A stretch of DNA of 64,000 nucleotides from Bacteroidales bacterium (lineage in GTDB: Bacteria > Bacteroidota > Bacteroidia > Bacteroidales > Muribaculaceae): positions 62,001 through 126,000 of the forward strand of contig SUXJ01000007.1 of assembly GCA_015061005.1 (NCBI GenBank). The letters are read 5' to 3'. The notes under the pieces were generated by a model, which was given only the letters and a program-made list of their open reading frames with translations, was not told the origin of the DNA and searched no databases. The position numbers and the translations under genes were made by a program. Positions 1-64,000 of this stretch are shown here, one piece after another (the first letter of the stretch is position 1; every line of letters starts with the position of its first letter).

Positions 1-385
1 GGTAAGCCCATTGCCATGAATATTCAAAATGAGCCTCATCTTTGGGCTCATAGTTGGCAGTGTCGAGATAATTAACGCCACACTGCAAACAAGCTTCCAT
101 GATAGCTAAATCCTGATATGGAAGCGCCACGTTTATTACCAACTGCGGTTTGTGGCGATTGAGGAGTTCTACGAGTTCTTCGACCGAATCGGCATCAACG
201 CGATCGGTAAGGATTGAAGGCGCTTGGGGCACAGCAGCACGAATAGCATCTGCCACAGCGTCACACTTACTTTGTGTACGGCTTGCGATAACGATTTCAG
301 GGCCAAACACTTCGGGATGTTGCGCACATTTATGAGCCACTACAGTGCCCACACCACCTGCGCCAATAATGATGACTTTAGCCAT
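1..385 (-). CDS. Saccharopine dehydrogenase / carboxynorspermidine synthase family protein (N-terminal part, truncated by window edge)
   Basis: Reverse-strand reading from 385 gives MAKVIIIGAGGVGTVVAHKCAQHPEVFGPEIVIASRTQSKCDAV..., a Rossmann GxGGVG start; continues off the left edge. Confidence 0.85.
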   Translation of the reverse strand, partial: MAKVIIIGAGGVGTVVAHKCAQHPEVFGPEIVIASRTQSKCDAVADAIRAAVPQAPSILTDRVDADSVEELVELLNRHKPQLVINVALPYQDLAIMEACLQCGVNYLDTANYEPKDEAHFEYSWQWAY

Positions 386-480
386 TTACTTCGGATTTGT
401 TAAGATATGTTTTTTCAATTTGACCGCTAATTTACGAATTTATCCTCATTTCTGCAAAAAGAAATCTTTCAACGCATAAA

Positions 481-515
481 AATGAAGAACCCACAGCATT
501 TGCAGGTTCTTCATT
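481..515 (-). terminator. Rho-independent-like terminator of the sialidase gene
   Basis: AATGAAGAACC...GGTTCTTCATT 11-bp perfect inverted repeat, followed on the minus strand by a T-run. Confidence 0.7.
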
Positions 516-533
516 ATGGGAAAAATGCAGGTC

Positions 534-3500
534 TTAATGCTGAATAAATTTGCAACCGTCTTTAATGTATAAATGACCTTTAACCGGGTTCACCACTCTG
601 CGCCCTTGAAGGTCATACATGGGACTATCTGATACATTCGAAGGATTGATTTCCTCAATTGAGCTTTGAGATTGAACAACATCGATACGAAACAAATTAC
701 TGTAATTGGCACTAAAGCCAACAGAATTTGACCAAGAGTCGAATGTTCCTGCCGCCATGATGATAATTGCGCCATCTGTGGTGCCATCAGAACGCTTGCT
801 CACGATGTAGTAAGTGTCATCGAGCGTTGTACCTCCGTCGTTGATAGACCAATCGCAATAAGTAGCATTATAGGTGGCGAGAGTTCCGGCGTTATTATTA
901 TAGCCATAGTTTGCGCCGGCACGCCAAATCATGTAGCGTTGCGATGCTTCATTGTAAAAGCTATACTTACCGCTTGCTTCTTTAGTACATTTGAACTTAG
1001 CAGGTTCACCAACGATTTCGGCCGACGAAGTGGAAATATCCAGCACATTGTTTTGGTTAACATAAAGAACATATTCCGAACCATTCTGCTGAACGTTGGT
1101 AAAAGTCAAAACTTTACCGTCCCACTTATCTTCCGGAGCACTGCCCGCGAGCAACGCGTAGATTGCATCAACTTCTTCAGTAGTCGGATCTGCACTCATG
1201 GCATTGAGTGCATCCTCAAGGTTCGCCATGAGACTTGCAGAGGCATCGGAATCTTCTGCCAACGCCGTGAAATAGTCAATTAGGAATTCTTTGCGGTCAA
1301 CGTCACGCTTAACACTATATGCACCATTTGTGATATATTCGAGGTCATAGGCAACATAGATATTATCAAAGCCGTCAAAATTATGTTGGCCTGCACCGGT
1401 TGGGAAGCTCGTTGATACGGGATTATTACGTTTGCCAAAGCCGGTTAAGGTTTCTTCGTAGATGAAGCCGATTCTGTTATCAGCCTGAAGGTCCATTGAG
1501 CTATAAGCAGACGAAGTGTTGCTGACTTGATAAAACCCGTTCCAATCATTAGCGAAATTGGCAACAGAATTGATGTCAGTGAAATCAGTGAGTTCCTTAT
1601 AGAATATACCTACATTTGTACGCCCGGAGCCGGTTGGCAACGATTGCAAAGCAAGATACATTTCTTTGTTATCGATATTACGCTTAACGGGGACAACAAG
1701 AATTTCACCGTTGGTGGAATTGCCGCCGGGAGTAAGTCCGGAGCCTGCAAATGTGCTCTTCACAGAAGTGCTCCATTCGCCTTCACCGGTAAGGGTGTTA
1801 CTGTAAGTATATATGTTGTATATACGACCACCACCCACACGGCTTGACAGAATAACTCGTCCGTCAGGCATTTCTTCACACTTGGGTTCGTCGCCACCGG
1901 GAGCAGGAAGTGCGGAAGCTCCACCAAGGGCGTGCCATGTGCGACCGAAGTCATCAGAATAGATTACGCGGTTACCATTAGGACGCGCGCACATTGCAGC
2001 ATACAGGCGATAGTACTTATCCTTCTTAACAATACGGCTTTGGAACACCTTACCTCCACCGACAAAAGCAGCTTGAATGGGATTTCCTGCATCGAAAAGG
2101 CTATAGATGTCTTCAGTAACATTTACAGGGGTACCCCATGTATTGCCATTATCGGAACTATGAATTGTAGCAATGAGGTTGGGGTTTTGGCGAGTAGTAT
2201 TGCCATTGCCATAAACTGTACAACCGGCCACAGCTATGATAAGCACTTCATTGCTTGTACGGTCAGCAACAATTGCCGGGTCACCGAATGCGGTGTCAAA
2301 GTAGTTTTCTGTTGCAGAGGTGCGACCTGTGCCAACGGCAACATCAATCATATCGCTCCAAGTCTCGCCATGATTATCGCTGGTGCGGCACACCACGTCA
2401 ACCTGTCCGTAACCGGGATCGGTACCACAAACGAGTCGAGCGGCTGCAGTAATCAGTCGGCCATTGCTAGCCGTTGTTATGCCCGGGATACGATAAGGCG
2501 GAATAACTCCGTCTCCTTTACTGGTGTTATACAAATCTTGTTTTACAGGAGCAGCAGGAACGTCAATATTTGAAACCTTGATTGTGTTTCCTTCAACGAC
2601 AATATCGGCTCCGCTGAGAACTCCACCAAGCATTGCCGCCGAAAGCTGAGTTGCAGCAATTTCTCCTGAAGTAATAAAGAAACCTCCATTGAAAGCCTTT
2701 TCTACGGTTGCTCCATGAGTATATACAACATAAACATCGGGATTATTCTCAACTACAACGTTATAAACGTTCATATCATCAACATCAACCGACACAAAGC
2801 GCCAATTGTTGTCGTCGGCATTCGCGCCGCCATCAGTCCAAGTGGTAAGGAATGGAACTCCGCCAACCATAAAGTTGGACCCGCCATTCGTGCAGTTCAG
2901 AGCTTCAGTGAAATAGTAATAACGATATTCACCTACATCATGAGTTGAGCCAACGGTGAGCTCACTGTAAGAACCCATAACTCCTGTGCCATAGTTGGTT
3001 CCTGCTACGATAGGATTGCCATCGCCATTAACAATGCCGATTTTGTTATTATCCTTTACTTCAATGCGCCAAATTCCGTTGTTGGTTTCAACCACAGAGT
3101 TTGATTGAAGTGTGAACTTCATGCTGTTAGCTCCAAGAGTTGCATCGTTATAAAGGTGTTCGGCGCGCGAAGTTGCTTTGCTCACCAAATGATAGTAGCC
3201 CGAAGTAACATCTTTTGCTGCAGGGATCTCTACTTCTTTACCATTGAGGAAGTCTTCAAGGTCGTTAACCAAGGTCGCACAATCTTGACCTGCTATTGAA
3301 CCGGTAAAGCGTCCGAGGAGAGCATTGAGATCCGCAAGTTTTGATGCATTGTCTTTGTATTCTTCGCGAAGAATTTGAATTTTCTCATATTGGTGTATGC
3401 CCTCAATCAAACGTTCGAAACGCACACTTGAGCGATTTCCCGGATAGTAGCAATAAGTGTCGCCCGCACCAAACTTGCGGAAACGACTGTCGGTAAGCGG

Positions 3501-5549
3501 ATGTTCGTCCCAGTTAATCCAAGCCCAATGCAAGTATCCGTCGAGATTCATTTTTGCGGCATAGATGGGGAGATAAGCCGCTTCGGCAGAAAAGGCGTTG
3601 CTGAAAATATTGGGTTCAGAATTAGCGCAGCTGGTATAGAACGTGGTAACCATACCGTCAGCCTTGCGGCTTGAGAGTTGAGCCGCGGTAAAGAGGTGTT
3701 CTTGTCCGAGCTGAACGCTCTTATCATGAAGTTTATCGCAAAGCGAAGAGTGGTAATTTCCTGCCAGAGCCATTTTGAATCCGAGAGCATTAGCAATATT
3801 GTAGGCGTTCAGCATGTCGCTCTCTGCACGTTCATCCATGGCTATGCAGGTTTTTTCAAACCAACCTTTTTGCTGCAAGTGGGACTTAAACGCTGTCAGG
3901 AAGTTGTTCCACAAAGTAGAATACTCGGTAGATGAAGTCGTGGTTGTAATGAACTTATAGGTTGCAGACGCTTCGTCATAATAACGGAAACTCATATCCC
4001 ACGGCACCATGCTGAAACAGTTAATCTGCTTATCAATACCGTATTCTGCACAAAGTTCAACATATTTATCGAAAATTTCGTAATCATAGGTCCAAGTACC
4101 GTCGGCTTTCTTGACTGTTTCTACCATAGGGTCGAAAAGGTCATGAGTTTGTTCGCCCCATGGCTCATAAAAGAGAATGGCGGAGACAGTACGCTGACCT
4201 GCACGTCCGAGTGCTTTCAGGTACGGGCGAAGTGCTTCAAAGTGCTCATCGCTCCAACGTTCCACTTGATAGTAACGACTTACGGCATAAGGCTGTTGCC
4301 AAAAGTCGAGATGGAATTTCTGGTCCGCAACTTCGGGCAGAGAATGAGAGTCAACCACAATGTTGAGAGTGAGGCTCTTCACAACATTTCCGGTAGCATT
4401 AACAACCTCAAGAGCAGTCGTGTACTGACCGGCTTCAATGCTGCGCGGAACTTCGATTGTGCACCAAACAGGACGAGTTTCCATTGCAGGCACCTCATGA
4501 GGCTTATCTTGGTCAATAACGTCTGCAACGAGCCATGGTGCAAGAGTGGTCGGATGATTTCCACACGAAACATAATCATCAGTGATAACATAGTTGACAA
4601 AGCGAGCATCACCTCCATTTATACCGGTAGCAACCCCGGATTTTGTCCATTCGGTCATTCTTACAGTCAACGTGCCTTGATCTGTATTGCTAAAGAGCAC
4701 GGCTTGAATATTTGCACGTTCACCCTTCCACGCGTTAATTGTTGCAACATCTTTTTGAGTCACAGCCGGAACTTCATGGAGTTTATATTGCACATCACGC
4801 GATGCCCATGTGGCATTCAGCCCTGCGGGTATAGAATTCCAAGCCGCCACATCGGGAGTAGTGCCAACACGAGGTTCATCATAATCATCTATGGGATAAT
4901 CAACCACTACCTCTCCGGCTTCACCACTAACACGGAGCATCACATCAATTATAGAGCCGCCATCGCTGATAAAATTAGCATAGGAACCGGTCGGGTCAAT
5001 ACTATTCCACTGCACCGCATATCGCATACGAAATACGGCTCCGTCTTCAACGTCGGTCGGCACATTAAAGGAACCGGGAGCGAGAACATCACCATTGCTT
5101 TGATATATGCCTGCACTATTCCAACCGGTATCGCCGTTAGTGTTCTTACCATAGAGCGACCAGCACATGAGTTCATTACCATCACCCTTGGTATATGGGC
5201 CATCACCTTGCAAATTTACATCAAACTGCTTATTGTTATTCCAGTCAACATAAACATAACCGTGCATCCACGATCCGTTGATGGCAATCTGAGGAGTCAC
5301 TGTTTCACCTCGCATCACTTCAAAAGTAATGGCGGTCTTGTCGAAATAAGCAGCACAACGAGGTGCAGATGCAATATTTGTTATTGACTGCTGAGAACTA
5401 TGAGTCCCCACAATACCTACTGAAATGGGATAATGAGTGTCGTGATTGACATTCTCATCAGCACCATGCACAACATAGTAATCGGACTGAGAATGCGCGG
5501 CAAATACCGACATCGCAGCCGAAATCAAAAAAAGTGATAATTTTTTCAT
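534..5549 (-). CDS. Secreted multidomain sialidase (GH33) with GEVED-like and DUF4091 glycoside-hydrolase-like domains and a C-terminal sorting-like motif
   Basis: 1671 aa; signal peptide; YRIPGI motif plus Asp boxes (SDNHGETW, SSDNGNTW, SDDFGRTW); DUF4091-like HWAWINWDEHP...SSVRFERLIEGIHQYEKI; C-terminal YDLQGRRVVNPVKGHLYIKDG. Confidence 0.85.
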   Translation of the reverse strand: MKKLSLFLISAAMSVFAAHSQSDYYVVHGADENVNHDTHYPISVGIVGTHSSQQSITNIASAPRCAAYFDKTAITFEVMRGETVTPQIAINGSWMHGYVYVDWNNNKQFDVNLQGDGPYTKGDGNELMCWSLYGKNTNGDTGWNSAGIYQSNGDVLAPGSFNVPTDVEDGAVFRMRYAVQWNSIDPTGSYANFISDGGSIIDVMLRVSGEAGEVVVDYPIDDYDEPRVGTTPDVAAWNSIPAGLNATWASRDVQYKLHEVPAVTQKDVATINAWKGERANIQAVLFSNTDQGTLTVRMTEWTKSGVATGINGGDARFVNYVITDDYVSCGNHPTTLAPWLVADVIDQDKPHEVPAMETRPVWCTIEVPRSIEAGQYTTALEVVNATGNVVKSLTLNIVVDSHSLPEVADQKFHLDFWQQPYAVSRYYQVERWSDEHFEALRPYLKALGRAGQRTVSAILFYEPWGEQTHDLFDPMVETVKKADGTWTYDYEIFDKYVELCAEYGIDKQINCFSMVPWDMSFRYYDEASATYKFITTTTSSTEYSTLWNNFLTAFKSHLQQKGWFEKTCIAMDERAESDMLNAYNIANALGFKMALAGNYHSSLCDKLHDKSVQLGQEHLFTAAQLSSRKADGMVTTFYTSCANSEPNIFSNAFSAEAAYLPIYAAKMNLDGYLHWAWINWDEHPLTDSRFRKFGAGDTYCYYPGNRSSVRFERLIEGIHQYEKIQILREEYKDNASKLADLNALLGRFTGSIAGQDCATLVNDLEDFLNGKEVEIPAAKDVTSGYYHLVSKATSRAEHLYNDATLGANSMKFTLQSNSVVETNNGIWRIEVKDNNKIGIVNGDGNPIVAGTNYGTGVMGSYSELTVGSTHDVGEYRYYYFTEALNCTNGGSNFMVGGVPFLTTWTDGGANADDNNWRFVSVDVDDMNVYNVVVENNPDVYVVYTHGATVEKAFNGGFFITSGEIAATQLSAAMLGGVLSGADIVVEGNTIKVSNIDVPAAPVKQDLYNTSKGDGVIPPYRIPGITTASNGRLITAAARLVCGTDPGYGQVDVVCRTSDNHGETWSDMIDVAVGTGRTSATENYFDTAFGDPAIVADRTSNEVLIIAVAGCTVYGNGNTTRQNPNLIATIHSSDNGNTWGTPVNVTEDIYSLFDAGNPIQAAFVGGGKVFQSRIVKKDKYYRLYAAMCARPNGNRVIYSDDFGRTWHALGGASALPAPGGDEPKCEEMPDGRVILSSRVGGGRIYNIYTYSNTLTGEGEWSTSVKSTFAGSGLTPGGNSTNGEILVVPVKRNIDNKEMYLALQSLPTGSGRTNVGIFYKELTDFTDINSVANFANDWNGFYQVSNTSSAYSSMDLQADNRIGFIYEETLTGFGKRNNPVSTSFPTGAGQHNFDGFDNIYVAYDLEYITNGAYSVKRDVDRKEFLIDYFTALAEDSDASASLMANLEDALNAMSADPTTEEVDAIYALLAGSAPEDKWDGKVLTFTNVQQNGSEYVLYVNQNNVLDISTSSAEIVGEPAKFKCTKEASGKYSFYNEASQRYMIWRAGANYGYNNNAGTLATYNATYCDWSINDGGTTLDDTYYIVSKRSDGTTDGAIIIMAAGTFDSWSNSVGFSANYSNLFRIDVVQSQSSIEEINPSNVSDSPMYDLQGRRVVNPVKGHLYIKDGCKFIQH

Positions 5550-5595
5550 TAGTATTTAAGGTTAATTATTGATATTTCAATTGAATTTAATTCGG

Positions 5596-5603
5596 CAAAG
5601 ATA
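5596..5603 (-). promoter_or_regulatory. Bacteroidetes -7 element (TATCTTTG) upstream of the sialidase gene
   Basis: Matches TAnnTTTG on the minus strand, about 50 bp upstream of the ATG. Confidence 0.5.
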
Positions 5604-5647
5604 ATAACATTTATTCGCATTACCCCCCCCAATTTGTTAATAATCAC

Positions 5648-5688
5648 TAAATCCCCGAAATTCCTGTATTTGGGATTTCGGGGATTTA
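5648..5688 (-). terminator. Terminator hairpin downstream of panB
   Basis: TAAATCCCCGAAAT...ATTTCGGGGATTTA 14-bp perfect inverted repeat just after the panB stop. Confidence 0.65.
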
Positions 5689-5709
5689 ATAATATGTTGG
5701 AGAAATCGG

Positions 5710-6531
5710 TTAGTATTGCTCAGATTCGTTAGGGAAGTCAACAGCCTTGACATCCGAAACATAATTGCCAATTGCATCAACAATGACATTGCCGAGATCG
5801 GCATAACGACGTAAGAAACGAGGGGAAAAGCCTTGATTAATGCCCAACATATCTTGCATTACGAGCACTTGACCGTCAGTAGCCGAGCCTGCACCGATTC
5901 CTATAGTTGGAATAGAGAGGCTCTCCGTCACTTCGCGAGCAAGGTCAGCCGGAATCTTTTCAAGCACCAACGCAAAACACCCTATTTCTTGAAGCATCAG
6001 AGCATCTTCCTTGAGTTTGGCGGCTTCAGCTTCTGATTTGGCGCGTACATTATACGTGCCGAACTTATTAATACTCTGCGGCGTAAGACCTAAATGTGCC
6101 ATTACAGGAATGCCTGCTGAGAGAATGCGCTCAATGCTTTCGCGCACTTCCGCGCCACCCTCGATTTTCACAGCCTCGGCTCCAGACTCCTTCATAATAC
6201 GAATAGCGTTGGCAAGGGCCTCTTTACTGTTTCCTTGATATGAGCCAAAAGGCATGTCGCAAACAACTAATGCACGCTTCACGCCACGCACAACCGAAGT
6301 GGCATGATAAATCATTTGATCTAAAGTAATAGGCAGCGTTGTGGTGTTACCTGCCATCACGTTTGAGGCCGAATCTCCTACCAGTATGGCATCAACACCG
6401 GCCTGATCCACAAGAGTTGCCATAGAGTAATCATAGGCAGTGAGCATGGCGATTTTCTCACCACGCTCCTTCATTTGTTGCAAACGTATAGTTGTGACTT
6501 TACGTTTGTCGTCAGTAGTGTTTGTCGACAT
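5710..6531 (-). CDS. panB: 3-methyl-2-oxobutanoate hydroxymethyltransferase
   Basis: [48 protein letters not shown] is characteristic of PanB. Confidence 0.96.
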
Positions 6532-7058
6532 TATTCAGCAGCTGTGGCAAGAGGTGCGGGAACGTTATATACTCGAGTGGCAAGCTCACGATCGAGAGTA
6601 TAAAGACCGGGACCGTCAGAGCCAATAAGGCTAAATTTGTTGATAAGATCCTGAGCGGCCTCTTCTTCTTCCACCTGCTCATTTACGAACCAATTGAGCT
6701 GATCGCGAGTAGCATAATCGCGTTCATCTTCTGCGAGGGCATAGATATTGTTGATTAACGCGGTTACTTTCTGCTCGTGTTCAAGAGTGGCACGGAAAAG
6801 GTCGGTTGTTGTTGCCCAACCATCAGTAGGAACAGCATCAATGGGCTTGAGAATGACACGTCCACCACGGCGAACAATATAGTTCATGAAAATTTCGGCA
6901 TGGGCCTGTTCTTCTTTAAACTGAATTCGGAACCAATTAGCAACACCGGGCAAGCCCTTATCTTCGCAGAACATACCCATTGACAAATACAAATATGCCG
7001 ACCACAGTTCAGCATTAATTTGCTCATTAAGAGCGTCTTGAATCTTTTGACTTAACAT
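6531..7058 (-). CDS. ftnA: Ferritin
   Basis: [51 protein letters not shown] ferritin di-iron signature. Confidence 0.95.
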
Positions 7059-7082
7059 AGTGAGTTACAGTTTATATTGTTA

Positions 7083-8558
7083 TTATTTCATTCGCTGTAT
7101 AGTATCCGGAACAATGACCGGATTTTTCTTAAAGTGAGAGAGAAGGTCTTCAAACACCAAATTATCGCTTTCAGCCACGTGTTTTGCTCGAGTTAACGGA
7201 GTCATATAATCACCTCCATTAGCAAGATAATCTACCGTGGCAATACGGTAAATCTTATTCGGATTAATATTTCCGGAGGCAATTACTCCGCTAACGGAAT
7301 GATCCTTGCGATATTTCATAATTTCACGAGCCTCTAAAAGATCTGAACCTTTTATATCCAATACGACAACCTTATTATGAAACGGCATCATATCAATTAC
7401 AGCACCTTCCGAAATGCCGCCCGGAGCCCACGTGGTGCGCAAGCTTCCACTATTGGCTATAGCACCCACAACTCCATTGGCCAATTCTGAACCACGCGAT
7501 GAAAGAAAATCTGCGGTAAAATTTTGCAAAGCATAACCGTTACTTTTATTCATCGGTTCTCCTCCACTCAACGTTGCCACTTCGTTATTATATAGAGAAT
7601 CAATCCCGGCGCGATATGGTTCAAGGGACTGCATCAACTGTTGGTCACGTCGTCCGTCGAGGCTCGAATCTACCGCAATGAGTTTTTCGGAGATTTTATC
7701 CGTTGAAAGGTTAATCGAGGTCACACCAAGATATTCGCCATTTCTACCGGTTTGCACTATATTTACCGGACAGCCGACAGCATTTAAGACAACAAATGCA
7801 GTGTCAAGTTTGGTATGACTGTGAGCACCTATAATCAGGTCAATCCCTTGAGTCTGTTCAGCAACTTGAACATCACCGAATAGACCCACGGACTCATCGG
7901 GATAGCTAAAGCCGATGTGAGTAACGGCTATAACGAAATCACACTGATTTTTATTTCTTAATATATCAATCGTTTGATTTACGGTTTCTTTCCACGGCAA
8001 AAACTTTATGCCATCATAGTTACCTTCGGCAATCATCCCGTTTGGATCAATATTGAGAGCAAAAACCCCTACTCTATGATTGCCATATTGCTTGATGACG
8101 TATGGAACAAACATGTCGGCGAGTTCGGATTCCGAAAAATCGTAATTACTGCTTAACAAAGTCGGCTCTGCCTCATCAAGAACATGCTTTAAGGCTTTAA
8201 CGCCATTGTCAAACTCATGATTTCCAAGAATTTGAATATCATAGTCCAACTCATTAAGAATCAATTGCTCTACCTCTCCTTTATATAGATGATAGAACAA
8301 AGTTCCTTGCACGGCATCGCCTGCGTCAATGACAAGAACATTGGGATTTGCACTGCGAATCGAATCTATCAAAACTTTTCGGCGCAACGCACCTCCGAGA
8401 CCACTCGACGGATTTGGGTCAATATGGCTGTGAGTGTCATTCGTATGGATAACCACAAGGGTATTATCAGCGTCATTTTCAGGCGCCGTCGTCTTTGACA
8501 GACTGCATCCTGCAACAAGGAAGGATGCCAATATAATGAGAATACCTTTTATTTTCAT
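7083..8558 (-). CDS. 5'-nucleotidase / metallophosphatase lipoprotein (UshA-like)
   Basis: Lipobox (LVAGCS) from internal Met; VIHTNDTHSHID, GNHEFDNG, GAHSHT; 5'-nucleotidase C-terminal domain (NSGSLR...GGDYM). Confidence 0.9.
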   Translation of the reverse strand: MKIKGILIILASFLVAGCSLSKTTAPENDADNTLVVIHTNDTHSHIDPNPSSGLGGALRRKVLIDSIRSANPNVLVIDAGDAVQGTLFYHLYKGEVEQLILNELDYDIQILGNHEFDNGVKALKHVLDEAEPTLLSSNYDFSESELADMFVPYVIKQYGNHRVGVFALNIDPNGMIAEGNYDGIKFLPWKETVNQTIDILRNKNQCDFVIAVTHIGFSYPDESVGLFGDVQVAEQTQGIDLIIGAHSHTKLDTAFVVLNAVGCPVNIVQTGRNGEYLGVTSINLSTDKISEKLIAVDSSLDGRRDQQLMQSLEPYRAGIDSLYNNEVATLSGGEPMNKSNGYALQNFTADFLSSRGSELANGVVGAIANSGSLRTTWAPGGISEGAVIDMMPFHNKVVVLDIKGSDLLEAREIMKYRKDHSVSGVIASGNINPNKIYRIATVDYLANGGDYMTPLTRAKHVAESDNLVFEDLLSHFKKNPVIVPDTIQRMK

Positions 8559-8629
8559 ATATGGTGCAAAGTTAGGCAAAAAAGTTCATTTCAACGAGAT
8601 TTTTCTTGCAAAATTATTCTTAAAGTGGT

Positions 8630-8637
8630 TATATTTG
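8630..8637 (+). promoter_or_regulatory. TATATTTG -7 element for nucleoside kinase gene
   Basis: TAnnTTTG match 21 bp upstream of the likely ATG at 8658. Confidence 0.5.
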
Positions 8638-8657
8638 CGGAAAAGTTTTTCACAAAT

Positions 8658-10307
8658 ATGAAAGAACCCTTGAAAATATTTTGCGTAAACCTTCAAGAAT
8701 ATATTGAGGTTAACGGCGGAGAATCCTTGCTTGAAATTCTTGACAGAATTGGACATCGTTTGCCCTTCACTCCTATCAGTGCGTTTGTTAATAATAAAAA
8801 CAAAGGACTACACTTTAAAGTTTATACTCCGAAGATGGTGGAGTTTATGAGCGCAGAAAGCCCAAGTGGAAACAGAGTATATATCCGCTCACTATGTATG
8901 ATGCTGTTTGCGGCAGCAAAGCGCATATTCCCGGACAAAACTCTGCAAATTGAACACACTGTTAGCAACGGTTGGTATTGTCGACTCTCTCCGGAAGAAG
9001 AAATCACCGATTCAGCAGTTGACGCTCTCAAAAACGAACTGCAACGATTGCACGATGCGGATTTGCCATTTGAACTATATGAACAACGCACTGACGATGT
9101 CAAGCAAATCTTTGCACAGGAAGGACTTACAGACAAAGTGTTACTTTTGGAAACCACCCGAGCACTATACACAAAGTATTACCGTTTGGACGGCATTGCC
9201 AATAGTTTCTACGGGTGTTTGGCTCCAAGTACCGGAGCAATCAATTCCTTTGACATCATTCCGTACCACAACGGGTTTATCCTGATGGGAAGGAACTTGA
9301 ATCCCATCAAACAGGAAAAAATGTTTAAAGCCTTTACTGACTATGTTTCATTTAACGAGATTATCGGCGTTAGCAACGTTGGAGAACTAAACACAGCAGT
9401 GCAACAAGGCGGCGCTCGCTCACTGATAAATGTTGCAGAGGCTCTACACAATAATAAAATTGCTCGAATAGCCGACGAAATTACGCGTAGATATGATGAA
9501 GACGGCTGTCGCATAGTGTTGATTGCCGGACCTTCGTCATCAGGAAAAACGACTTCAACCAAACGCTTGGCCATACAGTTGATGACCAACCTGCTGGAGC
9601 CTCGAATGATAAGTCTTGACGACTACTTCGTTGACCGTGAGCAAACTCCTAAAGACGCCGACGGAGAATTTGACTTCGAGTCACTATATGCACTCGATTT
9701 GGAAGCGTTTAATCGCGACTTGCAAATTTTGCTCGATGGAGGAGAAGTGGAATTGCCATATTATAATTTTGAGACCGGCAAAAGAGAATATAGAGGGAAC
9801 CGCATAAAACTCAACAAGCGGTCTATACTGCTGATTGAAGGCATACATGGCCTCAACCCCGAACTAACCGCCAAGATTGACTCAAAAATGAAGTTCAAAG
9901 TCTATGTGAGCGCATTGACGACCCTCAATATCGATAATCACAATTGGGTACCAACAACTGACAACCGCTTGCTGCGTCGCATCATTCGCGACAACGCATA
10001 TCGCGGAGTTAGCGCGATTGACACAATTCGACGCTGGCCATCGGTGCGCCGAGGCGAAGAGAAGTGGATATTTCCTTTCCAAGAGAATGCCGATGCAATG
10101 TTTAACTCATCCTTACTCTTCGAACTCGGAGTCTTGAAAGAACGAGGAGAAGAGGTGTTGAAACAAGTGCCGCAAGACTGTCGCGAATATGCCGAAGCAT
10201 ATCGCTTACGCAAATTTTTGAGTTATTTTTCTGCTATCGATGAACAATATATTCCATCAACCTCATTGATACGTGAATTTATTGGAGGCTCATCATTCAC
10301 ATACTAA
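8658..10307 (+). CDS. Nucleoside (uridine) kinase family protein with N-terminal TGS/threonyl-tRNA-synthetase-like region
   Basis: P-loop [32 protein letters not shown]-terminal TGS-like segment. Confidence 0.85.
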
Positions 10308-10312
10308 CTACA

Positions 10313-12325
10313 ATGCAAAAAACTGCCGAACGGATTGCGGAATTACGCCGCGAACTCAACAAACATAATCACCTCTACTACGTCATGAATGCTCCGGAAA
10401 TCTCCGACAGGGATTTCGATTTCATGATGAAAGAACTTGAAGCATTGGAAAAAGAGTATCCCGAATATGACGATCCTCTTTCTCCAACTCACCGTGTTGG
10501 CTCGGATATAAACATGAGTTTTGAACAAGCCGAACACGTGCGTCCGATGCTTTCATTAGCCAACACTTACAACATTGACGAAGTGGAAAAATGGTACTCG
10601 TCAATTTGTTCTGCATTGGGAAAAGAGCAAACAACCATTGTCGGCGAAATGAAATATGACGGCACATCCATATCGCTGATTTATGAAGGCGGCAGATTAA
10701 TTCGAGCTGTAACTCGAGGCGACGGAGAAAGAGGCGATATTGTTACCGAAAATGTTAAAACCATAAAAAGTATTCCGTTAGATATACCGGCAGAAACCGG
10801 ACGTCCGGACAGTTTTGAAATTCGAGGTGAAATACTTTTACCATGGACAGAATTCGAACGATTAAACCGCGAACGCGAAGCAAACGACGAGCCGCTTTTT
10901 GCCAATCCTCGCAATGCCGCATCCGGGACATTGAAGTTACAGAACTCTGCCGAAGCTGCGTCTCGCGGACTTGACGCATATTTCTATTACGTATTATCCG
11001 ATTCACTTCCACACTCCAATCATTTTGACAATCTAAGGGAGGCTGCAAAATGGGGATTTAAAATGGCTCCGATTCTAACACGCTTACAATCCATTAAAGC
11101 CGTAGATGATTTCATAAATTATTGGGATTCAGAGCGCAAGCATCTGCCGGTGGCTACCGATGGACTAGTATTTAAGGCAGACTCTCTACGCGAGCAATTA
11201 AACTTAGGATTTACAGCCAAATCCCCCCGATGGGCGATTGCCTATAAATTCCCTGCCGAAAGAGCTCTGACGCAACTACAATTCGTATCATTTGAAGTAG
11301 GTAGAATGGGTGTGGTTACCCCGGTGGCAAATCTTGACCCGGTATTATTAAGTGGTACTATTGTGAAGCGAGCATCACTCCACAACGAAGACATTATTAA
11401 AAAGTTGGATATTCACCAACATGATATGCTTTACGTAGAGAAAGGCGGTGAAATAATTCCGAAAATTACAGGTGTTGACGAAAAGAATCGGCAAGTAGAT
11501 GCCCGGCCAATAGACTTTGTGACACACTGCCCGGCGTGTGGCACACCGCTTATTAAAATCTCGGGCGAAGCGGCTACAATATGCCCTAACAAATACGGCT
11601 GTCCTCCTCAAATAATAGGCAGAATCGAGCATTTTGCAGCTCGGAAAATGATGAATATCGATGGCATCGGAGCCGAAACCGCAAAACAACTCTTCGACTG
11701 CGGACTGGTACGCTCAACAGCCGACATCTATGATCTTAAACCCGAACAGTTGCTTATTCTTGATGGTTTCGGACCACGCTCCGCTCAAAGAGTCATTGAA
11801 GGCGCAGAAGAATCAAAACACGCACCATTTGAGAGAGTATTGGCGGCACTCAGCATTCCGAACGTAGGAGCAACAGTTAGCAAAAAGGTTGCTCGCGCAG
11901 TAAAAAACATGAACAATCTCATGAACATGACGCACGAAGAACTCACTGCAATCCCGGATATCGGTCCCACAATTGCCGATGGCATAATTGAGTACTTTGC
12001 CGACAAAAACAATATCGACAACATATCGCGCCTACAAGCCGCCGGATTACAAATGGAAATTCGGCAGGACACAAACACGCTGAGTTCTGAAGCACTCGCC
12101 GGTCAATCAATAGTAATCTCCGGAACTTTCACTCACCATAGCCGTGATGAATATAAATCCATTATTGAATCTCACGGAGGCAAAAATGTTGGTTCTATTT
12201 CAAAGAAAACCACTGCCATACTTGCCGGCGAAAACATGGGACCGTCAAAGCTGGAAAAAGCTAATTCTTTGGGCATCCCACTGCTGACAGAAACAGAGTT
12301 TTTGAAACTTATCGGCGAAGCCTAA
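10313..12325 (+). CDS. ligA: NAD-dependent DNA ligase
   Basis: [16 protein letters not shown] active site (KxDG), Zn-finger CPACGTPL...[10 protein letters not shown], HhH and BRCT domains. Confidence 0.98.
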
Positions 12326-12365
12326 AAAAAAACATGCATTAATTGTTAATTTATAATTATTTTTG

Positions 12366-12373
12366 TACCTTTG
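12366..12373 (+). promoter_or_regulatory. TACCTTTG -7 element of the sdh/frd operon
   Basis: TAnnTTTG match 63 bp upstream of sdhC. Confidence 0.55.
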
Positions 12374-12435
12374 CAAGCAATAAATAACAACAAAATTCAC
12401 TAATTTCCATAACTAATTTCACCCAACACTCTACC

Positions 12436-13578
12436 ATGTGGTTATTTAAATCATCCATAGGCAGGAAATTCGTAATGGCTTTGACCGGAATTTGCCTCGT
12501 CTTGTTTGTCACATTTCACGTGTTGATGAATGCTGTGGCCATATTCTGGCCAACGGCATACAACGAAATCTGCATCTTCCTTGGTGCAAATTGGTATGCC
12601 TTGATTGCTTCAGCCGGCCTTGGTCTGCTAATGGTAATCCACATCATCTACGCAGTAATTCTCACCATTCAGAACCGCAAAGCTCGCGGCAACAATCGCT
12701 ACAAAATTAGCGCAACTCCCAAGAGCGTTGAATGGTCAAGCCAAAACATGCTCGTGCTCGGCATCGTAGTGGTGGCTTTCTTAGTAGTTCACCTCGTGCA
12801 GTTCTGGGCAAAAATGCAAGCTCAGGAAGTGCTTGGCTCGGTTTATTCGGTTAACGGCGTTGAAGTTATGCCTCAAGCCGGCACATTGTTCATCCAACTT
12901 GCATTCCAACAAGTATGGACACCTATTATCTACATCATCGGCTTCGTTGCCCTCTGGTTCCACATGAATCACGGTTTCTGGTCAATGCTTCAGAGTGTTG
13001 GTTGGAATAATCAAGCGTGGTTGCCTCGCATCAAGTGCATCGGCAATGCATGGGTTACAATCGTTATCGGTCTGTTCACTATCCAAGCTGTTGTGTTCAC
13101 CGTACGCGCAATGGACAAGTACTATGTTGAGGACCCCGACCTGATGCAACAATATGCTGAAATGTATAACAAGCACTACGAACACGAACTCGAAAACGTG
13201 GTTCTTGAACTTCAAGCAGCAGAAAGAGAGCGTGAAGCTATCCTCAGCAATAATGAACTCAGCACTGAAGAAAAGGCGGCAGCAACACTTCCTATCGAAA
13301 GCAAACTGCAAATGCTCAATGTTAAGGGCAATGAAATCTACGGAAAAATGATGCAAATTTCAAGAGGTTCGCTTTATGATGAACTTCCCAAGATTGCAGA
13401 AGTTCAATGCTGCTTCAAGTCTTGCTGCAAAGATGACGCTTGCGAAACTGAAGCATGCGCAACACCGGAAGCCGAAAACACTGCGGCAGAAGCTGACAAA
13501 GCTGAGATTGCTCCCGAAGCCGAAGAAGCACCCGAGGCAGAGAACGCAACCGCAGAAACTCCCGTTGAAAATAACTAA
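12436..13578 (+). CDS. sdhC: Succinate dehydrogenase/fumarate reductase cytochrome b subunit with long C-terminal extension
   Basis: SSIGRKFVMALTGICLVLFVTFHVLMN; multi-TM, B-type SdhC/FrdC; followed by flavoprotein and FeS subunit genes. Confidence 0.92.
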   Translation: MWLFKSSIGRKFVMALTGICLVLFVTFHVLMNAVAIFWPTAYNEICIFLGANWYALIASAGLGLLMVIHIIYAVILTIQNRKARGNNRYKISATPKSVEWSSQNMLVLGIVVVAFLVVHLVQFWAKMQAQEVLGSVYSVNGVEVMPQAGTLFIQLAFQQVWTPIIYIIGFVALWFHMNHGFWSMLQSVGWNNQAWLPRIKCIGNAWVTIVIGLFTIQAVVFTVRAMDKYYVEDPDLMQQYAEMYNKHYEHELENVVLELQAAEREREAILSNNELSTEEKAAATLPIESKLQMLNVKGNEIYGKMMQISRGSLYDELPKIAEVQCCFKSCCKDDACETEACATPEAENTAAEADKAEIAPEAEEAPEAENATAETPVENN

Positions 13579-13598
13579 TCCACTAAATTTCAAACAAT

Positions 13599-15611
13599 AT
13601 GGAACTGACTAAAACAGCAAACGGTTGGGAAATTCCCGCAGCCGATTCAAAAATTCCCGAAGGTCCTGTTGCTGAAAAGTGGACCAACTATAAAGACCAC
13701 CAGAAGCTGGTTAACCCTGCCAATAAGCGCAAGTTGAGCGTTATCATTGTGGGAACCGGTCTCGCCGGCGCATCAGCAGCATCAACTCTTGCAGAAATGG
13801 GCTTCAATGTTCTCAACTTCTGCATTCAAGACTCACCTCGTCGCGCTCACTCAATTGCAGCGCAGGGTGGTATCAACGCGGCCAAAAATTACCAGAACGA
13901 CGGAGACTCTGTTTATCGTTTGTTCTACGACACAGTGAAGGGCGGTGACTATCGTGCTCGCGAGGCAAACGTTTATCGTTTGGCTGAAGTGTCTAATAAT
14001 ATTATTGACCAATGCGTGGCTCAAGGAGTTCCTTTTGCACGCGAATACGGTGGTCTGCTCGCTAACCGTTCATTCGGTGGTGCTCAAGTGAGCCGCACAT
14101 TCTATGCCAAGGGACAAACCGGTCAGCAACTGCTTCTCGGTGCATACTCAAGCCTTAACCGCCAGATTGAGCTCGGAAAGGTAAAAAGCTTCAATCGCTA
14201 TGAAATGCACGACGTTGTCATGGTTGACGGCCGTGCGCGCGGTATCATTGCCAAAAACCTTGTTACCGGTAAGTTCGAACGCTTTGCAGCACACGCTGTA
14301 GTTCTTGCCACCGGTGGTTATGGCAACACATACTTCCTCTCGACCAATGCAATGAGCTGTAACTGCTCCGCAGCAATCGCAGCATACCGCAAAGGTGCAT
14401 ATTTTGCAAACCCCGCGTTCGTGCAGATTCACCCCACATGTATTCCCGTTCACGGTGACCAACAGTCCAAACTCACCCTTATGTCGGAATCACTCCGTAA
14501 TGACGGTCGCATCTGGGTTCCCAAGGACATTGAAACCGCGAAGAAACTTCAGCGCGGCGAAATCAAAGGCAGCGATGTTCCTGAAGAAGAACGTGACTAC
14601 TACCTCGAACGTCGTTATCCCGCGTTCGGCAACCTCGTGCCTCGCGACGTTGCATCTCGTGCAGCAAAAGAACGTTGCGACAAAGGTTTTGGAGTTAACA
14701 ATACCGGTTTGGCAGTGTTCCTTGACTTCTCTGAAGCAATCAACCGCCTCGGCATCGACACAGTTCGTCAGCGCTACGGCAACCTCTTCGACATGTACGA
14801 AGAAATTACCGACGTTAACCCCGGCAAACTCGGTAACGAAATCAACGGCGTGAAGTACTACAACCCGATGATGATCTTCCCCGCTATCCACTACACAATG
14901 GGTGGCCTCTGGGTTGACTACGAACTGCAAACCTCTCTGAAGGGTCTCTTCGCAATCGGTGAATGTAACTTCTCCGACCACGGAGCAAATCGTCTTGGTG
15001 CATCTGCTCTCATGCAAGGTTTGGCCGACGGCTACTTCGTTCTCCCCTACACTATTCAGAACTACCTCTCTGACCAAATCTCCGTTCCCTGTCCCTCAAC
15101 CGATCTCCCCGAGTTCGTTAAGGCGGAAGAAGAATGTATTGCACGCCACGAAGGTCTTTTGAAAATCAATGGTTCTCGCTCAGTTGACTCAATCCACAAG
15201 GAATTGGGCCACATCATGTGGGAATACGTTGGCATGGCTCGCACCAAGGAAAGCCTCGAAACCGCACTCACCAAACTCAAAGAGATTCGCAAAGTGTTTG
15301 AAACCGACTTGTTCGTACCCGGCACCAGCGATGGCTATAACAATGAGCTCGACAAGGCATTCCGTCTGCGTGACTTCATCATTATGGGCGAACTCATGGC
15401 AAACGATGCATTGAACCGCAACGAAAGCTGTGGCGGCCACTTCCGTGAAGAATACCAAACAGAAGAAGGCGAAGCCAAGCGTGATGACGAAAACTACTTC
15501 TACGTTTCATGTTGGGACTACCAAGGAAGCGATGAAAAAACTCCCGTTCTCATCAAGGAACCTTTGCACTACGAAGCAATCAAAGTGCAAACACGTAACT
15601 ATAAGTCATAA
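13599..15611 (+). CDS. sdhA: Succinate dehydrogenase/fumarate reductase flavoprotein subunit
   Basis: [44 protein letters not shown]. Confidence 0.97.
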
Positions 15612-15643
15612 ATCTTCACCAACCTTTAAATAAGTAACTGAAT

Positions 15644-16393
15644 ATGTCAAAAATGACCGTAACCCTTAGAGTTTGGCGTCAAGCCGGCCCTAAAGCTCAA
15701 GGCGGATTCAAGGACTACACGGTGGAGACCGACACCGACACTTCTTTCCTTGAAACCCTCGATATTCTCAACGAACAACTCGTTGCCAAGAAAGAAGAAC
15801 CTATTGCATTCGACAGCGACTGTCGCGAAGGCATCTGTGGTATGTGCTCACTCTACATCAACGGACACCCCCACGGCCCCGCTACAGGTGCTACAACCTG
15901 CCAACTCTACATGCGTCGTTTCAAAGACGGCGAAGTTATCACAGTTGAGCCTTGGCGTTCTGCAGCATTCCCCGTAATCAAGGACCTCATCGTTGACCGT
16001 AACGCATTCGATAAGATTCAACAAGCCGGCGGCTATGTAAGCTTCAATTGCGGCGGTGCTCAAGATGCCAACAATCTGCCCATCTCGAAAGAAGCGGCAG
16101 ACATGGCCATGGACTCAGCAACATGCATTGGTTGCGGCGCTTGCGTAGCAGCTTGTAAGAACGGCTCTGCAATGCTCTTTGTCAGCGCAAAAGTCAGCCA
16201 ATTTGCTCTGCTCCCTCAAGGTCAAGTGGAACGCGCCCAGCGTGCGCGCAAGATGGTTGCCAAGATGGACGAACTCGGCTTTGGCAACTGCACCAACACC
16301 GGAGCATGCGCTGCTGAATGCCCCAAGAATATCTCTCTGAGCAACATTGCCCGACTGAACCGCGAGTTCATCAAGGCAAAATGCGCAGAATAA
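15644..16393 (+). CDS. sdhB: Succinate dehydrogenase/fumarate reductase iron-sulfur subunit
   Basis: [51 protein letters not shown]. Confidence 0.97.
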
Positions 16394-16408
16394 TATTCCT
16401 GCACAAAC

Positions 16409-16434
16409 AATAACAATCAGCGGATTGTTATTTT
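16409..16434 (+). terminator. Terminator of sdhCAB operon
   Basis: AATAACAATC-agcg-GATTGTTATT 10-bp perfect hairpin followed by TT. Confidence 0.7.
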
Positions 16435-16446
16435 AACAACATAATT

Positions 16447-16633
16447 GCCTCACTGAGCAGATTGGGAAACTCTTCAAACCTATTTAACTCCCGAGACAAG
16501 CTTAACGAATCAATGGCGGGCTCCATCCCTTCGGGGAAGTGCCTTCGGGCACCAAGGCAGATTACAAAGGTTCGCGAGCACTCAAATCCTGTCATTCGGA
16601 GTTTCTTCCAAATCCTCAGTGAGGCTTTTTATT
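16447..16633 (+). ncRNA. Candidate structured ncRNA, 6S RNA-like (about 187 nt)
   Basis: Perfect 11-bp closing stem GCCTCACTGAG (16447-16457)/CTCAGTGAGGC (16615-16625), extended by GATT/AATC, GGAA/TTCC and ACTC/GAGT; central unpaired region; two C(UUCG)G hairpins; T5 tail. No ORF. Confidence 0.55.
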
Positions 16634-16646
16634 AAAGTAATAATAA

Positions 16647-16682
16647 AATAATGAGCGCGGCAATGATGCCGCGCTCATTATT
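16647..16682. terminator. Bidirectional terminator between the RNA/sdh side and lpxA
   Basis: AATAATGAGCGCGGC-aatgat-GCCGCGCTCATTATT 15-bp perfect hairpin. Confidence 0.8.
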
Positions 16683-16703
16683 AATTATGCAATTCGGATA
16701 AAA

Positions 16704-17486
16704 TCAGTAATTGTTACCTTTAAGAATGCCGCGCTGAGAGTTGCGAATAAACTCTACAATTTCATTACGGAAATCTGATTCGGGAATTTGCTGTTCAACT
16801 GCCTCGAGTGCCACGCTGGTGTTCATATCACTATTGAAAATAATGCGGTATATTTCCTGCAAAGATGCAATTTGCTCAGGAGTGAACCCACGACGTCGAA
16901 GCCCGACAAAATTTATGCCCGTATAAGAGATTGGATTACGCGCACAGATAATGTAAGGAGGCACATCCTTATTCACAAGCGAGCCGCCCTGCATCATAAC
17001 ATGCGCACCAATATGGCAGAATTGATGAATAAGCGACCCTCCACCAATTACTGCATGATGGTCAATGACTACCTCACCGGCAACCTGACAGTCATTTGAA
17101 CAGATAACATTATCACCAATCACACAGTCATGAGCAATATGGCTGTATGCCATAATCAGACAGTTGCTGCCTACTATTGTGGTACCTTTTGACGCCGTGC
17201 CACGGTTAACGGTAGCACACTCACGAATAGTAGTATTGTCACCGATAAGTGCGGTTGTTTTCTCGCCTTTGAATTTCAGATCCTGAGGTTCTCCGGCAAT
17301 GACAGCTCCGGGGTGAATTTTACAATTGCGTCCAATTCGCGCACCATCCAAAACGACAGCTCCGGGGAACAAGTGAGTGCCCTCCCCAATCTCCACATCG
17401 GCAGCGACATATACAAACGGGTCGATTATGACTCCGTCAGCTATTTTTGCATCAGGATGGATGCTTGCAAGAGGTTGATTGACCAT
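16704..17486 (-). CDS. lpxA: UDP-N-acetylglucosamine acyltransferase
   Basis: Hexapeptide repeats; HDCVIGDNVICSNDCQVAGEVVIDHHAVIGG; in the LpxD/LpxC-FabZ cluster. Confidence 0.95.
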   Translation of the reverse strand: MVNQPLASIHPDAKIADGVIIDPFVYVAADVEIGEGTHLFPGAVVLDGARIGRNCKIHPGAVIAGEPQDLKFKGEKTTALIGDNTTIRECATVNRGTASKGTTIVGSNCLIMAYSHIAHDCVIGDNVICSNDCQVAGEVVIDHHAVIGGGSLIHQFCHIGAHVMMQGGSLVNKDVPPYIICARNPISYTGINFVGLRRRGFTPEQIASLQEIYRIIFNSDMNTSVALEAVEQQIPESDFRNEIVEFIRNSQRGILKGNNY

Positions 17487-17491
17487 ATATC

Positions 17492-18874
17492 TTACTTATT
17501 TTTTACAATTTGAGCCATAAATTCGCATTCAGTGACAATCTTTTCACCAACAAATGCATAACCCTTCATCACTGCACATCCACGACGCATTTCGGTGAGG
17601 AACGACACATGGAATAAGAGCGTATCGCCGGGCACAACTTTCTGACGGAACTTCACGTTGTCAATCTTCATGAAATAGGTTGAATAACGCTCGGGTTCAT
17701 CTACTTTGCTGAGCACTAAAAGTCCGCCGGTTTGAGCCATTGCCTCAATATGAAGCACACCGGGCATCACAGGCTCCTGAGGGAAGTGACCTTGGAAGAA
17801 CGGCTCATTGCCTGTTACGTTCTTAACACCCACGATGTGTTTTTCGCCGATTTCAATTACTTTGTCAACCAACAAGAATGGATATCTATGGGGTAATTTT
17901 TCGCGAATGGCGTTCACATCAAGAACGGGTTCGATATTGGGATTATAAATCGGAGCCTGAATTTCCTGACGCTTTAATTCCTTGCGAATCAGCTTGGCTA
18001 ACGCAGTGTTAAGCGAATGGCCGGGACGAGTGGCGATTATGCGACCCTTGAGAGGACGTCCGATAAGAGCAAGGTCGCCAAGCACGTCAAGGAGTTTATG
18101 GCGAGCCGGCTCGTTATCATACTCAAGCGGACGATTATTGAGATAGCCAAAGTCATCGACTGCAGTATGAGGCGCACCTGTCAAGTCTGCAATGTGGTCA
18201 AGGCGTTCTTGGCTCATTGGGCTATCGTAAATGACAATAGCGTTATCCAAATCGCCGCCCTTAATCAGATTGGCATCAAGCAGGGGTTTGATTTCGCGAA
18301 CGAACACAAAAGTGCGGCTCCCTGCAATTTCCGAATTGAAATTACCGAGACCGTCAAGGCTTGCAAATTGATTAGGAAGCACAGGGCTATCGAAAGCCAC
18401 CATGGTGTCGATTGAAAAATCGTCATCGGGAAGCACAACGATCGAGGCTCCGGTTGAGTCATCGCGAACTTCAATTTTTTGCTTTACTACATAAAATTCT
18501 TTTTCTTCGCTCTGTTCTTCAATGCCAACCTCTTCAATCGCCTCTGCAAACATTTTTGCGGAACCGTCAAGAATCGGCATCTCAGGAGCGTTTACCTTGA
18601 TGAGCACATTATCCACGCCGGCAGCATAAAGGGCTGCCAATGAATGCTCAATAGTTCCGATAAGAGCATCACCGCGCCCGATAACTGTGCCTCGATTAGT
18701 GCTCTTCACATTCTCGGCAACTGCATCCACTATGGGCTGTTCTTCCATATCAACGCGCTGAAATTTATATCCGTGACCTTCAGGAGCCGGACAAAATTCA
18801 GCAGAAATCTCGAGCCCGGTATGAAGGCCCTTGCCCGAAAGGGTGAAGCTGCTTTTAAGTGTTGTTTGCTTCAT
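17492..18874 (-). CDS. lpxC-fabZ: Bifunctional UDP-3-O-acyl-GlcNAc deacetylase / 3-hydroxyacyl-ACP dehydratase
   Basis: N-terminal LpxC (TLKSSFTLSGKGLHTG; EHSLAALYAAGVDN) and C-terminal FabZ (LPHRYPFLLVDKV; FFQGHFPQEPVMPGVLHIEAMAQTGG). Confidence 0.97.
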   Translation of the reverse strand: MKQTTLKSSFTLSGKGLHTGLEISAEFCPAPEGHGYKFQRVDMEEQPIVDAVAENVKSTNRGTVIGRGDALIGTIEHSLAALYAAGVDNVLIKVNAPEMPILDGSAKMFAEAIEEVGIEEQSEEKEFYVVKQKIEVRDDSTGASIVVLPDDDFSIDTMVAFDSPVLPNQFASLDGLGNFNSEIAGSRTFVFVREIKPLLDANLIKGGDLDNAIVIYDSPMSQERLDHIADLTGAPHTAVDDFGYLNNRPLEYDNEPARHKLLDVLGDLALIGRPLKGRIIATRPGHSLNTALAKLIRKELKRQEIQAPIYNPNIEPVLDVNAIREKLPHRYPFLLVDKVIEIGEKHIVGVKNVTGNEPFFQGHFPQEPVMPGVLHIEAMAQTGGLLVLSKVDEPERYSTYFMKIDNVKFRQKVVPGDTLLFHVSFLTEMRRGCAVMKGYAFVGEKIVTECEFMAQIVKNK

Positions 18875-18887
18875 AGTTAAATATCTT

Positions 18888-19916
18888 TTATTTGTTATTT
18901 ATATTCTTCTCAATTTGTGAAACTCGTTGAAACAAATCCGGTAGGCGATTAAGGTAAACGCATTGACGCAGCCATTTCGACGAATCAATTGCCGGATAGC
19001 CCATAAGCGTCTTATCTGAGGGCACCGATGAAGGAATTCCGGTCTGCGCACCAACATTCACTTTGTCGCCAACCGTAATATGCCCGGCAATGCCAACCTG
19101 ACCCCCTATCATGCAGTTAGAGCCAATTTTAGCCGACCCTGCCACTCCCACTTGCGATGCCATCACGGTGTTGGCTCCCACTTCAACGTTATGCGCTATC
19201 TGAATCAGATTGTCGAGTTTAGTGCCGCGCGAAATGTGAGTGCGCCCCATAGTGGCTCGGTCAATCGTGGTATTCGCTCCGATTTCAACGTCGTCATCAA
19301 TTTCAACGTAACCCAACTGCGGTATCTTGCTATAAGTACCATCTGCCATAGGTGCAAAACCGAATCCGTCGGCTCCGATCACCGCACCGGCATGAATCAC
19401 GCAGCGATTGCCAATCTTGCAACCATGATAAATCTTCACTCCGGGATAAATCACCGTTCCGTCTCCGATTGTCACTCCGGCACCGACATACGCTTGAGGG
19501 TGAATTTGCACTCCGGCACCCAACTTCACGCCTTTGCCTACGTAAGCAAATGCCCCGATATAGGCATCGGAAGGGACTGTCACCGACTCATCAACAAACG
19601 ACGGCTGCTCCACTCCACAAGGGCGCGGACGAGTCAGCTCATCGACCATACGCATTAGTTGCGCCAATGCGGCATAAGGGTCTGCCACACGAATCAGCGT
19701 CACTTCAACCGGCTGAGTCGGCACAAAATCCTCTGCTATAAGCACAGCACCGGCCTTACTCGTATAGAGAAACGACGCATACTTTGGATTAGACAAAAAC
19801 GTCAATGCCTTCGGTCCGGCACTTTCAATCTTATCAAACGTCTGCAGCGGCGCATCCGGATTTCCCTCAACCCTACCGCCTATAATATCTGCAATCTGCT
19901 TAGCTGAAAATTCCAT
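18888..19916 (-). CDS. lpxD: UDP-3-O-(3-hydroxyacyl)glucosamine N-acyltransferase
   Basis: [19 protein letters not shown]; hexapeptide repeats; [22 protein letters not shown]. Confidence 0.96.
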
Positions 19917-20049
19917 TTCCTAATTAGAGAAATTTTTCTTTTTTTCAATACTGCAAAGTTACTCCATTTTATTCACATCTGCAACCCCTCATCACTTTTC
20001 ACTATCCACTCTCCACTAAAATCTACGATTTTGTCCTCCGAACCCTTCG

Positions 20050-20057
20050 TAACTTTG
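20050..20057 (+). promoter_or_regulatory. TAACTTTG -7 element driving RNA element 1, copy 1
   Basis: Exact TAnnTTTG; upstream block AAATCTACG...CCTTCG also shared with copy 2. Confidence 0.6.
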
Positions 20058-20059
20058 CA

Positions 20060-20223
20060 TCAGCAATGTTCAATGGAGTTCTTTGACGTATTGGAAAAAA
20101 GAGGGTGAATGATCCGTCCCGGTCATTCCAAACACGCCGCCGGGCAGGCCGCGGTCGGCAAAACTCAAGGTGGCTCCACCGATGCAAGCCCGGGAAACTT
20201 GCGCCGACCGAGCCGCCCTTTTG
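20060..20223 (+). ncRNA. Structured RNA element 1, copy 1 (unidentified; Bacteroidales-1-like possibility)
   Basis: Near-identical core GAGGGTGAATGATCCGTCCCGGTCATTCCAAACACGCCGCCGGG(c/t)AGGCCGCGGTCGGC also at about 56742; 5' hairpin with diverged sequence; compensatory terminal stem GGTGGCTC/GAGCCGCC then TTTTG; GC-rich relative to flanks. Confidence 0.65.
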
Positions 20224-20261
20224 TTCTCACCTTTCAGTTTTCACTTTTCACATATTTTCAC

Positions 20262-20269
20262 TACCTTTG
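20262..20269 (+). promoter_or_regulatory. TACCTTTG -7 element driving RNA element 2, copy 1
   Basis: TAnnTTTG match directly before the conserved GCAGCGCAGACCGCA block. Confidence 0.55.
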
Positions 20270-20272
20270 CAG

Positions 20273-20365
20273 CGCAGACCGCACCGCAGAAGCCCGGTCA
20301 TGGGCAAAGCGAGAGGGTCGGCTGACATACATAACTGAAAAGCGTTTACTCAACGCTCTTTTTTG
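20273..20365 (+). ncRNA. Small structured RNA element 2, copy 1 (about 90 nt) with intrinsic terminator
   Basis: Block GCAGCGCAGACCGCAC(C/T)GCAGAAGCCCGGTCATGGGCA...AGGGTCGGC(T/A)GACATA conserved with 56972-57064; 3' AGCGTT-tactc-AACGCT-CTTTTTT hairpin. Confidence 0.6.
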
Positions 20366-20395
20366 TTCATCAATAATTATATCATTCAATTATAA

Positions 20396-21949
20396 ATGAA
20401 AAAGTTACTATTAATGATGTCACTGTTGAGCATCATTATTGTGAGTTGCAATAATGGCAACTTTGACGACCCCGAAGACCCGAATAATTCTACGAGCCAA
20501 CAAGATCCGACAAGACTCCCCGAACCTGCCGCAAATGAAATCTACTACACCACAACCGATGGATACCTGATTGATTTCTCAAAAGAAAGTTGGTATAAAA
20601 CCTCAGTTATAGACCATTCCGTAAAAGATGGAACAATTTGTGTCCTGACTTTCGCCGCTAACATAAAAGCAATTATTAAAGAGCAATTTTACGATCAAGA
20701 CGACTTAGAATCAATTATACTGCCTCATGGCATCACAAAAATAGAAGAAAATGCATTTTATGGTTGTAAAAACATGCAGCAAATCAGCATCCCAAATTCG
20801 GTAACTGAAATTGGGTCCTTTGCGTTCTGTGGATGTTCAAGCCTACAAACCATCAGCATCCCAAATTCGGTAACTGAAATTGAGCACTCTGCGTTCAAAA
20901 GATGTTCAAGCCTACAAACCATCAGCATCCCGAATTCGGTAACTGAAATTGGGTACTATGCGTTCGAAGAATGTTCAAGCCTACAAAACATCAGCATCCC
21001 AAATTCGGTAACTATAATTGGGTACTCTGCGTTCTATGGATGTTCAAGCCTACAAACCATCAGCATCCCAAATTCGGTAACTGAAATTTGGGACTCTGCG
21101 TTTGATGGTTGCTCAAGCCTCAAAAATATAATATTACCGGAGTCTTTAACTAAGATTGCTGAGTCTTTATTTAGTGAGTGCTATAGCTTGGAAAGTATTA
21201 CAATTCCCAACTCCGTAACCGAAATTGAAGCAGGCGCCTTTGATGGTTGTTATAGCCTCAAAAATATAACATTACCGGAGTCTTTAACTAAGATTGCTGA
21301 GTCTTTATTTAGTGAGTGCTATAGCTTAGAAAACATCTCAATTCCTAACTCCGTAACCGAAATTGAAGCAGACGCCTTTTTTGGTTGTTTAAGCCTCAAA
21401 AATATAATATTACCGGAGTCTTTAACAAAGATTGGTAAGAAAGCGTTCGGTAGCACCGGTTTGGAAAACATCTCAATTCCTAACTCCGTAACCGAAATTG
21501 AAGTATATGCGTTTTTCGGTTGTACAAATCTCAAAAATATAATATTACCGGAGTCTTTAACAAAGATTGCTGGGTATTTATTTTGTGTGTGCCGTAGCTT
21601 AGAAAACATCTCAATTCCAAACTCCGTAACCGAAATAGAAACAGGCGCCTTTGATGGTTGTTCAAGCCTACAAACCATCAGCATCCCAAATTCGGTAACT
21701 AAAATTGGTGAAGGTGCGTTTGGCAATTGTCAACACTTAAAAAGTTTCTATTGTAAACCGACGACTCCGCCCTATATCTCTGATGCTGGTCCTGGGATAT
21801 TTGACTCTTATGATTACGAATCTACTGCTCATGAGTCATTAGTGATATATGTTCCAACCGAAGCCGTTGAGACATATAAAAGCGCCAGTGGCTGGATCCT
21901 TTATAAAGACAGAATTCAGGGATATGATTTTAGTGCGGATAATAAATAA
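20396..21949 (+). CDS. BspA-like leucine-rich-repeat (LRR_5) lipoprotein
   Basis: Lipobox IIIVSCNN; tandem NSVTEIGxxAFxGCSSLQTISIP repeats. Confidence 0.92.
   Translation: MKKLLLMMSLLSIIIVSCNNGNFDDPEDPNNSTSQQDPTRLPEPAANEIYYTTTDGYLIDFSKESWYKTSVIDHSVKDGTICVLTFAANIKAIIKEQFYDQDDLESIILPHGITKIEENAFYGCKNMQQISIPNSVTEIGSFAFCGCSSLQTISIPNSVTEIEHSAFKRCSSLQTISIPNSVTEIGYYAFEECSSLQNISIPNSVTIIGYSAFYGCSSLQTISIPNSVTEIWDSAFDGCSSLKNIILPESLTKIAESLFSECYSLESITIPNSVTEIEAGAFDGCYSLKNITLPESLTKIAESLFSECYSLENISIPNSVTEIEADAFFGCLSLKNIILPESLTKIGKKAFGSTGLENISIPNSVTEIEVYAFFGCTNLKNIILPESLTKIAGYLFCVCRSLENISIPNSVTEIETGAFDGCSSLQTISIPNSVTKIGEGAFGNCQHLKSFYCKPTTPPYISDAGPGIFDSYDYESTAHESLVIYVPTEAVETYKSASGWILYKDRIQGYDFSADNK
20834..21727 (+). 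repeat. In-gene LRR DNA repeats: 69-bp units (from 20834) then 138/135-bp super-units (from 21110), then reversion to the 69-bp type at 21659
   Basis: Unit starts at 20834, 20903, 20972, 21041, 21110 (69 bp) and 21110, 21248, 21386, 21521, 21659 (138/138/135/138 bp). Confidence 0.9.
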
Positions 21950-21966
21950 TTGCCACAAATAAAAAT

Positions 21967-22009
21967 TGCGCTCCAAAGGATTGATATCGGACCCATTGGA
22001 GCGCATTTT
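21967..22009. terminator. Bidirectional terminator between convergent BspA-like gene and exonuclease III
   Basis: TGCGCTCCAA...TTGGAGCGCA 10-bp hairpin with TTTT. Confidence 0.75.
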
Positions 22010-22018
22010 GTGTATTAT

Positions 22019-22774
22019 TCAGGTGAGGGTGAGTTCTACCGGGCAGTGGTCGGAACCATAGATGTCGGTGTGGATTTTAGCGTCGTGAAGGCGTGGTGTT
22101 AGGGCTGCCGAAGCGACAAAGTAGTCAATGCGCCAGCCGGTGTTCTTTTCGCGTGCTTTGAAGCGATAGGACCACCATGAGTATATGTCGGCTTGGTCGG
22201 GATAAAAGTGGCGAAAAGTGTCGGTGAAACCTGCCGCCAAAAGGTTGGTGAACTTTTCACGCTCTTGGTCGGTAAAACCGGGGTTTTTGCGGTTCGTTTT
22301 CGGATTTTTAAGGTCGATTTCTTGGTGAGCCACGTTTAAGTCCCCGCAAATTATGACGGGTTTTCGCTCATCGAGATTTTTTACGTAGCTTAAGAAAGCG
22401 TCTTCCCAACGCATACGATAGTCAAGGCGCTTGAGTTCATCTTGCGAGTTGGGAGTATAGACTGTGATAAGGTAGAAATCGGGCATTTCGAGAGTAATTA
22501 CACGACCCTCATGGTCATGTTCGTCGATGCCGATACCAAATGTGACCGAAAGCGGAGTGTGACGCGTAAAGATAGCCGTGCCGGAGTATCCTTTTTTGTC
22601 AGCATAGTTCCAATATGACTGATAGCCTTCAAACTGCAAGTCGAGTTGCCCGGCTTGCATCTTGGTTTCTTGCAGACAGAAGAAATCGGCATCAAGTTGA
22701 CGGAAAATATCTCTAAATCCTTTGTCACAACAAGCACGAATGCCGTTGACGTTCCATGATATAAATTTCAACAT
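22019..22774 (-). CDS. xth: Exodeoxyribonuclease III
   Basis: [49 protein letters not shown]. Confidence 0.96.
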
Positions 22775-22882
22775 ATAACTAAAAATTATTAAGGTTTCAG
22801 ACTGCTAAGATAAGAATTTTTTGCGGGAAACTTGCATGAATGAAAAAATCATTGTAAATTTGCAGCGCAAAAACAGATTAAA

Positions 22883-22956
22883 GGGGTATTAGCTCATCTG
22901 GCTAGAGCGCGACACTGGCAGTGTCGAGGTGAGCGGTTCGAGTCCGCTATACTCCA
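22883..22956 (+). tRNA. tRNA-Ala (anticodon GGC)
   Basis: Full cloverleaf: ggggtat/atactcc acceptor, anticodon loop CTGGCAG, TTCGAGT T-loop. Confidence 0.9.
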
Positions 22957-22967
22957 CAAAAAAACTG

Positions 22968-22993
22968 ACGGCTTCGATTTCGAAGCCGTTTCT
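22968..22993. terminator. Terminator after tRNA-Ala
   Basis: ACGGCTTCG-attt-CGAAGCCGT perfect hairpin followed by T-rich sequence. Confidence 0.7.
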
Positions 22994-23019
22994 CATTTTA
23001 GGGAATACTCTTTGCGAGG

Positions 23020-23093
23020 GAGCGATAGACGGGGTTCGAACCCGCGACCCTCAGCTTGGGAAGCTGATGCTCTACCAACTGAGCTACTATCGC
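23020..23093 (-). tRNA. tRNA-Gly (anticodon CCC)
   Basis: Reverse strand gcgatagtagctcagttggtagagcatcagcttcccaagctgagggtcgcgggttcgaaccccgtctatcgct; loop TTCCCAA; TAACTTTG -7 element upstream on the minus strand. Confidence 0.9.
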
Positions 23094-23169
23094 AATTGAT
23101 TTGGTTAGTGCAAAGTTAAGAATTTTCTTGTTCACCTCCAACAAATTTTGTAATTTTGAGGTGCGAATT

Positions 23170-24297
23170 ATGAGCGATACACCTAAAATACTTCTGCTGG
23201 GCGATTATAGTAACTGTCATCGCACATTGGCAACCGGATTGCGTCGACTTGGCTGCGAAGTTACGCAAATGTCGTCGGGGTCATCGTGGATGGATTGCGA
23301 GCGACAGATTGACATGAGCCGCAAAGCCGGCAAGTTGGGCGGACTGGAGCTATATTGGCGCATGATGTATGGAGACCTGCGTCGTCACCTGAAAGGGTTT
23401 GACATAGTGGCTCTTCACGACCCACATTTTGCATCATTAAGACCTGAGCGGCTACGCACACTGTTTCAACGTCTCAAGCGAGACAATGGCGGAATATTTC
23501 TGACAGCGATGAGCACCGATATTGCATATCTCGACATGGTTTCAGCGCCGGATTGTCCATTGAAATACAGCGAATGGTATGTAGGAAGTGAACCATCGAG
23601 AATGCACGCTGCAAATCCCCAAAAATGGGCAGAATGGCACTCTCCGGAGTTGATGAGCTATCAAGAAGAAGTATTTGCAGAATTAAGCGGAGCCGTGTCC
23701 GTATTGTATGAGTACCAACTTGGCATGGAGCGCAAATTGGGCTCAGAAAAAGCGGCCTATGGAGGACTACCAATTGATATTTCTCGGTTTGAACCGCTCG
23801 ATTTGTCAAACGACATTGAATGCGTAAAGCTGTTTCTCGGCAGAGACCGCACCCGAAAACTGATGAAAGGGTCTGATTTGCTTGAAGAAGCGGCAAAGAT
23901 AGTGATTGAGCGACATCCCGGACGAGCAGAGTTGGTCATCGTTGAGAATCGTCCGTATGCTGAATTCGTAGAGTTACTAAAAGGAGCTCATGTGGTTTTA
24001 GATCAAATTTACAGCTACACACCTGCCACTACGGCACTAATGGCCATGGCCTACGGACTGAACGTGGTGAGCGGAGGGGAGCCGGAGTACTATGACTTTA
24101 TTCATGAGTATGACAATCGACCGATTATCAATGCGCCTATTGAACTTGAAGCATTAATCGATACGATTGAGCAAATCGTTCTTCACCCCGAAGAAATAGC
24201 CGAACGAGGCAAGAATAGCCGCAAATTTGTAGAAAAGCACAATGAGTGCGAAATTGTGGCGAAAAGATTTTTGGAATTCTGGACCTCACGCCTATGA
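23170..24297 (+). CDS. Glycosyltransferase family protein (GT-B type)
   Basis: KILLLGDYSNCHRTLATGLRRLGCEVT N-terminus; C-terminal LDQIYSYTPATTALMAMAYGLNVVSGGEPEYYD; start at internal Met. Confidence 0.65.
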   Translation: MSDTPKILLLGDYSNCHRTLATGLRRLGCEVTQMSSGSSWMDCERQIDMSRKAGKLGGLELYWRMMYGDLRRHLKGFDIVALHDPHFASLRPERLRTLFQRLKRDNGGIFLTAMSTDIAYLDMVSAPDCPLKYSEWYVGSEPSRMHAANPQKWAEWHSPELMSYQEEVFAELSGAVSVLYEYQLGMERKLGSEKAAYGGLPIDISRFEPLDLSNDIECVKLFLGRDRTRKLMKGSDLLEEAAKIVIERHPGRAELVIVENRPYAEFVELLKGAHVVLDQIYSYTPATTALMAMAYGLNVVSGGEPEYYDFIHEYDNRPIINAPIELEALIDTIEQIVLHPEEIAERGKNSRKFVEKHNECEIVAKRFLEFWTSRL

Positions 24298-25109
24298 TTA
24301 CACTTGACATTGCCATTATAACATATAAGCCGGATGGAATTAAGCGTTTGGCAGCAAATACCCTACCCCAAATTCCCGGAGTGAAATACGTTATTTCATG
24401 GCAAGCTCATGAATCAGCCCCCATACCGGAAGAATTACAGCGACCTGACATCAAAATCTATCGATTTGACGGAATCGGCTTATCACACAACCGAAATAAT
24501 TCCATTAAATATTGCACCTCAGATATAATTATATTAGCTGATGATGACATTTTCTTTTTTACAGATGGAATCAATAAATTACGAGAGGTGTATGAAAACG
24601 AACTTGATACAGATTTAATCACGTTCAAATCATTGCGTCATGGAGATACGATTTATCCGGAGAATGCATGCAAACTAAAAGCTAAATTGCCTGCCAACTA
24701 CAATATCGCATCGATTGAATTGTCTTTTCGAAGGGCAACTGCGGGATGGCTTCGAGCCTGCCCCGAATTGGGATTGAATTCACCGCGATTTCATGGAGGA
24801 GAAGATGAAATGCTGCTCCACACCGCGATTAAACGAGGTTTGAATTGTTGGTTTTATCCGATTACTGTTTGCAAACACGAACACCCGTCAACCGGTTCAA
24901 AAGCACATCTGACCAAAGGCAATTTGCTCGCGAATGGTTGCGTTATCGCCCTAACCTACCCTAAAACCGTGCTCTTACGTATCCCCATAAAAGCATGGCG
25001 GCTACACAAATCAAAGCAAGCTAATTTTTTCCGCGCATTGTTATATTTAATTCAGGGCGCCGCCGGTGCACTCGGCGTATTAAAGCGAAACAAAGAATAC
25101 TTATATTGA
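24294..25109 (+). CDS. Glycosyltransferase family 2-like protein
   Basis: DIAIITYKPDGIKRLAANTLPQIPGVKYVISWQ; ILADDDIFFF; ATG overlaps upstream stop. Confidence 0.75.
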   Translation: MITLDIAIITYKPDGIKRLAANTLPQIPGVKYVISWQAHESAPIPEELQRPDIKIYRFDGIGLSHNRNNSIKYCTSDIIILADDDIFFFTDGINKLREVYENELDTDLITFKSLRHGDTIYPENACKLKAKLPANYNIASIELSFRRATAGWLRACPELGLNSPRFHGGEDEMLLHTAIKRGLNCWFYPITVCKHEHPSTGSKAHLTKGNLLANGCVIALTYPKTVLLRIPIKAWRLHKSKQANFFRALLYLIQGAAGALGVLKRNKEYLY

Positions 25110-25116
25110 AAATATT

Positions 25117-25506
25117 ATGAAACGTTGTACGAATTGTAACCGCCAATTTCCTGATTCTGCTCAATTTTGCAGCAATTGTGGTTGCCAACTTGAGTACATC
25201 CCGACTCCCCCACCGCCTTATTACGGCAACAGTTATGATCGCAATAACGCATTTGATGCTTCAGGCCCGCAAGGCAAAAGTCGCGGAGTAGCAGCACTAT
25301 TGGCCATATTCCTTGGAGGATTGGGAATTCAGTACTTTTACCTTGGAAAGGTAACCGGCGGACTGCTAACCATTTTACTTACAGTAGTTACTTGCGGAAT
25401 TTGGGAAATCATCACCCTTATTCAAGGAATAATGATGTTATGCATGTCAAATGCTGAATTCCAAAGCAAATTCGTTGATTCTCCCTCCAAACTCCCTATT
25501 TTCTGA
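25117..25506 (+). CDS. TM2 domain protein with N-terminal zinc ribbon
   Basis: CTNCNRQFPDSAQFCSNCGCQL zinc ribbon; AIFLGGLGIQYFYLGKVTGGLL TM2 motif. Confidence 0.85.
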   Translation: MKRCTNCNRQFPDSAQFCSNCGCQLEYIPTPPPPYYGNSYDRNNAFDASGPQGKSRGVAALLAIFLGGLGIQYFYLGKVTGGLLTILLTVVTCGIWEIITLIQGIMMLCMSNAEFQSKFVDSPSKLPIF

Positions 25507-25508
25507 CG

Positions 25509-26645
25509 TCAGACAGGGATAACCAAAAGCGCCACATCGGTGTGGAACAAAATGCGATGAGCTGCTCCCGGGTTGAACAAACGGGCAAGAATATTTTTCT
25601 TTCGACTGGGCACAACAATTAAGTCCACATCACCCGTTTCCAACTTGGGATTGGCTTTGTCGTGTACCGTAATCGTAAATTCATAAGTTGGGAAGTGTTC
25701 TTTAAAATACACCTTCAAGGCATCACGTGCAGCATCATTTGTGGCACGCGAATACCTATCATTTGGCATACAAACAATATTTACGGCAACGTCGGTTTGC
25801 TCCTTAGGCAATATGCGATGCAGCGCATCAAGCGCTAAGAAGTCCTCTTGTTCCATGTGAGAAACAAGCGCAACACTCTTAACAGATTCGAGCGACACAA
25901 ACTGAGTATTCTGCTCCGGCACTGTTAAGGTTTGCACTCGGCAACTATCCAATACTTCTGCAGTAATACTACCGGCCATGTCGGCAGATTTCTTCTCGGC
26001 GGCACGCGTACCCATCACTAAAAGACTCACTTCCGGGTGCTCTTTCACGTATCGACCAATACACTCTTCAGGAACCCCTTCAAGCAAAACCGACGAATAT
26101 TTCACTACGGGCAGATTCCCATGTTTGATTTCAGAACGCAAGTCCTTTTCAAGCTTGCGCATTTTATCACGCGCAATCTTCGCTATTTCAACAGCCGTTA
26201 CAGCGTCCTCAATATCACCGGATGAATCACCGACATTTAATGACACACCTATTCCGGTGAGAGGGTTTGTATGTGGGACAAGGAAGGAGTGAAGAAGAAC
26301 TATTTTAGAATTAAGGGTTGCAGCTATTGCACAAGCAACTTTGGCCGCATGAAGTGTCTTTTCAGTAAAATCAACCGGCACAAGAATGACTCTATCGGAC
26401 TTGATAGAAGCGTCGATATCATCAATCTGAAAAATTTCAGGATTCTCAATAATGCGCAATGCCAACGGCAAATCAGATTCTGAAATCCGCACACGCACAC
26501 CTGCCGACATTACCGGATTAGATAAGTTCACATTTTGCAAACAAACCTCGATTCCTTCACGCTCTAAAAGAGTTTTCAATTCAGTTGCTCGATTAAGCGT
26601 ATGAATCGCCACAGTTATCATTCTGGATTGGTCGGCAGAATTCAT
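25509..26645 (-). CDS. Universal stress protein (UspA) with N-terminal DUF2007-like domain
   Basis: VILVPVDFTEKTLHAAKVACAIAATLNSKIVLLHSF; LLVMGTRAAEKKSADMAGSITAEVLDSCRVQTLTVPE. Confidence 0.8.
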   Translation of the reverse strand: MNSADQSRMITVAIHTLNRATELKTLLEREGIEVCLQNVNLSNPVMSAGVRVRISESDLPLALRIIENPEIFQIDDIDASIKSDRVILVPVDFTEKTLHAAKVACAIAATLNSKIVLLHSFLVPHTNPLTGIGVSLNVGDSSGDIEDAVTAVEIAKIARDKMRKLEKDLRSEIKHGNLPVVKYSSVLLEGVPEECIGRYVKEHPEVSLLVMGTRAAEKKSADMAGSITAEVLDSCRVQTLTVPEQNTQFVSLESVKSVALVSHMEQEDFLALDALHRILPKEQTDVAVNIVCMPNDRYSRATNDAARDALKVYFKEHFPTYEFTITVHDKANPKLETGDVDLIVVPSRKKNILARLFNPGAAHRILFHTDVALLVIPV

Positions 26646-26680
26646 AAAAAGAGAGGCAGAGAGAAGAATGAGAAAATTGT

Positions 26681-26935
26681 TTACTTATTGCTTTCGGCGA
26701 GAATTTCAATAGCCATGTCGTATATTGTGGTATCATCAAGAACTACGATGCCACCATTGGGACCCGGTTCGATGTGAACGCCAAGATTCTTACCAAATTC
26801 ATAGTTTGTTCCGCCAAAATAGTTCCTTACGGTTTGTACTGTGATATTCAGTTTGTCGGCAATGCGGTGCATCGAACCATCAGGCAGGCTGTCTTTAAGT
26901 TGACGCAGTTCGTTGAATGTGATTGTCTTGCTCAT
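26681..26935 (-). CDS. Small putative HTH DNA-binding protein
   Basis: 84 aa; SMHRIADKLNITVQTVRNYFGG helix-turn-helix-like segment. Confidence 0.6.
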   Translation of the reverse strand: MSKTITFNELRQLKDSLPDGSMHRIADKLNITVQTVRNYFGGTNYEFGKNLGVHIEPGPNGGIVVLDDTTIYDMAIEILAESNK

Positions 26936-27028
26936 AATTGTAAAGCGTTAATGATTTGTTAAAGTTTATGATATTTGAGGTAAAGTTACTCAGAATATCA
27001 TTAATAACAAAATTATAAAGCCAAGCAA

Positions 27029-27052
27029 AAATATGTTATAAAACATATTTGA
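27029..27052 (-). terminator. Terminator of the Bat operon
   Basis: AAATATGTT-ataa-AACATATTT hairpin with TTTTT on the minus-strand 3' side, just past the batE stop. Confidence 0.6.
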
Positions 27053-27076
27053 CTCATAATTCAGATAATCAAGCAT

Positions 27077-27844
27077 TTAAATAATCTCAATCGCGCTCGC
27101 TGGAATCCATGCTCGATGACTATCATCAACCATTACATCATACCAAGTCTCATCTCCGGGCGTGATTGAGGTCAAAATATATACCTTAGCTCCCTCATGA
27201 AGAAGCAAGGCTTCCTCACTCCTATTCATGGGAGTACGCGGGGTTGTTGATAGATTAACGGATTTAACCATCACTATTGCCTCATTATCCGCAGTCGCTT
27301 TGGACGCCTCTCGATATGCTAAAATGTTAATGACCACACACAGCATCAGCGTTAATCCTCCGCCAAAGAATCCAACCTTACGAATCATCACTCCTTGACC
27401 AAAGAAATAGATAACTGCGCCGATCAGAGTCAACACAAAGAAAACTATCCCGATGATACTCCACGCATTAGGAGGCATTAACCGACCAACTTTATCGGTC
27501 ATAGCACCCACAAACGATTCCTGAGTCTCAATTCTGTCAACTGTCTTAGAGTTCACAAAATCCAAGTTTTCTCTGATATCATTATTATTCGGGTCCAATC
27601 TTAGTGCTCGCTCATAATTCAAGATTGCTGCACCTAAGTTGCCAAGACGGTAATGCGCGTTTCCGAGATTATAATATCTCTCGGCAGAGGGGCCTAATTC
27701 ATCAATGGCTTGACTATACAAGCGCACAGCATCATCATATTTATCGCTGAGATACGCGGAGTCAGCTTCTGCAACGACTCCGGCTCGAACGGGCAACAAA
27801 GTGAAGAATGTCAGTATGAGAAATAAGATTTTTTTCATATACAA
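27077..27844 (-). CDS. batE: BatE-like TPR/SH3 protein
   Basis: TPR segment AERYYNLGNAHYRLGNLGAAILNYERALRLDPNN; two TMs; C-terminal SH3-like; end of bat operon. Confidence 0.85.
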   Translation of the reverse strand: MYMKKILFLILTFFTLLPVRAGVVAEADSAYLSDKYDDAVRLYSQAIDELGPSAERYYNLGNAHYRLGNLGAAILNYERALRLDPNNNDIRENLDFVNSKTVDRIETQESFVGAMTDKVGRLMPPNAWSIIGIVFFVLTLIGAVIYFFGQGVMIRKVGFFGGGLTLMLCVVINILAYREASKATADNEAIVMVKSVNLSTTPRTPMNRSEEALLLHEGAKVYILTSITPGDETWYDVMVDDSHRAWIPASAIEII

Positions 27845-27847
27845 TAA

Positions 27848-29737
27848 TCAAACTTTAAGACGTTCAATTTCGTCAATTACACCGCGTGCTGATTCATATA
27901 TGCTTTCGGCTCCCCCCGAAGTTTGAGGCGAATAACGAGCCATTTCGCAATCATCAATGATGTTGACCGTTTGCTTAATCAATTCATCGGAAGCTCCGAG
28001 AGATTGAAGAGCATCTATAACCTTTTCTCGACTAAATTGAGATGCGGGAAGAGACAATTTACTGATAAGGTATTCTTGCATGGCACGAAGCAATTCGGCA
28101 TAATAGTCATCGTATTGCTTTGCGCGCAAATACTTACCTGCTTTCGACAAACTTCTGCGAGCAACCTTACCTGCGGCTTTCACCCTTCTTCCATCGGGAT
28201 TAGCATGACGCGCACGCCCATAGGCAAACATTCCAATCACGAAAAACGCAAGAGTAATCGGATATGCAGCCCAATACCATGATTTTTGTGCAATATAAGA
28301 AGGTCTCTCTGCAATATTGTCGGCTCCCATCATGATATGTCTGATATCAGTATTCTTTGCTTGAATATCGCGCTTATTCACACCGGGAACTGCAGCTGAG
28401 CTGACAGAAGCCCCCTGCGCGACGCTTATATCAAAGCCTTGCACAATCTGAGTTTCATACTGACCGGTTGAAGGATTAAAATATACAAAATTCAAATCGC
28501 CAATATGAAAATCTCCAACACTTTGAGGCACAAAAGTATATTCTACAGTTTGAGTGCCTGTCATATTAGAGCCTGCCACTCGAGCACTTGTGGTTACATT
28601 CGGCTCATAAACTTCAAACTCATTCGGAAAATCAATTTGAGGAGCATTAAAGAATTTAATATTTCCCGTTCCGGTAAAAGTGTATACGACATTAGATGCT
28701 TCATTTGTCTTAAATGAACTACTTAACAACTCGGCATTGGCGTTAAATTGTCCGACAGCACCCGAGAAATTAACCGGACGAGGTTCCGGAAGAGGCTTAA
28801 CGTTGATTTTGGCATCTGAAGGACGTAAAACTATTTCCTTACGCTCCGGATAAACTCTATTGAACATAAAATCCTGCACAACAACCTCACGATAAATCGT
28901 CAGATTATAATCAAGCCCTTTGAGCTCAATCTCTCCGGTACGTTGCGGATAAAGGAGTGCGCTGTAAATAACAGCCGAATACATCTTGCGACCATTAACG
29001 GTTTCTTCTCTCCACTGAATGTTCTGAATCTGGTCAAGAGGCTCAATCAAACACCCATCGAACGTGGGCAAACCGGTTGCCGTTATGTTTTCAATTTGCT
29101 GGGCCGTTGAATATACCTTAATATCGCATCTAACGGGCTGCTGCTCATAAACCGAATTTGCAGATACATGAATCTTCATGAACAAGTCATTTGGATTGTC
29201 ATGAAAAGAATCTCGTCCGCCGGTATTCTGTGGCTGAGATTGTCCCTGATCATAATAATCACGCTCATCAAAGGGAAATCCGCCAAAAAAATCATTGGGG
29301 TCGGGAAACGGGCTTTGATTATTGCGTCGACCGCTATTGGCATCGGGAGCACTCACGGTAAATTGCTTAGGCTGAGTTGAAAATTCTTTGCCACCAATAT
29401 TAACAATAATAGACGGCACCTTGACCACAGTTTCCGCTTCAGCTAATACAGTAAAAGTATATGATTTCATCTGTATTGTCTGACGATTCCCATTAAAAAT
29501 ATAGGTCTGGTGCGAAGTGGACACAGAGGGATTATCCATAAGCACTCTACAACCCTGAAGTTCAGGCAATATGGGAGTTGAAATTGCGCCATCCGGATTG
29601 GTAACTTCGATTGTTATGGAGAACGGAGTACCGGCATAAGCCTTTCGAGGCACAGAGACGTCAACGGAAGTTTGCGCCAAAACCGTAGTCACAGCGCACA
29701 CTAAAAACACGATTAATATATATGCTTTGCGTATCAT
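27848..29737 (-). CDS. batD: BatD-like protein
   Basis: Signal peptide from MIRKAYILIVFLVCAVTTVLAQ; VDVSVPRKAYAGTPFSITIEVTNPDG; operon position. Confidence 0.88.
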   Translation of the reverse strand: MIRKAYILIVFLVCAVTTVLAQTSVDVSVPRKAYAGTPFSITIEVTNPDGAISTPILPELQGCRVLMDNPSVSTSHQTYIFNGNRQTIQMKSYTFTVLAEAETVVKVPSIIVNIGGKEFSTQPKQFTVSAPDANSGRRNNQSPFPDPNDFFGGFPFDERDYYDQGQSQPQNTGGRDSFHDNPNDLFMKIHVSANSVYEQQPVRCDIKVYSTAQQIENITATGLPTFDGCLIEPLDQIQNIQWREETVNGRKMYSAVIYSALLYPQRTGEIELKGLDYNLTIYREVVVQDFMFNRVYPERKEIVLRPSDAKINVKPLPEPRPVNFSGAVGQFNANAELLSSSFKTNEASNVVYTFTGTGNIKFFNAPQIDFPNEFEVYEPNVTTSARVAGSNMTGTQTVEYTFVPQSVGDFHIGDLNFVYFNPSTGQYETQIVQGFDISVAQGASVSSAAVPGVNKRDIQAKNTDIRHIMMGADNIAERPSYIAQKSWYWAAYPITLAFFVIGMFAYGRARHANPDGRRVKAAGKVARRSLSKAGKYLRAKQYDDYYAELLRAMQEYLISKLSLPASQFSREKVIDALQSLGASDELIKQTVNIIDDCEMARYSPQTSGGAESIYESARGVIDEIERLKV

Positions 29738-29747
29738 TGTTCGGTGA

Positions 29748-31547
29748 TTACCAATTATTTCCTCTTCTACTCGGAGGAGTGGGTGGCACTTGGTTCTTTT
29801 TGCGTGCAGCGGCATCTTTTGCCTCAACAGCATTGAGAATTTGCTTTCTCGTTTCAGGGCTCAGACTGCCTTGTCCGCCCTGCTGTTGTTGCTGTTGCTG
29901 CTGTTGTTGCTGCTGCTGTTGTTCTTGTTGTTGCTGCTCTTGATTTTGCTCGTTTTGTTGATCTTGGCTTTGTTGATTATTATTTTGTTGCTGTTCGAGC
30001 AGTTTTTGGATATAGCGCATATTTCTGCGTGCCTCCTCATTAGTCGGATTCACACGCAATGCGCGCTTATAACAATCAAGTGCTAAATTAAGAGCTTGTG
30101 GATTCTGTTGCTGATATGCTTCGAACATTAAGTTACCAAGATTAAATGCAGCCGATTCCTTTACCAACGGGTCATTGGCATTCATTGCCAAACCTGCAAA
30201 AGAATCCAAAGCGAGCTCTCGAGGAGTCACTTTGCTGCTATCACTCGTTGCAACACTCATTTGAGGGTCAAGCATAAGCCGTGTTAGAGCAAGATTATAT
30301 TTAGCAACTTCACTTTCATTATTAGCATCTAATGCATTTAAATATAAGAGTTCCGCATCACCAAAATTTCCGGCTGTAAATTGCTCATTACCTTCGCGAA
30401 CATACTTTCTTTCCTTACGAGTGGTCGTGTCCTCGTTCGGCTCTATTGGTGGCATAAGTGCTTGTGCTGAGGCACTAAATCCGGCACAGAGTAGCATGGC
30501 AACGACAGTTGAGCCCTTCCCAAAGAAATTATATTTACGCAAGAAGCCGATTTTACGATTCGAGAACAAGCAATCCAACAGGATAAAAATTAAAGCAATC
30601 CATGCAAAGACCGGGAAGCGTTCATCATTAGTTCCATAATTGACTTTGCCGAGATTAGCAGTCTTCATTTCGCTCAAATGAGTAACGAGTTCATTGATTG
30701 CAGAACCGGAGGCACCATTAACGTATATACCACCACCCTCTTCTGCTATAGACTTTGCCAATTCCTCATTCAAGTATGTAGTTACAACTTGACCTGAATC
30801 GTCTTTCAAGAAATTCTTATATGAATTATCCAACGGGATTTGTGCTCCTTTACCTGAACCAAGTCCAACGACATTTATTTGTATACCTTCCTCGGCGGCG
30901 ACCTTTGCCATAGTCATGGCGTCGCCAATTTGATCCTCAGCATCTGTTATGACAATTATTGAACGCTCAACATCCGGTTCACCACTAAAAGAGTTCATTG
31001 CAAGCTGAATAGCAGCACCAATATCCGTTCCCTGATTACCAACCATGCCGGTGGAAATTTCATTCAGATACATTCGCGCGGATATATAGTCCGGAGTGAG
31101 AGGCAGTTGAGTAAAAGCATCGCCGGCAAAAACAATCAGCCCTATCCGGTCATTTTTCAGTCGAGAAATCAGCGAATTGAGAATAAACTTGGCTCGTTTC
31201 AAACGAGAAGCCCCACGCAATTCATCTGTTGACGAAGCGAGCATTGAATTAGAAACGTCGACCGCCACGATCAACTCAATACCTTGTAATTCCTCCTCAA
31301 TAACTTTTCCTTTTGTTCGAGGTCGGGCTAACATAATAGACATTGCCGCTATCGCGGCGAGTGCCACTATAATTTTAAACGTTGGAAGATACTTGGACAC
31401 GTCCGGCATTAACGTCTCCAATAAGTCCTGTCGCCCAAAACGTGTCAACATTTTACGACGACGATAACGAGCATACCAATAGAGCAATGCAAAGAAAGGC
31501 ACTGCAATGAGCAGTAACAAAAGTAGAGGATATGCAAAGTTTACCAT
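29748..31547 (-). CDS. batB/batC: BatB-BatC fusion (VWA + TPR) with C-terminal polyglutamine region
   Basis: VWA MIDAS VDVSNSM; second half TPR FNLGNLMFEAYQQQNPQALNLALDCYKRALRVNPTNEEARRNMRYIQ; polyQ tract. Confidence 0.88.
   Translation of the reverse strand: MVNFAYPLLLLLLIAVPFFALLYWYARYRRRKMLTRFGRQDLLETLMPDVSKYLPTFKIIVALAAIAAMSIMLARPRTKGKVIEEELQGIELIVAVDVSNSMLASSTDELRGASRLKRAKFILNSLISRLKNDRIGLIVFAGDAFTQLPLTPDYISARMYLNEISTGMVGNQGTDIGAAIQLAMNSFSGEPDVERSIIVITDAEDQIGDAMTMAKVAAEEGIQINVVGLGSGKGAQIPLDNSYKNFLKDDSGQVVTTYLNEELAKSIAEEGGGIYVNGASGSAINELVTHLSEMKTANLGKVNYGTNDERFPVFAWIALIFILLDCLFSNRKIGFLRKYNFFGKGSTVVAMLLCAGFSASAQALMPPIEPNEDTTTRKERKYVREGNEQFTAGNFGDAELLYLNALDANNESEVAKYNLALTRLMLDPQMSVATSDSSKVTPRELALDSFAGLAMNANDPLVKESAAFNLGNLMFEAYQQQNPQALNLALDCYKRALRVNPTNEEARRNMRYIQKLLEQQQNNNQQSQDQQNEQNQEQQQQEQQQQQQQQQQQQQQGGQGSLSPETRKQILNAVEAKDAAARKKNQVPPTPPSRRGNNW
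29880..29996 (-). repeat. CAA/CAG trinucleotide-like tract encoding polyQ
   Basis: ctgctgttgttgctgttgctgctg... on + strand; encodes EQQQQQ...QQQGG on minus. Confidence 0.85.
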
Positions 31548-31559
31548 AAAGAGTACTCG

Positions 31560-32561
31560 TTAAGGAATTGAACGACCAATTGTAAGCTTTAACAATAATT
31601 GGAGAGCAAACAGTCCGAAAGCCAACCAAGCCCACAACATATACTCATCATCAGCATGAGTAAAGTTCTTCACATCAAACTTAGTTTTTTCAAGTTTGTC
31701 GATTTCCGCAAAGACGTCTTGTAATGCACCTTCTGACGTTGCAGCAAAATATTTGCCGTTGGTCATTGACGCAATATTTTGCAAAGAGGTGAAATCAACA
31801 GGATCAGTTTGAGCCACACCAATAAACGCGCCCTTCTCATCGAGATATGCAACTTCTTGCGTCTTATTGGCTCCAACTCCAATCGTATAGATTTTAATAT
31901 CTAATTCACGCGCAATCTCTGCTGCTGTCTCCGGGGCAACAATTCCGGTATTGTTAGTGCCATCAGTAATAAGAATTATACTCTTACTTTTGGCAATACC
32001 ATCTTTAATACGATTAATCGCAGAAGCTATTCCATCACCAATAGCAGTGCCGTTTGCACGTATCTGCCTAACGTTAACAGCATTAAGATAATTCATCAAT
32101 AATGCTCTATCCGATGTGAGCGGGACCGCGGAATAACTTTCTCCGGCAAAGAGCACAAGACCCATATTGTCATTTTGACGAGCTTCTACGAATTGACTCG
32201 CCATCTTCTTTGCGACTTCCAAACGATTGTTTTTTCGATCAAGGTCAGCAGCAAGCATTGACTCGGATATGTCAAGAGCCAAAAGAATGTCAGTGCCTTC
32301 AACGTGACTCTTACTCCATGAATCAAAGTTCATTGGGCGAGCGATAACAATTATAAGGCAAGCTATCGCTCCACATCTCATTGCAAACAGAACGTGCCGA
32401 AGCCATAGCTTCCAACCGGCACTAACGTTGGCAAAAGGCTTGGTAGATGAAACACCCATCGTCGGTTCCTTATGTCGGCTCACCACATACCATGCAATCA
32501 ATGGTATGAGCAACAGCAACAACCACAAGGCCTCCGGATGCATAAATTCCTGTCCAATCAT
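31560..32561 (-). CDS. batA: BatA-like VWA domain protein
   Basis: LALDISESMLAADLDRKNNRLEVAKKMASQFVEAR; operon position. Confidence 0.9.
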   Translation of the reverse strand: MIGQEFMHPEALWLLLLLIPLIAWYVVSRHKEPTMGVSSTKPFANVSAGWKLWLRHVLFAMRCGAIACLIIVIARPMNFDSWSKSHVEGTDILLALDISESMLAADLDRKNNRLEVAKKMASQFVEARQNDNMGLVLFAGESYSAVPLTSDRALLMNYLNAVNVRQIRANGTAIGDGIASAINRIKDGIAKSKSIILITDGTNNTGIVAPETAAEIARELDIKIYTIGVGANKTQEVAYLDEKGAFIGVAQTDPVDFTSLQNIASMTNGKYFAATSEGALQDVFAEIDKLEKTKFDVKNFTHADDEYMLWAWLAFGLFALQLLLKLTIGRSIP

Positions 32562-33535
32562 TTCTTAACCTCCTTTTCTTGGATTTGAGGTTCAGGCTTC
32601 GTATCCTCAACAAAGGTTACTGCTTGATTATATGCACGCATATTATCCTCGGGGAGCGGTCTCATACGGGCAAACTTAACGTAGTCTGCCATTTCAAGAA
32701 TCTCACTCATGAGTTTTGACGCTGTTTTTGCCGGAACTGCGGCATAAACCGCACGTTTGATTTGAGGGGTTGTCATTTCCATAGCATAAATACCGAATCT
32801 ACCTTCGAGATATTCACGCAAAATTTCGGTCAGTATGGTGTAATATTGTTTTTCTTGACCCTTTTCACACAAATTACGCTCACGCAGTTCATTGAGTCGC
32901 CCTATTGCTTTTTCATAAGGCGGTATGACTTTCACTAATGGCATTCTCATCCGAGTAATGAGTTTTTTGCTGAAAATCAGATATGCTAAAATACCACCAA
33001 CGATTAAGGCAATACAGATTACAAATATCCACCAATTATAATACAACCAATCGGGCACCCAATCAAAGAAATGACGTTCTTGATCCACAACAGGCATATA
33101 CGCCTTGGTGTCAATCGTCGTCATTGTGTCGGTATAAGCCGGAAGGACTTTTAGTACAATACTGTTTGAACGAAAAGTATCAAGATTAGCGGTCAAAAAG
33201 AGCCCGGGTATTACATACTCTCCGGAATCCCACGGCTGAATGAGCAAGCTTCTGCGTAATTCCATTTTGTCGCCGGAGAGCATAGTATCAATGCTTGAAA
33301 TATTGCGGATTTCTATGCTCGGAAATAACTCTTGAATCACGTTCTTGTCTTGTTGCTCTTTTACGCTCCACTCAAGAGTGACATCGGGCGATTGCAAAAC
33401 CGTCACATCAATCTTGCGCAACTTACCCTGAACGGTTTCAACAGAGTCTATTGTGGCTGTAACTTTCACATCATGCGCAAAAGCGGAGCACACACAAATG
33501 AGCACTAATGACAATATAAATTTCAATCTTTTCAT
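32558..33535 (-). CDS. Bat operon membrane protein of unknown function (BatD/DUF4381-like)
   Basis: Signal peptide, single TM, cytoplasmic region; between DUF58 and batA genes. Confidence 0.65.
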   Translation of the reverse strand: MKRLKFILSLVLICVCSAFAHDVKVTATIDSVETVQGKLRKIDVTVLQSPDVTLEWSVKEQQDKNVIQELFPSIEIRNISSIDTMLSGDKMELRRSLLIQPWDSGEYVIPGLFLTANLDTFRSNSIVLKVLPAYTDTMTTIDTKAYMPVVDQERHFFDWVPDWLYYNWWIFVICIALIVGGILAYLIFSKKLITRMRMPLVKVIPPYEKAIGRLNELRERNLCEKGQEKQYYTILTEILREYLEGRFGIYAMEMTTPQIKRAVYAAVPAKTASKLMSEILEMADYVKFARMRPLPEDNMRAYNQAVTFVEDTKPEPQIQEKEVKK

Positions 33536-33543
33536 AGGTTCAA

Positions 33544-34419
33544 CTACTTTATGCCGCGATGATGAAACATTCCCATCAACGCTTTAACATAATCTTCATC
33601 AGTTGCCACACTTGCACAATCAACATGACACCTTGACAAAGTGTAAGTCATCACTTGCTGACGTTCATACCACCATCTGGAGTACGCGTTGCGAACCTTC
33701 TTTGAAGAAGTGTCAACCCAGCATTCCTCACCGCTCTCCAAGTCATTCAAACGTATCAAACCTATCGAGGGCAGCTGAGTATCTCGCTTATCATAGACTT
33801 GAATTGCAGTAACATCATGCTTTCGGGAGGCAATTGACATGGGTTGATAGTAATCAGATGAGTCAATAAAGTCGCTGATTAGGAACGCTGTGCAGCGCTT
33901 CTTTAAAACATCGCTTAAATACCTCAAAGCCTCCCCGATATTAGTTCCCATATTTTCCGGTTGGAAATCCAATAACTCACGAATGATATACAGGATATGA
34001 CGCATACCCTTCTTCGGAGGTATGAACTTCTCGATCTTAGAGGAGAAAAAGATTACTCCGATTTTGTCATTGTTTTGCGAAGCAGAGAACGCCAAAGTCG
34101 CTGCTATCTCCGCAATCATTTCCCGTTTTTGCTCGCCAACCGCTCCAAACAAACGGCTTCCGCTGACATCAATCAGAAGCATCATAGTCAACTCTCGCTC
34201 CTCCTCGTAGACCTTTACGTAGGGGTGATTTTGACGCGCCGTAACGTTCCAATCAATATCGCGAATATCGTCGCCATACTGATATTCACGCACTTCGCTA
34301 AATGTCATGCCACGCCCTTTAAAGGCCGAATGGTACTCTCCCGCAAAAATATTGCGCGACAATCCCTTGGTCTTAATTTCAATCCTGCGGACTTTCTTAA
34401 GAAGTTCGTTGGCATCCAT
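33544..34419 (-). CDS. DUF58 domain protein
   Basis: GRGMTFSEVREYQYGDDIRDIDWNVTARQNHPYVKVYEEERELTMMLLIDVSGS. Confidence 0.93.
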   Translation of the reverse strand: MDANELLKKVRRIEIKTKGLSRNIFAGEYHSAFKGRGMTFSEVREYQYGDDIRDIDWNVTARQNHPYVKVYEEERELTMMLLIDVSGSRLFGAVGEQKREMIAEIAATLAFSASQNNDKIGVIFFSSKIEKFIPPKKGMRHILYIIRELLDFQPENMGTNIGEALRYLSDVLKKRCTAFLISDFIDSSDYYQPMSIASRKHDVTAIQVYDKRDTQLPSIGLIRLNDLESGEECWVDTSSKKVRNAYSRWWYERQQVMTYTLSRCHVDCASVATDEDYVKALMGMFHHRGIK

Positions 34420-34443
34420 TACTCAAAAAAATTAGCGAAGCGA

Positions 34444-35439
34444 TTAGGGTACTTGAACTCGGTCAAGTATATTGGATATAATCTCGTCAGTGGTGATATT
34501 ATTAGCCTCGGCTTCGTATGACAGACCAATACGGTGACGCAATACGTCGTGACATACCGCACGAACATCTTCAGGGACTACGAAACCTCTATGCTGCAAG
34601 AAAGCATAAGCTCGCGCAGCCTTAGCCAACGAGATTGATGCACGCGGCGATGCTCCGAAAGAAATAATTCCGGTCAAATCATCAAGACCATAGTCTGACG
34701 GGAAACGTGTTGCAAAAACGATATCAACAATGTAACGCTCAATCTTTTCATCAATATATATTTGAGCTACCGTTTGCTGAGCATCCAAGACTTCTTCAGG
34801 ACGAATCAACGGACGCACATCTGTCTTCACCGGCGAAATATTCTGACGAATAATCAATTTCTCATCTTCGCGAGTCGGATATCCAATGACTACCTTGAGC
34901 AAGAAACGGTCCACTTGCGCTTCCGGCAGAGGATATGTGCCTTCTTGTTCAATCGGGTTCTGAGTCGCCATCACAAGGAATGGTTCGTCGAGTTTGAATG
35001 AATTATCTCCAATCGTTACCTGACGTTCCTGCATTGCCTCAAGAAGTGCACTTTGAACCTTAGCCGGAGCACGGTTTATTTCATCGGCAAGCACAAAGTT
35101 CGCAAAAATCGGGCCGCGCTTAACCTGAAAAGTTTCATTTTTCACAGAATAAACCATCGTGCCAATCACGTCGGCAGGGAGCAAGTCCGGAGTAAATTGA
35201 ATGCGACTATAGTTTGCATCAATCAACTGACTCAAGGTTTTAATCGCTAATGTCTTTGCCAAACCGGGCACACCCTCCAAGAGAATATGACCGTTACTTA
35301 AAAGTGCAATAAGTAGAGATTCAACAAGGTGCTTTTGGCCAACAATTGTCTGATCCATGCCCTTGACGATCATGTCTATAAAATTACTTTTTGCGGCTAC
35401 CAATTCATTTAGCTCGCGGATATTGACAGATTCGCCCAT
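34444..35439 (-). CDS. moxR: MoxR family AAA+ ATPase
   Basis: GHILLEGVPGLAKTLAIKTLSQLI; FVLADEINRAPAKVQSALLEAMQERQVT; ATQNPIEQEGTYPLPEAQ. Confidence 0.95.
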   Translation of the reverse strand: MGESVNIRELNELVAAKSNFIDMIVKGMDQTIVGQKHLVESLLIALLSNGHILLEGVPGLAKTLAIKTLSQLIDANYSRIQFTPDLLPADVIGTMVYSVKNETFQVKRGPIFANFVLADEINRAPAKVQSALLEAMQERQVTIGDNSFKLDEPFLVMATQNPIEQEGTYPLPEAQVDRFLLKVVIGYPTREDEKLIIRQNISPVKTDVRPLIRPEEVLDAQQTVAQIYIDEKIERYIVDIVFATRFPSDYGLDDLTGIISFGASPRASISLAKAARAYAFLQHRGFVVPEDVRAVCHDVLRHRIGLSYEAEANNITTDEIISNILDRVQVP

Positions 35440-35557
35440 AAAAAGAGTATTAGAAAATTGCTTTATTTGTCATTTAGTTTTTTGCGGTGCAAAATTAACT
35501 ATTTAACAAATAAATCGGCCAAAAAGGTTTGTTAATTATTGTTGTTTTAAATTTTTA

Positions 35558-36538
35558 TCAGTTAAACCGCTGATAAATTTCACGAGCCAGCCGTGATGCT
35601 TCACGAATTTTAACATCATCACCGGCAACAAGGCCATATTTCTCGGCAGGCGGTATAACCACAACTGTACCGGCGCCAAGCCTATCGGGATGACCAAGGC
35701 TATCGGCATTTTCCTCATAAATATATACCCAATAATCCATCTGACCATAATGTTGACGAGCCATGGTGGTCAAGAATCTACCGGGCACAATAGTATCAGT
35801 GACTACAACAATAGGTTCCGGCTCGGGTTCGAGCACAATTTCCTGCTCCAAATCTGCTAAGAGTTCTACTTCATCCCCTTCGGTTTCAATGTTAATAGGT
35901 TCACTCATTTCGCATACTTCATCAGAAACAGATTCAGATGGTGCCAAAATAACATTTCTGCTACCAAAATACCATCCGGAAATAAAGCACACCACACAAG
36001 CTACTAACCATGCAATCCAACCAAATGAATTGCGTTTAACATTTGAATCTGATTCTACATCATTTTCCGTTTGAGCTACACCGGCATAACTCGAGTCCGG
36101 TTCTTCATACATTTCCAATTCAACTGAAGGCTCTACTTCGGCAGTAAAATCCTGCTGCTCAGTAACACGATCGGATTCGCATTCTTGTTCCAATAATGGA
36201 GCCTCAGACTCCATATTCTTCCCTATATGCACTTCAGATTCATCTTCTGAATGAGACTCATCATCAAGTTCAAAATCGTCCGGCAATTCCACGGCTTCAA
36301 ACGCTGAAAACGGAGCGTTAACAGCAGCAGCCAAATCGGCATCCGGAGCAAATTCAATCGAATCTCCGGTCACCTTAAAAGATCCAACCTCAGGTATTAA
36401 TACCTCTCCGTCAGATTCTAACCGTTCCGCCGCAAGCATGAATAACTCGCGCACAAAATTTTCCGCATCGGCGACAGAACATTCTGTCAATTCCGCAATG
36501 GACTTCCCAAGTTCTGACAAAATAATAATCCTATCCAT
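35558..36538 (-). CDS. HU-like DNA-binding domain + acidic linker + transmembrane + LysM-like domain protein
   Basis: N-term HU-like SELGKSIAELTECSVADAENFVRELFMLAAERLESDGEVLIPEVGSFKV; TM IAWLVACVVCFISGWYFG; C-term PGRFLTTMARQHYGQMDYWVYIYEENADSLGHPDRLGAGTVVVIP. Confidence 0.75.
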   Translation of the reverse strand: MDRIIILSELGKSIAELTECSVADAENFVRELFMLAAERLESDGEVLIPEVGSFKVTGDSIEFAPDADLAAAVNAPFSAFEAVELPDDFELDDESHSEDESEVHIGKNMESEAPLLEQECESDRVTEQQDFTAEVEPSVELEMYEEPDSSYAGVAQTENDVESDSNVKRNSFGWIAWLVACVVCFISGWYFGSRNVILAPSESVSDEVCEMSEPINIETEGDEVELLADLEQEIVLEPEPEPIVVVTDTIVPGRFLTTMARQHYGQMDYWVYIYEENADSLGHPDRLGAGTVVVIPPAEKYGLVAGDDVKIREASRLAREIYQRFN

Positions 36539-36543
36539 AACGC

Positions 36544-36825
36544 TCAGTCTTCAAGATTACGATTTGCCAATTTTCGAAGTTTTCCGCCGGGACAGAACGT
36601 CAGTTCCACTTCCGGAGGCAACAGAAGTCGAGAACCGGAGGCATGATCTACCACTATCTGCTCCCGATGCTTCACTGCCACGAAATTACCGAACGAAGGA
36701 ATCGCAACGGTATCTAACTCCCCACAATGACGGCGCAAGGCTTGTCCAAGAGCCTGAAGCAGAGTTTCTGTGGCTTTTTTATCGCGGCCAATGCGCTTGG
36801 CTAAATCTGATGTTATGGATTTCAT
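36544..36825 (-). CDS. HU family DNA-binding protein
   Basis: [48 protein letters not shown]. Confidence 0.85.
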
Positions 36826-37445
36826 TGCTGAGAATCAAAAGTTGTTAAAACGGGGAGATTATTCATCTCATCAATATAATCAAGTATTTCTTCTCGACCT
36901 TGACCCGTTTCTGATGAGGTCACGAAAATCGGAGGCAACTCCTCCCATTGTTTCAAGAGTTGTTTCTTATATGATTCTACATTAGCAACAGCAGCCCCTT
37001 TACTCAGTTTATCAACTTTAGTGAAGATGATTGAGAAAGGAACGGCATTTTCGCCGAGCCACTCCATGAATTCAAGATCAATCTTTTGCGGCTCAAGACG
37101 AGAATCGACCAAAACAAACAAAGAGGTCATCTGCGCACGCTCTAAAATATAGTCTTCTATTATGCGCTGAAGCTTTTCGCGATCGGCTTTACTGCGACGA
37201 GCATAACCATATCCGGGCAAGTCAACAATATACCAACTGCCATTAATCAAGAAATGATTTATTAAAGTGGTTTTACCGGGAGACGCCGACGTCATAGCCA
37301 ACTTCTTTTTACCGGTCAACATATTAATCAAGGACGACTTACCGACATTACTTCTGCCGATAAACGCATATTCATGGCGCTCGGTAGCCGGACATTTAGC
37401 CACGTTGCTATTACTGATTTCAAATTTTGCAGATGTTATAAGCAT
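36822..37445 (-). CDS. engB: Ribosome biogenesis GTP-binding protein YihA/YsxC
   Basis: [54 protein letters not shown]. Confidence 0.96.
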
Positions 37446-37526
37446 AATCCATAATGTTATTCTGCAAAGTTACGGATTTTTTTTGAATCTCTGCCGAACC
37501 TTGCCGCGCTTAATCAAAAAATAACC

Positions 37527-40397
37527 CTACTCATAATCAACCGAATCACCCACTTCTTGTTGTTCAAAATCTTCAGAGGTGTCCGGTATATACATGTCCT
37601 CAGTGTTCTCAAACGACTCTTCAGAGGCTGCACGGAAATACTCCTCAAGAGTGCGTCCTCCGGAAAGCAGGATATTGAAATCATCTTCCGAGATTATTAC
37701 CGGAGTTACCGAAGGCGGCAAGGTGTATATACTTGAGCGTCCGAGAAGTGTGCGATAATGCTCAGCATCAGCAAGGTCATCAAAACTCTTAACCAACAAC
37801 ATTCCAAGTCTGCCAAAATTCATCTGTTCAAGATCAAAGTCTTTTACCACAAATGTGTTGAAATTATGACGTGCTATTTGGAAAAGAAGTTCCTTAGGGT
37901 TAACCTCCTCAGTGGAATAAGCAAGGACCAACAGATGAGGCACATCGGGATTAAATTCAAACGCCAGTCCCGAATCGCCGGCAACATTAGTTGAATCGCC
38001 CGACGCATTTAATGCTATATCCCAAAGCATACCGCTAGTATTACTAACTCCTTCATTGAGTTGACGTCCCGCAGACATTCCCTTAAGATATGCAGATGCA
38101 ATTGGTGTGATATCAGTTTCGGGATAACGCTCAAGGAGTTCACGTAACGTAGCATTAAATTCCTCGGGTTTCTTCTCGGTAACGTAGGCAAGCGCATGTA
38201 AGAACATGAATTTTGGCATGATATCACTAACGGGATATTTGCGCATCATCTCCTCATAAGACCAATGCACTTTCTCATTATCATTATCCAAATATGCCTG
38301 ATATGCGGTTTCATACATGGCTTGCTGAGCAGCGGGCATTTGTCTGAGATTTTCAATATAATTCGGATCTTGAAGTGCCACACCATACTTCGAATCGGGG
38401 AAATCGCTCAAAATTAGTTGACGCCATTTTTCCGCCTCATCCGTTCGACCAAGTCTTATATGCAATATATATAAATTGTAGTAAACGTCAAGCCTATAAA
38501 CATTATCGGGATATTTATCAAGCAGTTTTGCCCACTCGATTTGAGCGGCAGTGAAATCCTCGAGTTTATCTTTAAGAATTGAGCCCATAGTATACAATCC
38601 TTCTTGAATAATATCGTGAGCCGTTGCCTTATCTTCATCGGTTTTAGGGATTTGCGCAAGATAATATTCGGGGAAATGTGGATCTTGGGCACGTTCTGCA
38701 GCCTCCTCTTCAGCCTTGGCTTCTTCTTCAGAAAGTTCCGAAACAGCTTCAACGCCTACATCAGACTCCATTTCGTCCGAATTAGTTTCTTCTTCCGTTT
38801 CAGAGAAATCACTGAAAGAAAAAGATGATTTGTTACGCCTGCGCCAATCGTCTTCCAATTTACGTGAACCCCACAATCGCTGGAATGCTGTTCGCCCTGC
38901 CGAGACCGTGGCGGGATTATAGAAATACCAAGAATCGTCACTATTTGGCATTTGAAATTCGGCAGGAGCATTATCATCAACATCTCCGCCTCTATTTGCG
39001 GCAACTTCCGCCTCATATTCTGCCCGTGCGGCTTCTTCGGCTTCTGCTTCTTCCTTTTTCTTCAGTTCCTCAATAATTTTATTGATTATTTCAAGTTGTT
39101 TTTCCTCAGGAAGTTCCGACAAATACAGCAATGAATCTTGAAGCACCACATTCTGGGAATATACTGCCAATTCATCGAGTACATCAGAGCGTTTCTTAAG
39201 CAATGCATAATCGGCAAACGATTCCGGCAATTGCGGCATAGCCTCTGAAAAACGCGGTTGAGCAAGGTCATAACGCCCTTGTGCAAAATAGATTTGACCG
39301 AGAGTTATATTATTAATGGCTTTCTCAATGCCGTTACGTTCAGATTTTTCCGCTGCCAACACGTAATTTTCAATTGCATTAGCCGTATCTCCTCTACTCA
39401 AATATAAATTGCCTATGGCATAATAAATCTGGTCTAAATATTTCTTATTTCGTCCAAAACGAGTCATTTTTTTCAAAGATCTGATTTCCGGCTCGATTTT
39501 TGTACCGGCATATACTTCACTTTGCTTTATGCGTGCATTAAGTTTTGTGCGGTACGTAGTGCCTCCCCCTGCAGCGGCCTTGGAAAAGGCTTTATAAGCC
39601 TCTTCCTTTCTCCCCTCGCGGGCCAAACATTGCCCTAAGAGAAAATTGAGACGCACCTTCTGCGCCCCCGAGGTGCGCTTAATGGTTCTCTTAAGTGGCT
39701 CAATCGCCTCTGCATATTGCTTGCGACGCAGTGCCAAGTCTGCCTCCACAAAATCATATAAAGCCTTTAGATTTCCCGTTGTGAGCTGTTCAGGTTTAAT
39801 GCGTTGGAATACGGCTTCAGCCTCGTTTGCCCAATCAAATGCTATATAGGATCTGGCTTGCCAAAGTTGCGCTTCAACAACAACTTCAGGCAACCACGTA
39901 AAATGCATTGAAATATAATAGAACGTGGCTGCAGCACCGGAAAAATCCCCATTGAGATACTGACTTTTAGCCATCATTAGCCAAGCATTGTGGATAAACG
40001 GGTTGTATTCTTCCCGTTTTAACCATTGCTTATAAGCCTCACTTTGTCTTCCCCCTTTGCGCTTGGGCTTCTTTTTTATGCTATGAAGCTGAATGGCCTT
40101 CTGAGCCTTCTCAATGGAACGCGTAAAATCACCTGATGGCTGAGGTACTTGAGAAACCCCTTTTGCCTCGGCTGGATGAGGGAATAAAAAATCCGTATAG
40201 TCGTCCTCATACTTTCGCTCCATATCCGCCAACGTTTCTTTGAAATGTTCATTGCCATTAAAATAAACATTGTAACGGGTTATAAAAGCTTGATAATTAC
40301 GGCTCGCTGCCGTATTCTTTTTTGCCGAACACGACACAAACAAACTCGCAACAATCGTTACGAGCGTCCCAAAAAATATCATGCGGACTTTTGCCAT
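37527..40397 (-). CDS. porW: PorW/SprE-like TPR lipoprotein (type IX secretion / gliding)
   Basis: Lipobox FVSCSAKKNTAASRNYQAFITRYNVYFNGNEHFKE; many TPRs; long acidic insertion. Confidence 0.8.
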   Translation of the reverse strand: MAKVRMIFFGTLVTIVASLFVSCSAKKNTAASRNYQAFITRYNVYFNGNEHFKETLADMERKYEDDYTDFLFPHPAEAKGVSQVPQPSGDFTRSIEKAQKAIQLHSIKKKPKRKGGRQSEAYKQWLKREEYNPFIHNAWLMMAKSQYLNGDFSGAAATFYYISMHFTWLPEVVVEAQLWQARSYIAFDWANEAEAVFQRIKPEQLTTGNLKALYDFVEADLALRRKQYAEAIEPLKRTIKRTSGAQKVRLNFLLGQCLAREGRKEEAYKAFSKAAAGGGTTYRTKLNARIKQSEVYAGTKIEPEIRSLKKMTRFGRNKKYLDQIYYAIGNLYLSRGDTANAIENYVLAAEKSERNGIEKAINNITLGQIYFAQGRYDLAQPRFSEAMPQLPESFADYALLKKRSDVLDELAVYSQNVVLQDSLLYLSELPEEKQLEIINKIIEELKKKEEAEAEEAARAEYEAEVAANRGGDVDDNAPAEFQMPNSDDSWYFYNPATVSAGRTAFQRLWGSRKLEDDWRRRNKSSFSFSDFSETEEETNSDEMESDVGVEAVSELSEEEAKAEEEAAERAQDPHFPEYYLAQIPKTDEDKATAHDIIQEGLYTMGSILKDKLEDFTAAQIEWAKLLDKYPDNVYRLDVYYNLYILHIRLGRTDEAEKWRQLILSDFPDSKYGVALQDPNYIENLRQMPAAQQAMYETAYQAYLDNDNEKVHWSYEEMMRKYPVSDIMPKFMFLHALAYVTEKKPEEFNATLRELLERYPETDITPIASAYLKGMSAGRQLNEGVSNTSGMLWDIALNASGDSTNVAGDSGLAFEFNPDVPHLLVLAYSTEEVNPKELLFQIARHNFNTFVVKDFDLEQMNFGRLGMLLVKSFDDLADAEHYRTLLGRSSIYTLPPSVTPVIISEDDFNILLSGGRTLEEYFRAASEESFENTEDMYIPDTSEDFEQQEVGDSVDYE

Positions 40398-40508
40398 ACT
40401 CGATAATAACGAATTCAATACCATATAAATTGCAAGCTACACCCGAAAATTGAGAAAATCACAGATTTTTTTCATAAATTTGCCGTTAGAAAACCTTAAA
40501 CCTTAGGA

Positions 40509-41723
40509 TTGATGAATAAAATTATTCCGATTCTCATAATGACATTAATGACCGTGAATGTCACGGCTCATGCGCGATCCACACGCAATAAGAAACCGAC
40601 TGCCGAAGAACTAATTGAACAAGTAAATGAAGCTTTCAATGGCTACAACACGGACTTGGCGAAGGAAAAGATCGCAGAACTCAGAAAGCTTAAAAAAGGA
40701 GTAACGGTCGAAACCATTGACAGCATCGAACAGAGAGTGGAAAGAATGAGCGAAATGATTCAACGCGTTGAGGATATAATTGTTATTGACTCACTGACGC
40801 TTAATCGAGATGACTTTTTCCGACACTACAGAATGGCATCTTCGGCCGGGGTCTTGGCAAGCCCGGAAGAAGTTGGAGCAGAAAAAGCCGCTGACTCCAC
40901 TGTTGTATATCTGACTCAAGACTGCAATTTGATGATATGGGGCGGAACCGACGGACTCATGCAAGCGAGAAAATTCACAGACGGTTCATGGGAAGAGCCA
41001 ACAATGCTAAGCGACATATTAAATCACGGCGGAACCGCGAACTTTCCATTCCTATTGTCTGATGGCATAACGCTCTATTATGCAACAGATGGCGAAGATT
41101 CTCTGGGCGGGCTTGATATCTACATGACACGCAATGATCGGGAAGACTATGCTTCACCGCTTAATCTTGGCATGCCTTATAACTCACCCTACGATGACTA
41201 TATGTTGGCAATAGACGAGGAAACGGGGATTGGTTGGTTTGCCACTGACCGCAACAAATTGGGCGACTTGATAACAGTCTATGTATTCATTCCAAATGCA
41301 GTCAGAATTAATATCAACGTTGATGATAAGAACCTAAGTAATCGCGCCAAGCTTGCGTCTATCGCAGAGACTCATCGACCAAACGAGGACTACACCGCAA
41401 TACTGCATAAGATTGCCAATATCAGCGATGTAGCTCAATCAAACGATGAACCGGATTTCATTTTTGCATTTCCGAACGGAAAAGTATATACCCGATGGTC
41501 AGACTTCAAATCTCCTCAAGCGCGTCGCTTAATGGAAGCGTATATTGATGCTCAAAACGAAGCCAACGCAGACTCACACAGATTGGAAGAATTGCGCATG
41601 AATTTCAAACAAGACGATTCAAATACCGCTAACGCAATTCTCTCTTTGGAAAAGAAAATCAAACAGGCGCCAATCACCCTAAAACGTATGGCCAACCAAG
41701 TCATTAGTATTGAAATGAAATGA
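40509..41723 (+). CDS. Conserved hypothetical secreted protein with PD40/beta-propeller-like segments
   Basis: Signal peptide; GEDSLGGLDIYMTRNDREDYASPLNLGMPYNSPYDDYMLAIDEETGIGWFATDRN. Confidence 0.6.
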   Translation: MMNKIIPILIMTLMTVNVTAHARSTRNKKPTAEELIEQVNEAFNGYNTDLAKEKIAELRKLKKGVTVETIDSIEQRVERMSEMIQRVEDIIVIDSLTLNRDDFFRHYRMASSAGVLASPEEVGAEKAADSTVVYLTQDCNLMIWGGTDGLMQARKFTDGSWEEPTMLSDILNHGGTANFPFLLSDGITLYYATDGEDSLGGLDIYMTRNDREDYASPLNLGMPYNSPYDDYMLAIDEETGIGWFATDRNKLGDLITVYVFIPNAVRININVDDKNLSNRAKLASIAETHRPNEDYTAILHKIANISDVAQSNDEPDFIFAFPNGKVYTRWSDFKSPQARRLMEAYIDAQNEANADSHRLEELRMNFKQDDSNTANAILSLEKKIKQAPITLKRMANQVISIEMK

Positions 41724-43198
41724 CAACATTCCTAATAGCATTTGCAGTACTCATCGGCGGCTATATTTTCTATGGAGGCATAACCGCAAAAGTATTCGGT
41801 GTAAACACTCAAAAGTTAACTCCGGCAGTTGAACACCCCGACGGAGTAGACTTCGTGGTTCTGCCAACTTGGAAAGTATTTCTCATTCAGTTTCTCAATA
41901 TTGCCGGATTGGGTCCGATTTTCGGCGCAATAATGGGAATTATGTATGGTCCTGCGGCTTTTATTTGGATAGCAATAGGAACAATTTTTGCCGGTGCGGT
42001 TCATGACTATATCTCCGCAATGATTTCATTAAGGTCCAACGGAGCCTCTCTGCCGGAAATAGTCGGCACGGAATTAGGGAACAAGATAAAAGCTGTTATG
42101 CGTATTTTTTGCATCGGATTGCTGCTATTGGTTACGGCAGTTTTTGTTGTCAGCCCCTCAACAATCATAGCGGGAATGTTCGATGCCAACAGCTTTTGGA
42201 GCAACAGCACTCTATGGATTCTAATCATCTTCATTTATTACGTATTTGCCACAATTGTACCGGTCGACAAGCTAATCGGTAAAGCATATCCTATTTTTGG
42301 CTTTACATTACTTTTTATGGCCGTTGGAATCTTGACCATATTCATTTTCGGGGACGTGACAATCCCCGACGGCATTGCCGATGGACTACATAACCGCAGG
42401 GCAGATGCAGATTCAATGCCGATTTTCCCGATGATGTTTGTTAGCATTGCTTGCGGTGCAATATCAGGCTTTCATGCAACACAAAGCCCAATGATGGCTC
42501 GTTGCCTGAAAAATGAGAAATTAGCTCGTCCGGTTTTTTACGGGGCAATGGTTGCTGAAGGAATTGTGGCCCTTATTTGGGCAGCTGCAGCAATCGCGTT
42601 TACAGGCGGGTATCAAGAATTGGCACATTATATGTCAACCGAAGGAAACTCTGCCGGCACTCTTGTTCGCGAAATATCCATCAATTGGTTAGGCACATTA
42701 GGCGGTATTTTAGCGATAATCGGAGTTGTGGCTGCTCCTATTACTACAGGTGACACAGCTCTTCGATCTGCCCGGCTTATTTCAGCCGACATTTTCAAAA
42801 TCGATCAAAAACCGACATCGAAGAGATTAATCATCGGTCTGCCTTTGTTTTTAGTGGCGGCTATATTAACATATTTTGCAGCATCACCCAAGCAGTTTGA
42901 AGTTATTTGGCGATATTTCGCATGGTTCAATCAAACCTTGTCGGTATTTACTTTATGGGCGTGCACGGTATACCTGAGAAAAAACGGCAAAGTTTTTTGG
43001 ATAACCTTGCTCCCGGCAATGTTTATGACGGCAATATGCGTAAGCTATATGTTTGTTGCCCCCACATCACAAGGAGGTTTTGGAATTTTCACCAATGAGC
43101 ATTCCGTTTATGGAGTTGCCATAGGAGTCCTTGCCGCAATTGCTTTATGCGCAATCTTCTTTTTCAAACCTTCAGTTAAATACGCCAAAAATGCTTGA
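41720..43198 (+). CDS. cstA: Carbon starvation protein CstA family
   Basis: FGVNTQKLTPAVEHPDGVDFVVLPTWKVFLIQFLNIAGLGPIFGAIMG. Confidence 0.95.
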   Translation: MTTFLIAFAVLIGGYIFYGGITAKVFGVNTQKLTPAVEHPDGVDFVVLPTWKVFLIQFLNIAGLGPIFGAIMGIMYGPAAFIWIAIGTIFAGAVHDYISAMISLRSNGASLPEIVGTELGNKIKAVMRIFCIGLLLLVTAVFVVSPSTIIAGMFDANSFWSNSTLWILIIFIYYVFATIVPVDKLIGKAYPIFGFTLLFMAVGILTIFIFGDVTIPDGIADGLHNRRADADSMPIFPMMFVSIACGAISGFHATQSPMMARCLKNEKLARPVFYGAMVAEGIVALIWAAAAIAFTGGYQELAHYMSTEGNSAGTLVREISINWLGTLGGILAIIGVVAAPITTGDTALRSARLISADIFKIDQKPTSKRLIIGLPLFLVAAILTYFAASPKQFEVIWRYFAWFNQTLSVFTLWACTVYLRKNGKVFWITLLPAMFMTAICVSYMFVAPTSQGGFGIFTNEHSVYGVAIGVLAAIALCAIFFFKPSVKYAKNA

Positions 43199-44771
43199 AC
43201 AACTCGATCATAACATTCTGTTCTTCATAAACGGACACCACTCCCAATGGGCTGATACTGTAATGATGACTATCACGGGAAAGTGGACATGGATACCGCT
43301 TTATATTTTACTCGTTGGCTTAATGTTGTGGCGTTGCGGTTGGCGTAGGACTATCGTATATATATTGGGAATTGCAGCAGTCATTACATTGACTGACCAA
43401 GCCTGCGCCTCTTGGATTCGCCCCGCGGTTGAACGTTTGCGTCCATGCTCACCCGAGAATCCGATTAATCCGTTGATTCAAACCGTTAACGGCTATGCCC
43501 CGGGTTCATATAGCTTCCCTTCATGCCATGCTGCCAACACGTTTGCATTAGCAACATTTTTATCTCTTGTTTTTCGCAATAGGAGAATGACAATATTCAT
43601 CTACCTGTGGGCCGCCATTATAAGCATTTCAAGATTATATTTGGGCGTACATTATCCGTCTGATTTGTTAGGAGGAGCATTGATTGGCTCTGCAATTGCG
43701 ATTATTATATACTTCATTTGTTCCCGAATCAAATTCGGTCGAAAAGTACTTTTAATTCTATGCTTGATTTCCTCAACTCAGATTTCATACGCTCAAAAAT
43801 TTGAGTGGGGAGGCGAATTTTCAACAATATTCGACAATCGCGAAGGAAATGCTCGCCACACTGCCGCCGAAACATATTTCTTAACTCGCTTAGCACCGGA
43901 AATAGGCCTATCCCTCAACGACGGACAGCATAAAATAATGGGTGGCGTGGTATGGACTCAACCGATAGGTGCAGAATGGGACAACTATAAAATTTCACCC
44001 ACACTTTATTATCGTTTTGAATCGAAAAAGTTACGAGGCTCTTTAGGTATGTTCCCTCGCACTCAGTTAGTGCGCCAACTGCCCGAATACCTTGTGAGCG
44101 ATTCCCTGAGTTATTTCCAACACAATCTTCGCGGTGCACTATTTCAAATAGTCGATAACAACGGATTCTTTGAATTTATCGTGGATTGGCGAGGAATGCA
44201 AAGCAAAACTCGCCGCGAAGCATTCAGCATAATCGGACAAGGAGAATGGCAAAACCCTCAAAAAATATTTCTCTGTGGCGGCACTGCAATGCTAAACCAC
44301 TTGGCTAAAGTCAAAAACGCCCCGGTCAATCAATTTGTGGTTGACAACATTGTTGTAAACCCATTTATTGGAGTTGATTTCAAGCCATTGCTGAAGCCGT
44401 GGAACAATTGGCATAATCTATCGTTACGGGTGGGATTTTTAACATCGCTTACCCGCGACAGAGGGAATTGCAACTGGCTGACCGCAATGGGTGCTCGATG
44501 TGAACTTGACGCAACTTTTTGGCGTTTTACATTAAAAAATACAACTTGGGCAGGCAACAAGCCACTGTTTCCGTTATACTCTAAATTTGGCGCGCAATTA
44601 CATGAAGGCGAGCCATATTACTCATCAAAATGGTATAATCGCACACAAGTATCATGCCTAATTTTACAATATAGAAATCTCGTTAAACTTAAAGCTGAAT
44701 TTGATTTCCATTTTGCCGACACCAATGATTTCATGTTTTATCAACGAATAAACTTATCCGTAACAATATGA
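43191..44771 (+). CDS. PAP2 family phosphatase fused to C-terminal outer-membrane beta-barrel-like domain
   Basis: PAP2 motifs RPAVERLRPC, YSFPSCHAANTFALATF, SRLYLGVHYPSDLLGGALIG; then signal-peptide-like KVLLILCLISSTQISYAQ and beta-rich region. Confidence 0.85.
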   Translation: MLEQLDHNILFFINGHHSQWADTVMMTITGKWTWIPLYILLVGLMLWRCGWRRTIVYILGIAAVITLTDQACASWIRPAVERLRPCSPENPINPLIQTVNGYAPGSYSFPSCHAANTFALATFLSLVFRNRRMTIFIYLWAAIISISRLYLGVHYPSDLLGGALIGSAIAIIIYFICSRIKFGRKVLLILCLISSTQISYAQKFEWGGEFSTIFDNREGNARHTAAETYFLTRLAPEIGLSLNDGQHKIMGGVVWTQPIGAEWDNYKISPTLYYRFESKKLRGSLGMFPRTQLVRQLPEYLVSDSLSYFQHNLRGALFQIVDNNGFFEFIVDWRGMQSKTRREAFSIIGQGEWQNPQKIFLCGGTAMLNHLAKVKNAPVNQFVVDNIVVNPFIGVDFKPLLKPWNNWHNLSLRVGFLTSLTRDRGNCNWLTAMGARCELDATFWRFTLKNTTWAGNKPLFPLYSKFGAQLHEGEPYYSSKWYNRTQVSCLILQYRNLVKLKAEFDFHFADTNDFMFYQRINLSVTI

Positions 44772-45316
44772 CAAACTTACACCAACTCTTAGTGGAACGC
44801 AGAAGCATCCGCCAATATACAGGGCAAACATTAGACCCTGAAGTAGTAAAAACAATTCTTGAAGCCGGACTCCTTTCCCCCACCGGAAAAAATAAACGTG
44901 CGTGGCATTTTATTGCAGTTGACAATAAGGACACTCTTGCGCAACTGAGCGAATGCAAAACATCAGGTGCCATGCCCGTAAAAAAATGCACTCTTGCCAT
45001 AGTGGTATGTTGCGATGTGACCGAAGCTGAAACATGGATTGAGGACTCCGCCATTGCTGCTGCTTATATGATGCTTCAAGCCAAAGATTTAGGCGTTGGC
45101 TCATGCTGGATTGAAGTAAATGGACGACTATCGGCAGACGGGACTCCCGCCGAGGAAATCGTACAAGAAATTCTCGGATTGCCCGAACAAGTACAACCGC
45201 TCTGCATCTTGGCTCTCGGCATGCCAAACGAAGACCGCAAACCGCAGAACACCGAAAAACTCCTTTGGGAAAGAGTCCACATAGGCCGATTTAACCCTGC
45301 ACAATGCTCAGAGTAA
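44768..45316 (+). CDS. Nitroreductase family protein
   Basis: LLVERRSIRQYTGQTLDPEVVKTILEAGLLSPTGKNKRAWHF. Confidence 0.94.
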   Translation: MTNLHQLLVERRSIRQYTGQTLDPEVVKTILEAGLLSPTGKNKRAWHFIAVDNKDTLAQLSECKTSGAMPVKKCTLAIVVCCDVTEAETWIEDSAIAAAYMMLQAKDLGVGSCWIEVNGRLSADGTPAEEIVQEILGLPEQVQPLCILALGMPNEDRKPQNTEKLLWERVHIGRFNPAQCSE

Positions 45317-46029
45317 GTTTCATAGGCTCAGGCAATGTTGCCACACGCATGGCGACACGATTGCGAGAGGTTGGCGCACAGATTGTGCAAATATGCTCTC
45401 GGAGTGGCACTCCCGTCAGCGAATTGAACCCAAATGCCGCAGATTTGATTATCGTAGCCGTAAGTGATGACTCTATCCAGCAAGTCTTAAACTCGATTGA
45501 AAGCGCAGGAAATGCGATATGGGTACATACGGCAGGCTCGGTTGGCATGAATGTTTTTGATACAAAAAAATTTCCGCGTCACGGAGTGCTGTATCCCCTT
45601 CAAACAATGCTGAAAACTCGTGCTGTTGATTGGAACACTGTGCCTCTATTGATTGAAGGAGATCCGGAAATTGAGAACGTGGCTCGCATGATGTCACCAA
45701 CAGTCATTCAACTCGACTCGAACTCACGGCTACGCTTGCACGCAGCTGCAGTTATGTGCTGCAACATGGTAATGTTTCTGTGGCAGCAATCGCAACAAAT
45801 CGCTGAATGTTCGAAACTTGACTACTCATTATTAAAGCCCTTAATGAAGATGACATACGAGCGCGCAGCAGAAATCGGGCCTGAAAATGCAATGACCGGG
45901 CCTGCGAAACGCGGAGACCTGAACACAATCAAAAAACACATTGAAGCTCTGCCTGACGACATAGCGGAGACATACCGCGAAATCTCACGTCAGATGCTTG
46001 CAAAATTTCACCCTGAAATAGAACTATGA
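45304..46029 (+). CDS. Rossmann-like / DUF2520 domain oxidoreductase
   Basis: RVSFIGSGNVATRMATRLREVGAQIVQICSRS; DUF2520 C-term TGPAKRGDLNTIKKHIEAL. Confidence 0.88.
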   Translation: MLRVSFIGSGNVATRMATRLREVGAQIVQICSRSGTPVSELNPNAADLIIVAVSDDSIQQVLNSIESAGNAIWVHTAGSVGMNVFDTKKFPRHGVLYPLQTMLKTRAVDWNTVPLLIEGDPEIENVARMMSPTVIQLDSNSRLRLHAAAVMCCNMVMFLWQQSQQIAECSKLDYSLLKPLMKMTYERAAEIGPENAMTGPAKRGDLNTIKKHIEALPDDIAETYREISRQMLAKFHPEIEL

Positions 46030-46544
46030 TTCCCTATGACTTAACTAAAATCAAGGCATTCGTGTTTGATGTTGACGGCGTATTATCTCCCAATATGGTG
46101 CCGATTGACCAAGACGGTTGCCCGGCACGAATGGCAAATGTCAAAGATGGCTACGCCTTGCAACTCGCCGTAAAACACGGCTACAAAATTGCCATAATCA
46201 CCGGCGCTGATACCGAAACCGTGCTTTTACGATATAAACTGCTGAGAATTAAAGATATTTTCCTCAAAGCCGGAGAAAAGCTCCCGATTCTTGAAAAGTG
46301 GATAGCCAAAAATGGGCTGAAACCTGAAGAAGTGGCATACTGCGGCGATGACGTTCCGGATTTACCTTGTATGAAAGCCGTTGGACTATCTATTGCTCCG
46401 GCAGATGCGTCAGTTGATGCAAAAAACGTAGCGACATACGTATCCCCCACCCCGGGAGGTCACGGCGTGGCTCGTGAACTTATCGAACAAACTCTCAGGG
46501 CTAACGGACAGTGGCTCCACGTTGATACTGCATACGGATGGTAA
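46026..46544 (+). CDS. KDO-8-phosphate phosphatase-like HAD hydrolase (KdsC/YrbI)
   Basis: AFVFDVDGVLSPNMV; AIITGADTETV; YCGDDVPDLPCMKAVGLSIAPADA. Confidence 0.9.
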   Translation: MIPYDLTKIKAFVFDVDGVLSPNMVPIDQDGCPARMANVKDGYALQLAVKHGYKIAIITGADTETVLLRYKLLRIKDIFLKAGEKLPILEKWIAKNGLKPEEVAYCGDDVPDLPCMKAVGLSIAPADASVDAKNVATYVSPTPGGHGVARELIEQTLRANGQWLHVDTAYGW

Positions 46545-47107
46545 ACAAGAAATACATACTTGCAAGCGGGTCTCCACGGCGCCGAGAACTCATGGCAATG
46601 TTAGACGTTGACTTTCGTGTTGACACATCGAAAAGTGTTGATGAAATAGTTCCGGAGGACCTCCCGGCAGAGGAAGTGCCGGGATTTTTATCTCGACTCA
46701 AAGCTCAACCCTACCTCGATGAACTCCGAGAGAATGAAGTGCTTATCACGGCTGACACAGTGGTCATTCTTAACGGCAAAGTTATCGGCAAACCCCGAAA
46801 TGAAGCAGATGCACACCGGATTCTCACGGAACTTGCCGGACACGTACATCAAGTAATCACCGGAGTAACAATATGCCATTACGGCAAAACGCCCGAAACT
46901 TTTTCAGAGGTAACCGAAGTTGAATTTGATTCACTCACAAAAGAAGAAATCACCTATTACGTTAACAAATATCAACCACTGGATAAAGCCGGAGCCTACG
47001 GCATACAAGAATGGATTGGCGCCGCTGCTGTAAAAGGCATAAAGGGCAGTTTCTACAACGTCATGGGACTCCCGATTCATCGCCTCTACACTGCGTTAAA
47101 AGACTAA
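46538..47107 (+). CDS. maf: Maf family nucleotide pyrophosphatase
   Basis: YILASGSPRRRELM; LITADTVVILNGKVIGKP; KAGAYGIQEW. Confidence 0.96.
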   Translation: MVNKKYILASGSPRRRELMAMLDVDFRVDTSKSVDEIVPEDLPAEEVPGFLSRLKAQPYLDELRENEVLITADTVVILNGKVIGKPRNEADAHRILTELAGHVHQVITGVTICHYGKTPETFSEVTEVEFDSLTKEEITYYVNKYQPLDKAGAYGIQEWIGAAAVKGIKGSFYNVMGLPIHRLYTALKD

Positions 47108-47124
47108 CCTAACGCCACAAAAAT

Positions 47125-47167
47125 AATGGAAACTGCCGGATCAAATTCATGATTTGCAGTTTCCATT
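47125..47167. terminator. Bidirectional terminator between maf and the MFS gene
   Basis: AATGGAAACTGC...GCAGTTTCCATT 12-bp inverted repeat. Confidence 0.7.
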
Positions 47168-47190
47168 ACAACATTAACGAGATAGAAATC

Positions 47191-48780
47191 TTAAAGAGTT
47201 GGTTCTGATGTTGTGTTTGGGCGTAAAATCCACCGAGCTACAGAGGTCATTGTTGGTAAGATTCTATTCATCGGTGGACTAAATCGAGCCAATAATATGG
47301 TCAGCATCATTACCATACCGAAAATTGCCAAACAGCCATAGCACTCTTGAATAGAAAGCATAATGGTTTGCTGAGTAAAGTAATCGGAAAACCACGACGA
47401 ATTTTGAATTATAGCGTAATCACATTCTGAAGACAACATCATCGCATTCTTGGTCATCGACCATGCCAACAATCGTTCGACGATTGCACCTGCAGCAGCT
47501 AAACCTACTCCGCAACGCACAAATCCGATTATTGCGATATTCATGAACATGTGCTGAAACGGCACTGTACGGCAAATCATATATGTTGCCCCGCACTCCA
47601 TCATCACTTCCCCCATACCGAGAGCAAATAACGGAATGTAAAATTGCCTTGCTTCTGTATTTATATCTATCAAGAAGTATGATGCCATTATATAGAACAG
47701 AATAAACATAATGGCCGTCAAAAAAAACGTTTTCATGCGCCACTTCCAACGAACTAAGGCAAAATAGGTAAAAACACCACCAATAATGATACCATATATT
47801 TCCGGATAATTGAACCTAATTATCGAAAAATAGTCATACCCGGCAATCCTATTCATAAATATTGGTTGAAGCACATGCGCCGAGGCTTGCAGGACCCCAA
47901 CCCCCATGAGCACACACATAACGCGCCAAGCAACGGGATAAGTAAACGCTTTCAATGGCAAATAGGGGGTTTTATGATAATATGATTCCAATAGAGTAAC
48001 CGCAAATACGATGAAGAATATCCATGTGGCAAACCATATTTCACTACTATGCCACCAATCATAATGTTCTCCGAAATTGAAAATCCATGCAGCTATACAG
48101 CACGTCGCAGTCCAAAGCATGTGGCCGGTCCAATCAACCCCTTTTAATGGGACATAAGGAGCCGCACGATGATCATGATTCATCGTAAAATAAACGATTG
48201 CATCAATGATAAGCATCAAGCCTATAATAATTAAGTACACAAATTTCCAATTATATTCAAACGAGATATAAGCTGTCATCAAGCCTGAAATCTGTATTGC
48301 ACTACACACAATTACATAAAGCACCGGAAAAAACACTCCATAGTTTCTGGTTGGGGTTATGTTGAGTTGTATTGTACTCATACAGCCAAACATACCCATC
48401 ATTTTGAAGTATCCGGCAAATAGGCACACGGTCCATAGTACCCACGGGACCGTGGAGAGCGGCGCCAATATCGCACACAAAATTGAACCTATGCTTGAAA
48501 CAAACCACATTTGACGACTGTAGAAGAAGAACTTCCACCGAAATAATATCGGGAAAATCATATTGAGTCCGATGAGCGAGCAGTAACTAGCCATAGTCAC
48601 GTCTGCGCTAATAAACGACATCTCGCCAACCATTTGTGTTAGTGCTGCAAGATAAACTCCTCCTGTTAGCTGATAAAATATGGCAAACATCACTATTAGC
48701 CAAAAGCGAAGTGAACGCGGTACCCACGGCTTATAGACTAATAAGCGATTGTTTATCAGAGGTGTTGGTCCGTGTCCCAT
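47191..48780 (-). CDS. MFS drug transporter (EmrB/DHA2-like)
   Basis: About 14 TM hydrophobic segments; operon with HlyD-type and TolC-type genes. Confidence 0.8.
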   Translation of the reverse strand: MGHGPTPLINNRLLVYKPWVPRSLRFWLIVMFAIFYQLTGGVYLAALTQMVGEMSFISADVTMASYCSLIGLNMIFPILFRWKFFFYSRQMWFVSSIGSILCAILAPLSTVPWVLWTVCLFAGYFKMMGMFGCMSTIQLNITPTRNYGVFFPVLYVIVCSAIQISGLMTAYISFEYNWKFVYLIIIGLMLIIDAIVYFTMNHDHRAAPYVPLKGVDWTGHMLWTATCCIAAWIFNFGEHYDWWHSSEIWFATWIFFIVFAVTLLESYYHKTPYLPLKAFTYPVAWRVMCVLMGVGVLQASAHVLQPIFMNRIAGYDYFSIIRFNYPEIYGIIIGGVFTYFALVRWKWRMKTFFLTAIMFILFYIMASYFLIDINTEARQFYIPLFALGMGEVMMECGATYMICRTVPFQHMFMNIAIIGFVRCGVGLAAAGAIVERLLAWSMTKNAMMLSSECDYAIIQNSSWFSDYFTQQTIMLSIQECYGCLAIFGMVMMLTILLARFSPPMNRILPTMTSVARWILRPNTTSEPTL

Positions 48781-49814
48781 TACTCAAGAACTCTACATTC
48801 GACATTCATTCCGGCACGCAGTTTGGCCATATAATCGGCTGAAGTTTCTGTAATAAACCGAATTTTGACGGGAATGCGCTGCTCCACTTTTACAAAGTTG
48901 CCCGTTGCATTATCGTGAGGAACGGGAGAATACTTGGCTCCTGTTGCATTTGACATTGTTTCAACAACTCCGCAAAAGTCTATTCCAGGCAACGCATCGA
49001 CATCTATTCTAACAGTATCACCAATCATTATGCGCGCGGCTTGAGTTTCTCGATAATTTGCGATAACCCATGTATCTGCAGTATCCACTATGGAGATCAT
49101 TGTTTGCCCCGGTTGCACTAACTGCCCCGGCTGTATGCCTCTGCGTGAAGTTACACCATCACATGGAGAAAGAATCACAGTGTACGACAGATTTAACTCG
49201 GCAAGACTCACTGCTGCTCGCGCAGCTTCAATGCCGGCATCGTTTTGGTCAAGACGCCGGCGCTGTTGTTGTGCAACTAAACCTGTTGATTCTTTTCTTC
49301 GCAGCAACGCGTCATGCTTGGCTTTTAACGCCAAATAGTTCGTTTCTACTGCATCAAACTGCTGCTGCGTCACTGCATCTTGTTCAAGCAGAATGGCATA
49401 TCTGTCGTAGTCTCGTTTGGCATTACACATCAATACATAGACTTCTGAAATTTCCGATTCAGTGATTGAAATATCGTTAGTAGAACTCGAAACAACCGAT
49501 TCTGCGACATTGCGACCTGACAATGCATTCTGAAAATTAGCCTTGGCCTGCGCCAACTGAAGTATAAAATCAGCATCTTCTATTATGACCAATGTATCGC
49601 CCTTTTGCACAAATGTATAGTCATCAAATCTAACCTCCTTCACAAAGCCTTGTATACGACTGTTAATTGGTATAATACGCTGATTAATCTGAGCATTATC
49701 CGTATACGTTGAGGTTCTAAAGCCGATAAAATTATAACCGAGCCATACAAATCCGGCTAAAATCAGAAGGATTACTCCTAAATTCTGGAGTCCACGTCGT
49801 GTTTTCTGTTTCAT
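48780..49814 (-). CDS. emrA: HlyD/EmrA family membrane fusion protein
   Basis: TYTDNAQINQRIIPINSRIQGFVKEVRFDDYTFVQKGDTLVIIEDADF; ILSPCDGVTSRRGIQPGQLVQPGQ. Confidence 0.92.
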   Translation of the reverse strand: MKQKTRRGLQNLGVILLILAGFVWLGYNFIGFRTSTYTDNAQINQRIIPINSRIQGFVKEVRFDDYTFVQKGDTLVIIEDADFILQLAQAKANFQNALSGRNVAESVVSSSTNDISITESEISEVYVLMCNAKRDYDRYAILLEQDAVTQQQFDAVETNYLALKAKHDALLRRKESTGLVAQQQRRRLDQNDAGIEAARAAVSLAELNLSYTVILSPCDGVTSRRGIQPGQLVQPGQTMISIVDTADTWVIANYRETQAARIMIGDTVRIDVDALPGIDFCGVVETMSNATGAKYSPVPHDNATGNFVKVEQRIPVKIRFITETSADYMAKLRAGMNVECRVLE

Positions 49815-51130
49815 AATTTTGAAATTGTTCCTGCTATGTAATGAAGTAAATAATAATAGTAACGTGTGGAGATTTCTGCATTCACAAGGCGCACTCCTGC
49901 ATCTAATCGAGCATTTGAGGCATCTAACATATCTGTAAGCAAAGCCAAACCATTTTCAAATCGATTGGATACGATGCCATAGTTTTCATTCGCAAGCTGC
50001 AAGTTTTTTTGCTCAATTACTAATCTGTCGACAGATTGATTATATAATGTCAGAGCCTCATAAATTTCACGATTAAGATTAGACTCAACAGTTTCTTTCT
50101 GGCGCCTGATTTGAAACAGTTCTAGTTCATGTTTTTTCGTCGCCTTTGAGGTGCAGAATAGAGAAGATATGTTCCACTTAATATTTATGCCAACAAACCA
50201 AGCATTGTAGTTCTTGTTCAGTGCCGGCACCTCAAAAGTTACAGGTCCGTTGAAACTGTCACCGGCAACAATGCCAATTTTCGGCAAATATTCTGAATGC
50301 GTAATCTTTCTATTCAATTGTTCAAGATCTGAGCGCAAACTTAGTGACTCCAGTGACGGAGCATTTTCCGCAGCCAATTGAACCCACTTTTGCATCACCG
50401 AATCTACAATCGCAATTGAATCCACCTCAATATTCGGCAGTATTCGCATTTCGGATTTCATGCCCAGAAGAGTCAAAAGATTCGAGTTACAAATGTCAAT
50501 CGCATTCCGAGTGGCCAATCTATCGTAAGATATAGATGACAAACGCAATTCATAGCGCGTTATATCATTGCCTAACACTATCCCTTCACTGTGTTTGGTC
50601 TTCATCTCTTCAATCAGCTGCTCTGTCAGCCGAATATTATCATCAAAAACTTTTAGTAAATTATTGTGTTTTGCCAATTCAAGATAATTGGTAACGATTG
50701 ACATTCTAACCGAGTTCTCGGCCTTTAACTTATCGGTCTCGGCTAATTGCGTACCAATTTTTGAGGCTTTTACTCCTGAATAAATAGCTCCTCCGGTGTA
50801 GATAGGTTGATATAGTTCCAATCCCAAGCTATTATTAAAGTGAGGCAATGGATCTCGCCTAATATTCCTGAAATCCCTATCTAAGATCGTACCATCACCA
50901 AGATAGCTGAGCGTTAATGACGCCGAGATTTGGGGTAGGTACGCATTCTTTGCCACGGATTCTGTCTGTTTCGAAACCGCAATCTTGGCATTTGCCACTC
51001 CAATATCGGGATTTTGTTCGCTTGCAAGCTCAAAAAGCTCTGACAGCGACATTCTCTTTACCTCCTGGCCAACTATTGTCAAATTAAAGCCGAACAGGAA
51101 TGCAATTAAAATTTTGATTGATTTGGACAT
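49811..51130 (-). CDS. TolC family outer membrane efflux protein
   Basis: Signal peptide from MSKSIKILIAFLFGFNLTIVGQ; LSELFELASEQNPDIGVANAKIAVSKQTESVAKNAYLPQI. Confidence 0.92.
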   Translation of the reverse strand: MSKSIKILIAFLFGFNLTIVGQEVKRMSLSELFELASEQNPDIGVANAKIAVSKQTESVAKNAYLPQISASLTLSYLGDGTILDRDFRNIRRDPLPHFNNSLGLELYQPIYTGGAIYSGVKASKIGTQLAETDKLKAENSVRMSIVTNYLELAKHNNLLKVFDDNIRLTEQLIEEMKTKHSEGIVLGNDITRYELRLSSISYDRLATRNAIDICNSNLLTLLGMKSEMRILPNIEVDSIAIVDSVMQKWVQLAAENAPSLESLSLRSDLEQLNRKITHSEYLPKIGIVAGDSFNGPVTFEVPALNKNYNAWFVGINIKWNISSLFCTSKATKKHELELFQIRRQKETVESNLNREIYEALTLYNQSVDRLVIEQKNLQLANENYGIVSNRFENGLALLTDMLDASNARLDAGVRLVNAEISTRYYYYLLHYIAGTISKL

Positions 51131-51508
51131 AATTAAAACTGTATAATAAATTTGACATACACACACTATGCGCCTCACCCATACTACGCCGTAGTATAGT
51201 GAAACACAACTATTACGATTCAATATAGGTCAACCTACTGAAGCGTATTCCAAAAATCGGTCAAATAATTTAAAGAAATCAACGTGATTTTCGTTTTGTC
51301 ACAAAACGAAATGCTACCGTCGTCAAATAACTGATTGAATGTTTCAAAATGTGATGAAACTTGAAAATCTTTCTGCATTGATGGTCGGCTTTCCGCAGTT
51401 AAAATTGCTAACTGCTTCCTCCAAATTCGGCGCAAAGTTAACGAAATTTACCGAAAACGGCAAATTTCACTCAGAACCAATGCCAACAAAAAGATGGCTT
51501 TTTTCTAC

Positions 51509-52705
51509 TTATTTTACTTTCGCAAGACCGCCCTTTGAAGTTTCCTTATAAATAGACGGAAGGTCGTGTCCCGTCTGCTTCATCACCTCAACGATTCGGT
51601 CAAACGAAACGGAATGACGACCATCGGAAAACGCCGAGTAAAGGTTGGCATCTAATGCTCGCGCAGCCGCATAAGCATTACGCTCAATACATGGTATCTG
51701 CACTAAGCCGCATACCGGATCACATGTCAACCCAAGGTGATGTTCAAGCCCCATTTCTGCAGAGTATTCTACCTGACGGGGTGTTCCTCCAAATAGTTGA
51801 CTCGCTGCCGCTGCAGCCATGGCACAAGCGACTCCGACTTCACCCTGACATCCCACTTCGGCGCCACTGACCGAGGCATTGTATTTAACAACGTTGCCAA
51901 ATAGCCCTGCCGTTGCCAAAGCTCGGAGTATGCGTTGCTCGCTGAACCCCTTAGATGTATACAAATGATATAGAACTGCGGGAAGCACTCCGCATGAGCC
52001 GCATGTGGGCGCTGTCACAATCTTTCCGCCGGCAGCATTCTCTTCACTGACACCAAGTGCGTAAGCATAGACAAGACCGCGAGACTTGAGCGATGCATTA
52101 TACCCTGAGGCGTGCATATAGTAACTCGTGGCTTTGCGTGCCACCCCCAAACCGCCGGGGAGCACCCCTTCATTTTCAATGCCTCGCTGCACTGCAGCCT
52201 TCATCGTTGACCACACTTCTGCAAGGTAATCCCAAATCGAAGCATCTTCACAAATATCAACATATTCCCAAAAACTGTGTCCGGTAGTGTCACACCATTT
52301 CAGAATCTCTCCGATTGTAGTCATCTCATAGACTTTCTCCGCACCCTGACGCTTTTCGCCTTCAGCAATAACGTCACCGCCGCCGATTGAAAATTGCGTA
52401 ACTTCGTCTAATACGCTCCCATCCGCATTAATTGCGCGAAAACGCATTCCGTTAGGGTGAAACGGTAAAAACACATCTGGTTCCCACAAAATCTCGGTCG
52501 GAGCCACCGGATTTAACACGTCTTCAATTGCCTTATCAGTCAAGTGGCCCTTGCCGGTTGCAGCTAAAGAGCCATAAAGGGTTACTTCAAAACGTGCTGC
52601 TTCAGAATTTTTCTTACCAAACTGTTTTGCGGCATTTCGCGGACCCATTGTGTGCGAACTGCTGGGGCCATAACCTATTTTGTAAAGTTGCTTTATCGAT
52701 TCCAT
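51509..52705 (-). CDS. sdaA: L-serine ammonia-lyase (serine dehydratase)
   Basis: KIGYGPSSSHTMGPRNAAKQF; APTCGSCGVLPAVLYHL; CDPVCGLVQIPCIERNAYAAARA; start at internal Met. Confidence 0.94.
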   Translation of the reverse strand: MESIKQLYKIGYGPSSSHTMGPRNAAKQFGKKNSEAARFEVTLYGSLAATGKGHLTDKAIEDVLNPVAPTEILWEPDVFLPFHPNGMRFRAINADGSVLDEVTQFSIGGGDVIAEGEKRQGAEKVYEMTTIGEILKWCDTTGHSFWEYVDICEDASIWDYLAEVWSTMKAAVQRGIENEGVLPGGLGVARKATSYYMHASGYNASLKSRGLVYAYALGVSEENAAGGKIVTAPTCGSCGVLPAVLYHLYTSKGFSEQRILRALATAGLFGNVVKYNASVSGAEVGCQGEVGVACAMAAAAASQLFGGTPRQVEYSAEMGLEHHLGLTCDPVCGLVQIPCIERNAYAAARALDANLYSAFSDGRHSVSFDRIVEVMKQTGHDLPSIYKETSKGGLAKVK

Positions 52706-52770
52706 ATCTGACTGCAAATATACAACAAAGAAATTTAAGTTTCGGTAAAATGAAAGCAAAATATTTTTCA

Positions 52771-52778
52771 TAACTTTG
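52771..52778 (+). promoter_or_regulatory. TAACTTTG -7 element for G3E GTPase gene
   Basis: TAnnTTTG match 31 bp upstream of the ATG. Confidence 0.5.
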
Positions 52779-52808
52779 CAATAAGAATAAACTTCGATTA
52801 AATTAATC

Positions 52809-54014
52809 ATGGAAAGAAAGAATGACACTCCGATATTGCTGCTAACAGGATATTTAGGCAGCGGCAAAACAACGCTCCTCAACGAAATTCTCGCTAACAA
52901 ACGCGGCATAAAATTTGCCGTTATAGTTAATGACATCGGTGAGGTCAACATTGATGCCTCGCTAATTCGCGATGGTGGAATCGTCGGGCAATCGGAAGAA
53001 TCATCTGACTTGATTGCACTGCAAAATGGCTGCATATGTTGTTCTTTGCAAACAGATTTGATGAAACAGATTGATGACCTGATCTGTTCACATCAATTTG
53101 ACTACATTGTAATTGAGGCAAGCGGCATTTGTGAACCCGCGCCCATTGCCCAAACAATATGCACAATGGCAGATGCAGGCGAAAAATCTTCCGCAAATGA
53201 AGTCCCTCGATTGGATTGTATCTGTACGGTGGTTGACGCTCTGCGCATGGCAAGCGAATTTGCGTGCGGTGAAAGCTTGCAAGCGTTTGACCGCACTGAC
53301 GACGACATTGAAAGTTTAGTTATCAGTCAGGTTGAATTCTGCAACATTGTTATTCTCAACAAGATTTCCGAGATAAGCCACGAAGATGCCGGACGAGTTC
53401 GAGCCGTGATTCGTGCCCTACAGCCGAAAGCCAAAATAATTGAAACTGACTATGCAAAGATAGACCTTGATGAAATCATCAACACTGATTTGTTTGACTT
53501 TGAAGAAGTGGCAACGTCTGCAACTTGGGTACGCGAAATAGAGGGGCATCACGACGACCACGAACATGAGCACCACGAACACCACCACGAACACCACCAT
53601 GGTGAGCACTGCCACTGCCATGACTGCGAATCTCATCATTCTCACCTACATTACGGAATTGAAACTTTCGTCTATTATACTCGAAAGCCTTTTGACCTGA
53701 ATAAGTTTGATTACTTTGCCGGGAAACGCTGGCCAATGGGTGTGATTCGCTGCAAAGGGCTCTGCTATTTTTCAAACAACAGAGATATGTGCTATCTGTT
53801 TGAACAAGCCGGTGTTCAAAAAAATCTCAAGCAAGCCGGCTATTGGTATGCGACTGCCCCGGCAGAAGAATTGGAAATCATGTTGGCGCGCGATGCACAG
53901 CTGCGCCGTGACTGGGACCCCGACTATGGCGACCGTATGATTAAATTGGTGTTCATAGGTCAACATCTTGACAAAGAAGAAATCACAAAAGCCCTTGATG
54001 CATGTCTTGCATAA
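52809..54014 (+). CDS. CobW/COG0523 family G3E GTPase (metallochaperone-like) with His-rich loop
   Basis: LLTGYLGSGKTTLLNEIL; NGCICCSLQTDL (CxCC); HHDDHEHEHHEHHHEHHHGEHCHCHDCESHHSH. Confidence 0.94.
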   Translation: MERKNDTPILLLTGYLGSGKTTLLNEILANKRGIKFAVIVNDIGEVNIDASLIRDGGIVGQSEESSDLIALQNGCICCSLQTDLMKQIDDLICSHQFDYIVIEASGICEPAPIAQTICTMADAGEKSSANEVPRLDCICTVVDALRMASEFACGESLQAFDRTDDDIESLVISQVEFCNIVILNKISEISHEDAGRVRAVIRALQPKAKIIETDYAKIDLDEIINTDLFDFEEVATSATWVREIEGHHDDHEHEHHEHHHEHHHGEHCHCHDCESHHSHLHYGIETFVYYTRKPFDLNKFDYFAGKRWPMGVIRCKGLCYFSNNRDMCYLFEQAGVQKNLKQAGYWYATAPAEELEIMLARDAQLRRDWDPDYGDRMIKLVFIGQHLDKEEITKALDACLA

Positions 54015-54907
54015 CTCCTCCACTGCTCCAAAACGGCGACGTCATAGCAATCACCTCACCGGCCTCTGCCATAGCCCCCACCCTAATCGAAGGCGCGGTC
54101 AAAGCTCTGGAAACTGAAGGGTTCTCGGTTCGGGTAATGCCCCATGCGGCAGGTCGCCATGGAAGTTATTCCGGAACTGAATCCGAAAGACTTTCCGACA
54201 TTCAAACTGCGCTGGACTGCCCGGAGATAAAAGCGATTCTGTGTGCTCGTGGGGGCTACGGAGCCGTCCATCTGCTCCCTCACCTCCACTTGAGCCATCC
54301 CAAATGGATCATCGGCTTTAGCGACATTTCCGCGCTTCACGCCCTATGGCACAACCAAGGGTGGCAGTCAATTCACGGTTCAATGGCAAAGGAATTGGCA
54401 CTGTGCAAATGTGAAGGGAATGAAGCAAATCGCCGACTTTTTGAAATCCTTCGCACCGGAATGATGCCTGAAATTGCCTACAATACCCACCCCGGAAGCA
54501 TTCCGGGTATCTCCCAAGGCAAAATCATCGGAGGCAACCTTGCTGTATTGGAGGGTTTGGCCGCTACTCCTTATGATATTCTCAACGAACCATGCATTCT
54601 CGTTATTGAAGATATTGCCGAACCAATCTACAAAGTGGAACGCATCTTTCGGCGGCTAAGATTATCAGGAGCGCTCCAAAGCCTGAAAGGACTCATTGTC
54701 GGACAATTCACCGACTACAAACCCTCGGCTGACTTCTCTGATATGTACTCCATGATTTCATGCGAAATTGCAGACCTTCAATGCCCCGTATCGCTTGGTG
54801 CGCCCATCGGTCACATCGACAATAACCTCCCGTTTATTGAGGGAGCAGAGATTACCCTCAACGTCAACAATAAGACAACGACAATTCAACAAATTGCAGC
54901 AAATTGA
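54002..54907 (+). CDS. LD-carboxypeptidase (S66 family)
   Basis: GDVIAITSPASAIAPTLIEGA; CARGGYGAVHLLPHL; IIGGNLAVLEGLAATPYD. Confidence 0.93.
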   Translation: MSCITPPLLQNGDVIAITSPASAIAPTLIEGAVKALETEGFSVRVMPHAAGRHGSYSGTESERLSDIQTALDCPEIKAILCARGGYGAVHLLPHLHLSHPKWIIGFSDISALHALWHNQGWQSIHGSMAKELALCKCEGNEANRRLFEILRTGMMPEIAYNTHPGSIPGISQGKIIGGNLAVLEGLAATPYDILNEPCILVIEDIAEPIYKVERIFRRLRLSGALQSLKGLIVGQFTDYKPSADFSDMYSMISCEIADLQCPVSLGAPIGHIDNNLPFIEGAEITLNVNNKTTTIQQIAAN

Positions 54908-54989
54908 TTGCAAATTAATGCAAAATGCGTAAATTTGTCGCGATTTTACTAACGTATCACTATTATTCGTCAAAATAACTCACTAAAGA

Positions 54990-56333
54990 ATGAAAGCAAT
55001 AGAAGTAATCGACGAACTCCGCCGTCGTTTTCCGAATGAGCCCGAATATATTCAGGCAGTAGAAGAAGTTCTGTCAACAATTGAAGATACATACAATCAA
55101 TATCCGGAATTTGAACGCTATAATCTGATTGAACGCCTGTGCATACCCGACCGTATTTTCTCATTTCGCGTTTCATGGGTAGATGACTCGGGTAAGGTTC
55201 GCACAAACATGGGCTATCGCGTTCAGCACAACAATGCCATCGGCCCATACAAAGGCGGAATCCGATTTCATAGCTCCGTTAACTTATCGATTCTGAAATT
55301 CCTCGCTTTTGAGCAAACATTTAAGAATTCACTGACCACTCTCGCCATGGGCGGAGCAAAAGGTGGCTCCGATTTCTCGCCTCGCGGCAAGAGCGACATG
55401 GAGATTATGCGCTTCTGCCAAGCCTACATCACAGAGTTATGGCGTCACATTGGAGCTGACACCGACGTGCCAGCAGGCGACATCGGCGTTGGAGGACGTG
55501 AAGTCGGCTACATGTATGGTTACTATAAAAAAATGGCTCGCGAATTCACCGGCACTTTCACCGGCAAAGGTCGCGAATTTGGCGGCTCCCTCGTGCGCCC
55601 GGAAGCCACAGGCTACGGCAACTGCTACTTCCTGCTCAATATGCTTGCCACTCGCGGCATTGATATACGCGAAAAGCGTGTTGCCATTTCCGGCTCGGGA
55701 AATGTTGCAACCTACACTGCCAAGAAACTCATGGAACTGGGGGCTGTGGTTGTGAGCATGAGCGACAGCGATGGTTCAATCTATGCCGCCAATGGTCTGA
55801 CTCAAGAACAGCTCGACTTCATCTTTGAATTGAAAAACGTGATGCGCGGACGCATTCGTGAAGCCGCCGAAGAATATCCCGAAACCATTCAATACTTCCC
55901 CGGCGAACGCCCGTGGCACATCGCCAAGTGCGACATCGCAATGCCTTCTGCCACCCAAAATGAAATCGACGGCGATGATGCGCGCGCTCTGCTTGCTCAA
56001 GGAGTAATCGCCGTGAGCGAAGGTGCAAACATGCCCTCCACCCCGGAAGCAATCAAGGAATTTCTCAACGCAAAAATTCTCTATGCTCCCGGCAAGGCCG
56101 CAAACGCCGGCGGCGTATCGGTCAGCGGACTCGAAATGGCTCAAAACTCCCAGAAACTCTCTTGGAGTGCAGCTGAAGTAGATGCCAAACTAAAAGAAAT
56201 CATGGCGTCTATCCACGAAGCATGCCGCGAATTCGGACAAGAAGACGGCGGATACATCAACTACGTTAAGGGAGCGAACGTGGCCGGATTCATGAAAGTG
56301 GCTCGCGCAATGATGGCTCAGGGCATAATTTGA
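54990..56333 (+). CDS. gdhA: NADP-specific glutamate dehydrogenase
   Basis: GPYKGGIRFHSSVNLSILKFLAFEQTFKNSLTTLAMGGAKGGSDFSPRGKS. Confidence 0.97.
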   Translation: MKAIEVIDELRRRFPNEPEYIQAVEEVLSTIEDTYNQYPEFERYNLIERLCIPDRIFSFRVSWVDDSGKVRTNMGYRVQHNNAIGPYKGGIRFHSSVNLSILKFLAFEQTFKNSLTTLAMGGAKGGSDFSPRGKSDMEIMRFCQAYITELWRHIGADTDVPAGDIGVGGREVGYMYGYYKKMAREFTGTFTGKGREFGGSLVRPEATGYGNCYFLLNMLATRGIDIREKRVAISGSGNVATYTAKKLMELGAVVVSMSDSDGSIYAANGLTQEQLDFIFELKNVMRGRIREAAEEYPETIQYFPGERPWHIAKCDIAMPSATQNEIDGDDARALLAQGVIAVSEGANMPSTPEAIKEFLNAKILYAPGKAANAGGVSVSGLEMAQNSQKLSWSAAEVDAKLKEIMASIHEACREFGQEDGGYINYVKGANVAGFMKVARAMMAQGII

Positions 56334-56385
56334 AGATTTTTTTGAAAAAAATCCCCAAAAGTTTGCACAATTGAAAAACTCTCGC

Positions 56386-56393
56386 TAACTTTG
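56386..56393 (+). promoter_or_regulatory. TAACTTTG -7 element for tandem tRNA-Asn
   Basis: TAnnTTTG match about 42 bp upstream of tRNA. Confidence 0.5.
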
Positions 56394-56434
56394 CAGCGCA
56401 ATTACGGAAACGACCGTAAGTTGGCGAGAAAAAT

Positions 56435-56508
56435 GCTTCAGTAGCTCAGTTGGTTAGAGCACCTGACTGTTAATCAGGGGGTCGTTGGTTCAAGCCCATC
56501 CTGAAGCG
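56435..56508 (+). tRNA. tRNA-Asn (anticodon GTT)
   Basis: gcttcag...ctgaagc acceptor; loop CTGTTAA. Confidence 0.93.
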
Positions 56509-56537
56509 CAAAATAAACATTCTTTCAAAATAACTTT

Positions 56538-56611
56538 GCTTCAGTAGCTCAGTTGGTTAGAGCACCTGACTGTTAATCAGGGGGTCGTTGGTTCAAGCCC
56601 ATCCTGAAGCG
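56538..56611 (+). tRNA. tRNA-Asn (anticodon GTT), identical second copy
   Basis: Same 74-nt sequence as 56435-56508. Confidence 0.93.
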
Positions 56612-56612
56612 C

Positions 56613-56644
56613 AAAACTCCACCACTCTCGGTGGAGTTTTTTTT
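56613..56644 (+). terminator. Terminator after tandem tRNA-Asn
   Basis: AAACTCCACC-actct-cGGTGGAGTTT then T-run. Confidence 0.85.
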
Positions 56645-56690
56645 GCACCTTTTTTACGAAAATCTACGCTTTCACCCTCCATACCCTTCG

Positions 56691-56698
56691 TAACTTTG
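56691..56698 (+). promoter_or_regulatory. TAACTTTG -7 element driving RNA element 1, copy 2
   Basis: TAnnTTTG with upstream ACCCTTCG context shared with copy 1. Confidence 0.6.
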
Positions 56699-56700
56699 CA

Positions 56701-56867
56701 ACATCCAAATGTCAAAGTTAGTACATTGAAATGTTGGAACAAGAGGGTGAATGATCCGTCCCGGTCATTCCAAACACGCCGCCGGGTAGGCCGCGGTCGG
56801 CAAAAACTCAAGGGGGACTCTGTCAGTGCAAGCCTGGGAAACTCGCACCGACCGAGTCCCCCTTTTG
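56701..56867 (+). ncRNA. Structured RNA element 1, copy 2
   Basis: Core near-identical to 20100-20160; 5' hairpin CAACAT..AATGT/ACATT..ATGTTG; terminal stem AAGGGGGACTC/GAGTCCCCCTT perfect 11 bp then TTG. Confidence 0.65.
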
Positions 56868-56963
56868 TCATCTCCGTCTCAATCCACTTAAAACACATTA
56901 GCCCCATAAATCACATAAATTTTAAAAATCATATACACTCTTTCCGATTTCACATTTTTTCAC

Positions 56964-56971
56964 TAACTTTG
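56964..56971 (+). promoter_or_regulatory. TAACTTTG -7 element driving RNA element 2, copy 2
   Basis: TAnnTTTG immediately before GCAGCGCAGACCGCA. Confidence 0.55.
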
Positions 56972-57064
56972 CAGCGCAGACCGCACTGCAGAAGCCCGGT
57001 CATGGGCATTGTGGGAGGGTCGGCAGACATAATGATTAGAAAGCGTTTACTCAACGCTCTTTCT
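56972..57064 (+). ncRNA. Small structured RNA element 2, copy 2
   Basis: Conserved with 20273-20365, including the AGCGTTTACTCAACGCTCTTTCTT terminator hairpin. Confidence 0.6.
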
Positions 57065-57180
57065 TGGCTTTTCGAAATCTGGTAAATTTCAATCACAGTC
57101 AGGTTAGATGCAGCGGTAGATGCCTTTGTGGATATGTATAAATATTGATTAACGCGATAGCGCTAATCCGTATCTCATAT

Positions 57181-57279
57181 TCAGCGTGGGCTTCTGCGTT
57201 GCTCGTTCTACTGTGATGGGCATACCAGAGCCTCGAAAAGCGGGACGAGTAACAAGTACAGACTCTCACGCTTTTTTTA
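57181..57279 (+). ncRNA. Candidate rod-shaped RNA (element 3) with intrinsic terminator
   Basis: AGCGTG (57183-57188)/CACGCT (57267-57272), TCTG/CAGA and an 11-bp stem GTTGCTCGTTC (57198-57208)/GGACGAGTAAC (57243-57253); T7 tract. Confidence 0.55.
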
Positions 57280-57321
57280 TTTCTCGCCTAAATCCGGAGC
57301 GTCTATAAGGCAAAACATTCA

Positions 57322-58644
57322 ATGCTTATGCATACCTTAAAACACATCATCACGGCAGCCATGCTCCTATGCACTGCCACAGCCTTCGCCTATGACTTCG
57401 AAGTCAACGGCATCTATTACAACATCATCTCCGACTCCGAAGTCGAAGTAACCAACGGAGAAAATGCCTATGCTGGCGAAATAATAATCCCCGAAACTGT
57501 AACTTATTCCGAATACTCTACTTCGCCCCTTAAAGTCACTGCAATCGGTGGGGCCGCATTTCTTGGTTGCAGCAGCCTTACGTCAATTGAGATCCCTAAT
57601 AGCGTTACCACTATCAAGGGGAATGCATTTGACTTTTGCATCAGTCTTACGTCAATTGACATTCCTAATAGCGTTACCACTATCGAAAAATATGCCTTTT
57701 ATCGATGCAGATCTTTGGCACAAATTGAAATTCCTAATAGCGTTTCCACTATCGGCAATGGAGCATTTAGTCAATGTAGCAGCCTCACGTCAATTGAGAT
57801 CCCTAATAGCGTTACTGCTATCGGTTATTCCGCATTTCTTGGTTGCGGCAGCCTCACGTCAATTGAAATTCCTAATAGCGTTACTGCTATCGGTCATTCC
57901 GCATTTCGTGGTTGCGGCAGCCTCACGTCAATTAAAATTTCCAATAACATAACCTCTCTTCCCAGTGATATTTTTCGTGGATGCAATGGCTTGACATCAA
58001 TTGACATTCCCAATAGCGTAACCAATATTGATGATTATGCATTTGGCGATTGCACTAGCCTTACATCAATTACGATTCCTAATAGCGTAACCATTATCGA
58101 TGTTTTCGCATTTTACGGATGCACTAGCCTTACATCAATTAAGATTCCTAATAGCGTAACCTATATTCATGATGGCGCATTTTACGGATGCACTAACCTG
58201 ACATCAATTGAATTGCCCAATAGCATAACCAAACTTTCTCCTGTTACTTTTGCTAATTGCAGTGGCCTAATCTCAATTAGATTACCCAGCAACATCGGTG
58301 CAATTGGGGATGGAGCTTGCTATAATTGTAGTAATTTACAACACATATACTGTCTACGTGAAGTTCCTGCTGCGTGTTTGATGGAGGATAGAGGATGTTT
58401 TCAAGGCGTCCCGGTTGAAACCTGCGTACTGCACGTGCCGGCAGGCTGTGTTGAGGCGTATCAAGCTGCCGACGGTTGGAAAGACTTCGTAAACATCGTG
58501 GGCGACGCAGCCGGCATCGAAAACGTCACAACCGCTGACGGTCCGGCGGAATACTTCGACCTGCAGGGCAGAAAAGTCACCGCCCCATCCAACGGTATCT
58601 TCATCAAAAAACAAGGCAACTCCACCTCAAAAATCAAACTCTAA
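57322..58644 (+). CDS. BspA-like LRR_5 secreted protein (copy A)
   Basis: Signal peptide; repeated CxSLTSIEIPNSVTTI units; C-terminal EYFDLQGRKVTAPSNGIFIKKQGN. Confidence 0.92.
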   Translation: MLMHTLKHIITAAMLLCTATAFAYDFEVNGIYYNIISDSEVEVTNGENAYAGEIIIPETVTYSEYSTSPLKVTAIGGAAFLGCSSLTSIEIPNSVTTIKGNAFDFCISLTSIDIPNSVTTIEKYAFYRCRSLAQIEIPNSVSTIGNGAFSQCSSLTSIEIPNSVTAIGYSAFLGCGSLTSIEIPNSVTAIGHSAFRGCGSLTSIKISNNITSLPSDIFRGCNGLTSIDIPNSVTNIDDYAFGDCTSLTSITIPNSVTIIDVFAFYGCTSLTSIKIPNSVTYIHDGAFYGCTNLTSIELPNSITKLSPVTFANCSGLISIRLPSNIGAIGDGACYNCSNLQHIYCLREVPAACLMEDRGCFQGVPVETCVLHVPAGCVEAYQAADGWKDFVNIVGDAAGIENVTTADGPAEYFDLQGRKVTAPSNGIFIKKQGNSTSKIKL

Positions 58645-60095
58645 ACAGGTATGAAACTAAAATCATTAGTAGCATCTATAATGTGCTGCATGGCTGCCAC
58701 AGCCTTCGCCCAAGACTTCGAAGTCAACGGCATCTACTACAACATCATCTCCGACTCCGAAGTCGAAGTAACCAACGGAGAAAATGCCTATGCTGGCGAA
58801 ATAATAATCCCCGAAACTGTAACTTATTCCGAATACTCTACTTCGCCCCTTAAAGTCACTGCAATCGGTGGGGCCGCATTTCTTGGTTGCAGCAGCCTTA
58901 CGTCAATTGAGATCCCTAATAGCGTTACCACTATCAAGGGGAATGCATTTGACTTTTGCATCAGTCTTACGTCAATTGACATTCCTAATAGCGTTACCAC
59001 TATCGAAAAATATGCCTTTTATCGATGCAGATCTTTGGCACAAATTGAAATTCCTAATAGCGTTTCCACTATCGGCAATGGAGCATTTAGTCAATGTAGC
59101 AGCCTCACGTCAATTGAGATCCCTAATAGCGTTACTGCTATCGGTTATTCCGCATTTCTTGGTTGCGGCAGCCTCACGTCAATTGAAATTCCTAATAGCG
59201 TTACTGCTATCGGTCATTCCGCATTTCGTGGTTGCGGCAGCCTCACGTCAATTAAAATTTCCAATAACATAACCTCTCTTCCCAGTGATATTTTTCGTGG
59301 ATGCAATGGCTTGACATCAATTGACATTCCCAATAGCGTAACCAATATTGATGATTATGCATTTGGCGATTGCACTAGCCTTACATCAATTACGATTCCT
59401 AATAGCGTAACCATTATCGATGTTTTCGCATTTTACGGATGCACTAGCCTTACATCAATTAAGATTCCTAATAGCGTAACCTATATTCATGATGGCGCAT
59501 TTTACGGATGCACTAACCTGACATCAATTGAATTGCCCAATAGCATAACCAAACTTTCTCCTGTTACTTTTGCTAATTGCAGTGGCCTAATCTCAATTAG
59601 ATTACCCAGCAACATCGGTGCAATTGGGGATGGAGCTTGCTATAATTGTAGTAATTTACAACACATATACTGTCTACGTGAAGTTCCTGCTGCGTGTTTG
59701 ATGGAGGATAGAGGATGTTTTCAAGGCGTCCCGGTTGAAACCTGCGTACTGCACGTGCCGGCAGGCTGTGTTGAGGCGTATCAAGCTGCCGACGGTTGGA
59801 AAGACTTCGTAAACATCGTGGGCGACGCAGCCGGCATCGAAAACGTCACAACCGCTGACGGTCCGGCGGAATACTTCGACCTGCAGGGCAGAAAAGTCAC
59901 CGCCCCATCCAACGGTATCTTCATCAAAAAACAAGGCAACTCCACCTCAAAAATCAAACTCTAAACAGGTATGAAACTAAAATCATTAGTAGCATCTATA
60001 ATGTGCTGCATGGCTGCCACAGCCTTCGCCCAAGACTTCGAAGTCAACGGCATCTACTACAACATCATCTCCGACTCCGAAGTCGAAGTAACCAA
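57418..60095 (+). repeat. Tandem direct duplication, unit 1320 bp (57418-58775 matches 58738-60095)
   Basis: Line-by-line identity at offset 1320 by eye; left boundary at T/C difference 57417/58737, right boundary at 58776/60096. Confidence 0.93.
58651..59964 (+). CDS. BspA-like LRR_5 secreted protein (copy B, chimeric)
   Basis: Signal peptide MKLKSLVASIMCCMAATAFAQ shared with 59971 gene; LRR body identical to 57322 gene. Confidence 0.92.
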   Translation: MKLKSLVASIMCCMAATAFAQDFEVNGIYYNIISDSEVEVTNGENAYAGEIIIPETVTYSEYSTSPLKVTAIGGAAFLGCSSLTSIEIPNSVTTIKGNAFDFCISLTSIDIPNSVTTIEKYAFYRCRSLAQIEIPNSVSTIGNGAFSQCSSLTSIEIPNSVTAIGYSAFLGCGSLTSIEIPNSVTAIGHSAFRGCGSLTSIKISNNITSLPSDIFRGCNGLTSIDIPNSVTNIDDYAFGDCTSLTSITIPNSVTIIDVFAFYGCTSLTSIKIPNSVTYIHDGAFYGCTNLTSIELPNSITKLSPVTFANCSGLISIRLPSNIGAIGDGACYNCSNLQHIYCLREVPAACLMEDRGCFQGVPVETCVLHVPAGCVEAYQAADGWKDFVNIVGDAAGIENVTTADGPAEYFDLQGRKVTAPSNGIFIKKQGNSTSKIKL

Positions 60096-61410
60096 AAATT
60101 CCGATTGGTTCAGTAATGAATATGCCGGCGACATTGTAATTCCTGAAACTGTTACTTATTTCAACAAAACTTACAATGTAACCAAGATCGCAGGTCAAGC
60201 TTTCATGCACAGTGGTATAACCTCAATCACAATCGACAACAATGTTAAAGAAATTGGCGAAAGCGCATTTGCACTGAGTACAAATTTAACAACAGCAAAA
60301 CTTCCAGATGGTATTCAAAGCATTAGCAATGAGATGTTCCATGGTTGCAGCTTAACTGCTATCCATATTCCCGAGAGTGTTACTCAGATTGGTTATTCAG
60401 CATTCTTTGAGTGCGACTTTGAAGAAGTGAATATTCCGAATAGTGTTACTAAAATCGGGTTTAGTGCATTTGATTGTTGTCATAATTTAACTTCGATAAA
60501 CATTCCATGCGGCGTTACGATTATTGAATACAGAACATTTTATAATTGCTCATCTTTGGCATCAGTTACAATTCCTGAAAGCGTTACGGAGATACAGGAC
60601 GAAGCATTCAGTTTTTGTAAAAATTTAACGTCAATATATATTCCAGAGAAAGTTTCAAACATCGGGAATAGAGCCTTTCAATCTTCAGGTTTAGCATCGG
60701 TAACACTGCCTGCGAATTTAAGCGAAATCGGCTCATACACTTTCCACAATACTCCATTTTATAACAATTTACCTGATGGCACCGTATATTTAGGCAAGAT
60801 TCTTTACTCATATAAAGGAGAAATGCCGGAAAACGCCTCAATTTCTATCAAAGAAGGAACGTTCAGTATAAGCGGCAATGCTTTTTACAACTGCATAAAT
60901 TTGACTGCAGTTAACATTCCCAACACCGTTAAAAATATCGGAATGTACGCTTTCGCTGGATGTAGCAACCTGAAATCTGTCGAAATTCCTAATGGCATAA
61001 CCGTTTTAGACGAATGCGTTTTCTCCGGATGCAGCAGCTTGAAAACAATCACTATTCCCGAAAGCGTTACTTCCTTTAATTGGCGAGCAATGGCAAATTG
61101 CTCAGCATTAGAACACATCTATAATCATGCAAAAACTCCTGCGTATTGTTCCGAAGGTGTCTTTGAAAATACTCCGGTCGAAACTTGCGTCCTTCACGTG
61201 CCCACCGGCTGCATCGATGCTTATCGTGCGGAAGAATCCAATTGGAACCAATTTAAAATCATCGTTGATGACGCTGCCGGCATCGAAGACGTTACAACCG
61301 CTGACGGTCCGGCGGAATACTTCGACCTGCAGGGCAGAAAAGTCACCGACCCATCCAACGGCATCTTCATCAAAAAGCAAGGCAACTCCACAGAGAAAGT
61401 ATTGCTATAA
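59971..61410 (+). CDS. BspA-like LRR_5 secreted protein (copy C)
   Basis: LRR_5 repeats; same signal peptide as B; C-terminal EYFDLQGRKVTDPSNGIFIKKQGN. Confidence 0.92.
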   Translation: MKLKSLVASIMCCMAATAFAQDFEVNGIYYNIISDSEVEVTKNSDWFSNEYAGDIVIPETVTYFNKTYNVTKIAGQAFMHSGITSITIDNNVKEIGESAFALSTNLTTAKLPDGIQSISNEMFHGCSLTAIHIPESVTQIGYSAFFECDFEEVNIPNSVTKIGFSAFDCCHNLTSINIPCGVTIIEYRTFYNCSSLASVTIPESVTEIQDEAFSFCKNLTSIYIPEKVSNIGNRAFQSSGLASVTLPANLSEIGSYTFHNTPFYNNLPDGTVYLGKILYSYKGEMPENASISIKEGTFSISGNAFYNCINLTAVNIPNTVKNIGMYAFAGCSNLKSVEIPNGITVLDECVFSGCSSLKTITIPESVTSFNWRAMANCSALEHIYNHAKTPAYCSEGVFENTPVETCVLHVPTGCIDAYRAEESNWNQFKIIVDDAAGIEDVTTADGPAEYFDLQGRKVTDPSNGIFIKKQGNSTEKVLL

Positions 61411-61429
61411 TCCGATAATATGAAAAACA

Positions 61430-61470
61430 ATTCGGGCTGAGCGCATCACGCACTCCGCCCGAATGTTTTT
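61430..61470 (+). terminator. Terminator of BspA-like cluster
   Basis: ATTCGGGC...GCCCGAAT followed by GTTTTTT. Confidence 0.8.
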
Positions 61471-61534
61471 TACAATGCAAAGTCAAAACTTATATAACTC
61501 ACTCTGCAAGAAACTCCTCACTCTTATTTGCACA

Positions 61535-63529
61535 TTATTTTGCAAAGTCAACGCTAAGCCCCATCATGAAGCGCGCCGGATTCAGCGGATGATGAACCAC
61601 CGAGAATTTACCTTTTCCACCAAACAAACCGTCGTTAAAGTGCGAATAAAGCACATAGAATTTCACTCGCTTGAGTTTCATATTAAGATAAACGTCCATC
61701 ATCGGATAACTACCGAGTTTCAATTCTTGCTGATTGGTAAAGCTCATTGTGGCCGGCTGATAGCCATGGGCATAATAGCGAGTGGTGTATGTGCAATCAA
61801 CGCCAAGTTGAGCATAAAGAGTGGCAATCCTAAATTTGATATAAAGGTTTGAATAAACCGTTAAGTCGGGCAATGGAATGACACTCTGATTAGAGGATTT
61901 TTGATAAGTAATCTTATTGTCCCAATGTAAAATGCCGACTTTTAAGCGTTGATCAAGGCTTGCAGAGAAAATTTGAACATTTCCGCCGTGTTGCATCGGC
62001 ATTCCTACGGAATTGAAGTAAACCACGTTCTGAGCATTTTCAAGCCCTGCAGTTAGATAGGTTGATGTATGAGGTATAGCCAACATCCCACCGAAACGCA
62101 AACGCCGGGTTTTGCCGAAGTCATTTTGCCACATGAAATGGTTGCTGACAAACTCACGCAAGAAAAACGATGGTTTGAGATTGGTGAAGTCTATGTAAGC
62201 ACAGAAATTTACCGTGTCGCGCAGCATTCGGAACCGCAAATCAAGATTGCCGTGTGCATCAATCTCACCCGCCTTTGCTCCAGCCACTCCGATTCTTGCA
62301 TCGGCACTATATCGAAGCAATGAACCCTGCTGTTTCGACAGTCTCGCACCAACGAACAGAGAATGCTCGGTTGCCTTGGGACGAATGCCGGTATTGACGT
62401 CAGGGAGAGTGTCGGCGCGCGTTTGGGTGTAATTTGCCCACTCATGCATAGCATAAGCTGCCAACCCGGCCTTGGCATACTTGTTGAAACCTTCCAGAAG
62501 TTCAATACCAATTGCGTTGCTCATGGTCCACTGACGAGTCACATCGTAGGTCTTACCGATGGTAAAATACGTGTTTTCAAAATAATCATCATCGGCAGAA
62601 GCATTATCCACGAATCGATGCTCATCTGAACGCCAATCGAAAGTCCAAAACACCTGACTGACCGGAACAAACACCTCTGTGGAGTCCTCCTCGTTGAATT
62701 TCTTAAAGCCCATACGATAGCGATGCGTCATCCACACCTCATGGCCAATAAGATGACTATGCGCATCCTGAAGATTCACCGGAATTTGCTTGGTATTAAC
62801 CTTAGTACTACCGCCTTGAACCTCAGCCGGATCTGTGATATAACGATCATCCTGAATGCCACCATTCTCCTTGGCAAGCGGATTCCAATTATTGAATATC
62901 GCCATCATCTGATATCGTTCGCCCAAATATGAGCCGCTAAAGCCCCAATTGAAATGCTTCGCTGCCTGCGCTTCATACATACCCCTGCTATATAGATAAC
63001 TGAGGAAACCTCCAACCTGTGCTTTAGAGTTTATATTACCGCTCAAACGCACCTTGAGCCAATCTTGTGTCGTTTCAGAACTACCCCCGGTATTAAAACT
63101 TGCCAGAGTCATTGGAATTCGGGTGTTATAAAACGGAGTTGAGCTGACCGCCGGAATGTATGGTAACATTGCGTCATTAAAGAAGAAATTGGCAGGCTGC
63201 TGACGCTCAAAATAATTCATATTGCGACCCGACCCACCAAGATTCCCCGTAATGGCTGATATGGTCCCATATTGGAATGAGGGAATTGCCACCGATTGTG
63301 CATAGTTCTCCATCGCTGTGTCAACTTGAGCGGCTGTACGATCGGCAAGAATTTCGCTGACGGTCCATGCCTTTTTAGCAGCCACCGCCTCATTCCATTG
63401 CTGCTTGGCCTGCGCGGAAGTTCCTGTATGCGACTCTCTGCCTCCGGACGAAGACATCATTTGCTGCGCAGCCGCTGTAAAAGCGACCGCCACAACCATT
63501 AACCCAAATATTCGCAATCTACGAACCAT
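61535..63529 (-). CDS. Putative porin / outer-membrane beta-barrel protein
   Basis: Signal peptide MVRRLRIFGLMVVAVAFTAAAQ; beta-barrel-like alternating pattern, C-term MGLSVDFAK. Confidence 0.75.
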   Translation of the reverse strand: MVRRLRIFGLMVVAVAFTAAAQQMMSSSGGRESHTGTSAQAKQQWNEAVAAKKAWTVSEILADRTAAQVDTAMENYAQSVAIPSFQYGTISAITGNLGGSGRNMNYFERQQPANFFFNDAMLPYIPAVSSTPFYNTRIPMTLASFNTGGSSETTQDWLKVRLSGNINSKAQVGGFLSYLYSRGMYEAQAAKHFNWGFSGSYLGERYQMMAIFNNWNPLAKENGGIQDDRYITDPAEVQGGSTKVNTKQIPVNLQDAHSHLIGHEVWMTHRYRMGFKKFNEEDSTEVFVPVSQVFWTFDWRSDEHRFVDNASADDDYFENTYFTIGKTYDVTRQWTMSNAIGIELLEGFNKYAKAGLAAYAMHEWANYTQTRADTLPDVNTGIRPKATEHSLFVGARLSKQQGSLLRYSADARIGVAGAKAGEIDAHGNLDLRFRMLRDTVNFCAYIDFTNLKPSFFLREFVSNHFMWQNDFGKTRRLRFGGMLAIPHTSTYLTAGLENAQNVVYFNSVGMPMQHGGNVQIFSASLDQRLKVGILHWDNKITYQKSSNQSVIPLPDLTVYSNLYIKFRIATLYAQLGVDCTYTTRYYAHGYQPATMSFTNQQELKLGSYPMMDVYLNMKLKRVKFYVLYSHFNDGLFGGKGKFSVVHHPLNPARFMMGLSVDFAK

Positions 63530-63538
63530 TTCTAACTG

Positions 63539-63546
63539 CAAAGTTA
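63539..63546 (-). promoter_or_regulatory. TAACTTTG -7 element for putative porin
   Basis: TAnnTTTG on the minus strand, 10 bp before the ATG at 63529. Confidence 0.5.
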
Positions 63547-63592
63547 TGAAAAATTTAACCGGTTAAACGTATAATAAGCCAAAAAGTTTTGC

Positions 63593-63600
63593 TAAATTTG
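63593..63600 (+). promoter_or_regulatory. TAAATTTG -7 element for epimerase gene
   Basis: TAnnTTTG match 9 bp before the ATG at 63609. Confidence 0.5.
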
Positions 63601-63608
63601 CAGAAATT

Positions 63609-64000
63609 ATGAAGATTCTGCTAACGGGAGCTGCCGGATTTATCGGAGCAGCAGTATGGCAACGCTTGATTGAAGCGCACCACGTTGTTGTGGGTATTGA
63701 CAATCTCAATGCCTACTATGACCCTACGTTGAAACGCGACAGACTTGCCAACATAAGTCCCTCACCGAATTTTCGCCAAATGGACATTGCCGATAGCGAT
63801 GCCATAACCGCCTTAATGGCCTCGGAAAAGTTTGACATAGTCATTCACCTCGCCGCTCAAGCCGGCGTGAGATATTCATTGGAAAACCCTCATGCCTACA
63901 TTAGCAGTAACATTGTCGGGTTTCTCAACATCATTGAGGGTTGTCGATTCAACGGAGTAAAACACTTGATATATGCGTCATCATCCAGCGTTTACGGACA
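63609..64000 (+). CDS. NAD-dependent epimerase (UDP-glucuronate epimerase-like), truncated by window edge
   Basis: MKILLTGAAGFIGAAVWQRLIEAHHVVVGIDNLNAYYDPTLKRDRL...HLAAQAGVRYSLENPHAYISSN. Confidence 0.92.
   Translation, partial: MKILLTGAAGFIGAAVWQRLIEAHHVVVGIDNLNAYYDPTLKRDRLANISPSPNFRQMDIADSDAITALMASEKFDIVIHLAAQAGVRYSLENPHAYISSNIVGFLNIIEGCRFNGVKHLIYASSSSVYG

Follow-up and report, generated by a model that had tools for sequence, protein, structure and literature searches.

The window, the whole 64,000-nucleotide stretch of DNA analysed here, holds two copies of an intergenic element, which we refer to as element 1. Sequence inspection and pairwise alignment placed both copies at the positions of the initial annotation, aligned as it had described, with a near-identical core of about 60 nt and a shared upstream promoter. 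The common core (20101-20163 in copy 1, 56743-56806 in copy 2) differs by one change in 63 nt (C/T at 20145), and the same -7 box precedes both copies. The features of the two copies are as follows.

20018-20057, plus strand: promoter region of copy 1, AAAATCTACGATTTT...TAACTTTG, with the -7 box at 20050-20057; the block also lies 5' of 9/9 short and 5/5 long copies of the element
20076-20094, plus strand: boxA-like motif of copy 1, GAGTTCTTTGACGTATTGG, compared with rRNA leaders (GAGTACATTGAAA) and with the 3' ends of related units
20107-20128, plus strand: hairpin 1 of copy 1, GAATGATCCGTCCCGGTCATTC, invariant (the same in 17/17 copies)
20136-20159, plus strand: hairpin 2 of copy 1, GCCGCCGGGCAGGCCGCGGTCGGC, nearly invariant among copies
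20167-20220, plus strand: terminal hairpin of copy 1, with arms GGTGGCTC (20169-20176) and GAGCCGCC (20210-20217), then a short T-run; from covariation and folds
56659-56698, plus strand: promoter region of copy 2, with the -7 box TAACTTTG at 56691-56698; from sequence and alignment
56720-56737, plus strand: boxA-like motif of copy 2, AGTACATTGAAATGTTGG; in sibling copies GAGTACATTGAAA gives a 13-nt identity with an rRNA leader
56749-56770, plus strand: hairpin 1 of copy 2, invariant (the same in 17/17 copies)
56778-56801, plus strand: hairpin 2 of copy 2, nearly invariant among copies
56810-56864, plus strand: terminal hairpin of copy 2, AAGGGGGACTC...GAGTCCCCCTT, then a short T-run; from covariation and folds

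The open frames that cross copies 1 and 2 are different frames, in agreement with the earlier remark that no ORF explains the element. The Rfam check that the initial annotation had called for, run with cmscan on Rfam 15, gave no gathering-score match at either copy and no credible match at a loose threshold. Its suggestion that the element might belong to Bacteroidales-1 (RF01693) did not survive, as that model matched neither copy, even when E values as high as 10 were allowed. Bacteroidales-1, suggested to be 6S-like and, like element 1, a candidate non-coding RNA of Bacteroidales in the same window, occupies a different locus: taking at least 60 bits against the RF01693 covariance model as the membership threshold, we found a clear member (133 bits, cmscan) at 16446-16632 on the plus strand. 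The analysis thus supports element 1 as a structured, probably transcribed non-coding element that is undescribed in Rfam.

Other features adjoin the two copies. A second repeated RNA-like element, GCAGACCGCA..GCCCGGTCA.GGGC..GGGTCGGC.GACATA..AGCGTTTACTCAACGCT, lies directly 3' of both (20276-20362 and 56974-57065, plus strand); it occurs at seven strong places and one weak one in the genome, has a TAnnTTTG box of its own and is followed at some copies by genes of the leucine-rich-repeat type. Two near-identical tandem tRNA-Asn genes lie just 5' of copy 2 (56435-56612, plus strand).

The terminal stem offers the clearest sign of a conserved structure. Its arms read GGTGGCTC/GAGCCGCC in copy 1 and AAGGGGGACTC/GAGTCCCCCTT in copy 2 with pairing kept, and the compensatory changes first seen between these two copies extend over the 17 copies of the genome to seven pairs with both sides changed, a result reached in 0/500 shuffles and reduced to 0-2 when the partner was slid, although the changes partly follow the division into long and short copies, so that there are fewer independent events than cells, and the kinship of the copies makes the covariation weaker than it looks. 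In the model-based alignment, paired cells amount to 95.6% overall versus 29-49% after sliding. This alignment shows little or no variation in hairpins 1 and 2, and covariation is therefore silent on them. Copies diverge by 0-2% in the core and by 6-18% in their remaining parts, a contrast that favours selection on the core over recent copying alone. When shuffled sequences were folded, copy 2 folded better than its shuffles (z -3.5) and copy 1 did not (z -0.7). The 5' hairpin, whose pairing had also been described as kept, stood only in part: two short copies, with CATTAT..ATGTTG, no longer form CAACAT/ATGTTG, a third has a mismatch in it, and the alternative 5' hairpin of copy 1 is weak (-4.2 kcal/mol). 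Because pairing is not kept in every short copy, we rejected a conserved hairpin at this place. The constant part of the 5' arm is a sequence with the look of a boxA, (G)AGTACATTGA..TGTTGG, and the arm is better read as a boxA-like motif.

The initial annotation counted two copies; both are real, and beyond the window the genome brings the number to 17, together with longer, protein-coding relatives. In the window's own genome (2.12 Mb in 18 contigs), blastn recovered 13 copies of element 1, and GAATGATCCGTCCCGGTCATTCC has 17 exact matches (0 for the reversed control); a 23-nt heart is identical in 17/17 copies, and all 17 are intergenic. Among 60 relatives, including 10 congeners, blastn matched nothing except a 24-nt leader piece in genome G014. 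The covariance-model search proposed at the outset was carried out on 399 genomes of the family with R1, a model of the 122-nt core and terminal hairpin; it recovered the 3' RNA in the window's genome and in no other, under strict filters that scored few candidates per genome and could miss weak relatives, and the evidence for this RNA therefore rests on one genome. The exact core had 0 matches in IMG/VR, and pattern matches to it in GTDB fell in unrelated genomes, mostly of high GC, and were taken as chance. No account of such elements turned up in a literature search, a weak argument for novelty given that subscription papers were mostly outside its reach. The G014 match to the 5' arm proved to be another boxA-like site at an unrelated locus with no CRISPR-like repeats nearby; this site, TTTAGTTCTTTGACATATTGG, lies on the minus strand of L134 (reverse-complement offset about 2521), a non-rRNA and apparently non-CRISPR locus.

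The copies fall into three kinds. Nine short copies of ~210 bp, both window copies among them, consist of the promoter block ACGAAAATCTACGCTTT..TAACTTTGCA, a leader, the core with its two invariant hairpins and the terminal hairpin. Five long copies (C3, C6, C8a, C8b and C12) of ~1.1 kb begin with the promoter block of the short copies and continue with an ORF of ~205 aa (frameshifted in C8b), more conserved sequence, the boxA-like motif, the core and the terminal hairpin. Three copies (C9, C11 and C18b) are truncated. Comparison of the flanks establishes the kinship of short and long copies, which have the promoter block and the 3' RNA in common and differ in the middle.

The ORF of the long copies had no convincing match in Pfam, NCBIfam or defence families. 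Tblastn recovered relatives of it elsewhere in the family, including 18 copies in G065 and seven in G156, many of them at contig ends, as repeats would be. A profile of the ORF matched 52/399 family genomes, about 20 of which have a single match to a protein of roughly 300-820 aa. These full-length proteins are TerL-like, as judged from the two that we read, from a weak match to Terminase_6N and from about 29-33% identity over 90% to phage proteins, several of which are annotated as terminases. Once the single full-length matches are set aside, the short ORF form remains in roughly 30/399 family genomes; outside the family only full-length proteins match, and no TerL-like ORF of this kind was found in viral contigs or in phages.

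Structural prediction points in the same direction. An AlphaFold2 model built from 36 sequences for L074, a relative of the ORF encoded in the window's genome, reached a pLDDT of 80.5; Foldseek gave T4 gp17 as its best PDB match (E 3.9e-4), followed by the P74-26 TerL ATPase domain, and terminases were prominent among viral models as well. Members of the ORF family are 200-260 aa long and comprise the ATPase part alone, with the RNase H-like nuclease domain and intact Walker A/B motifs absent. In the alignment, the TerL-type KSRQWGCST is replaced by DPSGSLT or DPPGxDST, and the product should therefore be inactive. On the modelled fold, the ORF product is predicted to be a catalytically degenerate TerL ATPase domain. 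It resembles phage TerL in the ATPase-domain fold and through a sequence link to TerL-type proteins of 574-581 aa, and differs from it in the loss of Walker A (DPPGxDST type), in lacking the nuclease domain and in being encoded by multi-copy dispersed units. Between ORF copies within a genome, dN/dS is 0.25 for the genome that holds the window and 0.04-0.13 for other genomes (dS about 0.13-0.36), which indicates that the protein is real and under purifying selection; its role is one that we infer. The 574-581-aa TerL-type proteins, which carry the deviant Walker A KSRQWGCST, are encoded in single copy (L111, 172-1917, minus strand; L112, 1324-3048, plus strand), with a TsaD-like gene adjoining that of L111, and two ORFs similar to them are present in the window's own genome (C1:100759 and C3:135095).

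Related multi-copy units are present in roughly 30/399 sampled genomes of the family, in several genera. In several genomes examined copy by copy, the unit ends a few bases past TTGACRTATTG. Just 5' of this sequence is the hairpin GCGG..CCGC, and the bases that precede (A)AGAG pair with its loop. The loop and partner differ together between units (GCCGTGC/GCACGGC, GCCGAC/GTCGGC, GCTGC/GCAGC, GCCGTAT/ATACGGC), covariation that supports a pseudoknot in this 3' module; when partners were permuted among eight loop types the observed pairing was reached in 8/40320 arrangements, a figure that is indicative because we chose the segments manually. Matches to the pattern CGGCAAGMGNNCWTTGACATWTTG were present in 21/299 genomes, with as many as 18 in a single genome, whereas its reversed control gave 0, and Rfam gave no match at loci carrying the relatives' 3' modules. 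Many related units end in the pseudoknot followed by a boxA-like sequence that resembles those of rRNA leaders. In the long copies of the window's genome this module has a derived form and is followed by the boxA-like motif and by the core and terminal hairpin peculiar to the lineage, and the short copies keep the boxA-like motif with the pseudoknot absent. The units in other genomes are oriented with their tandem neighbours in 12 cases and against them in eight, and share no flanks between species, as expected of mobile elements. The module of pseudoknot and boxA is family-wide, lying at the 3' end of TerL-like ORFs in G156, G179, G207, G215, G229, G240 and others (loci such as L096, L154, L118 and L128).

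In bacteria, boxA, of the type GTTCTTTAAAA (PMC7862264), binds NusB-S10, has been implicated in blocking Rho and also precedes CRISPR arrays (PMC4807359, PMC7862264). In genome G158, two of the four rRNA leaders contain GAGTACATTGAAA, which is present in several short copies, and the other two contain GAGAACATTGAAA; the window genome's own rRNA operons are unassembled. Units in G179 carry GCTCTTTGACA. The boxA-type sequence of E. coli is GNTCTTTRAMA, and GCTCTTTGACA is a single base away from the E. coli boxA. Judging by sequence and position, the motif may thus be a boxA and a candidate NusB-S10 site. The likeness to the boxA of rRNA and CRISPR leaders lies in GAGTACATTGAAA or GCTCTTTGACA; in contrast to those leaders, in the related units the motif is the last conserved sequence rather than part of the leader of a long RNA.

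We put at slightly better than even the chance that element 1 represents the short form, devoid of the ORF, of an undescribed family of dispersed, probably mobile elements, of which the short copies would probably be non-autonomous and each a transcription unit of its own. The TAnnTTTG promoter would start an RNA of about 165 nt in each short copy; a boxA-like site near the 5' end of this RNA would load NusB-S10 onto RNA polymerase, and two invariant hairpins would follow before a strong terminal hairpin ends the RNA. In long copies, the gene for the ~205-aa degenerate TerL ATPase domain lies between promoter and boxA-like site. Short copies keep the two ends only, much as MITEs or REPINs stand to the elements they derive from; their propagation would occur in trans, through machinery that recognises either the invariant RNA or its hairpins when formed in single-stranded DNA. 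In favour of this reading we count the 17 intergenic copies, their shared ends with differing middles, the contrast in divergence between core and flanks, the dN/dS of the ORF, its multi-copy relatives with their contig-end positions, both orientations and unshared flanks, the TerL fold match and the TAnnTTTG boxes that downstream genes have of their own. Against it, no transposase or integrase was found, the 3' RNA was recovered from one genome alone, and the copies are co-directional with both neighbours at 11/11 informative sites in the window's genome, unlike those of a random inserter, a bias that may reflect selection against antisense transcription. The TerL-like protein is no evident recombinase, since it lacks Walker A and the nuclease domain. 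By eye, the copy flanks had no terminal inverted repeats or target-site duplications, and a comparison of C17 neighbours demonstrated no empty site, the congeners being too diverged. A reverse transcriptase was discarded as the general mover, PF00078 (RVT_1) being found in only 3/8 element-rich genomes, and a REP/RAYT system was rejected on the absence of PF01797 (Y1_Tnp) from the window's genome; for these reasons, and with no target duplication seen, mobility is something that we infer.

The alternative that survives best, though we think it rather unlikely, is a multi-copy small RNA family serving the host, whose core would bind a protein or titrate Nus factors via boxA, whose copies would be kept because RNA dose matters, and in which the TerL-like gene would be an old passenger. 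A promoter and end hairpin of its own, which make the element its own transcription unit, and an invariant core set against variable flanks would fit such an RNA, and the 11:0 co-directional bias would suggest selection on transcription. Set against these are the absence of element 1 from every relative searched, the behaviour of ORF-bearing relatives as dispersed repeats in many species, and the lack of any sign of host need.

Less probable again is a cis-acting leader, in which promoter, boxA and a conditional terminator 5' of the downstream gene would have spread as a mobile regulatory cassette. In its favour, boxA serves in antitermination in other settings (PMC7862264, PMC4807359), the copies of this genome are co-directional with their neighbours, and a short U-run ends the terminal hairpin. 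However, of the 15 downstream genes on the element's strand, 13 are preceded by a TAnnTTTG box of their own located after the element, two further downstream genes lie on the opposite strand, and the downstream genes have no theme in common. The downstream promoters weaken a pure leader reading, and it fits better to regard every copy as a separate transcription unit than simply as a leader. We find it equally improbable that the hairpins act as DNA (a bidirectional terminator, an insulator, a recombination site or a REP-like repeat) and that the RNA is functionless, for although the terminal hairpin is almost symmetrical, with an A-tract before and a T-tract after it, and palindromes match the covariance model on both strands, a terminator has no need of invariant asymmetric hairpins, conserved linkers or a conserved promoter, and a Y1 transposase is absent from the window's genome.

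To return to the reading as a dispersed, probably mobile element, the TerL-like protein and the boxA module are its notable part. Dispersed repeats in bacteria usually trace to a transposase, whereas here the sole protein tied to the element derives from the ATPase domain of a phage packaging motor and is degenerate. Purifying selection maintains it in several genera, with many copies per genome, beside an RNA module with an antitermination-type end. It is tempting to speculate, and we consider it unlikely, that an ATP-dead, terminase-derived motor domain and a structured RNA together copy or package the element without a known recombinase, possibly via phage packaging, as a new type of bacterial mobile element; the RNA would consist of the pseudoknot or hairpins and of a boxA tying it to RNA polymerase, and element 1 would be a non-autonomous satellite RNA. 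If the elements are mobile, they point to an unrecognised route by which small elements spread; otherwise, they suggest that the host puts boxA and a phage motor domain to some unrecognised use.

The arrangement bears some likeness to two known systems. Like REPIN/REP sequences with their RAYT (TnpA_REP), it combines many short intergenic hairpin copies, here 17 and all intergenic, with a smaller set of copies in which a protein is encoded, and the short copies are likewise presumed to be non-autonomous (PMC3116915, PMC8266576). It differs in that its protein is a TerL ATPase-like domain rather than a Y1/HUH enzyme, and in having its own promoter and boxA-like site. MITEs, such as BrickBuilt of Porphyromonas gingivalis (cited in PMC5771137), arise by deletion from a larger element whose two ends they retain, and the short copies relate to the long ones in just this way, both ends being kept and the interior deleted. 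In contrast to MITEs, no transposase is known, and neither terminal inverted repeats nor target duplications were seen by eye at the flanks; the ends of element 1 are a promoter and an RNA structure. Just 5' of the promoter, four longer copies (L042, L045, L046 and L047) also have a terminator-like hairpin, AAGTGGCTCrCC...GGyGAGCCACTTTTTTT.

Follow-up and report, generated by a model that had tools for sequence, protein, structure and literature searches.

The RNA element E2, a full copy of which lies upstream of BspA-like LRR genes in the 64,000-nt stretch of Muribaculaceae DNA analyzed here (the window), is probably a cis-acting structured 5′ leader of a new class, found in Bacteroidales and acting by transcription attenuation. 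The comparative analysis gives strong support to E2 as an undescribed structured RNA class, and a regulatory role is well motivated by its predicted promoter, terminator and competing helices. The neighboring repeat E1 appears to stand outside this device.

E1 and E2 in the window

The window contains two arrangements in which E1 and E2 lie directly 5′ of BspA-like LRR genes on the same strand, one at the gene starting at 20396 and the other at the 57322/58651/59971 cluster (Table 1). The original prediction of such a cassette upstream of LRR genes at two loci was correct as to the arrangement, but the E2 sequence at 20274–20368 is only a 5′ fragment. Since it lacks all parts after the first hairpin, E2 is whole only at the 57-kb locus of the window. 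The downstream LRR genes matched PF13306 (LRR_5) with E values of 1e-80 to 1e-147. The genes at 57322 and 58651 arose by recent tandem duplication, with 99–100% identity at a spacing of 1320 bp. A blastn comparison of the LRR genes at the two loci returned no match. Between the 20-kb and 57-kb copies, identity was 83% for E1 and 88% for the common part of E2. The 57-kb module does have a recent duplicate, but on another contig (C10:6612–8437), with 95% identity in E1 and 92% in E2 together with the gene start.

Table 1. Coordinates of the E1 and E2 elements, their predicted parts and the adjoining LRR genes in the window
Feature	Position	Strand	Basis
E1, second window copy	20060..20225	+	sequence similarity
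E2, shortened copy (limited to 5′ module and first hairpin)	20274..20368	+	nhmmer, model positions 1-91 of 313
BspA-like LRR lipoprotein-like gene (517 aa)	20396..21949	+	PF13306 E=2.3e-147
E1 promoter TAACTTTG	56691..56698	+	
E1, sRNA-like repeat with own promoter and terminator	56700..56870	+	18 own-genome copies, 0/60 relatives, z=-3.7
E2 promoter -7 box TAACTTTG	56964..56971	+	TAnnTTTG at 5′ end of 144/153 copies
E2 RNA, full copy, ~305-nt structured leader	56976..57280	+	8 own-genome copies, relatives, fold z=-7.1, covariation
E2 5′ module (~50 nt), optional	56976..57025	+	some relatives start at model position ~37-57
Anti-terminator 5′ strands H_A 57067-57074, H_B 57078-57083, H_C 57092-57096 (predicted)	57067..57096	+	pair with 57213-57241
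Terminator 5′ strands P_T1 57184-57190, P_T2 57199-57208 (predicted)	57184..57208	+	covarying helices 4 and 5; local hairpin -38.8 kcal/mol
Terminator loop, also 3′ strand of H_C, H_B, H_A (predicted)	57213..57241	+	covariation
Terminator 3′ strands P_T2 57243-57252, P_T1 57265-57271, and U-run (predicted)	57243..57280	+	U count
Spacer hairpin, E2 to start codon	57286..57311	+	variable stem around G-rich motif, 129 spacers
BspA-like LRR gene 1 (440 aa)	57322..58644	+	PF13306 E=1.2e-141
BspA-like LRR gene 2 (437 aa), tandem duplicate	58651..59964	+	PF13306 E=1.1e-141
BspA-like LRR gene 3 (479 aa)	59971..61410	+	PF13306 E=1.3e-80

Distribution of E2

E2 was detected in 37 of the 61 genomes searched (the genome of the window included), with up to 17 matches per genome. 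Within the family it is widespread, with matches in MAGs and isolates of named Muribaculaceae, and it extends to seven further Bacteroidales families. About 200 distinct copies were collected, and the counts given below refer to subsets of them. Loci were assembled in two sets, the first through their similarity to the window copy and the second through the exact motif AAGCGTTTACTYRACGCTCTTTCTTGRC; being picked by an exact motif, the second set is independent of cargo, yet skewed to one sequence type. No credible match to E2 was obtained in Rfam 15, against which the window was searched at the gathering threshold and several copies by E value. The phage and plasmid collections likewise contained no match; on one IMG/VR contig, an E2 and a terminase-like gene occurred together. 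A literature search for leader RNAs of BspA or of Muribaculaceae returned nothing relevant.

The genome of the window carries 18 copies of E1 and eight of E2, which adjoin at three loci only, and the two elements thus do not form the fixed cassette that had been proposed. Joint movement of RNA and LRR gene as a module, as had been proposed, applies to a single recent duplication, that of the 56.6-kb locus and C10, but not generally. The identity of E2 copies was 0.67 within genomes and 0.66 between genomes; the window copy and the one on C10 stood out at 0.92. These comparisons suggest a regulatory element that was dispersed long ago and not a recent transposon burst.

Promoter, terminator and spacer of E2

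A TAnnTTTG box was located at the 5′ end of E2 in 144 of 153 copies, and no such promoter box was found in any of the 129 spacers between E2 and the following gene. At the other end, the terminator hairpins alone had calculated energies of -38 to -43 kcal/mol, and at least six U were counted among the last nine nucleotides in 120 of 129 copies. A GC-rich hairpin followed by a U-run, as expected of an intrinsic terminator, thus precedes the start codon. Five T in unbroken succession were present at the 3′ end of 70 of 90 copies; approximately 22% are without such a run, and some of them may terminate weakly. The start codon on the same strand was mostly 45–60 nt 3′ of E2 in both sets of loci, and a small hairpin with a variable stem recurred in this spacer (129 spacers). 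The near-constant distance, the lack of a promoter in the spacer and the terminator agree with the part of the original prediction in which the RNAs control LRR expression, insofar as it concerns E2 as a predicted 5′ leader; for E1, the predicted link to LRR genes was not borne out.

Covariation and predicted alternative folds of E2

In an alignment of 102 sequences, changes on both sides were observed in 29 of the 36 base pairs of the five E2 helices, including 18 of the 19 pairs of the putative anti-terminator. The covariation score was 0.518, compared with 0.193 for shuffled alignments (none of 500 reached the observed value) and 0.07–0.11 when the pairing was slid, and the H_A, H_B and H_C pairs ranked first in an unsupervised scan of alignment columns. 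The H_A–C and P_T helix sets cross each other with linkers of 1–3 nt, so the two folds most likely exclude each other, which would make the anti-terminator pairing mutually exclusive with the terminator. The alternative fold was calculated to be approximately 13 kcal/mol more stable than the terminator fold in 86 of 87 copies.

E2 contains large near-invariant segments (GCGUUUA, UUCUUG and GUAGAUGCC). A rod pairing of the invariant 5′ segment GCGUUUAC..UUCUUG with the 3′ strand of the terminator, proposed by RNAalifold, was dropped, as its pairs were mostly invariant or unsupported by the column count.

Genes downstream of E2

A BspA-like LRR ORF on the same strand was found within 3.5 kb downstream of 54 of 185 E2 copies. 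No such ORF was found on the opposite strand, and the single upstream case came from a locus where another E2 lies in the opposite orientation. We counted roughly 15 LRR genes in the 2.1-Mb genome of the window. At that density, the 531 kb scanned should contain fewer than four, an expectation that takes its background from one genome and is set against E2 copies that are not phylogenetically independent. Among the LRR-linked copies, the ORF started within 150 nt in 22 and at 150–1500 nt in 31, in the latter typically behind a smaller ORF. In the genome of the window, a BspA-like LRR gene followed five of the eight E2 copies (hypergeometric probability ~1e-9).

The link to LRR genes is strong but not exclusive: the 166 first-gene proteins fell into 91 clusters, and BspA-like LRR proteins were the largest class. 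The remaining cargo proteins were mostly unrelated and often exported. As judged by a hydrophobicity rule and not by a trained signal-peptide predictor, 74% of the first genes in the first set had a signal-peptide-like start, compared with 36% of background ORFs (p = 1e-10), and 43 of 83 looked exported in the second set. Several gene families retained their E2 across genera. One E2-linked lipoprotein was absent from 59 genomes of the family in a search run without a positive control. Apart from related loci, no shared 3′ boundary of the cargo and no shared sequence 5′ of the E2 promoter was found.

E1 as a dispersed repeat

E1 is approximately 175 nt in size, with 18 copies in the genome of the window and none in the genomes of 60 relatives, ten of them from the same genus. 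A BspA gene followed E1 in three of the 18 copies, exactly those that also carry E2. The other 15 were adjoined by unrelated genes, mostly housekeeping genes according to names read from their translations. E1 therefore occurs beside LRR genes because it adjoins E2 there. The survey of neighboring genes in related genomes, which had been suggested as a check of the predicted LRR link, spoke against that link for E1 and disclosed a strong and directional one for E2 (five of eight own-genome copies and 54 of 185 overall).

At six loci, the E1 promoter was located approximately 0.4–0.9 kb 5′ of the E1 body, and E1 formed the 3′ end of a larger element. Five of these loci encoded a full or partial ORF of about 205–210 aa between promoter and body, and the genome contained four full-length copies of this protein together with remnants. 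The 210-aa ORF had no significant match in Pfam, NCBIfam or PHROGs, and no recognizable transposase that would mark E1 as a transposable element emerged from these searches. The E1 core had no match in viral contigs, and Rfam gave no credible match over E1 at gathering or permissive thresholds. This 62-nt core hardly differs among 17 copies, and the terminator stem varies with compensation between copies. Judged by its absence from the 60 relatives, its mostly unrelated neighbors and its near-invariant core, E1 is a species-specific dispersed RNA-bearing repeat outside the E2 device.

Proposed mechanism and alternative explanations

In the proposed mechanism, transcription would begin at the Bacteroidetes-type promoter of E2 itself and cross the leader of approximately 305 nt. 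The nascent RNA could then adopt either a strong intrinsic terminator, composed of P_T1 and P_T2 plus the U-run, or an anti-terminator in which H_A, H_B and H_C pair with the terminator loop. We infer that the RNA switches between these folds in the cell and that the choice determines whether transcription terminates. Where the terminator is avoided, RNA polymerase would pass the 45–60 nt spacer with its small hairpin and reach one or more genes. These often encode a BspA-like LRR protein, in some cases preceded by a small variable ORF, or else another exported or accessory protein. Because the H_C, H_B and H_A strands would emerge ahead of the 3′ strand of the terminator, transcription might read through by default and terminate where a bound factor sequesters the 5′ strands.

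E2 might instead be a stand-alone family of trans-acting paralogous sRNAs, positioned upstream of surface genes only incidentally. It has a promoter and a terminator of its own and is present in as many as 17 copies per genome, and FopS provides a precedent in Bacteroides thetaiotaomicron (PMC11697453). A self-terminating sRNA would need neither the near-constant distance of 45–60 nt to a same-strand start codon nor a spacer with a recurring hairpin and without a promoter (0 of 129), nor an association with LRR genes that is downstream and on the same strand (54 of 185, against none opposite and one upstream). These features argue against a trans-acting sRNA, which we regard as rather unlikely. 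It is also unlikely that E2 is one fixed pseudoknotted RNA, such as a ribozyme, a processing site or a protein-binding leader, with constitutive partial termination and no two-state switch. A compact pseudoknot would conserve both helix sets, as their covariation shows them to be, and the near-invariant segments recall tertiary cores; however, linkers of 1–3 nt between a loop pairing of ~19 bp and the terminator stem leave little steric room for both, and the competing strands resemble a terminator/anti-terminator pair.

Another reading makes the RNA mainly a part of a mobile cassette that moves together with the gene. The recent duplication of E1, E2 and the LRR gene (window 56.6 kb and C10:6.6 kb, 92–95% identity) is in line with it, as are the sporadic cargo, including the lipoprotein absent from 59 family genomes in the uncontrolled search, and the E2 beside a terminase-like gene on the IMG/VR contig. 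Such a unit is nevertheless very unlikely, given the lack of common sequence outside promoter and cargo at unrelated loci, the equal identity of E2 within and between genomes, the gene families that keep E2 across genera, and the lack of matches in phage and plasmid collections. Regulation of the LRR genes by E1 is highly improbable: E1 lies just 5′ of E2 at all three shared loci and its core is nearly invariant, but unrelated genes adjoin 15 of its 18 copies, and relatives with the same E2–LRR arrangement have no E1.

Comparison with known systems

FopS is a 14-member family of paralogous sRNAs in B. thetaiotaomicron that represses susC-type mRNAs, acting in trans through a single-stranded R1 seed and carrying one terminator hairpin (PMC11697453). 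E2 resembles FopS as a multi-copy structured Bacteroidales RNA with an intrinsic terminator, a sigma-ABfr promoter and a link to surface functions (PMC11697453). Unlike FopS, E2 is approximately 300 nt long, has several covarying helices and lies at a fixed distance ahead of genes. As to a FopS or GibS identity of E1 and E2, no FopS match was found in an Rfam copy that may lack this model, and E2 is set apart by its architecture.

Attenuation leaders and riboswitches share with E2 a promoter, a long structured leader, and a terminator with a competing anti-terminator before the start codon, and second-messenger riboswitches also occur in many copies ahead of different genes. E2 differs from both in having no Rfam family match, in its size of ~300 nt, in competing strands that would pair with the terminator loop, and in a cargo that consists of accessory exported proteins and not of a metabolic pathway. 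Leaders of the UpxY/LoaP type are subject to processive antitermination by NusG paralogues and are found ahead of large operons that include an antiterminator gene of their own. Like E2, they are 5′ leaders of surface-structure genes with control through termination, whereas no antiterminator gene was noticed in a general look at the first genes after E2.

In the mouse gut, Muribaculaceae rank among the most common bacteria, and to our knowledge little is known of how they control their host-facing surface proteins. The cargo of E2 is highly diverse, so no common pathway names the signal. We see about even chances that E2 is a class of ~300-nt RNA switches across Bacteroidales through which a common signal gates a dispersed, fast-changing regulon of BspA-like LRR proteins, lipoproteins and small orphan ORFs. 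With up to 17 copies per genome, E2 would provide a marker of a regulon that can be read from sequence and that predicts an on/off mechanism, and it may lead to a new riboswitch ligand or RNA-binding regulator.

Other RNA Genes and a Gene Duplication in the Window

Two further RNA loci were identified in the window, as shown in the table. LRR genes 1 and 2, the first two BspA-like LRR genes downstream of the full copy of E2, a structured RNA, shared 99–100% identity across most of their length; they represent a very recent tandem duplication with a period of 1320 bp.

Coordinates of RNA and gene features
Feature	Location	Details
Bacteroidales-1 RNA (suggested 6S RNA)	window 16446–16632	Rfam RF01693, 133 bits
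tRNA-Asn(GTT) ×2	window 56435–56612	tandem, identical; adjoin E1 on its upstream side
LRR genes 1 and 2	window 57322–59964
E2 of L311	IMG/VR contig, 5684–5997	terminase-like gene on same contig

Genes Following E2 and the Larger E1 Element

E2 was followed by a small ORF and then a BspA-like LRR gene at loci including L090, L097, L105, L147, L216, L220, and L257. These small ORFs mostly showed no kinship among themselves, and a paired function is possible. A few first genes downstream of E2 matched models associated with phage defence: AbiGi, PDDEXK_4, a methyl-directed restriction enzyme, and PDC-S26. At L311, on the IMG/VR contig, the ORF next to E2 on its downstream side was 75 aa long; a gene resembling uracil-DNA glycosylase came after it, and then a BspA-like LRR gene (1017-aa ORF). 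This locus is possibly a prophage-borne module.

In the source genome, a species-specific element of ~1.1 kb ended 3′ in E1, the sRNA-like repeat, at loci L047, L048, L050, L053, and L054, with decayed versions at L049, L051, L052, and L055. It carried an orphan ORF of ~205 aa without a significant family match. This E1-ended element may be an unrecognised mobile element.

Follow-up and report, generated by a model that had tools for sequence, protein, structure and literature searches.

Three adjacent genes of one type, here called A, B and C, lie on the forward strand towards the end of the window, by which we mean the whole 64,000-nucleotide stretch that was analyzed. All three encode LRR_5 (PF13306) proteins, with scores of 465, 465 and 268 bits for A, B and C, respectively, against a Pfam gathering cut-off of 27.7, and they are separated from each other by gaps of 6 bp. 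Their N-termini are signal peptide-like and end in AFA, the predicted signal peptides being MLMHTLKHIITAAMLLCTATAFA in A and MKLKSLVASIMCCMAATAFA in both B and C. Two further features matter for what follows: a head that is conserved between the genes, spanning the end of the signal peptide and about 20 residues beyond it, and a structured leader RNA upstream of A (Table 1).

Table 1. Features of the A-B-C locus, in window coordinates
Feature	Position	Strand	Basis or remark
Promoter-like box of the leader (Bacteroidetes -7 type), TAACTTTG	56964..56971	+	sequence; same box 5' in most leader copies
Structured leader RNA (element II), ~310 nt	56975..57285	+	covariation, folding; U-run end ~37 bases before gene A
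Gene A, BspA-type LRR_5 protein, predicted secreted, 440 aa	57322..58644	+	LRR_5, E 1.2e-141
Conserved head of A, 82 bp	57374..57455	+	96% identical to that of C (60014-60095)
Repeat copy 1 (exact)	57418..58775	+	1358 bp
Conserved C-terminal tail module of A	58476..58625	+	copies at 59796-59945 and, 89%, 61242-61391
Gene B, chimera (C head and A body), 437 aa	58651..59964	+	ORF, LRR_5, repeat comparison
38-bp exact A/C tract, proposed exchange site	58738..58775; also 57418-57455, 60058-60095	+	sequence comparison
Repeat copy 2 (exact)	58738..60095	+	1358 bp, offset 1320
Gene C, BspA-type LRR_5 protein, predicted secreted, 479 aa	59971..61410	+	ORF, LRR_5

The sequence-only reading had judged the two repeat copies identical by eye, and a letter-for-letter comparison bore this out, with not a single base of further extension on either side. 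The next longest exact repeat at the locus measures only 55 bp, so that chance is excluded for a match of 1358 bp. The chimeric make-up of the middle gene was likewise borne out: the first 125 bases of B are those of C, and its body is that of A. The hybrid structure is, however, functionally trivial, since it alters only the signal peptide and the first mature residue; mature A and B differ at 1 residue among 417 (residue 1, Y versus Q, with the AFA cleavage site inferred), and nothing in their comparison points to a new binding surface in B. As far as the sequences tell, B is an extra dose of mature A with the signal peptide of C, not a new protein; its reading frame is intact, it keeps the operon's spacing of 6 bp, and it has a signal peptide of its own.

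The boundaries of the repeat point to how it was formed. The perfect 38-bp tract sits inside the conserved head; the repeat starts one base past the last mismatch between A and C (57417, T versus C), and its end coincides with the end of A/C identity (57455/60095), so that what is found is a direct repeat whose ends lie at the edges of the parental homology, as in homologous unequal exchange. Because the repeat begins and ends at these edges, a single out-of-register exchange within the 38-bp tract suffices, and we consider it probable that A-B-C arose when the heads of A and C underwent homologous exchange. The ancestral locus would have held adjacent BspA-type genes A and C behind a single leader, with the two heads and their perfect tract as the exchange substrate; the exchange, whether by unequal crossover between sister chromosomes, by single-strand annealing or by template switching at a fork, would have fused the head of C to the body of A and added one 1320-bp unit. 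The outcome would be an additional, presumably expressed, copy of mature A, with a possible dosage effect at the cell surface, and the 1358-bp copies could in turn recombine with each other, expanding the array or contracting it back to A-C at a raised rate. The unequal crossover that the sequence-only reading had proposed therefore stands as the simplest account of all boundaries, while the zero divergence that it had offered as a sign of recency is weak evidence. Two other origins were rejected: (i) insertion of a mobile element, as no transposase-like frame or inverted repeats occur in 57-61.4 kb, and (ii) expansion of repeat units inside a gene, as the 69-bp periodicity in the genes is that of normal LRR_5 repeats.

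The head may have served as a junction elsewhere. Gene D (contig C10:7246) combines a leader and head like those of A (92-99%) with a body that resembles that of C (77% DNA identity) and not that of A, and on the strength of this combination the conserved head looks like a recurrent junction.

How much of the array can be trusted depends on the assembly. The source genome (2.12 Mb in 18 contigs, 99.93% complete) yielded no 16S gene, and among its 36 contig ends 6 pairs overlap by 127 nt exactly, and no pair overlaps by any other length. We take exact 127-nt end overlaps to be the mark of a de Bruijn assembler run at k=127, most likely SPAdes, and together with the missing 16S gene they point to a de Bruijn-type short-read assembly with a final k of 127, in which, given that absence, longer repeats are left unresolved. 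As a separate observation, some contig ends fall in sequence coding for the shared C-terminal tail (IYDLQGRRLS...). In the k=127 graph of the locus, one unit gives no branch and two units give one, and for any k of at least 77 the collapsed A-C locus was computed to have no branch point. As the A-C locus lacks a branch at k=127, the chimeric junction of B was most likely present in the reads, and the duplication is in all likelihood real. The repeat is, on the other hand, longer than the reads, so that neither the copy number (at least two) nor the absence of divergence is secure; bubble removal in an assembler may merge sparse differences between repeat copies. The overlaps of contig ends thus offer a way to separate, in a draft genome, a part that is likely read supported (the junction) from parts that are not (copy number and zero divergence). 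Of the three causes of zero divergence suggested earlier (a recent event, homogenization or an artefact), the last has been narrowed by the k=127 graph, and the zero divergence itself is insecure, since the copies may have been collapsed.

The alternative that survives best accepts the duplication and differs in the count: an array of three or more units, or a strain mixture in which some carry one unit and others several, may have been printed as two. Besides the length of the repeat and the short-read character of the assembly (evident from the missing 16S gene and the end overlaps), simulations speak for it (PMC6052550 Table 5): in most settings, SPAdes scaffolds printed two copies although the true number ranged from 2 to 5. 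Motifs longer than the insert (400-500 bp against an insert size of 250 bp) behaved differently, however, in that SPAdes joined only true two-copy arrays and those of 3-5 copies stayed unjoined (PMC6052550 Table 5), and by analogy the two printed here are more likely a true two; we therefore regard another copy number as rather unlikely.

Gene conversion that kept A and B identical in an older array of three genes appears improbable. A, C and D resemble each other more in their heads and tails than in their bodies, which is a sign of exchange within the family, but the conversion tracts would have had to stop exactly at the A/C head boundary and to cover 1.3 kb together with the intergenic gap without leaving a difference, a pattern for which one duplication accounts in a single event; the array, moreover, has no trace in ten congeners. 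Least credible is a pure assembly artefact, a plain A-C locus walked twice through the shared 38-bp tract: the repeat boundaries match that tract exactly, as they would for a loop walked twice at k of 38 or less, but such a loop calls for a tract at least as long as k, the shared tracts (38 bp in the heads, 55 bp in the tails) are shorter than the final k of 127 shown by the end overlaps, and a collapsed locus without a branch at k of 77 or more gives no loop unless reads support the chimeric junction.

If the identity of the copies is real, the out-of-register duplication can be dated loosely. At published mutation rates of 0.5 to 8 per genome per year (PMC9393564), the expectation for two 1320-bp copies in 2.1 Mb is about 0.0006 to 0.01 new differences per year, so that finding none limits the age to roughly 300 to 4,800 years (95%), to be read as an order of magnitude only.

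Searches among relatives show a common gene type and a local array. BspA-type genes are frequent in the family, with 300 of 397 genomes matching A at E < 1e-40, and the source genome itself holds about a dozen LRR_5 loci, among which A-B-C is the clear tandem case. A synteny check on ten congeners found no BspA array next to the porin, no homologue of the 1320-bp unit beyond short LRR matches turned up when the genus was searched at the DNA level, a protein scan of genome contigs gave distant BspA relatives only, and the sequence pattern of the head had no match in the genome contigs searched. A one-contig genome of the same family carries a tandem LRR_5 pair that is 93.6% identical over 2.9 kb, which indicates that duplications of this sort are ordinary in the family. 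The array is thus a duplication of an ordinary kind, of which at least two units exist and the exact number is uncertain. No description of it was found in the literature.

The locus can be set beside three known systems. With the BspA-like/LRR_5 (PF13306) families of the Bacteroidales and of Trichomonas vaginalis, in which tandem and ectopic duplications occur, it shares LRR_5 bodies, secretion (here predicted) and clusters of highly similar neighbors that local duplication explains (PMC2843621); A-B-C differs in having an exact copy, a junction that can be placed in the 38-bp tract of the head, and a chimera that swaps the signal peptide only. With tandem duplication by unequal crossover at short homologies, the general route of bacterial amplification, it has in common the direct repeat and the homology at the join; expansion and collapse are expected likewise, and we found no feature that goes beyond the general case. 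Like copy number-varying arrays of surface antigens, it consists of identical in-frame tandem units at a surface protein locus, but its units are whole genes rather than intragenic repeats, and it is known from one assembly. Its value lies in being a clean, recent-looking case of BspA-type gene multiplication, in which conserved heads act as the exchange points and the LRR bodies stay intact.

The leader upstream of A looks more novel and more interesting than the duplication. Copies in the source genome precede A, D, the LRR_5 genes at C8:24.5k and C10:81k and three other genes, and of the 24 other genomes of the same family that were searched, 22 gave DNA matches, as did only 1 of 16 from other families, and weakly there. 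Covariation is strong when 18 copies drawn from ten genomes are aligned: 95.5% of the cells pair and 31 of 80 pairs have changes on both sides; the two-sided cells number 143, whereas shuffles give 42 and sliding the partner gives 26 at most. The copy in the window folds at z = -6.1. The architecture combines a small domain on the 5' side with a single long hairpin, which GAAAAGCGU/ACGCUUUU close; a TAnnTTTG box marks the 5' end, and the 3' end carries a U-run that often lies 50-65 bases before a start codon. Downstream genes in other genomes include those for LRR_5 proteins, DUF6175 and DUF6567.

Rfam 15 holds no family for this leader, even at E values up to 5 (chance matches of unrelated families aside), and Rfam has none for a second upstream element described below; no description of the leader was found in the literature, where an unnamed motif in the supplement of a large structured-RNA survey is possible. 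The leader looks like an undescribed structured RNA family that is multicopy across this family of the Bacteroidales and often stands upstream of BspA-type and other secreted proteins. Its position suggests that it would regulate the genes downstream; since some copies lack a gene close by on the downstream side, the family may alternatively be a free-standing RNA. We are evenly divided on whether A-B-C represents the coding part of a regulated cassette that is controlled by a cis-regulatory RNA of a new class serving surface proteins, and to which the duplication would add a cistron. If confirmed, the leader would define a new family of RNAs that regulate secreted proteins in a gut-type lineage, and would outweigh the duplication in importance.

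Several other elements were seen in the window. At 56650-56870 (+) lies a second dispersed element with a promoter-like start, a near-invariant core of about 60 nt, GAATGATCCGTCCCGGTCATTCCAAACACGCCGCCGGGTAGGCCGCGGTCGGC, and a terminator-like stem; 17 copies from the source genome were aligned with a mean column identity of 91%, and the core had no match in the relatives searched. In some copies the two halves stand about 900 nt apart around an ORF of about 209 aa that is rich in Arg (MHTACFRRFIRRTLSLRERACIESLERQRQ...) and has no Pfam match. The LRR_5 gene at 20396 (region 20015-21950) follows a copy of this second element and a leader copy cut down to its first ~117 nt, a natural truncation that ends in a short hairpin and a T-run. 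Just upstream of the array are tandem identical tRNA genes at 56434-56513 and 56537-56616, with 80 bp identical including flanks and the copies 103 bp apart, and a Bacteroidales-1 (suggested 6S) RNA occupies positions 16446-16632.
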